From NCBI RefSeq assembly GCF_963675165.1, contig NC_087378.1, positions 2,570,525 to 2,634,524 on the forward strand: 64,000 nt of DNA, written 5' to 3'. Shown here one piece after another: positions 1 through 64,000 of this stretch. Position numbers and translations under genes: made by a program. This stretch comes from Halichondria panicea (Eukaryota > Porifera > Demospongiae > Suberitida > Halichondriidae). Within the stretch, counting starts at the first letter, position 1. Each line of letters starts with the position of its first letter. Below the pieces are notes generated by a model. The model did no database searches, was not told the origin of the DNA, and was given only the letters and a program-made list of their open reading frames with translations.

Positions 1-273
1 CTATTGTTTAGACTCCTGACCTGGTCAATCATGAGTCTCATGATGAGAGATACAAGGGGAGAGACAATTAACAAGAACAAAACTTTTGTCAACAGGAGGA
101 GCTTTGGTCCTACCTAGCTTGTAGTCCATTAAAAAGGGTAGCAACTGATATAGCAGAGACTTGCCATACCCCGTTGGGAACCAGATAAACACGTCCCTTC
201 CCTCAAACAGGAGCTTGAGAGCCTGGGCCTGTTCTGCCATGAGAGTGAGGCCATCTTGCTTCAAACAAGACAA
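1..273 (-). pseudogene. RecQ-like DEAD/H helicase fragment, frameshifted
   Basis: Reading the minus strand from 273, the frame gives a helicase N-terminal segment: a Q-motif-like stretch, then GRDVF and the Walker A motif PTGYGKS, followed by YQLLPF. This is the usual arrangement of motif I in RecQ-type helicases. The frame then breaks near plus position 65-70: the first frame ends in a stop at 25-27, while the +1 frame supplies the expected VSPLVSL...DQVRSLNN (motif Ia region) and stays open to the window edge. One extra base explains the break. The segment has no visible initiating context and lies upstream, antisense to the spectraplakin exons, so it may sit in an intron of that gene. RecQ-like copies are commonly multiplied in sponge genomes (recollection, not checked). 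Fragment or pseudogene; a sequencing error cannot be excluded. Confidence 0.6.
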
Positions 274-660
274 CGCGTTGCATGCATGCCATAGCTAGCT
301 AGCTATAAATTGAGAACATAACACGGAGCTACATTACTGTAACTTTTACGGGAGTAAAATGCCTCTACGTACACTTTTAGTATTACAGAAAAAAAGCAGG
401 AAACAAAGTGTGAAGAATCTCTGCTTTTGTTTCCGGTTCCTGCCACGCCCAGATACAATCAATACTAGGCCGTATTTTTCAACTTTGTTCTATTAAAAAA
501 AAATCGGCCTGGGACCAAGGCTAAATGTACATGTAGATAACTATACTCATTCATATTCATGTACCTAAAATCAACCTACATTTAAGAGAAGGCGTACACG
601 AGCCCCACTCAGTCAAGTGACCAATATCGTTTGAGTGTATTTGTCACTACTACCATACAG
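274..660. other. Non-coding stretch upstream of first visible spectraplakin exon
   Basis: AT-rich sequence with no supported exon. It ends in a 3' splice site (tttgtcactactaccatacag region, AG at 659-660) directly before the spectrin-repeat exon, so at least its right part is intron. Poly-A/T runs occur around 390 and 495. No promoter signal was recognised. Confidence 0.5.
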
Positions 661-3600
661 GAATTCGAGGCTTCACTATCTGAGATTAAGCCACGGGTAA
701 CAAAGGCACTAGAACTGGGCAAGCAACTCAAAGAGAACTGCTCCTCTATTGACGGACCTCACATCTCTGAGCAGCTGGATCAACTGAACAGCGCGTGGTC
801 CCAGCTCAACTCTGACAGTCTAACGAGGAAGCACAGCCTCGAGGATGGCCTCTTGCAGCTTGGTCAGTTCCAGGATGCCCTGGGGGAACTGCTGGCATGG
901 ATACTGGACTCCACTGCCAAGCTCTCCAATGCCCCTCTGCCTGGAGTTAAAGTGGGCAGCGTAGAGACTCAGCTTAGGGACCTGCAGGTAAGAGCTTTAT
1001 TGAGCTAATGTTTGAAATGTATGCATTAACACAGCTGCTTGGCAGAACGTTGTACAATGTCATACATGTACATGTGTTTGTGGAGTAGTCTGTCAGTGAC
1101 ACTGTGTGTTTGTTTGTCTGCTCACCTGGATGCAAATTATTTAGTACATGTATATATAGCCTGCACGTTGGCTATAGCTACATGTACTATACATGTAAAA
1201 TTCAGCAAGCCTCTAATTTGATTGCCTAAACGGCTTCCATGCTCATACGATACATGTACATGCTTCACTGTACAACACTCCTCTAGTTGTGAGACATGCA
1301 TAGAGAGCTGTGCAATTAAACGCCGAGGGTTTAGCTCTAGTTACAAAGCTATATTTAACTAATGTGTCTTTGTCGTGTGGTGCAGGCTATAGAGTCTGGC
1401 ATTGGCTCACATGCTCCAAGTGTGGCCTCCCTGAACAGTGCAGGGGAGAAGCTAGGGACACCCTCCAACAATGCGGCAGACATACAGCAGGACCTGGACA
1501 ACCTCAACAGCAAGTAAGTATATCACTGAGTACTGCAATTGTTTAAGCTAATTTCTAATCTGATATACTACGAGGCTTAATTACAGGGTGTCATACAGAA
1601 TTTTGAAGTAGAGGGGGGGAATAAAGACACACGGAGTGTGTCGCCGGCTAGGGGAACCCAGGGGTATGCCCTCTGAAAATTGTTGTTAATTAGGTGGTCT
1701 TAGGGGATTTCTGGTGAGTTTTGTGGTCGTACTTGAATGTAACTTTTAGGAGGGCGAATTTTGAGCCAGAGGGGGATATCCTCTTTCCCCTGTTTGACAC
1801 CCTGCTCATATAACATCACTCAATGCCATAGTTTAACCATGCGTATACGTGTATTTTCTCATACTAGATGCAACTTCTCTGTAGAATAAACCAGCTGTAG
1901 CGCACCAACTGCCCTAACCCTAACAGTGCATGATCTCCCACTTTCCATAGTAGTCATAGACTTGGAGGTGCCATTAAAATTAGATTCATCATGCAGTGGC
2001 TATGTGGGTGGTTAACATATGTGTGATTTAGTAATATCTGGGTGTAGAATTTCCAAATTACATTTTGTTCTAAGAATAGAATTCGATTGTCTGCATTTCA
2101 GTAGTCTATCAGATCTAGATCAACCAAACACAAGTAAATGGTTAACTCCAGAAAACTATAATCTTATCATGAAGATTCTTGCCACTTTTCTGGCACTACT
2201 GCCTCTTCTTCAAGCAAAGCCGATGGATGTATTCAAGGAGCGTACTCTTACCGACTTACTCACAGCGATCATGCAGGAAGAGAGTATGGCCCAGGACACT
2301 AACGAAGCTGTCGATCAGGGGATAGTCGATACTCGACAGTACCCCCGCCCGTTGGCTGAAATGCAGAGCTTCAGTCTAGAAGTGACCAACTGTGATGAAA
2401 TCACCAAAGAAATCCAAAAGAGTGTGGCTTCCTATCTTAGAAATTTTGTCACAAGAAAAGTTACTCTCTCTTGCAGTGGACCTAAACCAGGTGATTGACA
2501 TTATTTTTATCTCTTCATTTCGACATGCATGTGTATGTTCACCGATCCCTCTTCATGCAGCTGGTGCCGGAGTGACTTTCACCAGGTGGGGCCATGATTC
2601 CTGTCCAACTGTCGATGGAACTACACTGGTTTACACGGGACGAGTAGCCGGAGCATACTACAATCAGAGAGGAGGGGGTTCTAACTATCTCTGCCTGCCT
2701 AACGATCCGGAATATGACGAGATCAAAACTATCTATCCAAGTGATTACTCTCGAATATATGGAACAGAATATGAACTCCCAATTACTGGTAAACATGACC
2801 ACGATGCACCATGTGCTGTGTGCTATGATTCTGTTCGAAGCAGTGAGCTAATGATTCCTGCAAAGACAAGGTGCCCTGCCAGCTGGACTAGAGAGTATTA
2901 TGGTTACCTAATGTCGGAAGCTAATTATGGAGATCGATCTCGTGGCCAATATGTGTGTGTGGATAAAGACCAAGTGTCCCTTCCTGGGTCGATTTCTAAC
3001 TTAAATGGAGCTTTGCTCTACCATGTTCGAGCCACTTGCCATGGCATTCAGTGCCCTGCTTACGACTCAGGAAAAGCATTGACCTGTGTTGTGTGCTCTA
3101 AGTGACAGCATTCTTTTCCAGCAATTAGTATCATGGTTGTTGTGATATAGTGGCTATGGTCGTATATATAGTACAGAAAATGTATATATTTGATACTTTA
3201 ATTGTTCTGAACAGTGTATTGATATAGTGTTCCTAATTGTAGTGATACAAACTTGTTGTTGTTTTTTCAGTTAATCGAATTCTGCTCTTGTTAATTGTAT
3301 AGTTGTAACCATGCATGCAATGATTACAATTATGGCATGGTGTGTTTTTTTTAGACACATGCCAATTAAGCGCACGCGGTTAGACAAAGAACCGCCAACA
3401 AATTTTCCGGTCAGTCTGTTAAACGTCAATGAATCATGTTTGCATTCTAATTAACACACGTATTACGAAATGGCTAGTAAATTGGAGTTGGAGTTGGTCC
3501 CACTATATACTATGCTAGTGATTTTCAACCAAATCCAACTCACTGCATCGATAGCCAAAGAATACTTGAATGGAGACATGATTTATATTACATGCCCTAA

Positions 3601-6600
3601 TGCTATGTGGTGTGAAATTAATCATACTATATCGAGTGAAGTGTTTGTAAGGTGTTAAAATTCTTTGTCTAGTGGGTAGCGATCATTCACCAATACATCT
3701 TAGAACCAATTGAGCTTCAAGTATATCGAATGACATTCTTGGGAACAAACATGCACATGCAGCTAGGTGTGCTATGATAAAAACTTTAATCTTCCCAAGC
3801 TTTCTCTGCTTCAATACTTATTAATTAATTTTAAGATTGATACAAGTACAGCTAGGCAACCGCAATATGTGGAGATAGTGCTTTGCACGTTGGTCTGTCA
3901 TATAGAACAGTGTTTCTATATTAATAATTATTTCAGTGTTCCGTGTATTTCGATAGCTACATGCTGTTTTTCGATGATAAAAGTTATAGATCTAGGTGCT
4001 CCATGCATACAACACCACAGTGCACCCCAAACATTAAGCTTTCATTCATTGTTCATCATTCAAACTCCACTCCAGGTGGGATGAACTGAAAGGCCTGGCA
4101 GCAAGCAGAAGCACTGCACTGCAGGAGGCCCTCCCCCAGGCACAGTCATTTGAAGACCGTTGGAAGAAGGAGCTGTCCTGGCTGACAGAGGCTGAGGCTA
4201 GGACCTATGCTGATTGGAGACCCTGTGGACTGCCACTCACCTGTCAGGAAGATTTTGACAAACACAATGTAAGAGTTATAGTAACAGATATTGCTCACTG
4301 CATGTGCATGCATGCTCTGATCTGTCTGCATGGTATAAGCACCATAACATACATGCATTTACTTTCCCATCTCGTACATGCATGGCTGCTTGATGAAACA
4401 CACTGCTGCATGCATGTGTATTATAATCATTTTATCCACTGTCCAGGAGTTCACTAATGAGGTTGAGAGTCATCAAGAGCCAATTAGTCAGCTGAAAGCA
4501 GAAGGGGATGCTCTGAAGGGACAGGGCAATCAGGAGGACCAGCGAGTGGTTGACAGGTGGCTCGGAGACATCCTCAAGAGATATGAAGACCTCACGTTCA
4601 GCCTGGACGAGAGAGAGGTATGTATATATAGTATTATATGCTAGAATCGTAGCCAAAGCCATATTTGAGCCAGGCTTATACATTCAAGACCATATACCCC
4701 TAGATCCGTTTGTGTTGCACATGACTCCAGTGTGTTTATAAATATGTTATGGTTTGCAATGCTGTTTTGCTTCACGGTATAATTATTCTAAAAGTTGTTT
4801 TATGACTGTACACATTCAGGCACAGATGAGTTATGCTACAGAGCGAGCTGGTGAGTTTGACCAGCTCTACTGCGACCTAAGAGACAAGGTAGGGGCACAT
4901 GAGGAGAGTGCAGAGCAGCAGGGCAATATACGATCAGAGGTGGAGGCTGTCAAAGAGCAGATGGAGGAGCATAAGGCAAGGATATACAGCCATGTAGATA
5001 GGAGCTTTACGTTTACACATAATTTATGACAGCTATAATTATAGTGTGATTATAATTTATAATTGCTGTGCATGCCGAATTTTAGCAGGGCTAAAAGGCC
5101 TATAGCTGTTGCATTGGAGTTTAATATACATGTGTATAATTATAGTGCTGATGTTCACTATACCACAATAATATTATAGCATAATCAAATAGAGTGCTAC
5201 ATGCATGTATACTCATACATGGTATTCCATGAAGATATAGAGAATACGTATATAATTATATATTCCAATATAATTGTGGCAGGAGTTCATGCGAGTATTG
5301 GGAGAGCTTGAAGGTCGGTTGGAAGAGCTAGACGGATGGGGGCAGCTGCTCACCAAGGACTGTGTCAAAGCTGATGGGCAGGTCATCGAGGACAGAGTGG
5401 ATGAGCTAAAGTCAGTATCGTGTATAGTGGTGCATGCATGGCTTTATGTTGTAGTGCTCAGTGAATAGAGCTTGCTATATGTGTGCATGTTCATGTTGCA
5501 CTGTTGTTTGCATACAAAAACCCACCAAATCAGCATCAGCACCGGTATCTGCTTAAAATGTATAGTACATGTACTTACAACCGTACCTCACATGCAGCTC
5601 CAATATAGAATCTAATATAGGCCTAGGCTCGATCTGAAAATTGTTGAATAAAGCCTCTTTTACAACCGCCATACAAGCACATAATTATGTACATGTACAT
5701 GTGTCTCATGGAGAAAGCAAACACTCTACATGTCTCCAATAACCAATTAAATTATGATACCTATCCCTCAGGTCTAAATTGGAAGCACTGATCTCGGGGG
5801 GCAACGATCGTCAGGCATCCCTTGAGGAGTCTCTTCTCTCTCTGGGAGAGTTTGAGGAGGCCTATGATGAGTTGTGGGCATGGCTCGCCGAAGTACTAAG
5901 GCAGTTGGAAGAGGCGGAGCCTATCACTGGAGATCCAGACGCTGTCTCTGCACTGCTCAGCAGGCATAAGGTGCATGCATAAGCTAAACAATGTAGTCCT
6001 TGTAGGTTTGAAGGTGTGAACACCGTTTCCTACTTTGTATGCTTCTACTTGTATGCTTCTTCTCTGTATACTTTTGTGGTCTAATAAGAAGAAGTATAGT
6101 TTTATGGTAACTCGTATGAATTTATGTTGCTCAATGTCAATTAAAGCTTTTTTGATCCATAGATTAAATGTATACACTAGTGTACATATATGTGCCCATG
6201 ATTGTATGTGTGACTGTGCAACCCTACGCAGACTCTTCAGAAGCAGCTTGGCGCTCGTCTGGCCAGCAAGAATGCCGTTTCACGAGCTGGGAAGCTACTT
6301 ATAAAGACCAAGACCGGTGAGGACAAAGCAGTGCTCAAGAAGAAACTAGCAGACCTGGACAGAGAATGGGACAAGGCTTGCTCCGTCTCAGTTGACAGAC
6401 AAGACAAACTCGAGAATGCTTACCAAGAGTTAGCAGAGTTCAGGTATATTCATGTGTACATGCATACTCACTGTTTGCATGTCTTGGGGATGTTTCTACT
6501 CTATGGTTTTGCTCAATTTTTATGTACCCATTGTGGGCTTCCCCATGCAACATGTGACAAGGGTGCATGTTGTGTTACTGTGTATATTTCTTAAGACATG

Positions 6601-9600
6601 CATGCATGTGTGTATACATCACAGGAAATAGAGTAGAGATTCTCGTACATGTACTATACAGCACTGCATATTTTGTATGCATGTGTGACTTAGTCTTTTT
6701 ACCTTCGGCAGGTCCTACGTTGGCCCCCTTCGCTCGTGGACGTCCAAGGTGCTTCCCACTCTGGATGACTCTGAGCCAGTCCACGGTGACTTGCACACAG
6801 TAGACTCCCTCTTAGCAGCACACGAGGTGAGTGCATGTGGTGTATACACTATAGTTGTAGTTGAGTGTTGGTAATTGAATGGGAAATTCTTTTATGCATG
6901 TGCATGTACTGAAAACGTCAATTTTGTGACATAAATTATATATATATGTACATTAGCTAGGATAGTGAACATTATGTACATATACTACTGATACTGGTTG
7001 TGTTAGGCACTCTGACTGTATGTTTGTACTTGCCATAGTGGTGTTTATATCTATTAAGCTGTGCTTATACATACAACATCTCCCTGCAGGTCGTGCAACA
7101 AGATCTTGGAGCGTATCAAGAGAGCATGGACGAAGCCAATGCTATTGGAGGTCACCTCATTGCCGAGGTGTTGGACGAGCCCTCTGTTACACAGACAGAC
7201 CTCAGTGAACTAAACGAGGCCTGGGGCAACGTGTGTCAGCGCTCAGTGGCCAAACAGGGGAGACTGGAGGAGGCCTACAGAGCTGCCGAGGCTTTTGAGG
7301 ATGAGTACGAAAATCTGTTGAAATGGATCGATGACGAGGCTGCTCAGTTACAGGCACTACCTCCTCCTGATGATGACTCCACTACACTACAGCAGCAGAT
7401 AGATGAGCACAAAGTAGGTGCTCTGCATGTTTGTTTCAGAACATGAAAATTATGTGTATGCATGTTTAACGACAAAGTAGGGATGCAAATGTGTAAGGTG
7501 CCTTCTGTTGATCCACAGAGTCAGAGTGCACATGTATTGTATACCCTCTGATGTCAGGGTTGCATCCAGGATTTTTGTGTCAGAGGGAAATTGGGAATAG
7601 GAAATATTTAGGGGGGGGGGGTTCTGCTTGGTCTCCGCTACTTTCCGCTATATAGTCTCCGCTTGGTATCCACTGCATGGTCTCCTGAAAGAGTCCTCGA
7701 ACCATTGATTAAACAGGGGGGGGTTGTAGTTAAACATCACAACATTTTTATGATTTTCTGAAAGCTTATAAAGATACCTTTCAAATGGTGTTTAATATTT
7801 TGTCGGGATCATAATTTGTCATTTTTCGGCCTTGGGCCATGGTATACGGTCAAATTGGCAATTCTTTATGTCTCAAATAATTATGACACCATTTTAAAGC
7901 TACATGTATCAGAAAATCGTTAAATTGGAAGTGATGTTCAAAATATTTTCTCCCTTCCGCTAATCTCCGCTTGGTTTCCGTGGTCTTTTCTGGTCTCTCC
8001 ACTGGACACAAAGTCATCATAATTATAGTAGTATAATAATGAATTTGCCAGATCCTGGGGGGGGGAGAATTAACCCCCTCACAAATAAGCCATGCAGTGC
8101 ATGATTATGTACAGTCACTCTATCCTCTCTCTCTCTCTCTCCCTCCCATTCTCTCCCTCTCTCAGGAGCGGAGTCAGAATGTGACCTCAAGACAGCCAGA
8201 CTTTGACCAGGTGTTGGGAGACGGTCAGAACCTGCTGGCTGTGGCCCACCCCAAAGCTGTACCAATACTGCAGTCCAAGCTACAACGATTAGAGCGCAAG
8301 TGGATGGAGCTAAGGGGCCACATTGGTGAGTTATAAAATTGCATCTTAAGCTAATTTCAAGCAAGCAGTAATCGTTAGAATTTTTCACTTGTTATATATA
8401 GGCACAGATGGCTCTGTCGTAGACCCATTGAGCAGCTTTACAAACTTTGACCTTTGCACTCTGCACTATGTAGAACGTGCTTCTTATTAAGATTTTCGCT
8501 TAAATGTTTAGGTGCACGTAGTGAGGCATTGGCGTCAGCCCTACTGGATCTACATGGCTTGCAGGACATGTTGGACAAGCTGTGGGGGTGGGTGAGCGAG
8601 GCTGAGGCCACCATCAAAGAGACAGAACTGGTACCTATAGAAAACAATCTGGAGGCAGTCGAGCAACAACTCACAGATCACGAAGTATGTATGTATGTAT
8701 GTATGTACAGTGCAGCCCCTCAATAATGGAATAGCAACATTAATTTTAAAGGCTAGTATACATGCCCATCATTTACTGGTATAGGGTTTTCCACTTCAGA
8801 CATGGTATCATAAATTGCTTTAAACTTGAAGTCGCTTTCAACATAATAGAAAAGACTTTTTCTTGGGTACATGCTATATGTGCATATAATTACTTTGACA
8901 CTCCTATAACCACCTCTTGCAGGCCTTCCAGGAGGATATGGCAACTCAACAGCCCAACATGGATGCTCTGAACAAGGCAGCAAAGAAACGGAAGGCCTCT
9001 CATCCCAATGCCAACCCTGAGATGACCAAGAAAATCAGCAGCCTCTACAAGCGATGGCAGAAACTCTGGCTAAGGTCTTCCGAGAGGCACCGACAACTAC
9101 TCGAGGCTAAGACAAGACTGAATGATATAGCACTGGCTAGGTCGTTTGATTTCGACAAATGGAGAAAGCGGTTCAACACATGGGTGGACCAGCAGAAGCT
9201 TAGAGTAAGCGACCTGTTTCATCGGTTTGACAGCAACCATGATGGCATGCTTACCAGAGAAGAGTTCAAAAAGGCATTGAAAGCATCAGGTGAGTACAGT
9301 GTGCAGGTTTGTGTATTTTACTGTATCACACTCATTCGGCTAATAGTGCTCAATACATGTCAATCTGTTACAGTGACTTATTTCACAATGTGGAAATTGC
9401 AATTTAGTACTAATGGTCTCATGTATTTCGCCCTGTGTTTAGGTCTGGCAATGACCCAAATAGAGTTGGAGAAGATTGCTGACTCCTTCGACAAGGGCCG
9501 CAGTGGTATGATTGACCTGAGTGCCATCCTGGGTGTGCTTAAAGGACGAACACAGCGACGACCACGCCCACTCTCACAGGAGACCTTGACAGACGATGCC

Positions 9601-10863
9601 AAAATTGAAAATGAGGTAATTAAAGCTATAATTCTATATTCACTGTGATATCCTGCGTGTGCAGCACTGGTAAGAGTTCCTCTTAAATGTGTGCCCTACC
9701 CTTTGCAGATTATGCGCCAGGTTTCTAAGTGCACATGCACCAAGAAGTTCTTAGTGACGCGAGTGTCCGAGGGGAAATACAGGGTGAGTCACACTTACAT
9801 GTATGTTGGTAGGACTAATTTACCTAATTTTAAATGATCCATTCTCGTGACACGAGTTTGTATGCTTTTTGCTCAGTTTGGAAACACTCAGAAGCTTCAA
9901 CTGGTTCGTATCCTACGCAGTACAGTCATGGTGCGAGTTGGCGGAGGGTGGCAGCCACTAGAAGAGTTTTTACTCAAATATGATCCTTGCAGAAGTAGGT
10001 TCTGTTAGCTTAAAATGCATGATTATATAGACCTTTTCAAAACAAATACATGTATGCATGTAATTTCTATATATAACTGGTATGATTTTAATGTGGGGGC
10101 TGTTCTTGTGCGAGTGTGTACAAACTTTAATTGCTGCAGTACATGTATCTCAGATTCTTTTTCTTTTTGAACAGCCACGGGACGTACCAATGACAGTCTA
10201 CGTGGCTTGCTGACTGCCGCACCCGGACTAGCTACAACTGGATTTAGGACCAAACAGAGCTCACAGCTAGCAACTAAGAACGAGGCCTTGAGACAAGGTG
10301 CTGCAGACAAAGGTTCCACTCACACTTATCCTCATGGACGCCAAGAAACAACCATCGCCACCAAGAAGACTGCGAGGTCGTCACATAGTAGGGATACAAC
10401 TCCAACTCGTGAAACCAAATCGAAACAAGCTGTATCTGGACGAAGCACACCTCTGGGACGATCTCTGGGCGTTGGTGATGCTCTTTCAAGCAAGTGTACC
10501 ACAGCTACCAAAGTCCAGTCTTCTCAACCGCGACCAACCACACCTAGCTCTGAAAAAAAAGTGGTTCGTTCCACCACACCCAGCTCTGAAAAAAAAGTGG
10601 TTCGTTCCACCACACCCAGCTCTTCAAGAACTACTTCAATCCGCCCAACCACACCAAGTTCTACTCGGCCCACCTCTGTCAAGACGTCACCTCGGCGTGC
10701 CTCCTCTACATTGACATCAACAGCTGCGTCAAAGAAAACCTCACCCTCACCCAAACACATCCGACCAACGACACCTACTAGCACAAGCGGGAGAAGTGTG
10801 GGTGCACAGAAAGGGAGTCGAATACCCACACCCAAGAGTAAACTACCAACAAAGACTTCTTGA
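661..10863 (+). CDS. Spectraplakin (MACF1/dystonin-like) C-terminal part: spectrin repeats, EF-hands, GAS2, EB1-binding tail
   Basis: Exons: 661-987, 1386-1513, 4076-4268, 4447-4617, 4820-4975, 5283-5410, 5772-5970, 6232-6443, 6712-6826, 7090-7413, 8166-8325, 8512-8684, 8923-9289, 9443-9615, 9709-9783, 9877-9994, 10175-10863. Together they give 1235 codons and a stop; the 5' part lies outside the window. Visible residues 1-760 are helical spectrin repeats (recurrent W, L-E-E, E-L-x-x-W). An EF-hand follows with canonical loop [12 protein letters not shown] (about 865-876); a second loop [12 protein letters not shown] ends in A instead of E and looks weakened. Residues about 942-1006 form a GAS2 domain ([25 protein letters not shown]). 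The tail is Ser/Thr/Pro/Lys-rich and ends with SRIP (10816-10827), an SxIP EB1-binding motif, as in MACF1/dystonin. The protein should crosslink microtubules and cytoskeleton. Exon 4820-4975 is followed by a GC donor. Confidence 0.93.
1584..1804. repeat. Foldback element (MITE-like), CAGGGTGTCA ends
   Basis: The left end cagggtgtcatacag is mirrored by ctgtttgacaccctg on the right, giving a 221-bp element inside a spectraplakin intron. The ends resemble those of the 53.5-54.2 kb element. Flanking bases do not show a clear target duplication. Confidence 0.55.
2169..3105 (+). CDS. Secreted short-chain collagen C4-like Cys-rich domain protein, nested gene
   Basis: Two exons, 2169-2490 and 2561-3105 (70-bp intron, donor CCAG|gtgatt, acceptor catgcag), give 288 aa. 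The start at 2169 is chosen because it is followed by a signal peptide ([18 protein letters not shown]). Residues 20-105 are acidic/helical. From about residue 108 the sequence matches the C-terminal domain of sponge short-chain collagen C4: [67 protein letters not shown], and terminal LTCVVCSK. No Gly-X-Y collagen triplets are present, so this is the globular domain behind a non-collagen N-terminus. The whole gene sits on the same strand inside the spectraplakin intron 1514-4075. Such proteins are extracellular; exact role unknown. Confidence 0.85.
8685..8706. repeat. (GTAT)n microsatellite at a splice donor
   Basis: The spectraplakin exon ending at 8684 is followed at once by five to six GTAT repeats, so the 5' splice site itself is part of the microsatellite. 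Confidence 0.8.
10541..10622 (+). repeat. 39-bp in-frame tandem duplication in spectraplakin tail
   Basis: The segment coding for [12 protein letters not shown]-type sequence occurs twice back to back with near-identical DNA, followed by a diverged third start. It is in frame (13 codons) and lengthens the disordered basic tail. Confidence 0.85.
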
Positions 10864-11154
10864 TTATAACTAGTGGCATGCGTACGTGCATGCATGTATT
10901 TGCATAAGGCAGCTCAAAATATAGAAAGTGAGTATTCAAGGTTTAGCTATATCCTCTACATGTATAATAATTATGTAGATTAATTTTTATGCACAAGGCA
11001 GGTACGTATTCTATTAGCAGTCCAGTCAAATTTGTAGATATATAATTGTTTATCCTCACACAATCGCTTTAATTTTTGATTGTGTCACACTCTTTTTATT
11101 TGGCTAGCATCAAATGGCTATATAACTTATATAGTTACTATGTTCATCCCCATT

Positions 11155-11345
11155 ATAAACAAATTCTTTTTATAAACAAAATTTCATCAAATGGCTAAAT
11201 GTTATCACATCTGCTGAATTCTGACGTAAGCTGTTTTCTGTAAATAACAGTTGATGACGAGCCATAATAGGGCAGACAAGAACAAGACGCAGATTTAGCT
11301 CGACCTCCTGTGTAATGGTCATAGGATCCTCTGAACGTATGTAAC
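11155..11345 (-). pseudogene. Decayed duplicate of the EIF3H terminal exon and 3' flank
   Basis: The plus strand from 11155 (acaaattctttttataaac, then caaatggcta) aligns with 12077-12115 downstream of the EIF3H stop, and on through the last exon. On the minus strand a diverged version of the EIF3H peptide PITKEAIEQELNLRPV can be read as TITQEVELNLRLV. Several indels destroy the rest. The copy lies 0.8 kb from the real gene in the same orientation, so it is a partial tandem duplication. Confidence 0.7.
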
Positions 11346-11725
11346 AGTACATGCATGACTATATACATGATAATTATGTAGATTTTGGCTTATAATAATT
11401 GTCTGTTGGAATCTATATAATTATACAGGTGCCTATAGCTACTAGCTATATATTAGGTATGCAACGGAATAATAGCCTATACACTGTGTAGCAAACAGCC
11501 TTATTCTCTAGATCGACTGCAATTATACCCAGCTAAAGCATGCAGAACAGGGAAGATCTATACACTTAACGCTATACACACATACCTAAAGATGGCCCCT
11601 TAATCACACGTACACAACAACACAAGTTAAGGGTGATAGCTTTAAAATACCCACAGTTCTAAGAATGTGGATACAAAATAAACAAACAGCGATTATCAAT
11701 GCCTTTAGATGGATGAACCTTCCTA

Positions 11726-11857
11726 ACCGTAGAAGGTAATTTTTGTGGGTAAAAATTCGTGACATCATTTTCTGCACTATCGCATTCCGGTAAGTGTTTT
11801 TGTGGGGAAAATTTTCACAAAGGTCAGCTTGCCCACGAAAATTACCTGCTATACGTA
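11726..11857. repeat. Foldback repeat of the CCGTATAGCGGGTAAT family
   Basis: Left ccgtagaaggtaattttt and right aaaattacctgctatacg are imperfect inverted repeats. At least four other copies or fragments occur in the window (13285, 15715, 20982 and, more distantly, 35126). Confidence 0.55.
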
Positions 11858-12126
11858 GCATATAGCCACATGCAGTTCCTGCACTACGGTCCACTTATAT
11901 TTTATGTCGTAAACATTGGACCATGTATGTCATGGAATCGCATTTGTATTAAATTGGCCTGTGTGACAGATTGACATAAGGATTTCTAGCTCCCGCTTTC
12001 TTGTTTCCTATATAGGTGCGTCCCTACGCCAATTTCACATTGCAAATGTGTTAATGTTACTGAATGTGATTATAACAAATTCTTTTATAAACAAAATGTC
12101 ATCAAATGGCTACATTTTTATCTCAT

Positions 12127-14993
12127 CTACTGTTGAAGTCCTTCAGTAAGATATAGTTTTCCGAAGCTATTTCCTGCAATCTCAGTGACCTGCTGACACC
12201 TTAGCTCCACCTGCTCCCCCGCCAGTAAGGCATCCAGACGAGGGGGAGGGTTCACCGGACGCAGGTTCAGCTCTTGCTCAATGGCCTCCTTTGTTATGGG
12301 AAGAAGAGGCTCATTCTGTTGGGCACGGCGGGCATTCTCCTCTTTCTATGGGTGTGTGCATGGGGGGAACACAAAAAGTGAACAAACGAGAAGCTTAAAC
12401 AAAAAGTAGGAGCCTACAAAATAATGCATGCATGCAGGCCTTTGTCTCTAAACAGGACACTTCTATGCATGCAGTTAAACCTGTATATAACAGACACCAT
12501 TGGGAAACAATTAAGGTTGTGTCATTACACAGAGAGGTGTTCGTAGTTGAGAGGTTGTTCTTCTACATGTATGTTTTGTGAGCCAATTCCTGCTTATATA
12601 TAGCGAACCTTAGGACTGTGCTAAATGCTTCTTCAGGTCTTTCAAGCTTTGAAAAAACTGCAGAGATAAGCTAGAGAAAATGCATATCTCGGCAAAAAAA
12701 AAAGCTGGTCATTATACTCAATAGCAAGGTGGCCGTTCTTCAGGGGTTGTCTATATGGTAGGTACACATGGCTGCAATCTGGACCTTAGCTTAAGCGGGG
12801 TTCCACCGTATACAACATTGTATGCTTTAACTTGCTTCTGCAGTGCTTACTTTAAGTATGAGGTTTCAGGCCACACACCATTATAAGAATCAAGAAAGAG
12901 CTCTCAATCTGTCAAATCTTACTATGTCTGGACCTGGTAAGGATTATCATGTATGTACATGCACAATGACAGTGATATGCCGGTAACATTACATTTAAAA
13001 CACACTCACCCTCTTAGCGAAGGCGGCCAACCTGGACTGTGCTTGTTTGGCAAGAGCCTTTTCATAACCAATCAACCGGTAGTTGTCCTGTTGCAGGGTC
13101 TCCACACTCTCCATTAGTAACTGCATGTTCTTCTTAAGCAGCTGGCTACAAAATAGAAGTAAAATAATTATGTAACCAACACCTGATTTAATACACACAG
13201 GCATGACTAGCTATAGTCACAAAACCACACCAACTTGAAACAATCCAATGATTATGATCATGTAATGCGTTTTATCTAACAAGATACCATAATAGCGGGT
13301 CATTTAGGTGGGGTAAAATATTCGTTATTTTCATGGGCAAGCTGCCCTCCATGAAATTTTAACGTAGGTGTGGCTTACCAGAACGTAGGAATGCAGTACA
13401 GCCACGAGACTACGAAATTTTTACTCACAAAAACCACCGTTTTTCAAGTTGAACTAATTTTTTACCCACGAAAATTACCCGCTATACGGTAGCTCAACAT
13501 GTGCACAACTTTACTACATGCACAACTGAGACAGGGTAATAATTCATAGGCTACTGAATAGGCAGCATAATTATACAACTGTAGTTTACGATTAAAACTC
13601 ATATGTAGCCCTATACCTGGACGATAGTCCGAGGAAGTCCATTTTCTTTGGCTGTGTATCTCTGGTGTCCAGCTCACAGAGGAGGGCGTTCATGAGTCGA
13701 GAGTTTCTTATGGTCACTGGCAGCTCTTTCAACATGTCCTTGTGATCTAGCCCAGCCTTCTGTACACTGAGAAACAAAGAAGTACAATAACATAACAGCT
13801 TATAGTCTCTTGAATTACCAGGAATTAGTATGTTTGCACAAGAAATGAAATTCCTACAGAAAGTAATGAACTGTTTTGATGAGAACATTTCCACTTACCT
13901 CTCGGGGCTGAAGGAGTCCCCTCTGGACACCATTTCCACTATAGTGTCAGTAAGTCTGAACGCCTTCAAGCTGAGCACACCATTGGCCGTCCTTAGAGGG
14001 TCTACACACACAAAATCCTGTCACAAACTATTGAAATGTGCTTGTCTATGCTAGGAGCAGAACTATAACGCTCTAAGATTCATCTTAGCACACGACCAAT
14101 CAAGAAAAGAAGACCTTCTGAAATCCAGCTATATATCAAAAAAGTAGTTAATTAGAGGCACATTCTATTAATAGCATATTGCCAATGGGATGGGACTTAA
14201 GGCGATAAACTTAAGTACCATTCTAGATAAAGAATTCACACCCGGATGGCTCACCATAAATGAGAACAATGGACTCTTCGATAGTCTGTTGGTATCGCAC
14301 GTGGCTCTCCAAGAACTCCTTGTTGATGTGGGAGTTGAGGTACGTGGACTGATACCAGCCGACCTGGTGGTAGTCAACGTTGATGGACCGAAGCTTCTTC
14401 AAAATGTTCACCTGGTACTTGGCTGTGTTTATGTGTGGTGGGAGGTGGGGTGTTAGGGATGCAAGCAAGCCCAGTATGTACAAGATTAGAGATTGGTCTA
14501 CATGATAACACTCACTTGTGCTTAACTGGCATGTTTTGTGTATAATAATACGGAAACCATTACCCCAAACATGACAGTCAACAACCATTCCTACCACCAC
14601 ACCCATACATTCATCTTTGCTACAGGTATAAACCCACAATGCCTTTCCGTGTACTTACTCTCCTCTTCTTGGTCGTCCAATTCCTTGGGCAGGGGGAAAC
14701 AGTTGGTGATCTCGAGAGTGGTCCCTACCACCAAGCCCACCAGGAACCCAGTCACGAGTTCAGAGCTGCTACCCTCTTCCTGACAGTGCTTGATCACCTT
14801 CAATGCAACCTGTGGTGAGCAAGCAGGTCATAGTGTCTCATTCCGGCGGGGTACAGTGCCCGTAATTCCCTCTAAATTGCACAAGTGATGTTTACACTTC
14901 ATAATTATTCCTAACTCTGATTAGAGTTACCAATCCATCAACTTGAACATTCTCAATCTCTTTAATAGCTCCTTTTTTACTGCTACCAGCCAT
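12127..14993 (-). CDS. EIF3H: Eukaryotic translation initiation factor 3 subunit H
   Basis: Minus-strand exons: 14931-14993, 14659-14809, 14255-14422, 13899-14001, 13617-13766, 13010-13145, 12127-12345; 329 aa (human protein 352). N-terminus MAGSSKKGAIKEIENVQVDG leads into an MPN domain with VIKHCQEEG, GFLVGLVVG, LEITNCFPLP, VGWYQSTY and ESIVLIYDP, matching eIF3h almost motif for motif. The metal-binding JAMM histidines of active MPN+ proteases are not present, as is known for eIF3h, so it is structural. The C-terminal half is helical, with the LQQDNYRLIGYEK and PITKEAIEQELNLRPVNPPP blocks typical of the family. It acts in the eIF3 complex on the 40S subunit. The EIF3E subunit gene lies 33 kb away. 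Its start codon is 203 bp from that of the divergent gene at 15197. Confidence 0.96.
13285..13491. repeat. Foldback repeat in EIF3H intron
   Basis: Left end taccataatagcgggt and right end acccgctatacggta are inverted. About 207 bp, inside the intron 13146-13616. Same family as the 11726 copy. Confidence 0.6.
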
Positions 14994-15196
14994 GCCGCGC
15001 CGCTGCTCTCTTGTCTAGTCTTGATCTTCCTGATCCTACACGTACGTACACCACGTGGTTAGATTAATTTAGTGAACTCTAAACCCAATATTTACAGCAA
15101 ACTCAGCACTCGACTCTAACTCAGGAAAAGCTAGACATTATACTTTGCTGACTATGCTATTGTAAATCTGGAGGATTCATAGCTATACAAATCACA
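14994..15196. promoter_or_regulatory. Shared upstream region of divergent EIF3H and Death-patatin genes
   Basis: Only 203 bp separate the two start codons, so a bidirectional promoter is likely. No TATA box in a convincing position was seen. Inference from spacing. Confidence 0.4.
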
Positions 15197-18100
15197 ATGG
15201 CATTCAACAGTGAGTTATCTGCTATAAAGCTGACACAAGAATGATTTGATGGTGTAATAATATAATTATTATAAACCACTGTAGGGGGCAGGCCTGAATT
15301 GAAAGACCTTCTTGACCAACTCGGTGTGGTGACAGAATGGGAGTTACTGGGAAATCACTTGGGCATTAAGAGGCACAAGCTCAACGATATCAAAGTGGAG
15401 CGGCATGGTAAAGCCTCCCTGTGCAAGATGGACATGTTTGACTACTGGCTAAGGAGTGATATATACGCTAGCTGGCAGAAGGTGGTGGAAGCCCTGGAAA
15501 AAATGGATGATTTCGGTCTACTATCTCATACTTTGAGAGTCAGCCATGGACTAGGTAAAACTTTATCTCGATATTCAACATGAATATTGTTTTCTTTTAG
15601 CTCCTGCTGTTCCTGCAGAGCCAATGCAATCTTCTCAAGGCGTGCAGCAAGTGAGGTTTGCATCACATGAGACACATGTACATGTACACGAAATGTTTAC
15701 TTTAGCAATCTGTGGGAAAAAAGCCAAATAACCCGCTATACGATAGTAGTATAGTTATGTCACTTAATTGTCAGTGAGTCACTATACAGTACTAATATAT
15801 TTTGTGACTATCCAGGGCTACTCTGCCAGTGCTGGTCACAGTGCAGGGGTTGCTTCTTTGGCTGGTGTGCAAGAAAAAACAGCTATACAAGATACCAGTG
15901 CTCAGAAATCATCCAATATAGCTTTAATCATCAGCTCTTTAACGCGAGATGATAGCAATGTCGATGCTGTTAATGCAATTGATCCGAGTGACCCTAAACT
16001 TTCTGTACTTCAGCAAGCAATTACAGTGAGTTACTATGAATCCACTGAGATCATTTAGACCATCATGTTTGTTTATACAGCGTCGTGCCCTAAATATGGC
16101 CAAAGTGCTTATTGCTCTGGGTGCTGATGTGAACTATGTCAATAGCAAAAACTTGACAGCTTTTGATATTGCCAGCATGATGAGTGATGAAAATGCTTTA
16201 GAGCTTCTAAAGAGTGTTGGAGGACTTCCGTCTTCCTATGTCTACAAAGACACTAGCACTAAAATGGAATCTGAAGAAGAGATGAGATCACAAAGTAAGT
16301 TGTGTGAGGACAACGTTGTGTTAGAGTCATTACAGGTGCATTCGGAAAGTAACATGACTTCTTGCTTGTGGTTACTTTCCAATGCACATATCTCTCTCTC
16401 TTTTAATTGTGGACTCTTGCTGTTAGTAGTCTGTATTCTCTTGTACTTGTAGATCTAGCCGTGTCCCTAGGCTAATCTAACTGCTTGTTTAATTCTGTCG
16501 TATGTACGCACTGAAAAATGTTGTACAATGACTACTCCCCCTTCCTCCCCTCCACTTTTAGCTCATTCCCTTGTTCTGTGTCTGGACAGCAGTGGGGAGA
16601 AGGCGCTCGTGCAGCTGGAGATACTCAACCAACTTGAGAAACTAACTGGCAAGAAGATCTCTGAACTGTTTGATTATATGGTGGGCAGTGGAATTGGAGG
16701 ACTCTTCCTACTAGCCATGGTGTACGGTAAGCTGCCTAGCGTACTTATTCGGCTGCTTAAATTACATTATTTCTAGCGGCCTGAAACCGAGGCTATAGTT
16801 GGACCTCTATTTAGGACGCAACATTTAAAAAAATTTATAGGTCAGAAAATTGCCTAAGATCGAGAGTGTCGCATATTTGGAGGGCCTTAAGTACATAGTA
16901 TTATGGTAATAGTATTGCAAGATCCAAGCCTCACAGAATTTTTTTCTTTTTGGGGTAAGGAAAGTTGGCTATTTGTATCTAGTCTTTTCTGGTTTATGCT
17001 GATCTGACCCCACAGCTGACAAGACTGTGCGTCAGCTCCAAAGGCTATACTATCAGTACATGCAAAGAATGTTGAATGTAACTGACGCCAAGAAGAGTTG
17101 GAGGGAACTGGAGGACTTTTTTCATGATCTGTTTCGACGTACAAGAATGGACGATAACGTCTCTCCCAAGTGAGTGTTCATGAAAACCTATTACACACTA
17201 AAATAGGTTTACATGTGGTTCTTCCTACAGTGGTCGGCCCAGCCACCACTTAACCACCACTTTTATCAATATAAAATGTAGCAATGTGCCAGAAAGTAGC
17301 CACTACTATAGACAATCGTGGGCAGATTCGTTTAGTCATTCATGGCTGTGTACTTTTGTGTAGGGTTCTCATTGCTGCTGTGAACAGGGAGACCACTAAA
17401 CTCAAGCTAAAATTCTTCAGTAACTTTTCAAAAGAGAAAGATTCATCACGTAAGGAAATAACCATACCCCTGTAAAGTGTGGTTTCCCATGACTGTTTTA
17501 TATATTATGTACACACATACTTATTCGTCTTTTTATATATACACACACAGTTCACGTATACAGAGTAGCATGCTACACCTGTGCCACCCCTGAGTACTAT
17601 GGCGTGATAGGCAATGACACAGACCACTACATTCATGGGGGAGCCATCTGCAGAAACCTCACACCCTCTGCTCTGACCTTCATTTACGAGAATTGTAAAA
17701 AGCCCTCCATTACCGGTGTAGTGTCTGTAGGGGAGGGAATCTGGTCGTCTATGCCTTACACGGAGGACACAGATCTATCAGCATGCGCAGCGGTGAGATA
17801 GTACTTGTAGCTTTTCCTTTGTATTTGGCATGTACATACGATGACAGAGCATGCATGTAATTGAAGCACACTCCTTCTTCCCCGGCAGTACCTACTATTA
17901 GCAGTTTGTATATAATTGGAGCATTCCCAGAACATTTTCTTTCTCTCCCGTAGTACTATACACGTGTTTCTCTGTGTGCTTATTTTACGTACCCACCCAC
18001 ACACATTCTATAGGATGCACTGGTGGAGCAGATCCACCAGAACTGTAAGAGCCGGTTCTCTCCCCCCAACCCTGCCTTCTACTACCGTATCAACCCACTT

Positions 18101-18238
18101 TTTCCAGTTCAGACACCGGTGAAGCTACTACTGGAAGACCTCGTTGATTTGCATGTTAATGCTATTGTCACTCTTGTTGGAGAGGAGAGCTCATCATCTC
18201 TGGAAATTAAAAGTCTGGCATATCAGTTAGCTTCCTAA
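15197..18238 (+). CDS. Death domain + ankyrin-like + inactive patatin-like (iPLA2-type) protein
   Basis: Exons: 15197-15209, 15285-15554, 15601-15650, 15816-16025, 16081-16294, 16562-16726, 17016-17169, 17364-17449, 17551-17792, 18014-18238; 542 aa. Residues 5-95 form a Death-type domain (PELKDLLDQLGVVTEWELLG, MFDYWLRSDIYASWQKVVEAL) of the kind expanded in sponges. Residues about 182-235 resemble one to two ankyrin repeats (AKVLIALGADVNYVNSKN). From about 253 the fold follows PLA2G6: LVLCLDSSGEKALVQLEIL replaces the DGGGxKG oxyanion loop, and VGSGIGG replaces AGTSTGG, so the nucleophile serine is Gly296. YIHGGAICRNLTP replaces LDGGLLANNP, so the catalytic Asp is His416. The rest of the fold is kept (VSVGEG, FYYRINPLF). 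Hydrolysis is therefore unlikely; a lipid-sensing or scaffold role linked to Death-domain signalling is inferred. Confidence 0.85.
15700..15755. repeat. Fragment of the CCGTATAGCGGGTTATTT repeat
   Basis: The stretch caaataacccgctatacgatag is a single end of the foldback family, without a visible partner, in an intron of the Death-patatin gene. Confidence 0.4.
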
Positions 18239-18407
18239 GCTTTTTTGGTAGTATTATTATTATTCAAACAGAAGTTTTCTACAGTTTGTAGTTTTGATCG
18301 TGTTGTGTTTAAACTTGTGCATGTGTCATGCATTTTTAATGATGTAATGTACAAGTAAAAAAATAATAGTTATAATATACAATGTCATTTATGGAACAAC
18401 AATTAAT

Positions 18408-19471
18408 CTATTCACTGTCTATTAAGGTAGTCATGGCCGCCTTGAAGTCTCTCAACACCTTAGCCTCATCTTGAGTGGGTATTTCTTGGTCCCGCAAAAC
18501 AGTAGCAATAGCCACTGCACTCTGTTTCACACCATTCACTGTAGCTAGGCCACTGAGCAGCGTGGCCACATTAAACTGGTCACTCAGGTAGCCCTCCTCG
18601 GTGGTGACAGGCTGCACTGTGTCCAGGTAGTGGATTATCTCCACATTCTCAGGGGCAGGGGTCTCTCCTTCCCACAACCCGTCTGTTACCTGCATGCAAG
18701 TGTTGAACTATTAAAGTAGGCATGCACAATTCACTTATTCCATGGCATGTATATACATTGCCAGTGTATAGTTGTCACCCCTTAATTACCAGGCTGCTAC
18801 AATGCAAGCTGCACAGAGCTTACCACAGTGGTAGAACAAGGCATCCACAACTGTCTCTCAGGAGTCCATTCCCATTTTTGCTCTTTATCACACCAGCGAT
18901 ACCTATAAAAGATACAAAGCATGAACATTTGCTTGCCAACTGTCATGTATCACTTACCATAAAGGTGTAGCTTGGTTTGCATAGAAGACATAGATGTTAT
19001 TTTTGTCACTCCTCCCCTCCGATCCATCCTCCAACCCATTCAAAAATGTCTTGATGTTATCTCCATCTAGATAATGAGACATTCTATACAAGTCACAATT
19101 AAAGAAAAGTCACCTTTGATAGTTCTCGAGCTGAAAAACGCATTCTTCAAATGCATCTGGATGAGCATAGCTGCAGGAGAGAGCTCATCTTTTGGCACAG
19201 GCTCAGAGCACAACTGCTTGAGTTGACTCAACAGCGAACAAATCTTTGCAGAGTCTTTTTCACTCTTCGATGCTTGGTTATTCAGTGATTTCAGCAACTT
19301 TCGGATCTCCTTGCTGCAGTTGCATACGGGTATACTATAAAATATACTTTTTTATATCAGGGTCTGGGACACTTACTATTGTTTTGGAGGAGGTTTCACT
19401 TCAGTTTCAACTTTCCTTTTCTTAGTTTCAGGAGGGCCTTCACTGGGTGCAAAACTCTCACTTTCAGCCAT
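18408..19471 (-). CDS. Unrecognised protein with basic nuclear-localisation-like N-terminus
   Basis: Minus-strand exons: 19377-19471, 19114-19313, 18958-19066, 18824-18902, 18408-18689; 254 aa, phases consistent throughout. The first 30 residues are acidic and then TKKRKVE, an SV40-type nuclear localisation signal. Residues 32-98 are helical (KEIRKLLKSLNNQ, LLSQLKQLC). Residues about 99-165 contain a Trp-rich block with YVFYANQATPLWYRW, KEQKWEW and PERQLWMPC. The C-terminal 90 residues are predicted helical and end in LIDSE. I do not recognise the family. Its 3' end is 170 bp from the convergent Death-patatin gene, and its start is 238 bp from the divergent NRBP start. A conserved, spliced single-copy gene seems likely. 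Confidence 0.75.
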
Positions 19472-19708
19472 TCTAAACCACTAACACTGGCTACAAGCAA
19501 GCAAACAAACTAAAACTAGATGATAGTGATAATTCATGGCTGAGGTTTTGCAGTTTTATGGTCTAGTACCGTATGGGGGGGGAAAACCCCGGGATTCCCC
19601 TGAAGACGCTTTCCCGATTACAGGTGCAGGAGCACTTTGACCTAAGGTCAAAGTTCTATCAGAAAGAAGAATATACAATTAATTACAAAGAGCTAGAGAA
19701 CAAGCAAG
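19472..19708. promoter_or_regulatory. Divergent upstream region of the unknown gene and NRBP
   Basis: The two start codons face away from each other across 237 bp. The sequence contains a short foldback ggggggggaaaaccccggg near 19575. Bidirectional promoter inferred from spacing only. Confidence 0.35.
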
Positions 19709-22700
19709 ATGCCAAGGAGCCCCATAACTAGTACTGCTGACTTGTCAGAGACACCCTCCGTCTCTAAAGACTCTGATAAGGAAGACACTGACGACAGTGA
19801 GGATGAGATCCTAGAAATCAGTGAGAATGGAAGATGGCAGAAAATAGATCAGCATGTGAGTACATCTATGTGTGGTTTCTGAATACATTGGTCCTCTGGT
19901 TGGTTTTGAGGTTTGGCTGGGATACTTACTTGCCACTCATCCAAAACATTCGCAGGTGACCAGAGATGTTCCTGGCATTGATGCGGCTTTTCTGGCCATT
20001 GATACTGACGATGCTGTAGAGTTTGTATGGAATGAAGTGCGCTACTCTAACAGGAAGGTAGTCAAAGAGAGCAAGGTAAGGGCCGGGGTGTGGTATAAAT
20101 TAGTCAGAGCTTCCTAGGTGTGTGTCTCATTCTGTGTCCTTATAATTAAAAAGGCTAGGTGTAATAGTTATGCTATATTATTTTTATGCTTTCCTTAAGT
20201 AAATCCCTCAAGAAAAGAGCTCTTATTAGGGTCATATTAACAGTCTCCATAATTATGTGTCTTACAAATGTTTACCCTCAGGAACGTTTAGTGAAGATAC
20301 TAAAGAGGTTGACCGAAGTCAAGCACAACAATATCGTGAATTTTATTGACTTTTGGCATGACCGTGTCAATAACCAAGACAGAGTGAGTACCGTACACAT
20401 CATGGCACATACCAGCTACACACTCACATATTCATACTGGTGTGCTTTGATACACAATGGATGTCTTGTCTTAATCAGCTTGTTATCATTCTCTATGACA
20501 AACGTTACCACCCACTTCGCGCACATGCACACACACAGCTTGTGTTCATCACCGAGTACATGACGTCTGGCTCTCTCATGCAATTCCTAATGAAGGCCAA
20601 GGGTCAGGGTAGGAAGAAAACTGTCAGTAAAAAGGTGAGCTATAATTATACATGTTAGTCCCTTTATCATCAAAACACATGTACACTCGTGTAGATGTGG
20701 AGAAGATGGTGTCGACAGATCTTGTCAGCTCTAAGGTAAATGTAGTCTCGGAATGTGTGCACAGTATTTGATTTTAAACCGGCAAAGTATTTACAGAGTA
20801 ATAATTGGTAGCAAACTTGTGCACATGTGCAAGTTGTTGACCTACTTGGTGACGTACACACACATTTTCAACTAGTTATCTACACAAGCATGACATCACC
20901 CATGGCAACCTGTCTCTCGCCAGTATCTTCATTCAACACGATGGCCTGGTTAAGATCGGATCAGGTGAGCTAACACTATGATACCGTATAGCAGGTTATT
21001 TTTGTATGGTGTAAATTTTCATATATCTCGTATTGTAGAGCATCGTACGAAAATAAAACTACGCTATATGTTCACGTCACTTCCTGAGCTGTACAAATAT
21101 TTAAAATACATAATTGAGCAGTTCATATGAAAATGTGCACCCAACGAAAATAATGATCCTTACCTGTTATAGCTTTGCTGCACAATCATACACCAAATTT
21201 ACTAACAGGCATTTTTCACTCAGGCCTTTTGAGTGCTCATAAACACTACAACTCATGCAAGTATGTTGCAGTGCATATAATTATTATTACTGTAATTATG
21301 CCTCGGTTGCGCATGCACAGCGAGGTACATGTATATGGTAGTGTGTCTGTGTGTGTTAACCGTTACAGCTGCTCTGTGATAAATGAAGTGCAAGTAAGAG
21401 TTTCTATAGTCTTCTAGTAACGTTTCTTGGATTGCGGATTTGTAAATCGATCTCGAGTTATGGCTAGATTTGCTTATTTTGAAAGACTCTTCAGACTCAT
21501 GTGTAGCAACATCTGTGATATAACTTAGCTATTCTACTTTAGTATTAACTCTACACTAGAACGCTACATGTAGCTGCAAGAGTCAGGAAAGAGCTGCACT
21601 GTTTCATGAGCGTGCAGCCATTAGCAATAATTATGGACTTTGAACTTTCGGCATCATTTTTAGCAATAATCTAGTCTCATGAATCAGCCGCCCTTCTTTT
21701 GGGAAGACCGTCTGAGCACTCTTGTCAATTCAAAATGGAATGTTAATTGCACAAAACCAATGAATGTAATCAAATTCGTGATCTTATGCCCCCACGTATT
21801 TATTAATATAATTTTTTGTACAAATCGTCAAGCGAAGGCATCTCTCTTTATTTGTGTTTTGCCTGTGGTGCTACTGTAACTCTGTGCCTAAGGACGGTGC
21901 TTTCATTAGTCATTAGTCAGTAATGAATACAACCTCTTCAATAGGTGGCAGTTCGTCCCTTATTACACATAATGTTGTACAAATCCTTAGCCTTTCTGGC
22001 ATTACAGGTGAAAGTGTTTACAAATTCATACAGTTAGAGTCTAGAGTCTTTTTCCATTCTTCCCAGTGCATTTTCACCAGTTGATTTGGCTGCTTGACTG
22101 CATGGGTGTTATTTGCCTCTTATTTACAATCAGCTTTTGTGCATATACGGTACTGTGTTACTTACTGTCATCTCCACCCATCCAGTGTCACCAGACGCCA
22201 TACACGAGCATGTTAAGACCAAGAGGGAGGAGATGAGCATGAGACCACACTACACTGCTCCTGAGTATGCAGAGGGACCTGTTGGCACAGCTGCCGATAT
22301 CTATGCTTTTGGAATGTGTGCTTTAGAAGTGAGGCACAGTACTCTGCATGGCTATAGTGTTGCTAGGCAGCAAGTACCTGTTGCTGGTACCTAAAGAGGA
22401 GGATTTGTTATTATTGTTTGTGGTGTAAGGCGTTTGTGAATGTGCTGCTAAGTCAGTCATTGATAGCTAGTAGGTGTGGTCGAGTAATGATGCAAGCAGC
22501 ATCTCTAATGGTGCCTTAAACAAAACGTTGTTGGCATTTTGCCCAACACCTACATTGTACATGTTATCCATACGCAAATATAATTATTTGCACTGATGTT
22601 TAGTCTTGAAAACAAAATTGAAAATCGCATAAGCATGTTTTGCTTCGGGTATAACCGATAATCATTTATCGGACAATTTTCTGGGTGATTTTCGTTGTTT

Positions 22701-24817
22701 AATATTTGTTTTAAATATCCGGACAATACCTTGAAAAGTTGAGATACATTCCAAGCATAGATAGAAGAAGGAAAGGTTTGTGCGAACAGATAACGCTACA
22801 CACGATTCTGAGAGCAGACTGCAACAGCCTTCACTATAAGTAAAACAAGCCATAACTCAAGAAAGAGGCTTTAGTCACAAGTCCACAAATCAAAATCCAA
22901 GAGAACGTGGCTAGAAGCCTATAGGAGTTGTTAGTTTTCGTAACCGTTATGCAGTTACAGCTGGAACACACACACTCACAGTTACTTTGTACCATAATTA
23001 TTTCTCATACGGCTACGCCTCGATGCATAATTACATTACTCTCTCAACACAGATGCTTAACTTTGATCTTCTTGGCAATGGGGAAAACCCTAGCCGAGTA
23101 AAGAAGGAGAGCATCCATCAGGCACTCCACGGGCTCACTGGCCCTCAGCAAGAGTTTGTAGATATTTGTTTACGACAGAACAAAGAAGATAGACCCAGTG
23201 CCACTACACTACTCAAGCACCCTGCTTTACAAGAGGTGAGGGGACTGTGTTTTTACGTCTATAGTTTTAGGCGTAGTGATGTGGTGAATTGGCCTGGCTG
23301 TATAGAATTTTTACCATAATATTATTATTGTACATTGTAGAATTTATGGTGTTGTGCGATATAGATCTACCTACATGGAATTGTGTATTTACACAATTGA
23401 ATTCTGTGTTGGTTTTGTCTAACATGTGTTACATGTGTTACCTACATGTAGGTGTTTGACTTGAAGATCCTCAGTGCACTGGCTCTTAGTCAGAGAGTTT
23501 CCAGAGAAAAGATATGGGAAGAATTAGGTGAGCTATGTGTGGAAGTGCATCAGAGAGTCAAAGTAGATCAATGGTTGGCAGTGAGTGTCAAAAATCGAAG
23601 CTGCTCAATATTTATATTCCGTCCATTACAACGTACATGTACGTGCAGTGTTTTTATTTGTGCATGACGAGGGAACCTTGTTCATGCTTAACCAAGCATA
23701 AAACGGCTTTGATGTAATTATGGCATTCGACTCCTTTTCAGACCAATCTCACCTCCGAAGTAAGGATAAGGACTCTGTGATGGCAGAGCTGCATCGACCT
23801 GGGAGAGACCCATCATTCTGGAAGTAAGCATTAACAGATTGCCCTTGACAAACGGTATACCCATTATTATTTTTGTGAGTGGCAATTTGTTGCATTATTA
23901 GTACCCATAGCTATTAAGATCATATCCCATACATTAGTGACACATCATGCAGCCCACGTAGTGAGCAATTAACTTCATCCTGTTCAGCTGTTGGTTATAC
24001 GGCCTCACACACATTGACTTAATATGGCCACATAAATTTACTGGTCCCCACTAATTTCAAGTGTAGTGTGAGTGGATGATTTTCTAGGCTTTCCCAGTCG
24101 CCTCAACTGGACCTAGAGAAACTATTCGAAGAGATCACACTGGACGTCATCTACCACACGGACTCACACCCTCTCACCACACGCAGCCCACAGAAGAAAG
24201 ATGTCTCCAGCACTAGGTACGAGCCTAACATTAAACATCATGAACTGTTTGTAATTCGTCTCTTTCCCCAGGACAATGCATACTTCTAACACATCCAGTC
24301 AAAGAAACTCTTCACAGTATGCAGAAGAAATTAGAAAAGTAAAAACCGGTGTACATGTAGTAGTGACACGTAGTATCTCTCTTAAATACATACAGGTGAC
24401 TGGTATGTGTTGCAATGTGAACCAACTTGAGGATAAGAGAGAAATCGTGCTCAAGCTCACATTCGAAGATAAAATGGAGAGGGAATTAACAAGTGAACTT
24501 AAAAATGGTAAGCGTTATACTAGATCCCCTGACTCAGATTAGTATGAATCTGTGGGGGCTCAGTTGCAGCAAGAGCTTTTCTCTTTACAAGCCCTTGGTT
24601 GCAGTCAGTGTGTTCGTAGTAACAAATTGTGTGCATTACTTTAGATGATGATGCTTCTGCTCTTGCTTGGGATCTGGTGATGAATGGTTTGGTCAATGAG
24701 GTAAGATCCAGCTGTGTTACTAATTGATGTCTGTTCATTTATTTTCGTCAATAGAGTGACCAACAAAAGATCACAGAAACAATTTCTCAAAAGTTACTAA
24801 TAGTTGCTGTCAAGTAG
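19709..24817 (+). CDS. NRBP1: Nuclear receptor-binding protein (NRBP1/2 family) pseudokinase
   Basis: Exons: 19709-19855, 19956-20075, 20282-20383, 20539-20634, 20695-20735, 20876-20964, 22186-22328, 23053-23235, 23452-23527, 23742-23823, 24088-24216, 24272-24338, 24396-24507, 24645-24700, 24755-24817; 501 aa. An acidic N-terminus leads to GRWQK and RDVPGIDAAFLAIDTDDAVE, as in NRBP. The kinase-like domain keeps the fold (FITEYMTSGSLMQFL, APEY, DIYAFGMCALE, DRPSATTLLKHPAL) but lacks catalytic residues: VWNEV with Asn75 replaces the VAIK lysine, HGN (178-180) replaces HRD, and GSV replaces DFG. These changes are the family's own. The C-terminal region has the NRBP-specific block NVNQLEDKREIVLKLTFEDK. 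NRBPs are adaptors in ubiquitin-ligase and trafficking pathways. Intron 6 (1.2 kb) and intron 7 hold repeats. One NRBP is expected in invertebrates, so 1 versus 2 cannot be assigned. Confidence 0.95.
20982..21174. repeat. Foldback repeat in NRBP intron 6
   Basis: Left taccgtatagcaggttattt and right ccttacctgttatagc are imperfect inverted ends of about 193 bp. Same family as the copies at 11726 and 13285. Confidence 0.5.
21290..21660 (-). repeat. Interspersed repeat copy (GCGCATGC end), NRBP intron
   Basis: Relative to copies at about 22845-23030 and 36410-36655, this one is inverted. Shared marks are an end with cgcatgc flanked by gcctcgg/cgaggt, then agctgtaac, then ctagaagcctata and aatccaagaaaac in the other copies' orientation. 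Probably a non-autonomous transposon family. Confidence 0.5.
22845..23030 (+). repeat. Interspersed repeat copy, NRBP intron 7
   Basis: Contains gccataactcaagaaagagg, tccacaaatcaaaatccaag and ggctagaagcctatagg, matching 36440-36525 and, inverted, 21390-21480. Confidence 0.5.
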
Positions 24818-25357
24818 CATAAAATGTACGTGGATTGACTTTGAATAGCATCATTCGTGTATGTAAAATAGCTCGTAAACTATATAATTAAGTTTCAGAT
24901 ATTACAGTAATAATTATTGTGCTTCATAGGAAATACATTAGCCTCCTTCACAAGGCCTCAACACTTCAGTGCCGCCTGGAATCGAGGCTAGTCAAGCATT
25001 CAGTCCCATGCATGCAAGGCTACATATTATTTTAAGTTAGAATTATAGAGCCAGCGGTACTAGCTGAACTTTTTCCACAGCCTAGCCATGCATATACATG
25101 TGCATGTGAAACCATAATCATATATAATCTTAAACAAATCAATGTCATGAATAGAAAGGAGGAGTTTGCTGGTGAGAAAATAACTTTGGGCGATTGACAA
25201 GGTAGAATACGCAGTGTAGCAAGGCAGCATGAGTAACAGTCTGACATAAATCATAAATACAATGAGTTGAGAGCGCTGTGTGAGATGAATAAGTGCTCAT
25301 AAGGGTTGCTCTATACAAACACAACAATAATGCATAACAAGTTCAATAAGAATGTTA
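24818..25357. other. Intergenic spacer between convergent NRBP and TFAP2
   Basis: AT-rich 3'-end-to-3'-end spacer. A half-copy of a GGCCTC...CGAGGCTAG repeat lies near 24952-24992. No gene supported. Confidence 0.6.
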
Positions 25358-28300
25358 CTACTCTGATGGTTCCTGCTTCATGCAGACGAACAGTCCAGAT
25401 CGACTTCGGCCATCTTCTCTGCCACAGTCCAATCTTGAGCTTGTGGGCACACTGTTTGATGATTGTGGTTTTGAGTTGCTAGCCAGAGCTCCAGGGAGTC
25501 TATTGTCTTGGTATTTATATCTTGGATCAGGTTGAATAGGTTTGGTGCCATCGTAGTAGTTTAGCAAATCTTTGAGGTAGGTCTGTACAGCACTAAGAGA
25601 TGCGTTCATGGCTGGGTTTCCAAATCCATGTGTGATCAAACCAAAGTTGACGAGCCCTGGGTACGGGTTAGAGGGATCATTCGCACTGATGTTACTTGGT
25701 GTGCCAACAGTGTTCACCATGGCTTGAAGTTCATTCAGAATCAGCCTGAAACAGAAGAAATTAATGAAATGCTGTACATATGCACATGGTATATTATAGA
25801 GATCACAATGCTTACTGTGTGTTGTAAAGCAAAGAAAAAACTGAGGCTACAGATAGCTGATAATTCATGAGACGTACTGTGTTGCTTTGACCATAGCGAT
25901 CCTATGCTGAGCCTCAGGAGTGCCTGTGTGCTGACTTGCAATCACTTGGGCCAACTCCATACAAGGGAAGTAGTTGTCACAGAGGCGATGATAGTCTTTA
26001 GCCAAGTGAACAGCCTCTCCTACACAGAATGAAGCACCAAAAAGCATTACTTAAAAGCCCATTCATTGTCTACATTAAGTAGCCAACTCCCAGCATTAAA
26101 GACATGGGCATAAACAATGGTAGCTAGTACCTTCTACTAGTGACGTAAACAGAGAGAGATCAGTGGCCTTTCTCCTACCAGGAGGCAGGGAGACTCCTAT
26201 TGACTCAAGCCTCTGTCTCAGGACATGACCACCATTCTTAGACTTGGCTCTGCAGGGGAAATTGAATAGTATATAACTGATGCCCTAGGGAAGCAAATCA
26301 CAGAATTTGTAACCATTCTTTGATGGTTATGGAACTATGCAGGCTATAGGGACAGAGTTTGTACCCATTCTTTGATGGTTAAGCATCCAGAACATAATTG
26401 ATGGTACAACAAATTACTGTTTCATAAGCTTCCTTTTGTTCACTTAGAACACTGCCAGGGGGGTCTTTTAAGTGTAAACAACTACTTAAGTTCCTCACAG
26501 TAAACAATTGTACAGTTGCCAATGAAGCTCTGCACAATAACGAATCAATGAAGCCTAAGATGGCATTTTTTGCTGACATAATGAGTGTAATAACAACAAT
26601 AAGCCAACGCCTATAATTTATGTTTCGAAAATTAATATTGTTGAGTGGGATAATTAATAAGGGCAACTGTACACGTCAGAAAACAATATCAAGTTGTATT
26701 TACATTGAGGTCAAGTGAGATAGATCAATAGAACTATTCTTATTAGCACATGCTTTCCATTGAAGTAATCGTACTTGCTATCAGAAATCCATATTTAGTA
26801 GAATTAACTGTCTCCACTTACATACATACTAGGACAATATTATAGAAGAGGTTAATTACAGTGAGTGACCCAGCCAATATTTTTAAAGGTTAAAATGCAG
26901 TTTTCACCCACACAGATTAACGAGTAAATCGAGCTGCCTTGACTGCTTACATTACCTAGTTACATTTTATATGCTGCTTTTTACCAGCAGGGCAATTATC
27001 TATTTAAACGAGAGCGGCTCGAAACATTCTTTACAGCCATCGAGTGTTAGCTCGTGTATAGAAGTAGGACAACTATGGCAATTTTCTTCAGTTTGTAGAT
27101 AGGAGCAGGAACTCTTCGCCCTCAAGTACCTTATAGACTGCTAGCAGGTCACTCACTGTTGAGTCTTGTTTGAGTCCTCCCTTCTCTACTATTTGATGAC
27201 TACAATTGCCTGCATTCGACCACAGGACTTTCCCGGTAAAGTTTATATGCCATCTAGTTAGCGTACTGGTACTGGTAGCTTGTAATAGTTACTTTATGAT
27301 CGATATAAAAATAATAACATCTTTTTTGCCACAAAAAATTAATAAATGAATAATTCATGAGCTAATACTCATCCTGGTTACTTGATTACCTACTTCACAG
27401 CCCTTGTGGCACCAACTATGAATTTGACATGTTCAGTTGACCTTAGGCAAACAAATGCCCTTAGGCAAAAATGAATATTATGGGTGCTGCCTTACAATTA
27501 TACAATCATTAGTATCAGTTTACATTGGCATCCAGCCAGCAAATAACCTATGGTAGGAAGTTACCTTCTCAGTATTCCACCTAGCACAGAGGCATTTAGA
27601 CACTCCGGATGTGAGAGTCTTCGCCTGACCTCATCCACCTCCACAGGGTACTTTTGTGTTGAGCTGAGTAGTGACAGCCGACCAGGTACCATACAGAACA
27701 AGTCTTTACCTATCCCCAGACTGTGAGCATGGTGCTTTATGTCTCCTGGTTCGGGAGTTGAATCTGTGTGTGTGTGTCGATCTTTGTAAAATCAACTCAT
27801 CCCAGAACTTACACACAAGTTAACACTAACTCCTTTGCATGCATCTACATAATGTACTAAGTGCGATCTTCATAGAGTACACACAGTACCACCCACCTCT
27901 ACTGGAAGTACTTGATGACATACTCGATACTCCAGAGCTAGGACGGTCCATAACGTGGCTTACATAACTCTGCAATGATCATAGCAATCAATGCATAACA
28001 CAGTGGCACGCCCAGAGTGGTAAAAACTACAATGAAGGGTACCGTACTACATCAAAAAGACATAAGTTATTTTCCTAAACCACAATTGCTTTTGCTACCT
28101 CCAAACCTCTTTTCATGCATGAGTGGGGTCAAAACGTAATAAACACATGGCTCCATTGTGCCATGCCATTCACTTCAAAGGAGTTCATTACAATTGTATT
28201 ACATAACATTCATTATGTATTTGTGTCTACATAACAAACAAGTGTCATAGGGATTCTTCAAGCCTACAGCATGCTCCTAAGTCACCAAGTTACTCAGGCA

Positions 28301-30742
28301 TATTTGGCTTCTCTGACCATTAAATGCAACATCAAACGCTAGCATGAATGCAATTTGATTAGAAGCTCACGTAGCTAGCGAAAATCTTTTGCACTATTAA
28401 GCAAATAGTGAAACCAAACCTAACAAGTTCTTTGCTAGAGCATTGTTCATCAACATCTTACCTAGTTACCAGCAATTATTTGATAAGCATGAAAATCTAC
28501 TTAATATTCTATGTTAGTGTGTACATACATTTTGCTGAACCTAAAAGAAGAAAAACATAATTATGGCACCAACAATATTGGGTTAGGTGTAATCAAATCA
28601 ATGGGCAGGGTTATTAAATTACATCACATCTGTAACTAAATTAAGGATAAAGTTGCTTTACAGTTGAGCAACCTCAAAAAACTATTGCAAAGAGAAACCC
28701 ATAGGCCGCCTAATTATAAAGGATAGCACTTAAGCAGCTGGGCTTGTTGTTCAGAGCCACATTGTATAATAAACACACATACTGTGTGTGCTAAAACTTT
28801 CAATAATGAACTACGAAAGGAATGATGTCAATGAAACAAACAGGAGCAAAGAACAACAGAAACAATTGTGGATAAGTCTTCCGTTAGAATGCAAAAATAC
28901 TAAACATGCAATAAGAAACTTATGCTAGTTGATGCCTAAGGGACTCTTCTATGAGCTGAAACCTTACAAGGCAACACAAGTAGAAGGAAACAATATCAAA
29001 CTGACTTTCCTTCAAAACATCCAGGGAGTTTTAATACAATAGGGTGCCAATAAGACAGTAACTACAAGGATCTCCTCTAATATCTCTTATCATGATATCA
29101 AATTGGCCACACCATCCCACAAGAGCTCACCTGATAATGTAAAAAAGCATTCTCTGCCTGGTAGGAGTCTGGAGTAAGGTGGGGCTTTGAAATTCCATCT
29201 CTGGAGGGGATCCCACTACTATTGCCCTTATCTGCACCAACAGATGCAAACAGCTTTTGAGCCAACAAAGCACCATCCATTCCAGCTGGGGACAAAGAAG
29301 CAAAAACTTGTGAACTGTGCTAGTTGGACAATAAGTGAAAAACAAAACACTAAAGAAAATTGCAGGAAATAATGTATGCACCAAGCTTCAAAGATATACA
29401 GTTACCTCACACTAGACCCTATATTGACGCAAATATTTACTTCCCAAACAACACACACAGCACTCACTTGATAAGACTACACTGTCTTCTATTCCCACAT
29501 CAATAGGAGTATTCCTCCCAGAATTACTTGGGCTCTCGCTCTGATTATCGTGTTTGTCTGTAATCTTTTCAATTAGTGGTCTCCTAGGGCCCGCATGGTA
29601 TTCGCTGGGAGCATAGCTGTGGTTTAGTGAGGCCACTGAGCCCGGGGCACCATCACTGGAGCTGGAGCAACCACTGGACGAGCTCACAGATGGAATGGAA
29701 GAATTCACTGATGGGATGGAAAACATATACGGGGAATTAAGGTACATCATTGGAGACACTGGGGAAGGGTACTGGAGATAGTTTAGGGGGGACTGTCCTG
29801 GCAAAAAACATGATTGGTTGGCTGCAAGTGCTCCAAGTATTGAAGATGCTGACATAACCGATTGTGGTGGATGAACTCCAGACTTCTTTGGCGAAGATTG
29901 CTCAACAGATTTTGGTGAGCCTTGTGTGCTTGGCTTATTTGAGTCAGGTGCACTAGTGTTGCCATTGCTCCAGGGAGACACCAAACTGAGGTTGCTGAAA
30001 CTGGACGGAGTGGGAGGTGAGAACGGATACTTGAGGAAATTGGCAGTTAGCATTTGTGTTGATCTAGGAGGTGTCACGCTTCCAACACTGCTTCCACTAG
30101 GTGTAGGGAGTCCTGATATGTTCAGAGCCGCTGTGGTTGTACTTGTAGATCCGAGGGTTGTTTCGCGAGGTTGAACAGACAAAGGGCTACCACCGAGGGA
30201 TATTGAAGCACTTGCCTGTTGTTGTTGCTGCTGTTGGAGGAATGAGTACATGGGGGAGACAGGGGAGAATCCTGTTGCACCCAGTGGCAAGAAAGGGAAC
30301 ATAAAAACCGAGTTTTTCTCATCCACAAGTCGCTTGTAAAGGTTCTGTTTCTCTCTCAAAAAGGACTCCTTTTCCTCCTCCTATCAAATGTGTGTGATAT
30401 TGCAACAAAGTGACCCCAGGGACATATATTGTGTACATAGAGTTCACATCAAAGAAAAGTGGAAGCCCAACAGTCAGGATAGTTTGTTTAATGGGAAAGT
30501 CATACTATACCAGCTGGGGGATAACTTTATCAGCCATTTCCTATTGTGCACTAACTTACGGTTGGTGAGTGGATTCTTTTGTTTGGTGGGGGTGCTTCAT
30601 CTTCATTTAATAGCGTTGAAGACAGCAACCTTTTCCTGGGAGATGTCGAGAAACCATTTCTGTTGCTGAAGGCAGTAGTAGTAACGGTAACATTACTTAG
30701 TTCATCTTGACTGCTCGTCCTAGGGTCTTGTAAATGGCTCAT
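25358..30742 (-). CDS. Transcription factor AP-2 (TFAP2 family)
   Basis: Minus-strand exons: 30560-30742 (possibly to 30763), 29468-30380, 29131-29285, 27897-27969, 27565-27763, 26131-26249, 25878-26019, 25358-25745; 723 aa from the ATG at 30742. The N-terminal 440 residues are Ser/Pro/Gln-rich with a Q7 run, a likely activation region. From about 450 the sequence is unmistakable AP-2: [74 protein letters not shown] and [10 protein letters not shown], which make up the basic/helix-span-helix DNA-binding and dimerisation domain. The C-terminus is extended, ending in a KQEP sumoylation-like motif (CMKQEPSE). It should bind GC-rich sites as a dimer. Upstream in-frame exons are possible (30865-30891 and 30948-31071), so the true N-terminus is uncertain. 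The start lies close to the divergent MRPL15. Confidence 0.92.
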
Positions 30743-30864
30743 AGTGTTTCTTACTGTCTTGTCCTGTGGACAAAAACAACAGGAGCTAGTTATAGCAGAT
30801 TAAGTTCTCCAGCTGCTTAATAAATTAGTAACACCATTAAGCCAACCGTAATGCTATAAATTAC

Positions 30865-31071
30865 CTCTAACTGCATTAGTGTGGATATTTTCTATAAACA
30901 AAACAAAACAACTAGCAGTATAGTAGTGTGCTGCAATATTTCCTTACCAAAAAACTGTAACGGTCACTTGCACTGTCGTCAACGCGAACTCCTCTCTGCT
31001 GAAGCAAAAACCAAGATAGAGTACTATAGTTACGGACAAGATCTCTCACTGATTGGTCAAAATCGGTGTAT
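30865..31071 (-). other. Candidate 5' exons of the TFAP2 gene
   Basis: Two minus-strand blocks with proper splice sites join in frame to the 30763 exon: 30948-31071 (acceptor ctacag, donor gtaagg) and the 27-nt micro-exon 30865-30891 (acceptor tttatag, donor gtaatt). Read through, they give DFDQSVRDLVRNYS... then KISTLMQLE before [11 protein letters not shown]. The micro-exon holds an ATG that could be the start. Coding status unproven. Confidence 0.45.
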
Positions 31072-31142
31072 CTGTAGAAAACTTGTACCTTCTTACAAAT
31101 TGCCTGCGGCAAATTAATGTAATAATGAAGCCACACCCACAA

Positions 31143-31180
31143 CTATGCAATAAAAATAGAGGGGCGTGGCCAAAGAGAAG
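31143..31180. promoter_or_regulatory. Compact divergent promoter region, MRPL15 / TFAP2
   Basis: The MRPL15 ATG is at 31181 and an open minus-strand reading frame starts at 31142. The short gap includes gggcgtgg, a GC/KLF-type box. Shared promoter inferred; transcript starts unknown. Confidence 0.35.
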
Positions 31181-34100
31181 ATGTCTTCTGTATGCTACAC
31201 GTGGGTGAGGAAAGGCCTGGACATTGCCCGTCTTCCCAGGGTAAAGCTTAACAACATTCAAGATCTTCCAGGGGCAAAAAAGAAGGTAACATTTGTACAT
31301 ATCATTATTCTGAGTTGTGTGTAAATATGCTTACAAACACGTACATAATTATGATATGAAGTACATGTACCCACTTTGAATTGATGAATGATATTTATCC
31401 AGCAAGGGAAAGGGTAGCACAAATAGGCTGCTAGGCCTCTCAAGGGTGCTTCCCATAACAGAAAATAAGTAAAAATAAAAATACTGAGAGGTCAATATTA
31501 AAGTAAGATTGTAGGGCTACTTTAAAACTAGTAAGAGAAGTACTACATACAACCATAGATAGTAGAGGAGAGGGATTGGAAACGCATACGTAAATGCCCG
31601 GCCCATGCGTGTCACGGTTAAATTTCTTCCTTTCCTGCCTCCGTCACTAGAAATTGACCTTTGTCCTATGATAATTTTAGTATTTTAATCTTTAACAGCC
31701 AAAAGACAGGCAGGAAGGCTACTACTGACTAGCCAGAAAGAGACATGAGACAGGCAGGAAGGCTACTAGGATCAAGTTAGGCTACTAGCTTCCATTCGTG
31801 TTTCAGAAGTTAGTATTAGAGGAGTTTTCGCCATTGTATGAAATAGTTTACAGTGGGATCAGACACAGTGTTAATAGAAGTTCAAGAACATGTTAACTTC
31901 TCTTTTATAGATCTAGATCATAAACAATTCATTATACAAACAATTTAACATAATTATTGTATGTCTACTCGTGATGTAAAGACAGAAATAATGATGCAAT
32001 TTTCTTGAACGTCCTCTTTGGTATATAGTGGTTCAGTGAACGTGCTACAGTCTGCCGATGTAAACTCTGAAGAAGCATCATCAGATGCACACAATCTGAG
32101 ATTAAAAACAGTATCAGTTTGAGATAACAGTTACCTTGGGTCTTCCACAACTGACACTTCCGTCGTTTATTCTCTCATAACTCTTCCCCAAAAAACTTGC
32201 CGATCCATTCGTATAACTACAAATAAAGTGTACAATAGCATGTAGTAACATTAAAGGGTCACTTCTAGCCTATATACATTTGCTACTTCAACACCTACAC
32301 TTCCACAAAATCCCACAAGTGAAAGTCATGAGTGTGATAATAAATTTGTCAGCAAATACTACCATGGAGAGTCAATCACAAAGTTGCTACATTTAAAAAA
32401 CACTTAACATACCACTGTACTTGTCTTCAATCTCAAACAGGCTGTACTTCTTTTTGGAAAGATAAAAAAATCCCACAATCCTCAGCCAGTCAAGGAAAGC
32501 TTAAAAAAACTCATGAAACTCCTTTAGTAGACACTTCTAGGTTAAGGTTACAACTATACTAGGTACTAAGAGCATAGTACTAACTGGCATAGCCCTGTGC
32601 AATATCCCTGAGGCCAAGGCACTTCTCTGTCCTTCTAAAAAGATGCCTTGCTTCAGTTACCGCTACAGCATTGCGTGGGCGTAGGCGAGACACGGATGGG
32701 CCGAAATTGTACTGAGTCCCACGCATGCGTTTCCAATCCCTCTTCTCTACTATCTATGATACAACAGAGCTAGGTAGAGTTCCACAAAAAACAACTATTT
32801 ACAAAAAAAGAATATCTATAACAGTTAACTCTAGCATGTTTACAAAGTAAGGAGTATTTGTGCGATCTTGTATATATACCTTTCATATCCATTTGTGCAA
32901 CCCTATACCCCTATACGCATATACGTACCTGGAAACATACTCTAACGTTACAGGCAGTCCGTGTTGGTCGAGGTCCTGGATCTGGTAGAGGCAAAACATG
33001 TGGACGTGGTCACAAAGGTCAGGGACAACGTAACAAAAATGCTATCAGGGTTGGATTTGAAGGGGGACAAACACCGTTTTATCTTAGAGTTCCCAAGCAT
33101 GGATTCAAAAACAAGTAATCTGTCATTTTGTAATTATGTGTATTTTGAGCTGTATCATTTTCAGATTCCAGATCAAGTACGAACCCCTGAACCTAAACAG
33201 ACTTCAGTACCTTATAGACTCGGGCAGGATAGATGCCTCAAAGCCCATCAACATGCACACTCTTTATTGGTCTGGAGCTATAGGAAAGATCGAGCACGGA
33301 GTCAAGTTGTTGGCAGATGTAAGTCCCCACTACATTCTGAGGTTGTGTGTGGGTGAATTCGTGACAGATATTTAGGACTCTAGGGCAGAAGATCAAAGAA
33401 TATTAATTGGTGGTTTGTATCCCATTTCTATGTCTATGTACACGCATTGGCCAAGGTTCATGTTCATTAAGGAGTTAAGTGTGTTTGAACTTTTGAATGT
33501 TCTTTGGTCAGAGTAAAGTGAAATGGTGCGTGAAATTGATACATTGTACTTGTGAGGTTACATGTCAATCTTCGAACACACAGGGCTCTGAGTGGTTCAA
33601 ATCTAAAGTGGACATTGAAGTGAGTCGAGCATCCGAGAAAGCCATTGAGACGATCGAGAAACACGGTGGAACAATAGTGACTTCATACTACAACAAGCTT
33701 GGGTTGAGAGTCCTGCTTAAACCGTGGAAATTTGATGACAACAGAATGCCAAGAAGAGCACTGCCTAAGAAGAAAATCATGCCTTACTATCTCAACTCAG
33801 AAAACAGGTGGTGATATATAGCCATATTACAGTTATACACTGTAACACAATGTTGCTTTTGTAGAGATTTTTGAATAGTACTGTCTCTTGTACTGTAACA
33901 GGAGCAAGTGTTTATGAGTTAGTGTCTCTTATTCGAAAGGTAGCTTCACTTCATGTACCATCTTAAGTGATCTTTTGATTACACAGGGGTTACCTTGCTG
34001 TGACAGAAGAAGGTAAAGAGCGTCTGAAGAAAGGTGGCATGGAAGGAGCCTACCTCGGTCCTGATAGTATGGTCCACATCCCAGGGAAAAAAGTCACATT

Positions 34101-34219
34101 GTATTCAGAAGAATCACCAACTTTTGTGGAAATGAAACAGGTACAGTAAATTTGTAATCAGGTGTTCACATTGAATTGTGCTCCCTTAGAGAGAAGCTGG
34201 TGCAGAAACTGAAGTGTAG
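31181..34219 (+). CDS. MRPL15: Mitochondrial ribosomal protein uL15m
   Basis: Exons: 31181-31285, 32954-33114, 33165-33318, 33584-33807, 33987-34140, 34190-34219; 275 aa (human about 296). The N-terminal part holds the uL15 rRNA-binding glycine/arginine-rich signature: [20 protein letters not shown], then [17 protein letters not shown]. The C-terminal half carries the L15 fold, with [17 protein letters not shown], and the mitochondrial extension that includes [18 protein letters not shown]. This is a component of the large mitoribosomal subunit, imported into the matrix. Intron 1 (1.7 kb) holds a 1.2-kb transposon-like element. The 3' end converges on PITHD1 with 265 bp between stop codons. 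Confidence 0.95.
31554..32758. mobile_element. Non-autonomous DNA transposon in MRPL15 intron 1
   Basis: The left end catagatagtagaggagagg is mirrored on the right by ctcttctctactatctatg; the inverted ends extend about 35 bp through a block coding ...ggattggaaacgcat. Both sides are flanked by the same 7 bp, atacaac (31547-31553 and 32759-32765), a target duplication. The 1205-bp interior has a 30-bp direct repeat (near 31697 and 31752) and no transposase frame. Confidence 0.75.
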
Positions 34220-34484
34220 AAGCGCTCTGTGTAATAATTATAATTATTGATCCTAACTCATTCATTCACTAAAACTGTGCATATTGATAATCTGTGTGCA
34301 ACTCAGTATAATTATACTCCAAATCGGTGTACTGTATAAGTAGCTGCATTCCTGTGGCTATTATAAAGTCTCTTCGACTACATGTACACAAACGTTACCA
34401 TCAAGAAATAACTGCTTTATATGACTATATAATATTACTAAACGCACACAACTTGTTGCTTTACAACTGTAAGAGAATTTATAG

Positions 34485-37400
34485 CTAAGAAACAAATCCA
34501 CCAACTGGGTTATAGTCACTGGTCTTGTGATCAGCTGGGTTTGGTCGAGCTTCATATGAGGTTATCACAATTCCTTGTCGCTGGGCCTGCATGTAATGAT
34601 CATTATCCATCACAGTATGCACGGTCACCGTAGTAAACCAACCTGAGCAAACTCTCCCCTAAGGCCAATGTAGTATATTTTGGTTGTCTCAGCCCCAAGG
34701 TTAGAAGGAATGTACATCAGTAGACTGGTTACTCCATTGAACTTGGTTACCCTGTGTGGGGGGGGGGGGGGAGATTATGACTAGGTGTTAGGTTCTGGTC
34801 ATTGTTAGTGGTGCGCAAGGGGCATATTTTGTGATGAACACTGTTCATTGGCCACTGCCACACGACATGGGGGCCAATTTAATTTGAGGTGGTGTAGCTT
34901 ATAATTATGTCATATAAGAGTCTGGACAACCAGCCTCAGCACCGAAATATTACTACAACATTTTGTGAATGAGCCAAATCAGCAGAAATTTTGCCAATTT
35001 GCATCTAACATTTGCGATTTGGCAAGATTTGTGATGTCAATATATATAGGAGGTTATAATCTTAAGCCATTAGCACTTGCAACGTTGCATAATTATGTTA
35101 AAATAATTATGGTAGTATTACGGACTACCGTATAGCGCGAAATTTCGAGGGGCTTAATTTTCACTGATTTCGTGGGTTAGCAATCCTACACGAAATAAAG
35201 TCCACGAAAATTGTTAGTAATATTTCCTATAATGTGCAAAGATTAAAGGCGTGGCTTCCAGTACGCAGTCATTCCATGAACATTGTGCAACGAAATGCTT
35301 TTAGAGGCCATTCCACAAAATATAAGTGCCTCGAAAATGTTGCACATACGGTATAATTATTACTCCAAGCAACAAAATGCAGTAATTTCTATAATTAGCT
35401 ATATAGAGAGGGGTTGTAAAAGCCTTTACCTACTTGACTGGGTACTCGAGAGTGCCTGCAGTGTCTCTAGACAGCTGTATTGACTGATCAGGCTCTCCCC
35501 GTAGATCATCAAAACCCAGAGGGGGTCTGTTCTTGAATAGCCTCAACTCTCTAGGGTGATACTCGTCTTCTCCTCCAATTAAAACTACTCCTTTCAACTT
35601 GACACTGCCCGTGAAACTGGAGGGAAGTGAAACGTAAAGTATTGTTCACCTCAGCAAGCGCAAGTAGTGCACAACAAAATTAATGTGTACTTAAAAGTAC
35701 AGGATAATAAAGTAGCCAATGCAATTATTATTTTTGCCTAATTTAATTATTAATGAGAGCTAGCTAACAGAATGAATTAAAGCACCGCGGGTGCTGATGC
35801 CTCGGTGGAGGTGCCCAAAGCTACATAACATAAAGCTGCTAGCTTTTACATGTATACACCCACAGACATGCCAACCTCTAACACTTAAATTTACTTGGTA
35901 ATATCAAAGATTGTGCTTGAAATTAGATTTTTTTCCAATATCTTATATACAAAACGTCTGGTAGAGCTGACATCATGTTTATTTTATGGGTTTTTGTGGG
36001 TTTTGTGCACGTCCTGCGACATGGCTCATTGGATTTTCCAATATTACTTCCGTTTGAACCTATAATTGGAATGTTTACATGTGCAGTATTTAGAAATCAA
36101 ACAAAAATGTTTTGTGCTTGAAATTAGACCCCTTAGCCGGGATACTGGGAAGAGAGACAATTTTTAGGGATATTCCCGGTAATTAATTTTACTGCATGCA
36201 AAATCCAGAATCACAGGGAAACTCAAAGAGTGGGTAATGATCGACGATGATAAGCGATTGATGCCAAAAGTTCAAGTCTAAAATTAATGGCTGCAAGTCA
36301 GCAGAGCCTTGCAGCTCTCTTCTCACTCTTGCAGCTACCAATAGCTAGCGTTCTAGTGCAGAGCTAACTACTAAGTAGAGTAGCAACACTTGGTGAACAA
36401 GTTTTGCTACGGACTCTTCTGAAAAGGCATTCCAAGTAAGCAAAACTAGGCATAACTCGAGAACGAAGCTTTATTTTGCAAATCCACAAATATGAATCCA
36501 AGAAAACATGACTAGAAGCCTATAGAAACTCTTACTTGCACTTCATTGATCCTTGAGCAGCTGTAACAGTCTACACACACACACACACACATACACACAC
36601 ATACACAAGCACACTAACGTATACCTCGCTTGCGCATGCGCACCGAGGCATAATTATGTTCATAGCCAGTCAAGGTGCTTACAAGGCATGAACTTACGGC
36701 ACATAAATGAGAAGCTCCTCATCAACATCGCTCTCCACAAACTGCAAAAAAATAGAGTAAAATGAACGTTGCCCAAAATACTCACAGCACTGATGATTAC
36801 TTTAGTTTTGTCTAGTCTGTCGTCCCAGGCTTTGAACACAGTTTTACCAGACCCCTCCTCACTCTCGTTCAAACACTCTAGCTTCTCTGTGTCAATCTTC
36901 TGGTAGAGGCTATTGCAGGGATGAGACACACAATAATAGTCCAGCAACAAATTATCTTGACATGCTTTTTTTGTAATGCTTAAATGGAGGTATAGGAGAC
37001 TGTTTCTATGTTAACGGTGTATTTAGCAACAAATTTTTGTCTAGGCAAAGCATTCTGATATATACGCACACATAACATATACAGTGAAACTTCTGTTAAC
37101 AACCACCTCCGAATAAAGGCCAGTTGCTATATAACGGCCAGGCACCCAGGTCCCAAATGAACAGTTTATACAAAACAACCTCTCAACAAATAAAGGCCAA
37201 AACATTGTTCCCCAAAGGTGTCTGTTATAGAGGGGTTCCACTGTACAAGTAGCTATCACGGTGAGATGATGAGGTTAACGTATTACTAGTATTTTGCTGG
37301 TGAAAAACCTTTGCGAATGAGCCAAATCAGCAGAAAATGTGACCCTTTGCTATTGCATTTTGGCAAGGATCATGTGTATTTACTAGTAATAATTTAGGTT

Positions 37401-37787
37401 TTGCGGATTTTATTGTTGCGAATTGATCAACCATGCAAATGTTTGATGCTCGCAAAACATTCTAGTAATAAGGTAATTTAGCTTAATAAATACCTCTTCA
37501 CTGAGTTCAATTCACTGAGCTAGCTATCACATAGCCTCGTTCCCAGGCCGAGTTGTCTCTACACTATGTTGACAACCTAGCGCTATTTTAGAGACAACTC
37601 GGCCTGATAACGAGGCTAGCTATCATAGTGATTTAATAGCATACAGTGTGAATTGCTGGCTTAAATACCTAGTCTAACAATCAATTCACAACAGCTTTAT
37701 TGAGTCCATCACTCACCTGTAGAGCATAGCAGGGTCTTCAGCATGATCATGATCATGTTCCCCATGGCAATGGTGGTGGTGTGCCAT
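34485..37787 (-). CDS. PITHD1: PITH domain-containing protein 1
   Basis: Minus-strand exons: 37717-37787, 36801-36909, 36698-36741, 35434-35616, 34643-34751, 34485-34586; 205 aa (human 211). The N-terminus is His-rich ([18 protein letters not shown]), as in the family. The PITH domain follows: [76 protein letters not shown]. It ends with [19 protein letters not shown] is a proteasome-interacting fold shared with TXNL1. The 1-kb intron 35617-36697 and the 0.7-kb introns on either side are packed with repeats. The exon 36698-36741 is only 44 nt. Confidence 0.95.
35126..35353. repeat. Foldback repeat with TACCGTAT ends, PITHD1 intron
   Basis: Left taccgtatagcgcgaaattt and right tgcacatacggta are inverted. 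The interior carries cctcgaaaatgttg. A second copy lies at about 39355-39532. Confidence 0.55.
36410..36655 (+). repeat. Interspersed repeat copy, PITHD1 intron
   Basis: Matches the copies at 22845 and (inverted) 21290; ends in cgcttgcgcatgcgcaccg followed by aggcataattat. A CA microsatellite is embedded at 36573-36600. Confidence 0.5.
37082..37243. repeat. Tc1/mariner- or pogo-type MITE, TA duplication
   Basis: The 162-bp element begins cagtgaaacttctgtta and ends ggggttccactg. It is flanked on both sides by TA (37080-37081 and 37244-37245). CAGT termini with TA target sites are typical of pogo/Tc1-like elements. A partial relative can be read around 12480-12800. Confidence 0.65.
37546..37616. 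repeat. Inverted repeat of the CCTCGTTCCCAGGCC type
   Basis: agcctcgttcccaggccgag is mirrored by ctcggcctgataacgaggct about 30 bp later, with agttgtctct/agagacaact extending the stem. Similar half-copies occur three times in tandem at 51185-51320. Confidence 0.7.
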
Positions 37788-38453
37788 TGTGTACGTGTGA
37801 AGATCAACTATGCGGCGGGATGTACCTAATAGGTACTAGGCAGAGGTAAGTACTAGGTGGCACTCTTGGCACACAGCTAGACTGTAAACCACGCCCCTTT
37901 TCTAAGGAAAGGGGCGTGGTTTCCAGTCTGCACACATCAAGGTTACGTTTTGGTAGGGATCGTCTGACTAGTATATAACATGTGCAGCTGAAAACCTTAC
38001 ATGTGTGAGCGCGAGCCAAATCAGCAGAAAAATTGACCCCTTTTCCATCTAATTAGACTACCGTAACTGTATTATAATTACAGCGCCACTCTAATTATAC
38101 TAAATTCGGCCTTATAATGTCTTGCAAAAATAATAATGTCTGTCTGGCGCTGTAATTCCAGTTTAGGTTTTGCTATTTATCTGATCCAACGCTCGCAAAA
38201 TTCGCATATGTTTAATGGTTTGCAAAACGTATAATCGTATAATTATACAATTATATCGATACCCATTAAACGTAAACATAATTACCACAAAATGATCATC
38301 AACTCATTCAATCCGTACAAAAACAAACATTCAAATAAGCGCTAGGGTATAATTATGTCCGTTCATGTATGACTAATATATTCGAAAACTCAACGTTGCA
38401 CTTACACATTCATTACATTACTTTTTCTATTACATTTTTCTAGTACGTTTGCT
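37788..38453. other. Intergenic region between PITHD1 and the ZC3H7-like gene
   Basis: Upstream of PITHD1 and downstream of the next minus-strand gene. It holds an inverted repeat at 37881-37923 (aaaccacgcccctttt with its mirror), a GAGCCAAATCAGCAGAAA repeat at about 38018 (also at 34970 and 37320), and AT-rich sequence. No gene supported. Confidence 0.6.
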
Positions 38454-41400
38454 CTACTTTAGGAAGGCAGTGTCCTCAGTGAGTGAGCAGCCCCAGTCCT
38501 CGATGGGGACGTGCTGGAAGGTGGTGTCCTCTATGTTCAGAATGCCCAACTCCTCAGATGAGCTTGTGCCGTTGGACAAGTTCCACTTTTGCTGGAAAGC
38601 TTTCGTGGCGTTGTCCGAGCTGTAACGGACGATAAGAACCAACAATAATAACATAAGTTATAAAAAGAGACACAGAGCAATTATTAGAACATGAATTGCA
38701 CAGACACAACAATTATACATGCTTTCAAGTTATCATGCATGCATACCTAGGATTGCCAAAGACTTGATTATCGTTCACCATGTCCACAGTAGGTTGACTT
38801 CCTTGCAGTACAGGCTGAGCACCATTCCTGACATCTTCCACTATTGTACAAGAACAATAGTTAAAAGTCGCTGTACATGCGTAAAACAATATAGAAGAGG
38901 TACAGGATACGCAGTTAGCCAGGTCAAAGTACAATATCACACAATCATACAGCACATTGTACGTACATGCACCTATAACGACCCTAATGTCACTAACAAT
39001 CTACCTACCCTTCACAGACATGGGCAGATAAAGAAATTCTTCGTATCCGAGATTCAGCTTTAGTTCACAGATCTCCGAGGATCCGCGATTCATCGAGACC
39101 ACCTGAGCAACTACGCCCACCACCACCCTCCCCAACAAGATCCCAGAGTTAATAGACTCCGCCTCCCATATGGGACCACCCACAGAAAAACTGTGGGGTC
39201 CACTAGAGATGCTGCTTATCTTGAAGGTGGGCTCGGTGAGAGAGGGAGCGGGGCTGGAACTGGGAGGGGCGTGACAGTACACTCCAAACAATGTCTGCCA
39301 GTTCTGGAATAAGAGAATGAGCAAAGAAATTGTACATAAAAATTATTATGTATGTACTGTATAGCGTGACATTTTTGAGGCACTCAATTTTCGTGGAAGT
39401 GCCTCTAAAGAATAAAATTCATTTCGCGCTCTTTCGTCAAATGATGTTGCGTCTTCCGTTGGGTTAAGTATTGCGTGGACTTATTTTCGTTGAGGATTGC
39501 TAACCAGCACCTCGAAAATGTTGTGCTACTATTAAATTGGCAATGATGGTCATCCTAGCCCCAGGGGTAACTTGATGTATTTTTTTGCACACGTACTTAT
39601 TACATGTATGCACACTATACACGAACTAAAATGTTACCCACCTGGCCTTGAAGTGTTATTCTCCACTCAACGCTTCCCTCACTAGCCTTGACAGTGACAG
39701 ACGTTGCTCTGGACGAGGTCACTATCACATTAGGATACTGCGAGTCCATCTACACACAAAATGAAGCATTCGATGATAGTTTCATGACAGATCAAGTGTA
39801 CTACAAAAGCATGCCATTATAGACACACACAACATTAGGTCATGACAAATACCGATAAGTAAGAAAGACACTTACAGGATTTGGGGAGAGACGTAGACCA
39901 TTGGTGAGCTCTGTTAGTTTCACAGGTGGTGGGAGGGTCTCTGGGTGGACCCCTTTGGTGGGATTGACAGGTTTTCTAACTAGAGACCACTCCTGTTTCC
40001 AAGATGTCAACTGTTTTTGAGCATGTGCCAGCCGGCACTCTGGAGCACCATGACAACCATGCCTGTACGTGAAAACAAAAACGATAAAAGAGGTACATTC
40101 TGAATCTATGCACGTAGCACTAAAATTATAGTACAGATTAAACAACTGATTTTACAGTACAAAAAAATAACGTACCTGTAACACAGCTTCATGTCTTTGA
40201 CTTGCAATTTTGGATGTGGTGGAGAGTAGCTAAACAATTGTTTGCCCCCAATCGCCATAAAAACAGCATTGCAATGGGTTGCACTCTGACAGTGAGTGAA
40301 GAGCTTTTCAGCATTCACGAAACTCTCATAGCAAACAAGACAAACGTTGGAACTTTTTCTTGAGGAGGTATTTTGTGCTAAATTCGTCATAGCAGCTGCT
40401 CCATTATGTTGAGGCTCAAATCCACTAGATAAATGCTCCTCATAGCTATTGGAGAATCCATCACTAATGTCTGGTGTTCGCTTGTGTGAACTTCCACTTT
40501 GACTGCTTGACCCATGGCCACTTAATGATAACCTATCAGCGCTTTCATTTTCACTACTTGAGGGACTGATTCTATCGAGATCCAAGCCCGTGACCTTTGG
40601 TTTAGTTCGTGTGGCTGATAATGCTTCAGTTTTCTTAGGAGATCGTCTTTGTCGCTTTGACTTAACTTTCACAAATCCTTCGGCTTCAAGCGCTTTTTCC
40701 AAAATCAAGGGTTCGGAGTTTGGCATGCGAGGCACTAGTAGAGCAGAATCTGTGCTGTTCACTATTGCTTCAATAGATTCTCGTTCAGCCATGATAGCCT
40801 TAGGTTTTACTGAGTTCAGTGTATTTGACTTCATTTTCGATTCACGTTTAACAGGAGACGCTTTAATCCCATTTCGTACTGGGTCATTGTTCCAGGCATT
40901 GTTCTTGGGAGGTTGTTTCTGGGGTGCCTGGCGATTATCTTTTTTCAACTTGTCATGTAATAACTGCTGAGTATCATGTGACTCTCCTGTACTTGTAGTA
41001 GGAGCATTCATCCAACCTTGCAAAGCGGCCTGGGATGTACATGTAGGTACTGGTAGACCCCAATTGGCTTGAGGATTCTTATCTCCAATATCGCCGTGCT
41101 CACCGAAACTTGTAAAACTTCCAGAATTCAAGTATGGATCACTAGAGCTGAAATTCGAACCATCTGGCCCACTGAACAAGGCTGGGAAGAATCCTCCCAG
41201 AGCATCTTCAGGTACACCGCCATTACCATAAAGGCTCAGTCCAAGATAGTCACTACTACCAGTTTTTCCACTCGTTTCAGTAGTTTGTGGGAGTATGTTG
41301 GTAAGGATGTTAGGGAAAGCTCCAAACATGCTATTAGCATCAGCAGACACTGGAAGCACGGGTTGTAGGTTGCTCTTTGGCTGAGACTGGAGAGTAGTGG

Positions 41401-44400
41401 CCATAGAGGTGTGAGCTAACTTGATGGCTTCTTCTAGATCTGACCTGAGCGTAGGAGACTGGATATCCCCGGGTAGAAACGAGGTGGAGGGTGAGGGATG
41501 ATGAACAGATACGCTCAGCGATGGCTGTTTTCTCGGCTCTGTTACTCCTGAAGGCTTGAATTGCAGAGGGGGTGTTTGCTTACTAGCTGCCATAGTTGGC
41601 TTGCTGATAAGTTTTGGTGGGTTAGTAGTCATCGAGATTTGCTGGTTATTCTTGGGAAGTGGTGGTTGGCTGCCCACTAGGAAGGGCCTTGGTTGGTTGA
41701 TCTTCAGTTGGGCAGGGATAATTGTTGTGACTTGTGGTGGCGCAGTCAGAAATTGCTTATACACGTCTTCGTATTCTTTACCTGCAAAAATATAATCATA
41801 TTGTATACTTTATGTATTGCATATGCTACTGTACAGCATCACTTATATATACATAATGTGCCATTCATGTACATATGCAGCTGACCTGTCTCTCTCTCCA
41901 CAGTCCATATGACCATCTCCTCTACGGTGTGAGGGAACCAAGGGTTAGTACCCTTGGACATGGCATAGCACGTGCTGTGATCATCTTTCTTGCACATGAC
42001 AAACGAGTTCTTAGACTGCTTCATGTGTTTGGGCAATGGGGGAACGGGAATCCACTCTGAGGGACTAACACATAGCACACACTTTGGGATCACTTTAATA
42101 TCTCTCCAAGGGTTGTGTCCATAAGGGCAAGAGAAGGAACGATTCACTTCAACTTTTTGAATGAGGTTCTTACAGCCAGAGTCAAAGAAACACAAACGAC
42201 AAACGAAAGTGCAGCTTTTGAAACACTCGGCGACGCTTGAGAGCAGCTCTGAAGGAACATCTCTTATGGTAACGAACTCGACTTCTCTAGGATGGAAGAG
42301 ACGATTGGTTGATTGGTTGGTAGTTTGAGGGGGAGGGGTGATTCTGTGGATAGGGGTAGCTGGTTTAGGGGATACAGTAGAGGCTGGACTGACAGAGCTG
42401 CCAGTATTCGGAGGAGGTGTGCGGGAAGATCCTGCAGAGGGAAACCGTATATTAATGAGGAGCTTGGATTACGCATAGGAATACCAGTACAGTAGAGAGA
42501 AAATGCATACTTTAGCAATCACATGCGAAGTACACATAATGTTGAGGCCACTACAGAAAGCCAGACAAAGATCTGATGAACATGTACATGTACCACTCAT
42601 TACAAAGCTAGATTACACTTACCTCTAGAGTTATGTTTGTCTGCGGACATTACACTCAGTTTCTCTGCCACAAATTCTTCGAATGAGCACTCCTCCTCGC
42701 TCTCCACGATCCACACAACCAGCGCCTCCACAGAGTGGGCAAACATTTCGTTAGATTTGAGGGATTTAGTGTAGCATTTATGATGGTTCTTCTGCGGACA
42801 CTTCTTGATTGTGGCCACGGGTGGTAAAGGGGGTAGGGGCACCGACTCCCCTCGCTCAAAACATGGCTCATTGTCACACAGTGTACAACCTATTCGGAAC
42901 GCAGAATGTATGATATTTCATTGGGTACAAGAATCTGCTGAGACACGTCAAGGGCCACTAATATACAACAGTGACAATACAATCCATGAAGCCCTAATAC
43001 AGCAAACCAATGCCAAAAGACACATAGACCCACCTGGTATGACTAGTATTGGCTTGTTCCAGGGATGGCCTCCATTGCTGCAAATATTGGAGCTATGAAC
43101 GCGGCCACTCAGCACACGCTCCTCGTAGAAACATAGTCTACACACCTCCTTCCTGGATTGAAAGCAGTTTGAGATTGCTTTGAGGAGAGGCACAGGGATG
43201 TCAGGAACATCCTTGAAATTCACCTCCAAGAATTTATACAAAGCTGAGCAGAGACGGTAAAAGTAATGGAATGTACACAAGTATAATTTGTGTACAAATA
43301 CACCGTAACATGATAATTATTGGCTCAGGGGTAGCTACCAAAAACACCTACATACATGTACATGCATAACAAGTCACATTGCCTTTGGTCCACCATGCTA
43401 ACAACCTCACACTTTACCTAATACACAAATGCACTAACCTTGTTGCTGGGTCCTTGTCGAGGTGGGGCTAATGACGGAAGGTAGAGGGGTCTGCGAGACC
43501 TGCACCTCATAGGTTGCGCTCCCCATTCGGTAGTTAGGGGGCACATTAAAGTTCGTAGCTGGTAACTGGAAACCAGTTTTATTCATAGCGTTGGTGGTTA
43601 TTACAGCATTTTGACGCATCCCTCCGGGGCTCGTTGTGATTGCTATCCCAATCGTACTCATTTGAACAATTCCCGACGGCTTGAATTCTGGTATAGACGA
43701 TATGTAGTTCCTCATATTATTAGCACTACTAGCCAGTCCTTGTACTGGCGCAGTAGGAGGGTACATGTACCTACTAGCAGCTGGAGTATTAACAGCATTG
43801 CCATTTTGGAGCACAGCAGCTGGCCGAGGAGCTACTGCCTGTGATATAGTGGAGATCATCACACCGCCTGACTGAGTCTGAGTCGTATTACTTCCATACT
43901 GAAATTCACGCCTGGGCCTCGACACTAAACTTGTACTAGTTGCCTGTGCAGTGTTGAACACAGGGGTGGTTATGTTAGCAGCCACTTTCTGAGCCATGGT
44001 GAGTTTACTTGGAGAAGTGGACACAGCGAGCTGAGGGTGTGGTTTAAAGGTCAGACGTGTATTAGGAGTGGAAGCACTGGGGGTAAATTTCGAAGGATTA
44101 GTGGGCGTGGCAGCAGTGCCACCTCGATTTGGACTGGTGCGAGTTGAAGGCAAGAGGTTGTCAGGAATGCGACTCACACTCTCGATAAAAGCTGGAAACG
44201 AGCAACCTGTACAGAAAATATCCATTTACACACATACGAATAGCAAAAATTCATTGATTATGACCATTCAAATTTATAGTCTCTACTTTGTTTAGCTACA
44301 GTATCATACACCTTAAGGTAGAGTGCATGTTAAGCATTTAAATCAATGTTTGTTCAAAAGAATGCGAATTTGATTAAATCACCTCTCTCCCTCTCCACGG

Positions 44401-44670
44401 TCCAGACTATCATCTCCTCCACAGAGTGGGGGTACCAGAACTCGTTCTCTATATACACACGGAAACACCTGAAGTGATCCTTCTTCTGACAATACTCAAA
44501 TGAGTCCTTGATGGGTTTCCCCTCGGGCCAAGGGGCTATGGGGAGGTACTCAAAACTGCCAAAGTTCCAACAGAGGCTGCTGGCCGGGATGACCACCACT
44601 TGGTCCCACACTCTGTGACAGTACGAGCACACCATCCCATTGGAGCTCTTGTCAAACTTGACAATGCTCT

Positions 44671-44739
<69 letters not shown>

Positions 44740-45040
44740 CGTAGTGGGACATGTAAACACAACATTGAATCTAAATTGTATGACCCTGCTCATGTACACA
44801 CCAGTAATATACACTTAATCACTGGTGAATTTTACTGCTAATGAATGCAAAAGTGGTTAAGTAAACACACAGGAAGTCAAAAAAGCACCTTTTTATTATC
44901 TTTGTAGTAGCACCATTTGCAGTAGTCCTTGGACCTACTGTACAGTTCTATGACATTCAGTAAGAGAGCTTGAGGAATGGCCGCCACACTCTTGAACACA
45001 CAATCCTCAGGATAATAATCGTATTCGTTGTCATCTGTGC

Positions 45041-45079
<39 letters not shown>

Positions 45080-45144
45080 CTTGTGTGTGTGCGTGCTTGT
45101 GTGTGTGTGTGTGTGTGCGTGTGCGTGCTTGTGTATGTGCGTGC

Positions 45145-45198
<54 letters not shown>

Positions 45199-46412
45199 AT
45201 GCTTGTGAGTGTGAGTGTGTACATGTAGGTGCAGTGATGCCAGAACAGAGTGGGCAATGTTATTGAGAGAATAAATCCTTACCACTATCGTCGTAAAACT
45301 CGTCCAAATGGTGAGTGCTGTTAGCTGGCCCGTTGGCTTCACCAAACAGCCTGTGATTGGGCGATTCTGACTCTTCATGATGAGAGCGAATAAATTCCGA
45401 GAATTTACAACCTGGAGACAATTAGAATAGCTCGGTACAGACAGAGAAAATCTACAATCCAAGCACTAGACATGTGATCTTAAAGGGTATCACAATTCTA
45501 GGCAGACAGTTCAGTTTAACAGAGTTGAACGAAGCTTTACTAGCATTGAAATAGTTATTTAAGCTGTTAGAACAAAGCCGGTTATATGTAAGTACAGGCT
45601 TTTCAACTTGCTAAGAATTGCCAGTAGCCTTCGAGTGTACTGACCATAGTGTCTCTCCATTGTCCAGATGACGAGCTCCTCGATGCTGTGACCAAACCAG
45701 GTCTCACCACCAGCTGACTTATCACAGCAGATTGTGTGGTCTTTGTTCTTACACATCTGAAATGACTTGTGTCTAGGGGAGAGGAAAACACACATTTCCA
45801 ACTTGCTATCATCACCATGGCTTGAAAAATTGGGATATTCACCTGTTAATCTTTGCCATGAGCATCTTTGGAGGAGGAGGAATGGCGACTGTAGAGGAGC
45901 CTGCCAAGTTATCACACATCTTACTGGCCGGTATCAGCAGCAATGGGGCTGCAACCTTCTTACAATGCTTACAGAATCTGTTAGGGACAGATAACTGTTC
46001 TATCTTATTCTGTTTATAGTAACAAGTACGGCAAATGTTCTTTGATTTCTTGTAACAGTCCACAATATCTTGCAGGAGGTAAGAGTTTATTTTAGAGACA
46101 TGCTTGAACAGGGCTTTAGTTGGGTCGTAACGCTGGAAGACAGAGTAGGCCACATCTGTGTAAAGGAAAGACACTATAACCAGAACCAGGAGTACATGAA
46201 TACTGCCAGAACTCTATAACTGTACACCAAAACCAGGAGTCTGTGTACCAAAAGATAGCATGATACATAACATGTACATAATTATAATTACAGACTTGAT
46301 AATAGCCTCAACCCAATCCCAAGCCAATCAAGCTTACTAGACACAAGGGGAGAGATTACACAAAAATCATTCAAATGAGGTCGTTTCCTAAGCAATTCCA
46401 CGAAGTCATACT

Positions 46413-46468
<56 letters not shown>

Positions 46469-47581
46469 TAATGTGTTACTGCTCTTACTCTCTACAAAGG
46501 TCTTCTTCTTAGCTCTGGCTTCTTTACGCAGGGCCTTCTTGAGAGCGGCAGCATCTTCGTGAAGAGCACTGGCCTGTACGTGTAGAGACTTTCCACTTCC
46601 ATTTGATGAGGACACCTTGGAAAGCACTGCAAGTTGACATACTCAAATATTATCTGAGGTACACACTAAATGAAACAAGGGTCACAACCACAACAATACT
46701 AAGTTGAAAATGAAACCAGAAACTACCCTCCAAAAGCATTGTAATGAATATTGAGCGTCTACATTTCTTAACTAGTACAAGTATATGTCATGTAACAGAT
46801 GCATACCAACCTTGTTCACAGTCCTCGATACAGCCATCTAATGGATCGTCTAGATCGTCAGTGTCGTATTCATTCTTAACCTGAAGACACAATCACACTT
46901 TCAACCTACGCATGAACTTTTAACATGCAAATAGACACAAATCAATACTCTTAATCATCAGTAGAATGGACAATAAAACGGTAACTGTGTATTGTAACTG
47001 ACAACCAATTTACCCAATCTAGAGGCAATACGATGTGACTTGTAATCTGACATGGTAATCACCAGGCACACACAGCCCCCCCCCCCCCCCCCACACACAA
47101 ACACACAGAGCATACGCACAGCGATATAAAGAAGTTCAGCTCTCTTCATGAGCACAATGCACTGTATGTCAGGATCTTCCTTTGTCTGACGAAGCGCTAT
47201 ATCTGCTTTAGAGATACCGTCCAGACAAAGTGATTCACTGGTCTCTGCTTTCGATAAGCAGTCTTGGATTAAATCGATGTATCCGAAAATATCCATCACA
47301 CCGTCCTCCTCGTCCTGTACATGTACGTGTATACACACAGTGTGTACACAAAATAAATATTTTGTTTAATTTCACACACACACAACATAACGGGCTTAGG
47401 TCTAATGGTCCACAACAACAAGATCATAAAAATGTTGAGTGAAACGTACTTATACACACAGTAGATCTATACAGTACAGAGAAAGGCAATCCCAATTTAA
47501 TAATTATTATAAACGCTATGTCAGCATTTTGATGTTGAAAGCTACCTCTTTGAGGGGCGGTTTCTTCTTTTTAGGTGGCAT
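38454..47581 (-). CDS. ZC3H7-like zinc-finger protein, long form with multiple modified CCCH units
   Basis: Nineteen minus-strand exons: 47546-47581, 47120-47314, 46811-46880, 46489-46626, 45843-46155, 45645-45772, 45283-45411, 44889-45034, 44383-44668, 43439-44206, 43034-43243, 42623-42889, 41886-42431, 40176-41781, 39876-40062, 39642-39749, 39009-39303, 38747-38840, 38454-38619. They join in phase to 1895 aa (vertebrate ZC3H7A/B about 970). Residues 13-146 are TPR-like helices. Five zinc units follow: a CxxC treble (ICRTC, YCKWC, VCRLC, VCRLC) and then C-x4-H-x2-C...H followed by HSxEExxxWxxE (CKNKDHTIC, CQKKDHFRC, CPQKNHHKC, CKKDDHSTC). The last unit is a C2H2 finger (NVCLVC...H) plus a canonical CCCH (CYRHGCHGAPECRLAH), as at the ZC3H7 C-terminus. 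Ser/Pro/Thr-rich linkers separate units; residues about 1676-1840 are an extra beta-rich domain. Expected role: RNA binding. Confidence 0.88.
39355..39532. repeat. Foldback repeat copy in ZC3H7-like intron
   Basis: Starts tactgtatagcgtgacattt and ends cctcgaaaatgttgtgctac; related to 35126-35353. Boundaries approximate. Confidence 0.45.
44671..44738. repeat. (GT)n microsatellite
   Basis: About 33 GT repeats directly upstream (in transcript order) of an exon acceptor of the ZC3H7-like gene at 44668, so the repeat forms its polypyrimidine-like intron end as (CA)n. Confidence 0.95.
45046..45205. repeat. Compound GT microsatellite/minisatellite
   Basis: GT runs interrupted by regular gtgcgtgcttgt units, beginning 12 bp from the exon boundary at 45034 of the ZC3H7-like gene. 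Unstable; lengths may be polymorphic. Confidence 0.95.
46417..46466. repeat. (CA)n microsatellite
   Basis: About 25 CA repeats in the ZC3H7-like intron between 46156 and 46488. Confidence 0.95.
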
Positions 47582-47852
47582 ATAATACTGTACCAAACAA
47601 AGGCCACTTGTTTACAGCGACCAGTAAAATTCTTCTTGTTTCAATTAAACTTGCGCTTTGCTTACTTGATCAACATTTGCATAAAACACAACACTAAGCT
47701 TTTCGGTTTTGCCAAGTAAGCAATAAAGAAAACATGCGCAACAGTGACAAATTTAGGGAAAGTCCCTACAAAACACAGTCCTGATAAATCCTGATAAGTC
47801 ATGATTATGCATGATCGTTCAGCTATATATTAACACTCTACATGACTTGTGT

Positions 47853-50800
47853 TCAACTTGGTGCCCAACGCTGTACAGCTTGAGGGGGTGCCTGCACAAA
47901 CGAAAATAACGTCACTTGTGTTTTCCTACATATGTAATGGCATAAATCTTACCCCTCCAGCCAGCACGGCAGATATGGCTGCTTTTTTCTTGTCAATGTT
48001 CTGAGAAACAAACTGGCTCTGGAAAGCCAGACTCTTAGTTTTGTCAATCACTCTTTGATAGAGTGACGTCGTCTGTGTGTTCATGATGACATGACCCTGA
48101 GGGAATAAAATTAGACATTAGCTAATAGGGTCACGACCAGCTAGGTTACTTCAGTGAGAGGAATTGTCTAGCCCCCAAGACAACAGTTTTGTATTCATAC
48201 CACTTCAGATACATATATAATCATACTAGAAGAGGACATATTTCTACAGTGTAGAGAGAATCGAAACAGACCTCCAATGCGTCAATCTTTGCATCCAACT
48301 TTGCATTCCTGATGAGGTTCACAATCCACTTCTCAGCATCATCACTGCTCATGTTCAGCTTGGTGGCTAGCATGCTACAAGAGGCAACATTGAACATCAT
48401 GCAGGATCAAGTAAACACTACAATGCATGCGCGCTACCTTATGCTGATACAGTGATGGATCCTACAGAAGGTCTCAAAGATAGAGAGACGAGCATTCTCA
48501 ATGAAGGCTCCTTTGCATGCAACTAGGAAGAAGTCATTCTCCAGTACCTAAGTATAATAAGCAGCATAATCATTAATTTTTTTAAAACATGAATTCAAAA
48601 TTACTTTTTCACATTCTGCCAACTTTTGCTGAGCTAGGTCAAAATCAAACTTGACATAGAGGCATTCCACAAACTCAGTGATCGGATCTCGATAAGCGTA
48701 AGATTCCTGTACAGAAGGAACGTTAAGTGCATGAAAGAAAGATAGTGTACATGGCTTACATGTTTGATGATTCTAACGAGGTCTTTGAGCAGGGTCTGTC
48801 TCTTCTTGCTGGTGATGACCGAAGCTGTCAGGTAACGGAAGATATGAGGACAACACGTCTGAATAGCATTTAGGTAACTGGAGGAGAAAGAAGTTTGTGT
48901 ATAAGGTACAAAAAACAAGGATATTCCTAGGCTTATATAAGAGTATTTTAGAGCATTCACTCACTCTTGGGTGAATAAGAATAAGTTGATAATCTCTTCT
49001 TGTCCCTTGGGATGGTTGAAGTAGACGAACAGACTCCAGTGAATTAGCCAGGTTCTCTGCTGAAGTCTCGTCAGGTGAGGAACATTTGGCTGTGTAACGT
49101 AGAATAATGGGCAACTTTCTTGGCAATCAGTAAATGGAATTACACACTCTATTTCCAAGAGGGGAAGAGCTAGGAGTTACAGCCATGGGGGTAGGGGACA
49201 AAGCAAACTTAGGGGCCCGGGCCTACTCTCCTGTCTTAAGGTTACGGTAAACAGTTTGCTCATGAAATTCATGATTTTCTTATAATGATTTTTATGAAAC
49301 TATAAATGCCATGAGAGAAGTTTGAAGCACATACATGATAAATATATCGTTGTATCAATCTGTATGACAAGTATCAATCTTCAAAACATCTTTCAGTGGA
49401 AGCTCTGAGCGATCATCGAAACAACACAAAACTAGTAGTCATTTTAAAAATCCAAAAACACTTCTAGCTCTGTGTTCTTGGTCTTATATGATGCTTCTTA
49501 CCATTCTGGAGGGCGGGTCGAAGCGTTTTTTTCTTTCCAGGCCAACAAACTCTCACAAAATAATAATATGTAGACTAACTCCACTTAAAATTGCGGCCAG
49601 AGCCAAGGAAAACAGCCTCTTGTGAGCTTTTAGTAGCCTTTTTTCAAATATCTCTTCGACCCGCCCTGCATATAGTGAAGCTACAGTAGACTGTACCTAA
49701 GAATGTCTATTCGAGCCATGAAATGACTACTGTGTTTCAGCTGGACTTCCAGCTCATTCTAGCTGGAAAAGATCACTAGATCTAGCTCATGAATAATTAA
49801 TGAGCAAACGGTTGACCGTAACCTTAACCCCCTCCCACAGCACAGGGAGATGGTTCAATACTGACTCACTGTCTCATCAATTTCCCTCCTCAGTTTAGCG
49901 AGCTCTTCCAAAGCACTGTCCCAGTCTTGCACTAGAATGGAACACGACAGCTTTCCCCACTCAGCACTCATTAGATTCTGGTGGTCAGCAGGTGCCTATA
50001 TACAATAATGAAAATGATACGGTGCCAAACACACGACTCCACAAGACGTCAAGGGCTAAGACACGTTAAGGACCCCGAAACAACTCTCAATCAGACGATT
50101 GGTTTACAACTCCAATTGGATTCTTACCAATAGTCTGTAAAAGTATAGATACTCTGCTGCATCAGCATATGTTCCACACTCAAACTTGAACTTGGCACAA
50201 TCGTGAATTACATCCACCATCTTCACCTCAAACTACAAAACGACAAGAAACCATTAGGCCTAGGGCTGCATCTCATGTGTACCTCTACGTACCTGATGAT
50301 TTTGAATCAAATATTCTAGCAAATTCTGATCCTCCCTACAATGTGTCGAATACAAGGTATTACAAGTGACTACATGTACTCACTTTCCACTTGAACTTTC
50401 GAGTTCCTCTGAGTCGGTAAGGATGTCGAGGATTGGCCCAAGAGCCTGATCAAATTCATGCAGCTTACTCACAACTAACCCTCTCCTTTCGACTAAATCT
50501 GAGAGGAAAAGTGCAGTATAGCAGGAAGCTACAGGAAGTCTATTTAAACACTGATAAGTTTGGGGAAGTTAACTGATAAGGTACTGGGCACCATGTACCA
50601 TAAATGTCAAGTACGACCGCCTCTTGGGAAATGGTGAGAGGTTGTATTTAATTATAAATACTCAGTGGCTTCAAAGATTTGTATACAGTGCAGATGGTCT
50701 ACTGTACTATGTATTGCGAATGCTTAGGACACGCTGAATTTCTGAGTATGAGTTTCTGAGTATGAGGAAGCCCTTACTCGAACTCACCTTCTGGGTCAGG

Positions 50801-51124
50801 ACTGTCGGGGTGAAGCTGCTTGTACACATCTACAGCATAGTCCACCTGTGGCCATACAACCCACACACTCATACACATACACGTACCTTCAATTGAACAC
50901 TGATTGAATAAGGGCTCTTACCATATTGGTTTGCGTTAACAGCTGGATCTTAGTCTCAAGCACATCTGACTCATTGTAGATCTAATATCATTATTAACCC
51001 AAGCAGTCCAGTAAATCGTAGATCAGACACCAACCTTTCTCTCAGCAAGAAACTCCAGCAGAGGAAACACAAGGTGGCGGTCCAGATAGCTAGCAATCTT
51101 GGTGGTGAGGTCGTACTCAGCCAT
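47853..51124 (-). CDS. EIF3E: Eukaryotic translation initiation factor 3 subunit E (INT6)
   Basis: Fourteen minus-strand exons: 51035-51124, 50922-50981, 50788-50845, 50384-50498, 50293-50335, 50128-50232, 49870-49995, 48965-49089, 48760-48877, 48605-48706, 48438-48547, 48272-48374, 47953-48096, 47853-47891; 445 aa, the same length as human eIF3e. The start [20 protein letters not shown] matches the family. Then come [76 protein letters not shown] and the PCI domain ([52 protein letters not shown]). It ends AVQRWAPS. It is an eIF3 subunit that contacts eIF4G. The 780-bp intron 49090-49869 carries a TTAA-flanked element. The stop is 272 bp upstream of the ZC3H7-like start, same strand. Confidence 0.97.
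49240..49823. mobile_element. TTAA-flanked non-autonomous transposon in EIF3E intron
   Basis: Both ends are bounded by TTAA (49236-49239 and 49824-49827). The element starts ggttacggtaaacagtttgc and ends gcaaacggttgaccgtaacc, an imperfect inverted repeat of about 24 bp that continues into tcat/atga. 584 bp, no frame. TTAA target sites with GG starts suggest piggyBac- or Kolobok-type mobilisation. Confidence 0.7.
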
Positions 51125-51540
51125 TCTAACAGTAGCTTGGTTCTTCTAGCGCGCTACACAGTCGAGATAATTATAGCTACACGTGTATAGCCTCGATCCC
51201 AGGCCGAGTTTTCGTTTTGAAGAAGAAGTATAGCCTCGATCCCAGGCCGAGTTTTCGTTTTTATAACGGTACGAACTGCCAGCGAGTCTAGCCTCGATCC
51301 CAGGCCGATCTGTCTCTAATTGAACGCTAGGTCGCCTCCTCGAGGTCTAGCCTTGTGTACGCGTAGTAAAGACTGCATCGCGGGTACTTCTTTTTGGTAA
51401 CATGGTATTAATTTATGGTGTCCACAGTCCAATGTCTCTGATCTTTCCAAGTGTCCAGTGTCTCTGCTCAAGTGAAGTCATCAACAAAGACAGAGTCTGA
51501 GTGAGTTGAGTAGAGTAGCTTTAATATCAATATTCGGATG
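51125..51540. other. EIF3E upstream region with tandem CCTCGATCCCAGGCC copies
   Basis: Three copies of tagcctcgatcccaggccga begin near 51188, 51233 and 51290. They are half-sites of the foldback repeat seen at 37546. The EIF3E promoter should be here; no core signal was recognised. Confidence 0.55.
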
Positions 51541-51916
51541 TATCTAAAAATCAGACAGCTCACAAAACAATGCAATGCAGACTTTTCAACATATTTTGTA
51601 CATCACAATGAAAGCCTCCTGTCATACAGCTGCACCAAATTTTCGCGTACCCAGCTGCAACAGAGATACAGCTACTGTAAGTGGTTTGACAGATAATCCG
51701 GAATGTCGGCCGTTGAAGTACCTCATGACTTGACTCAATTGTCTGACCGAGCACCTAGGCCTAGTCCTTGAACTTTCTTAGCCGTAGTCAGGGTTTATTT
51801 CAGTGGGTGATTTTCCACCCGCTTAAAATGTTCCGTCACCCTGGTCGGAGTAAGTAAATAGTACTTGCACCTATAAATCACCCCCTCAACATTTGCAATT
51901 AACAGTACATCTATCT

Positions 51917-52304
51917 CAGTGGCGGATCCAGAGGGGGTTCTTTGGGTTCAATTGAACCCCCTTGAGAAAGAAGTGAGTGGGAGGCTTAAGCAACTAGTTA
52001 CCAAGTTGTTGCTTTCTTACTAGCTTTCACATGCACTTCTCACTTACCTTTAGTCCTTGTTAGTCCTGCGAAGCTTTGTCTGTGCAGTTTCAGTGACTAT
52101 GAAGGCTAAAAACTCTCCAGCGTAGTGTGCATGCAGGCTGCTTATGAAAAGTGATGACCTTTTTTTTAGGAAAAAATTCAGTGTGTTAATCCGCATGCTC
52201 ACTGTTTCGGATAGAGTGACGACCTTTTTTTTAGGTAAAATATCAGTCCTTGATCCGCTCAGAGCCCTGGAACCCCCCTTTCAAGAATCCTAGATCCGCC
52301 TCTG
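51917..52304. mobile_element. MITE with CAGTGGCGGATC ends and 5-bp duplication
   Basis: Starts cagtggcggatccagagg and ends ctagatccgcctctg. Flanked on both sides by tatct (51912-51916, 52305-52309). The 388-bp interior has two copies of agtga(t/c)gaccttttttttagg about 65 bp apart. No frame. Confidence 0.75.
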
Positions 52305-52789
52305 TATCTACAATGACAATGTGCATTAACCCTTTAACCGTCGGATTCTTAATTAACAGTGAAGTGAAATGTCTGTAAATTCTCTATCGGGTTTCCAGAG
52401 CAATAAAATGCCTAGCAACCATATACCAATAGAATGCCCATACAACAAGGAATAAAATGGTGCAACATGTGTTGCCATAACAACCACGGTTATTACGCTC
52501 ACCCGTTTTTATCATTTTAAATGCTCGGCCAAGCGGTGAGATAAAATCCAAAAATTTTTTTTTATGGATCAGCCTATCATATGGTATAAAGGCTTGACTA
52601 AGCTTGATTTTCACATCATATGAATGTAACAGTGCTAAGATATATCAATTTGAAGTACAATACGTACATGTATTACTATATCGGTAAACGATCTATGAAA
52701 TTTACAAGCTCACATAAAGACTGTTTATTACTGCTAATTCTATTTTAGCTATACTATACTTACACTACTGATATTCTAGCTATACTATA

Positions 52790-53044
52790 CTACTTACCAG
52801 AGTCACACAGTGAGCCCTCTCCTGGTCTTTCACCGTCCTGGTCCATAGCGCTAGCGTCTAGGTCCATGTCATGCATGTCCTCAGTCCCAGACAGTTCATC
52901 AGCGTCTGGCATAAAGCTGGTAGCCTTTGGGAGGTATCCTACTATCCCCTCTCCTTCATAGGCACTGTTATCACCAGAGGAGACATCGCCATTGCTGTCC
53001 TCAAGCTGTTCAAGCACATCGGCACAAGTAAACAACCTAGCCAT
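52790..53044 (-). CDS. Putative first exon of an acidic protein
   Basis: The minus-strand frame from ATG 53044 gives about 83 residues: MARLFTCADVLEQLED, then Asp/Ser/Glu-rich sequence. A strong donor (CTG|gtaagt) lies near 52796, so this looks like exon 1 of a spliced gene, with the printed stop inside the intron. A short F-T-x-x-x-V-L lead followed by an acidic tract resembles the start of piggyBac-derived proteins, from memory only. No downstream exon could be identified before the MITE at 52304, so the gene may be truncated. Function unknown. Confidence 0.35.
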   Translation of the reverse strand: MARLFTCADVLEQLEDSNGDVSSGDNSAYEGEGIVGYLPKATSFMPDADELSGTEDMHDMDLDASAMDQDGERPGEGSLCDSGK

Positions 53045-53224
53045 AGCTATAAACTTCGTGCGGTAAGATGCTAATGAAATTTTAACATAGCAACGTGGCT
53101 TGGAAAATTCTAGACTAAATTACACGTGATTCTACAGCTCTTCCTCTATACAGGGATGTGCATAGTTCGAGCTACTTCCTAAGTATCGCAGAATTAGAAA
53201 AAGTCACTTATTGCGGGCCACGAT

Positions 53225-53400
53225 CGTGGCCTGTGGCGTTTAAAGGGTTAAGTGACGAAATATTTGGTCTTCCCGGACCAAATAATTATTTCAGGAAAGC
53301 CATAATACTTGGTCCGGGGGGACCGAATATTTCAGCTATCGCCTGTAATATTTGGTCCCCCAGTCCATTGACAGATAGCGATTGCAGCGGTCTGTTCAAA
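53225..53400. repeat. GGACCAAATATT hairpin repeat, copy 1
   Basis: Contains tatttggtcttcccggacca, cttggtccggggggaccga and aatatttggtcccccagtcc, in both orientations. Related to 55228-55365. Confidence 0.55.
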
Positions 53401-53512
53401 GTTATTATGGACATCTTCATACAGATCAAGTCTATCCGTCAATGTAAAACCCAAAACAGATAGCCTATAGCTCAGTATTAACTCGTTGTACAGCAGACCT
53501 ATTTATACTAGG

Positions 53513-54187
53513 CAGGGTTTCATACAGAGGGGGGGATATCAGGAGTGCATACATATGCATGTATATCCAATCTAGCACATGGTACAGTTCAAAAGTTCAG
53601 ACAGGAGATTACATATACAAAATGCAATTATTATTATGATACCTCTGATGATACCCTTTGAAATTTAAACCTTACAACATAAGCAGAGCATGTACATAGT
53701 GGGACCATAGGCTCATACACACACTAAAGTCTATTTGCGTTGAGTTCGACCCCGGAAGTTATGAGGTCAATTATGGCTTCATTTATGCTTTATGTGGTGG
53801 ACATGCCTGGGACAAAATGCTAACTTTTGGAGCTTACCAGCTCTACAGCATAATTATAGATAAAAGCGCTTTTTAACAAGGAATCAATGGTATATAAAAC
53901 TTTGAATTTCAGTACAGTATGACAAACTTTATGAAGGTCAAACTTAGACTTTAGATGTCAATTTGAGTATACCTTTTCTGCTTTGCTCCAAAAAAATTTT
54001 TCAGGTGAGTTGAAGGTGTACAATGCAGTAAGAACAGTTAAGAACTAGTTTAAAAACCTCCAAATTGCACCTTAGACAATCATCCTGCCAAATTTTCTCC
54101 GGGGCTGCCCCCTGGACTCCCAAATTTTTAATGGCGTACCACCGTCGTCATTTCCCCCTTTGGCTAAAAATCCTGTATGAAACCCTG
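53513..54187. mobile_element. Non-autonomous DNA transposon, CAGGGTTTCATACAG ends
   Basis: The 675-bp element has perfect 15-bp inverted ends, cagggtttcatacag and ctgtatgaaaccctg. A 5-bp duplication ctagg flanks it (53508-53512 and 54188-54192). The ends resemble the 221-bp element at 1584-1804. No coding frame. Confidence 0.8.
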
Positions 54188-54671
54188 CTAGGAGAATGTA
54201 CAACATTGTGGGGGACGAGCGTGCGCAAATTGTGTATCTAGGTTATAGATCTATGATTCCAACTCATTATGCCAAAAAAACTGGGCGCACAGCTATAAAA
54301 CAACAAATAACCGAGTAGTTTGATGCACAGGATTTGACCTGCTGTAGTGTCTGGTCTCTGTGTTGTCCTATATAATTATATCCAGGTTTATTATCAAGAC
54401 CATGCTGTAACCTATCCTTGATGAAACACATGTTTGTAGCAAGTAAGCCTCCTGCAGGCGTGCCTATGTGACCTCAGGTTGAGAAGGTCCCCATCTGAGC
54501 TGCCGTGACCCGCTGCAGGTGTGCCTGTCGCCTCAAGAGTCTCTGTGTCTTGTTGTTGATCTGAGCTACACGTAGCTAGCTAGCTATAGTTGTGCCCATG
54601 CGCAGCAATTCATGTAAAAGTTAGTAAAGGATCATGATTTTCAAAATCAAATTATCGTGCTGGTCCATGAC

Positions 54672-54696
54672 ATACATACATACATACATACATACG
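54672..54696. repeat. (CATA)n microsatellite
   Basis: Six catac/ata units in a row within intergenic DNA. Confidence 0.9.
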
Positions 54697-55067
54697 GACA
54701 GAATTGCAACGTTGTAAGACTAGGTAGGGACTCGCTTCGTTCGCCCCAAATAGTTGCACTGACAAGGTCAAGGAAAGCACTTCAGAGCTGCCACAACATC
54801 TGGAGTATTGTCATTTATACAACGCCGGATATGGCTCTGACTAGCAGAGAGATTTTACTGAAATGAACTCTGTAACAAAGCCAAAGGCATGCGAATGGCT
54901 AGATCTACCATTCCCATGCAGTATAAAATGAGGAAGACAAGCGCTAAATGTGGCCACGTACTGTCTTTGTATGTCCTGACCGGTCTGTACTTTCAGGACG
55001 CCAAAGATGTTCGAGGGGGAGAAGGGGGAAGGGGGAAGAGTGCACCCAATACTTGCACTATGGTGTG

Positions 55068-55132
55068 CGTTTTTTTGCTATTTATTTACAGCGAATCTTG
55101 AAGATTCGCTGTAAATAAATAGCAAAAAAACG
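55068..55132. repeat. Perfect 65-bp palindrome
   Basis: Two 32-bp arms meet at a single central base (55100). The centre is gcgaatcttgaagattcgc and the outer part gctatttatttac with its mirror. No mismatch in the arms. Would form a long cruciform or hairpin. Confidence 0.9.
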
Positions 55133-55227
55133 ATTAGCTTACTCTTACTGTTAGTGTTACGTCTACTAACTTCTATTCTATTTTGCCATGCATTTCTTCT
55201 TCTTGAACTGTTCAAGTAACTCTTTTT

Positions 55228-55365
55228 ACAGTGAGGACCATATATTTCAGTGGAGGACTGAATATTTCACGGTATTGACTGAAATAATTTGTCCGGGGGA
55301 CCAAATATTTCGAATATTTGGTCTCCCCGGACAAAATTCTGGGGGGACCAAATCTTTTGTGACCT
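55228..55365. repeat. GGACCAAATATT hairpin repeat, copy 2
   Basis: Core hairpin at 55291-55332: gtccgggggaccaaatatt mirrored with one extra base. Flanking parts repeat the same word in both orientations. Confidence 0.6.
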
Positions 55366-55566
55366 TTGCACTGTACCAGTATCTATATAGAGATTTAGCG
55401 TTCTCCTAACTGTCCAGTGGTGTATAGCTAGCCCCCCTACACTGCATGCTTACATGGTTTTCTATCCTATTTCTAAAGCCCTGTCAATGATGTGAAGTAG
55501 ATAGGCATATCTTGTAGTGCTGATTACGAATCTGGTGCTATTTTTGTACTAGCTACCAATGAGTTA

Positions 55567-55815
55567 ATGGTCGTTTTAAAGCGTGTTGGGGGAGATAATG
55601 TTGTTGTACACTCAGATTCAGGGTTAAATTATCTAGGGCAAAGAGTAAAACATTCTCTTCTATTTTCTATCTATGCTTCTATTCACTTGCACTGTTACAG
55701 AACAATGGCTGCAGTTGCTGAGTATGCTGGTGAACACTGTAGGAGTATTGGCTTAACTATTGATCAATTTTATGAAGCACGTACTAAGTCCACCAACTGT
55801 GAAGATTACTATTAG
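55567..55815 (+). other. Isolated 82-codon open frame, not recognised
   Basis: The frame from 55567 has protein-like composition in its second half (AAVAEYAGEHCRSIGLTIDQ) but no splice context or recognised family. It may be a remnant exon of a mobile element. Listed with low confidence. Confidence 0.2.
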
Positions 55816-56558
55816 GAAGGGGACCAGTGTATGAATTAAGTCAAAGACGAAAATTAATTTTTATGAAGCTATTAGGGCAATTTGTGACTTATTAATTCAT
55901 GGCTCCTTTTGAGTAATGATTGGCAGATTGGAGAAGAAAAGTCTGAGCAATACGTAACAAAAAAAGGACGATGTCAGAGGCTTTGTTTAAAGAACTGTTT
56001 TGTGCATGGTACCCCTACCAATGACAAGGTTAAGATTAACCTTGATTCCAGGCCGCGAAGAGAAAGGCGGCCTGGTATACTTTGTATGCGCATGGGCAAA
56101 ATAATTTCATCATAAAAATTGTAAAAAAACAGGCAAAGTTACAAAAAGAAAGGCGTATGACCATGTGGTTAGTAGCTGGAGGAAAAAATCAAATCATTCA
56201 TTACAGAGTTAGAACTTGCAAGACATGAGCGTGACTCCTTTCTGAACCTTTCTACACCTTGATAATCTTCAGTCTAATACTATCCACACAAAAAATACGC
56301 AAAAATGTTCATTGATGGTGTTCGTCAGTGCTGCATTGAGTTGATAGCATTAAATGTTGCAATAACACAAGTAGTTAAATTAAATTTTATGCGATATGCT
56401 TACTTCTTGAAACATTTAGTAGGGTAAGAGTCGTAGAATTTTTGGGTTGAACTGAAATCAGTAAGTTAAAATTTCATCTGATATCGCTAATAATCGCATG
56501 TTTGTCCTATTATTCACTGTGATTCGTACAGTGATTAATCGCGTATCAGTAATTGCAC

Positions 56559-56617
56559 GTCGTCAAGGCAGTAATTGCATTTCATCATTAACGACATGCA
56601 ATTACTGCCTTGACGAC
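56559..56617. repeat. 22-bp perfect inverted repeat
   Basis: Arms 56559-56580 and 56596-56617 contain caaggcagtaattgcat and its mirror with a 15-bp loop. A second looser inverted repeat follows at about 56735-56830 (aagcactggcaagg / ccttgccattgctt). Confidence 0.8.
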
Positions 56618-57781
56618 CATACGTTGAATAACGGCCGCGGCTAATTTTTTACTGAAACTGCAGCTAAAAGTGTCCTTAAAACTGCATCACAAACAATTAA
56701 CAATCAATAGTATGGCTATTCGTGCAATAAGGGACTAATAACAAGCACTGGCAAGGTTAATAGCACTCGGCTACGCCTCGTGCAATTAGTATCCTTGCCA
56801 TTGCTTGTTACTCGTGCTATTAATCCCATATTGCACTCTTAGCCATACTATTAATAGAAAGTGAATAGCATGCATAGTCATATAATGTATAGTTCAAGTA
56901 ACAAGCCAGAGTTTGTTGTGCTTTCTTTGGCTCTTGATGTAGCACCTATAATAGACTGCAGTGCTAGGAGATTAATAATGATGTTTCTTATCTACTAGAA
57001 TTGATAGACTAGCAGTAGATCTATATGTCTAGAGATAAACACGGAAAAAACTGAATAGTAAAAATTTATAGTGCTGACTATGCATAAAATACCTTCTGAG
57101 TCAACACTTTTGACCACAAGTCCTCAAATTTCAGGAAAACACTATCGTGCAAGGTAACCCAACTGGAGGGACCCCTAGCTATACCAATACCTCTGCTTCG
57201 CTACGGCCGTTGGTGCTCGGATGCAAATGTCCAGTGCTAAATCATCCCCTTAATATTTGGAAACCACCCCTTTTCACCCGCTTGAGCAAATTGAAGTAAA
57301 CCCTGGTAGTGAATATCCTCCTAGTTTTTCCAAGTGGGGAGATTCTCTACGGCTAAATATTCTAAAGAAAGTAGAAGGGCTAGGCTCTATGTAGGTGCTA
57401 CACAGATGCCAATGTATATCGCTCTGGTAGCAGAAAAATGACCGTCTGGCAATTGAGGTAAACGGCCGACATTTCGGATTATTGTAAAACCTCTTTCAGT
57501 AGCTGTACTATATTGCAGCTAGGTCTTTTTCACTCAAAATTGGTGTAGCCGTAGGACAGGTGCAGGCCTTCATTGTGATGCACAAAAGTTATTATTGTTT
57601 GAGCGTCTGATTTTTAGTAATTGATATGCTCTAGTTGAAAATGGGAACAACATTCAAAGGTCAGTTTGATCTAGCTACTTTCAATCCCCTAACTGTGTTG
57701 AAATTAAGGTACAAACTTTACACGCAGCTGATGCCTTGCAACTACTCAGTAAATTAGCTGATGAATTTAGCTATACCTTAA

Positions 57782-57963
57782 GGTGACATATTTTCACAGG
57801 TAGATTTGTTTGCGTTTTTACAGTTTTGTACATTTTGCGGTATAATTTTTTGCGAAATGTCGATCTGGATACATTAAACAAGAGGGCGGCCAATTATTTG
57901 CGAGTACTAATTTTTGCGATTAGCAGAAATAGCAGAAATTAATACACGCGAAAATATGTCACC
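57782..57963. mobile_element. 182-bp TTAA-flanked MITE
   Basis: Ends ggtgacatattttc and gaaaatatgtcacc are perfect inverted repeats. TTAA lies on both sides (57778-57781, 57964-57967). Same target site as the 49240 element, different ends after GGT. Confidence 0.8.
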
Positions 57964-58113
57964 TTAAGGTGTATAAATTATAGATCTATAGTGTATAATT
58001 ATATGATGGCTATAAATTATAATTATAGATGACCTCTATAGGTTTAATATAATTATAATGTTCAGAAATTATTTAGAAATTTACATCACATGCAGCTAGT
58101 CATCAGTATCCAG

Positions 58114-61100
58114 ATGTCTGAGGACAGTCAGCCAAAGGATACACACTTGCACTCAGCTGCAAGTAGTGGAGACATAGAGGGTGTCAAACGTCTGCTAAAC
58201 TCAAGACAACTTAAAGACACCATAAATTCTAGTGGACAGACATGCACCTCTTCATCTTGCTTGTGCCAATGGGCACCTTCATATTGTTGATGTCCTGGTT
58301 AATGAGTATGGTGCAGATATTGAGATCCTCGATGCCAATGGTTGCAATTCACTTGAAGTTTCTGCTAGAAGCAGTAACATTCAGATATTGTTCTTTCTTG
58401 TGCTTACTGCCATATATGGACAGAGACATAGCAAGAAATTAAGAGGATCATCTTCGCATGTAGTGTGCACACTAAAACAAGACACAGCAATAATAGAACA
58501 GATTCTATTAAAATACTATCATGATACTCAAGCTAAGGAGCAAACTGGAACAGTGTTACTCACAGCGTTTAGTGATGTGCTTACGAATGCTGAAAATAAT
58601 TATAGCAATTTCTATCCGCCTTTCTTAGCAGCTACACTTGGTCTTACAAATGTTATAGACATCTTTGTTCATGAATATGGCTGTGACATTAATATCAAGG
58701 GATTTATAGGTTTAACCATTCTCCATGGGGCTTGCTTTGGAGGACATGTTCAAATAGTGCAAAAGCTTATTGGTGAGCATGGCATTGATCCGCATACAAC
58801 TACTAACAACAACGATCAGTCAATTCTCCATTATGCGGCTTTGGGAGGTAGTGTTGATATAGTTTCTTCACTGATTGCAAATTATGGGCTAAACCCTTGT
58901 GTTCTTAACAAATTCTATGACTCGCCCCTTAGTGTAGCTGCTTTAAATGGTCATACGGAACTTGTACGAGCACTGATTGAAAAGTATAATTGTGATCCTT
59001 TTGCAACCAGTCATCACGGATCTACTCTTCTTCACCATGCATGTGCCTCTGGAGAAATACCACTTGTTAATGAGCTTGTAAGAAAGTATCAACTAGACAT
59101 AGCAACCAAAGATGAGGCAGGCTTTATGCCACTACATACAGCTGCTTGTCAAGGACAAACAAAAGTAGTGGTACATCTTATTAGCATACTGCAAGCAAAT
59201 GTTAATGCTGTTACTGATAGAAATGAGAGTGCATTGAGTCTTGCTACTCTACATGGCCACAAAGATTTAGTTCATAAACTTATAAGTGACTATAACTGCA
59301 ACCCTCATGTTGAAGGCAGAAGTCTTCTTCACTATGCCACTCAAGGTGGCCACATTGAACTAATCGACACACTGATAACTGGCTACAACCTTAACTTGAG
59401 GGTTAGAGATGATAACGGCCATACACTTCTACATGTTGCTGCAATTTATGGCCAGTTTGGAGCATTGCAGCACTTAGCTCAAACAGAAACAATAGATATT
59501 GATTGTCTCAGTAACGATGGCTCTACACCACTTCATCTAGCAGCATTGGAAGGACAGAACCATATCCTGCGTGTTCTAATAGAAGAGTTTAACAGTAATC
59601 CCTTGGCTAAAGGGTACGTGGGCCTAACAATTCTTCATTATGCCTGTCAAAATGGTGATAATGAGTTAGTGGACGAAATAATAGCTAAGTATGGACTCGA
59701 TCCAATGACAGAAACTGATTATCAAAATACTCCTCTGCACATTGCTGCTAGGCACGGACAAGTTGCAACAGTGAAATATTTAATCACAAAGTACCATGTT
59801 GAAGTTGATTGCCTCAACAGTCAGTAGCGTACTCCTTTGGGTGAGGCAGTGCTATTTGGACACAAAAGTGTAATGGATTTACTCACAAACGAATTTGATT
59901 CTGATTCTCATGTCAAAGGCTTTGAAGGCAGAACTCTTCTTCATTATGCTACTGAAGGTGGCCACATCGAACTAATTAACGCGCTGATAACTGACTACAA
60001 CCTTGACTTGATGGTTAGAGATGATAACGGCCATACACTTCTACATGTTGCCGCCATCTATGGCCAGTTTGAAGCATTGCAGCACTTAGCTCAAACAGAA
60101 ACAATAGACATTGATTGTCTCAATAACAATGGTTCTACACCACTTCATCTGGCAGCATTGAATAGACATAACCATATCTTACGTGTTCTAATAAAAAAGT
60201 TTAACAGTAATCCCTTTGCTAAAGGGTATGTGGGCCAAACGATTCTTCATTATGCCTGTAAAAATGGTGATAACAAGTTAGTGGACGAAATAATAACTAA
60301 GTATGGACTCAATCCAATGACAGAAACTGATTATCGTAATACTCCTTTGCACTTTGCTGCTAGACACGGGCAAGTTGCAACAGTCAAACATTTAATCACA
60401 AAGCACCATGTTGAAGTTGATTGCCTCAACAGTCAGCAGCGTACTCCTTTGGATGAGGCAGTGCTATATGGACACAAAAATGTAATGGATTTACTTTTAA
60501 AAGAATTTACCTCTGATCCTCATGTCAAAGGCTTTGAAGGCAGAACTCTTCTTCACTATTCCACTCAAGGTGGCCACATTGAACTAATCGACACACTGAT
60601 AACTGGCTACAACCTTAACTTGAGGGTTAGAGATGATAACGGCCATACACTTTTACATGTTGCCGCCAGGTATGGCCAGTTTGGAGCATTGCAACACTTA
60701 GCTCTAAAAAACACAATAAACATTGATTGTCTCAGTAACGATGGCTCTACACCACTTCATCTAGCAGCATTGGAAGGACAGAACCATATCCTGCGTGTTC
60801 TAATAGAAGAGTTTAACAGTAATCCCTTGGCTAAAGGGTACGTGGGCCTAACAATTCTTCATTATGCCTGTCAAAATGGTGATAATGAGTTAGTGGACGA
60901 AATAATAGCTAAGTATGGACTCGATCCAATGACAGAAACTGATTATCAAAATACTCCTCTGCACATTGCTGCTAGGCACGGACAAGTTGCAACAGTGAAA
61001 TATTTAATCACAAAGTACCATGTTGAAGTTGATTGCCTCAACAGTCAGCAGCGTACTCCTTTGGGTGAGGCAGTGCTATTTGGACACAAAAGTGTAATGG

Positions 61101-64000
61101 ATTTACTCACAAACGAATTTGATTCTGATTCTCATGTCAAAGGCTTTGAAGGCAGAACTCTTCTTCACTATGCTACTGAAGGTGGCCACATCGAACTAAT
61201 TAACGCGCTGATAACTGACTACAACCTTGACTTGATGGCTAGAGATGATAACGGCTGTACACTTTTACATTTTGCCGCCATCTATGGCCAGTTTGAAGCA
61301 TTTCAACACTTAGCTCGAACAGAAACAATAGACATTGATTGCATCAGTAACAATGGTTCTACACCACTTCATCTGGCAGCATTGAAAGGACATAATCATA
61401 TCTTGCGTGTTTTAATAGAAAAGTTTAACAGTAATCCCATTGCTAAAGGGTACGTGGGCCTAACAATTCTTCATTATGCCTGTCAAAATGGTGATAATGA
61501 GTTAGTGGACGAAATAATAACTAAGTATGGACTCGATCCAATGACAGAAACTGATTATCAAAATACTCCTCTGCACATTGCTGCTAGGCACGGGCAAGCT
61601 GCAATAGTCAAACATTTAATCTCAAAGTACCATGTTAAAGTTAATTGCCTCAACAGTCAGCAGCATACTCCTTTGGGTGAGGCAGTGCTATTTGGACACA
61701 AAAGTGTAATGGATTTACTCACAAACGAATTTGATTCTGATCCTCATGTCAAAGGCTTTGAAGGCAGAACTCTTCTTCACTATGCCACTGAAGGTGGCCA
61801 CATTGAACTAATCGACACACTGATAGCTGACTACAACCTTGACTTGATGGTTAGAGATGATAACGGCCATACACTTCTACATGTTGCTGCCATCTATGGC
61901 CAGTTTGAAGCATTGCAACACTTAGCTCGAACAGAAACAATAGACATTGATTGTCTCAATAACAATGGTTCTACACCACTTCATCTGGCAGCATTGAATA
62001 GACATAACCATATCTTACGTGTTCTAATAGAAAAGTTTAACAGTAATCCCTTTGCTAAAGGGTATGTGAGCCAAACGATTCTTCATTATGCCTGTAAAAA
62101 TGGTGATAATGAGTTAGTGGACGAAATAATAGCTAAGTATGGACTTGATCCAATGACAGAAACTGATTATCGTAATACTCTTCTGCACTTTGCTGCTAGA
62201 CACGGGCAAGTTGCAACAGTCAAACATTTAATCACAAAGCACCATGTTGAAGTTGATTGCCTCAACAGTCAGCAGCGTACTCCTTTGGATGAGGCAGTGC
62301 TATATGGACACAAAAATGTAATGGATTTACTTTTAAAAGAATTTACCTCTGATCCTCATGTCAAAGGCTTTGAAGGCAGAACTCTTCTTCACTATGCCAC
62401 TCAAGGTGGCCACATTGAACTAATCGACATGCTGATAGCTGACTACAACCATGGCTTGATGGCTAGAGATGATAAGGGCCATACACTTCTACATGTTGCT
62501 GCCATCTATGGCCAGTTTGGAGCATTGCAGCACTTAGCTCGAACAGAAACAATAGATATTGATTGTCTCAGTAACAATGGTTCTACACCACTTCATCTGG
62601 CAGCATTGAAAGGACAGAACCATATCTTGCGTATTCTAATAGAAGAGTGTAATAGCAATCCCTTGGCTAAAGGGTACCTGGGCCTAACAATTTTTCATTA
62701 TGCCTGTCAAAATGGTGATAACGAGTTAGTGGATGAACTAATAGCTAAGTATGGACTTGATCCAATGACAGAAACTGATCATCGAAATACTCCTCTGCAC
62801 ATTGCTGCTAGACACGGGCAAGTTGCAACAGTCAAACATTTAATCACAAAGTACCATGTTAAAGTTGATTGCCTTAACAGTCAGCAGCGTACTCCTTTGG
62901 ATGAGGCAGTGCTATATGGTCACAAAAATGTAATGGATTTACTTACAAAAGAATTTGCCTCTGATCCTCATGTCAAAGGCTTTGAAGGCAGAACTCTTCT
63001 TCACTATGCCACTCAAGGTGGCCACATTGAACTAATCGACACGCTGATAGCTGACTACAACCTTGATTTGAGGGTTAGAGATGATAACGGCCATACACTT
63101 TTACATGTTGCAGCCAGCTCTGGGCAATTTGAAGTAGTGCAGCACTTAGCTCGAAAAATTACAATAGACATTGATTTGCTCAATAAGGATGGCTCTACAC
63201 CTCTTCATCTAGCAGCATTGAAAGGACATCAACGCATTGTGCAATTATTTGTGAAAGAGTTGAAGTGTGACTCTAACATCACTGATAACACGGGCATGAC
63301 TATTCTGCACTATGCCTGTCAGAGTGGTAACATAGGCTTGATTGATTACTGTGTAGCTGAATGTGAACTCAAATCTACAATTGAAGATAACTTTGGCAAC
63401 ACACTTTTGCATTTAGCTGCTTTCAATGGGAAGAACAAAGTAATAGAACATCTTATTAGCAAATGCTTAGTAAAAGTTGATATTCGTAACAAAGAAAATG
63501 CTACTCCGCTGTGTCTTGCAGTAAAAAAGGGACATCGAAGCACTGTGAAAATGTTGATACAACAATATAAGTCCGATAAATTTATTAAAGGCCTGAAGGG
63601 TATGACTCTTCTCCATTATGCATGTGCCGGACGTGTTGAATTGATAGATGATCTTATCATAGAACATGAGCTAAACCGCCATGCAAAAGATGATGATGGA
63701 AATACAGCTCTTCATTTAGCTGCTTTCCAGAATCAAATTAAAATATGTAAGCATTTAATTACCAAACGTAAATTGAATGTTAACGATTGCAACAATGAAA
63801 TCTCTACTCCATTGTGTTTAGCTGCTCTATGTGGTCACAAAGATTTGGTATGCATAATGATTGAGGAATTCGAATGTGATCCTCTTATTAAAGGTTTCCA
63901 TGGCAGAGGCATTCTACATTATGCTTGTCAAGGTGGACATACTGATCTAATAAAAACACTGATTGAAAGTTATAATCTCAACCCAACAACTATAGATGAT
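58114..64000 (+). pseudogene. Intronless giant ankyrin-repeat gene, disrupted and open at the right edge
   Basis: From ATG 58114 (MSEDSQPKDTHLHSAASSGD) the frame enters an ankyrin repeat at INSSGQT, then breaks. The next frame resumes with PLHLACANGH, so about 4 extra bases (or 1) lie near 58239-58246. It then runs to TAG 59825-59827, where the parallel positions of later units read CAG, and stays open for the remaining 1391 codons to the window end. Repeats are 34 residues each (GxTxLHxAAxxGH...). About 59305-63100 is a higher-order array of 612 bp, i.e. six ankyrin repeats per unit, with reference points at 59816, 60428, 61040, 61652, 62264 and 62876. No intron is seen over 5.8 kb, unlike every other gene here. 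Either a decaying gene or an intact one with assembly errors. Confidence 0.75.
59305..63100 (+). repeat. 612-bp higher-order tandem repeat (6 x 34-aa ankyrin)
   Basis: The marker aacagtcag recurs exactly every 612 bp. Units at 59.5-60.0 kb and 60.73-61.23 kb look identical but for a couple of bases at offset 1224, while others fall in a second class (tttggatgag...tatatggacac versus tttgggtgag...tatttggacac). The two classes are interleaved, which points to recent unequal exchange or gene conversion. Confidence 0.9.

Follow-up and report, generated by a model that had tools for sequence, protein, structure and literature searches.

The window, a 64,000-base stretch of DNA (bases 2570525-2634524 of contig C2, in a compact animal genome of 131 Mb and 39 contigs), carries at 15197-18238 (+) a gene located between an eIF3h-like gene and a kinase-like gene (Table 1). 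The model of this gene, referred to here as the window gene, has ten exons and 1629 coding bases including the stop codon, which encode a product of 542 amino acids with no internal stops. All nine introns have GT-AG borders and are 46 to 289 bases long. The coding frame of the spliced sequence contained no stops compared to 27-38 in the five other frames. Its third-position GC of 0.473 was above the 0.379 GC of the gene's own introns and below the third-position GC of five of the six intact paralogues described below.

Splice sites were scored with matrices built from 18 paralogue introns, a few of which, mainly those of L041 and L044, were probably misplaced by the aligner. Ranked against all GT sites in the window, each of the nine donors came out above the 90th percentile; among AG sites, eight of the nine acceptors reached at least the 80th percentile, the last one lying at the 45th. 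The gene model is backed independently by the patatin peptide of L042, an intact PLA2G6-type paralogue, which was aligned to the window with splicing and with no use of the model. This alignment gave introns at 16727-17015 (phase 1), 17170-17363 (phase 2) and 17450-17550 (phase 1), all three in the same alignment columns and phases as the introns of L042 itself. Across bases 1-62700, searched as 38 tile-strand combinations, the peptide scored 367 at the window gene and no more than 117 anywhere else.

Further on, the L042 alignment placed a donor at 17793 and an acceptor at 18013, both in phase 0, and inserted between them an extra exon that is taken as spurious; the phase 0 intron of the paralogues aligns approximately 28 residues beyond the 17793 donor. 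The shift would fit a segment lost from the window gene and leaves a shared intron unproven. The first two patatin introns were shared exactly with L041 and L045 and the third to within four residues, the first patatin intron was one residue off and in a different phase in L043, and L038 to L040 lack it. An earlier sequence-only reading of this DNA had stated that all splice phases were kept. This holds for the three patatin introns; the next intron agrees in phase and is shifted in position, and the ankyrin introns, which the alignments placed inconsistently and which were excluded from the comparison, could not be placed reliably.

Table 1 Exons of the window gene, its second intron and the neighbouring genes (window positions)
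Feature	Position	Strand	Description
eIF3h-like gene	13000-15010	-	Upstream neighbour; eIF3h_C 41.2 bits, above the cut-off
Exon 1	15197-15209	+	Start codon and short leader MAFN; 13 bases, phase 1 at end
Exon 2	15285-15554	+	Entire Death domain; 270 bases, phase 1-1; Pfam match residues 9-79, ~15296-15508
Intron 2	15555-15600	+	46 bases, between the Death-domain exon and the remainder; read-through gives a stop at 15581-15583
Exon 3	15601-15650	+	Linker
Exon 4	15816-16025	+	Linker, then beginning of the ankyrin remnant
Exon 5	16081-16294	+	Ankyrin remnant (Ank_4 residues 177-224, begun in exon 4) and linker toward the patatin domain
Exon 6	16562-16726	+	Patatin domain begins; DSSGEKA oxyanion loop 16585-16605; Gly296 (nucleophile position) 16690-16692
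Exon 7	17016-17169	+	Patatin domain
Exon 8	17364-17449	+	Patatin domain
Exon 9	17551-17792	+	Patatin domain; His416, replacing the catalytic Asp, at 17634-17636
Exon 10	18014-18238	+	C-terminal part; phase 0 start as in the matching exon of L040, L041, L042 and L045; stop 18236-18238
Kinase-like gene	19700-20980	+	Downstream neighbour; PK_Tyr_Ser-Thr 28.9 bits (cut-off 23.1), Pkinase 31.0 bits (just under 31.7)

PLA2G6 ancestry and loss of the catalytic residues

A domain search of the 542 amino acid product bore out the order Death, ankyrin, patatin that had been proposed from the sequence. Pfam Patatin (PF01734) matched at 30.6 bits, above its curated cut-off of 27.7, and Ank_4 at 27.7 bits (cut-off 22.7), while Death (PF00531, cut-off 22.6) scored 21.8 bits in the whole protein and 25.6 bits for exons 1-2 alone. 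The best solved relative was 6aun, which is PLA2G6/iPLA2beta (E 7.8e-17, residues 109-381 only). The ankyrin part lies N-terminal to the patatin domain and three patatin introns are shared, which places the gene in the PLA2G6 lineage.

The changes claimed earlier at the active site were confirmed in the model at the same residue positions. The nucleophile serine is replaced by Gly296 within VGSGIGG, where GSGIG stands in place of the GxSxG of PF01734, and the catalytic aspartate is replaced by His416 within YIHGG, in place of DGG or DGA. The oxyanion loop, DGGG in the intact paralogues, reads DSSGEKA (residues 261-267), with Ser262 and Ser263 in place of the two oxyanion glycines. Besides the window gene, eight PLA2G6-type loci were found (L038 to L045, among which L038, L039 and L040 are near-identical copies). 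All of them retain DGGG, GxSxG and DGG, and the more distant patatin loci L046, L047 and L048 retain GxSxG as GASAG, GTSIG and GTSTG, respectively.

The gene was also searched for an alternative exon that might carry GxSxG or DGG in intact form, and none was found in a patatin context. DGG and DGA were absent from the three unspliced forward frames of 15197-18238, and the only GxSxG in the frame of any exon was GHSAG in the exon 4 linker (15834-15848, +), outside the patatin domain. The GHSAG stretch is a GxSxG by its letters and probably arose by chance.

Divergence extends well beyond these residues. Six non-redundant intact paralogues, with L038 and L039 omitted, were used to define 55 invariant columns, of which the window gene retains 32 and changes 23. 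An intact gene that is held out in turn retains 82 to 95% of those columns on which the remaining five agree. Mean identity of the window gene to the intact genes was 35.4% compared to 50.9% among the intact genes (means calculated by hand). Its end branch measured 3.45 changes per column, about five times the median of 0.69, in a tree that lacks supported forks, and no sister is named since no branch of the paralogue tree was supported. Relaxed constraint could likewise produce such a branch and the 23 changed columns. Directly behind the former DGG, NNP is missing and the segment is shorter by four residues. The earlier statement that the rest of the fold was kept was therefore too strong, as it describes 32 of the 55 invariant columns and misses the other 23.

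The columns responsible for the chemistry (nucleophile, aspartate and two oxyanion glycines) were lost in four of four cases compared to 19 of 51 other invariant columns; the chance of a fourfold loss is 0.026, a hand calculation on columns picked afterwards. When all ten invariant columns of the three motifs are taken, the enrichment disappears, with losses in 4 of 10 compared to 19 of 45 elsewhere. Together these counts indicate that the chemistry is gone and the flanking motif residues are retained. Pseudoenzymes are known across many enzyme families. The window gene falls within the definition given in PMC10211241, that of proteins in which the conserved catalytic motifs of an enzyme family are absent, and its product is classed on this sequence criterion as a putative pseudoenzyme of the PLA2G6 family plus an added domain.

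The added Death domain

The added domain is 31-37% identical to the Death domains of 12 genes belonging to a tandem family on contig C1. When an alignment profile was compared with PDB, the Death domains of RIPK1, PIDD and CRADD ranked first, weakly (E 0.058-0.23). Leader exons of 37-52 bases ending in phase 1 were seen in ten of 14 related Death-domain genes, with one leader ending in phase 0 and three genes having none; this check covered only four donor strings, picked by eye, and the 14 genes included single copies on C8 and C12. Phase 1 at both ends of an exon is a usual sign of exon shuffling. No Death domain was detected with the genome's own Death profile upstream and on the same strand of the intact PLA2G6-type loci (approximately 3.5-7 kb each). 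Pfam Death matches do adjoin L038, L039 and L040 on the opposite strand (150 of 503 candidates scored).

The related genes (L024-L037) form a tandem Death-domain family located mostly on contig C1 at approximately 3.91-3.98 Mb, with the single copies on C8 and C12, and one fragment downstream of the Death domain in this family had no Pfam match. At least 148 Pfam Death matches occur in the genome (G000) among the 150 of 503 candidates that were scored, a large repertoire for 131 Mb. On contig C2, at approximately 3.36-3.39 Mb, L039 and L040, both intact iPLA2 copies, have beside them on the opposite strand two loci for long ankyrin-repeat proteins (L051 and L052) together with Death-like exons. 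In L051, the one of the two that was scanned, ankyrin matches were strong and Roc GTPase matched weakly (19.0 bits against a cut-off of 27). The surroundings of L038-L040 look as if neighbouring genes had been duplicated together.

Function, alternatives and likeness to known systems

We favour, with moderate confidence, a protein-coding gene for a pseudo-phospholipase of PLA2G6 type that has acquired a Death domain. The catalytic residues are lost, the frame is open and a Death domain, a type of domain employed by cell-death signalling, has been gained, which suggests that the product is probably a signalling adaptor and not an enzyme. A PLA2G6-type (iPLA2beta, PNPLA9) paralogue would have shed the greater part of its ankyrin array, along with its catalytic residues, and gained the leader exon and the Death-domain exon, probably by exon shuffling. 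The gene is presumed to be expressed and its protein to be incapable of phospholipid hydrolysis. The Death domain could recruit the protein into a Death-fold signalling complex, and the patatin and ankyrin parts may form a module that binds membranes, lipids or partner proteins.

It is also conceivable, if rather unlikely, that the locus is a young or slowly decaying pseudogene whose function was lost too recently for a stop or frameshift to have accumulated. The long branch, the lost invariant columns, a whole-protein Death score just below the cut-off and motif columns lost overall no more often than others would all be expected of such a gene, although its ten exons are all open across 542 codons and the splice sites score as highly as given above. 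A neutral simulation, in which an intact patatin coding sequence was allowed to drift until the extra divergence was reached, remained stop-free over the patatin domain alone in 30 of 600 runs when all of the extra divergence was neutral, in 134 of 600 when half was neutral and in 298 of 600 when a quarter was. The simulation, taken together with the intact splice sites and six further open exons beyond the simulated sequence, favours a maintained gene and leaves it unproven. The view of the sequence-only reading that this is not simple decay accordingly has the open exons and good splice sites on its side and, against it, the 30 open neutral runs and a divergence far above that of the paralogues.

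The fusion is least secure at intron 2, which is only 46 bases long and has the poorest donor of the nine (91st percentile of all GT sites in the window, with its acceptor at the 80th percentile of AG sites) and an in-frame stop on read-through. Two neighbouring genes may have been misjoined, the first encoding a small Death-domain protein that terminates at the 15581-15583 stop and the second an ankyrin-patatin pseudoenzyme that could begin at an in-frame ATG in exon 3. This is improbable given that only 17 bases separate the stop from exon 3, that introns as short as 54 bases are present three times in the intact paralogues, and that the frame continues out of the phase 1-1 exon. It is very improbable that the product is still an enzyme, working through a changed or relocated active site. 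A partial precedent exists in the plant pPLAIII proteins, whose box reads GxGxG and not GxSxG and whose group is described as one of hydrolases (PMC4253999, PMC4204433). In the window protein Ser295 adjoins the lost nucleophile position; however, the window gene has also lost the catalytic aspartate and both oxyanion glycines.

Within the favoured reading of a maintained pseudo-phospholipase, the most speculative step is a pairing with active iPLA2 paralogues, which would either be recruited to a Death-domain complex or be blocked, in the way that FLIP(L) regulates caspase-8. It is a doubtful proposal that such a Death-domain pseudo-iPLA2 binds active iPLA2 paralogues, recruits them or silences them, and in this way connects phospholipid metabolism with a death-fold signalling complex. 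The catalytic domains of iPLA2beta form a tight dimer in which the loop after DGG and the following helix contact the other monomer, as described in PMC5823874. The corresponding dimer-contact stretch of the window gene lacks NNP and is shorter, which weakens the pairing model.

A search of titles and abstract beginnings in the open-licence literature gave no paper about a Death-patatin fusion, and neither 'pseudoenzyme' nor 'death domain' appears in the main text of a patatin-domain review (PMC12871566). As this covers open-licence literature and no animal protein database, it is weak evidence of novelty. Prokaryotic and viral contig collections, scanned for relatives outside this genome, gave 18 and 3 pattern matches, respectively, none of which was confirmed, and such collections say little about animals. 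Should the gene prove to be expressed and maintained, iPLA2-type proteins would be linked to death-fold signalling; one pseudoenzyme with eight intact paralogous loci provides a testable set in a single genome.

The nearest known system is PLA2G6/iPLA2beta (PNPLA9), which has the same ankyrin-then-patatin order; a PLA2G6-type paralogue in the same genome shares the three patatin introns. The window protein differs from it in lacking the serine, the aspartate and the two oxyanion glycines, in an ankyrin part reduced to one or two repeats and in the N-terminal Death domain. The plant pPLAIII patatins share the GxGxG substitution, while the passages on them in PMC4253999 and PMC4204433 contain no reference to Death or ankyrin parts. 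Fungal NLRs with a patatin effector likewise place patatin within an immune-type multidomain protein, but combine it, in the account of PMC4986451, with NB-ARC or NACHT and a presumed active lipase; NB-ARC and NACHT are not among the Pfam matches of the window protein.

The pseudo-caspase FLIP(L) offers a likeness in concept only and has an unrelated enzyme fold. FLIP(L) carries death-fold (DED) domains. PMC7586951 describes how this inactive protein regulates an active paralogue during cell-death signalling. If the pairing proposal is true, the product of the window gene would be the counterpart of FLIP(L) among phospholipases, in an animal that is perhaps early-branching.
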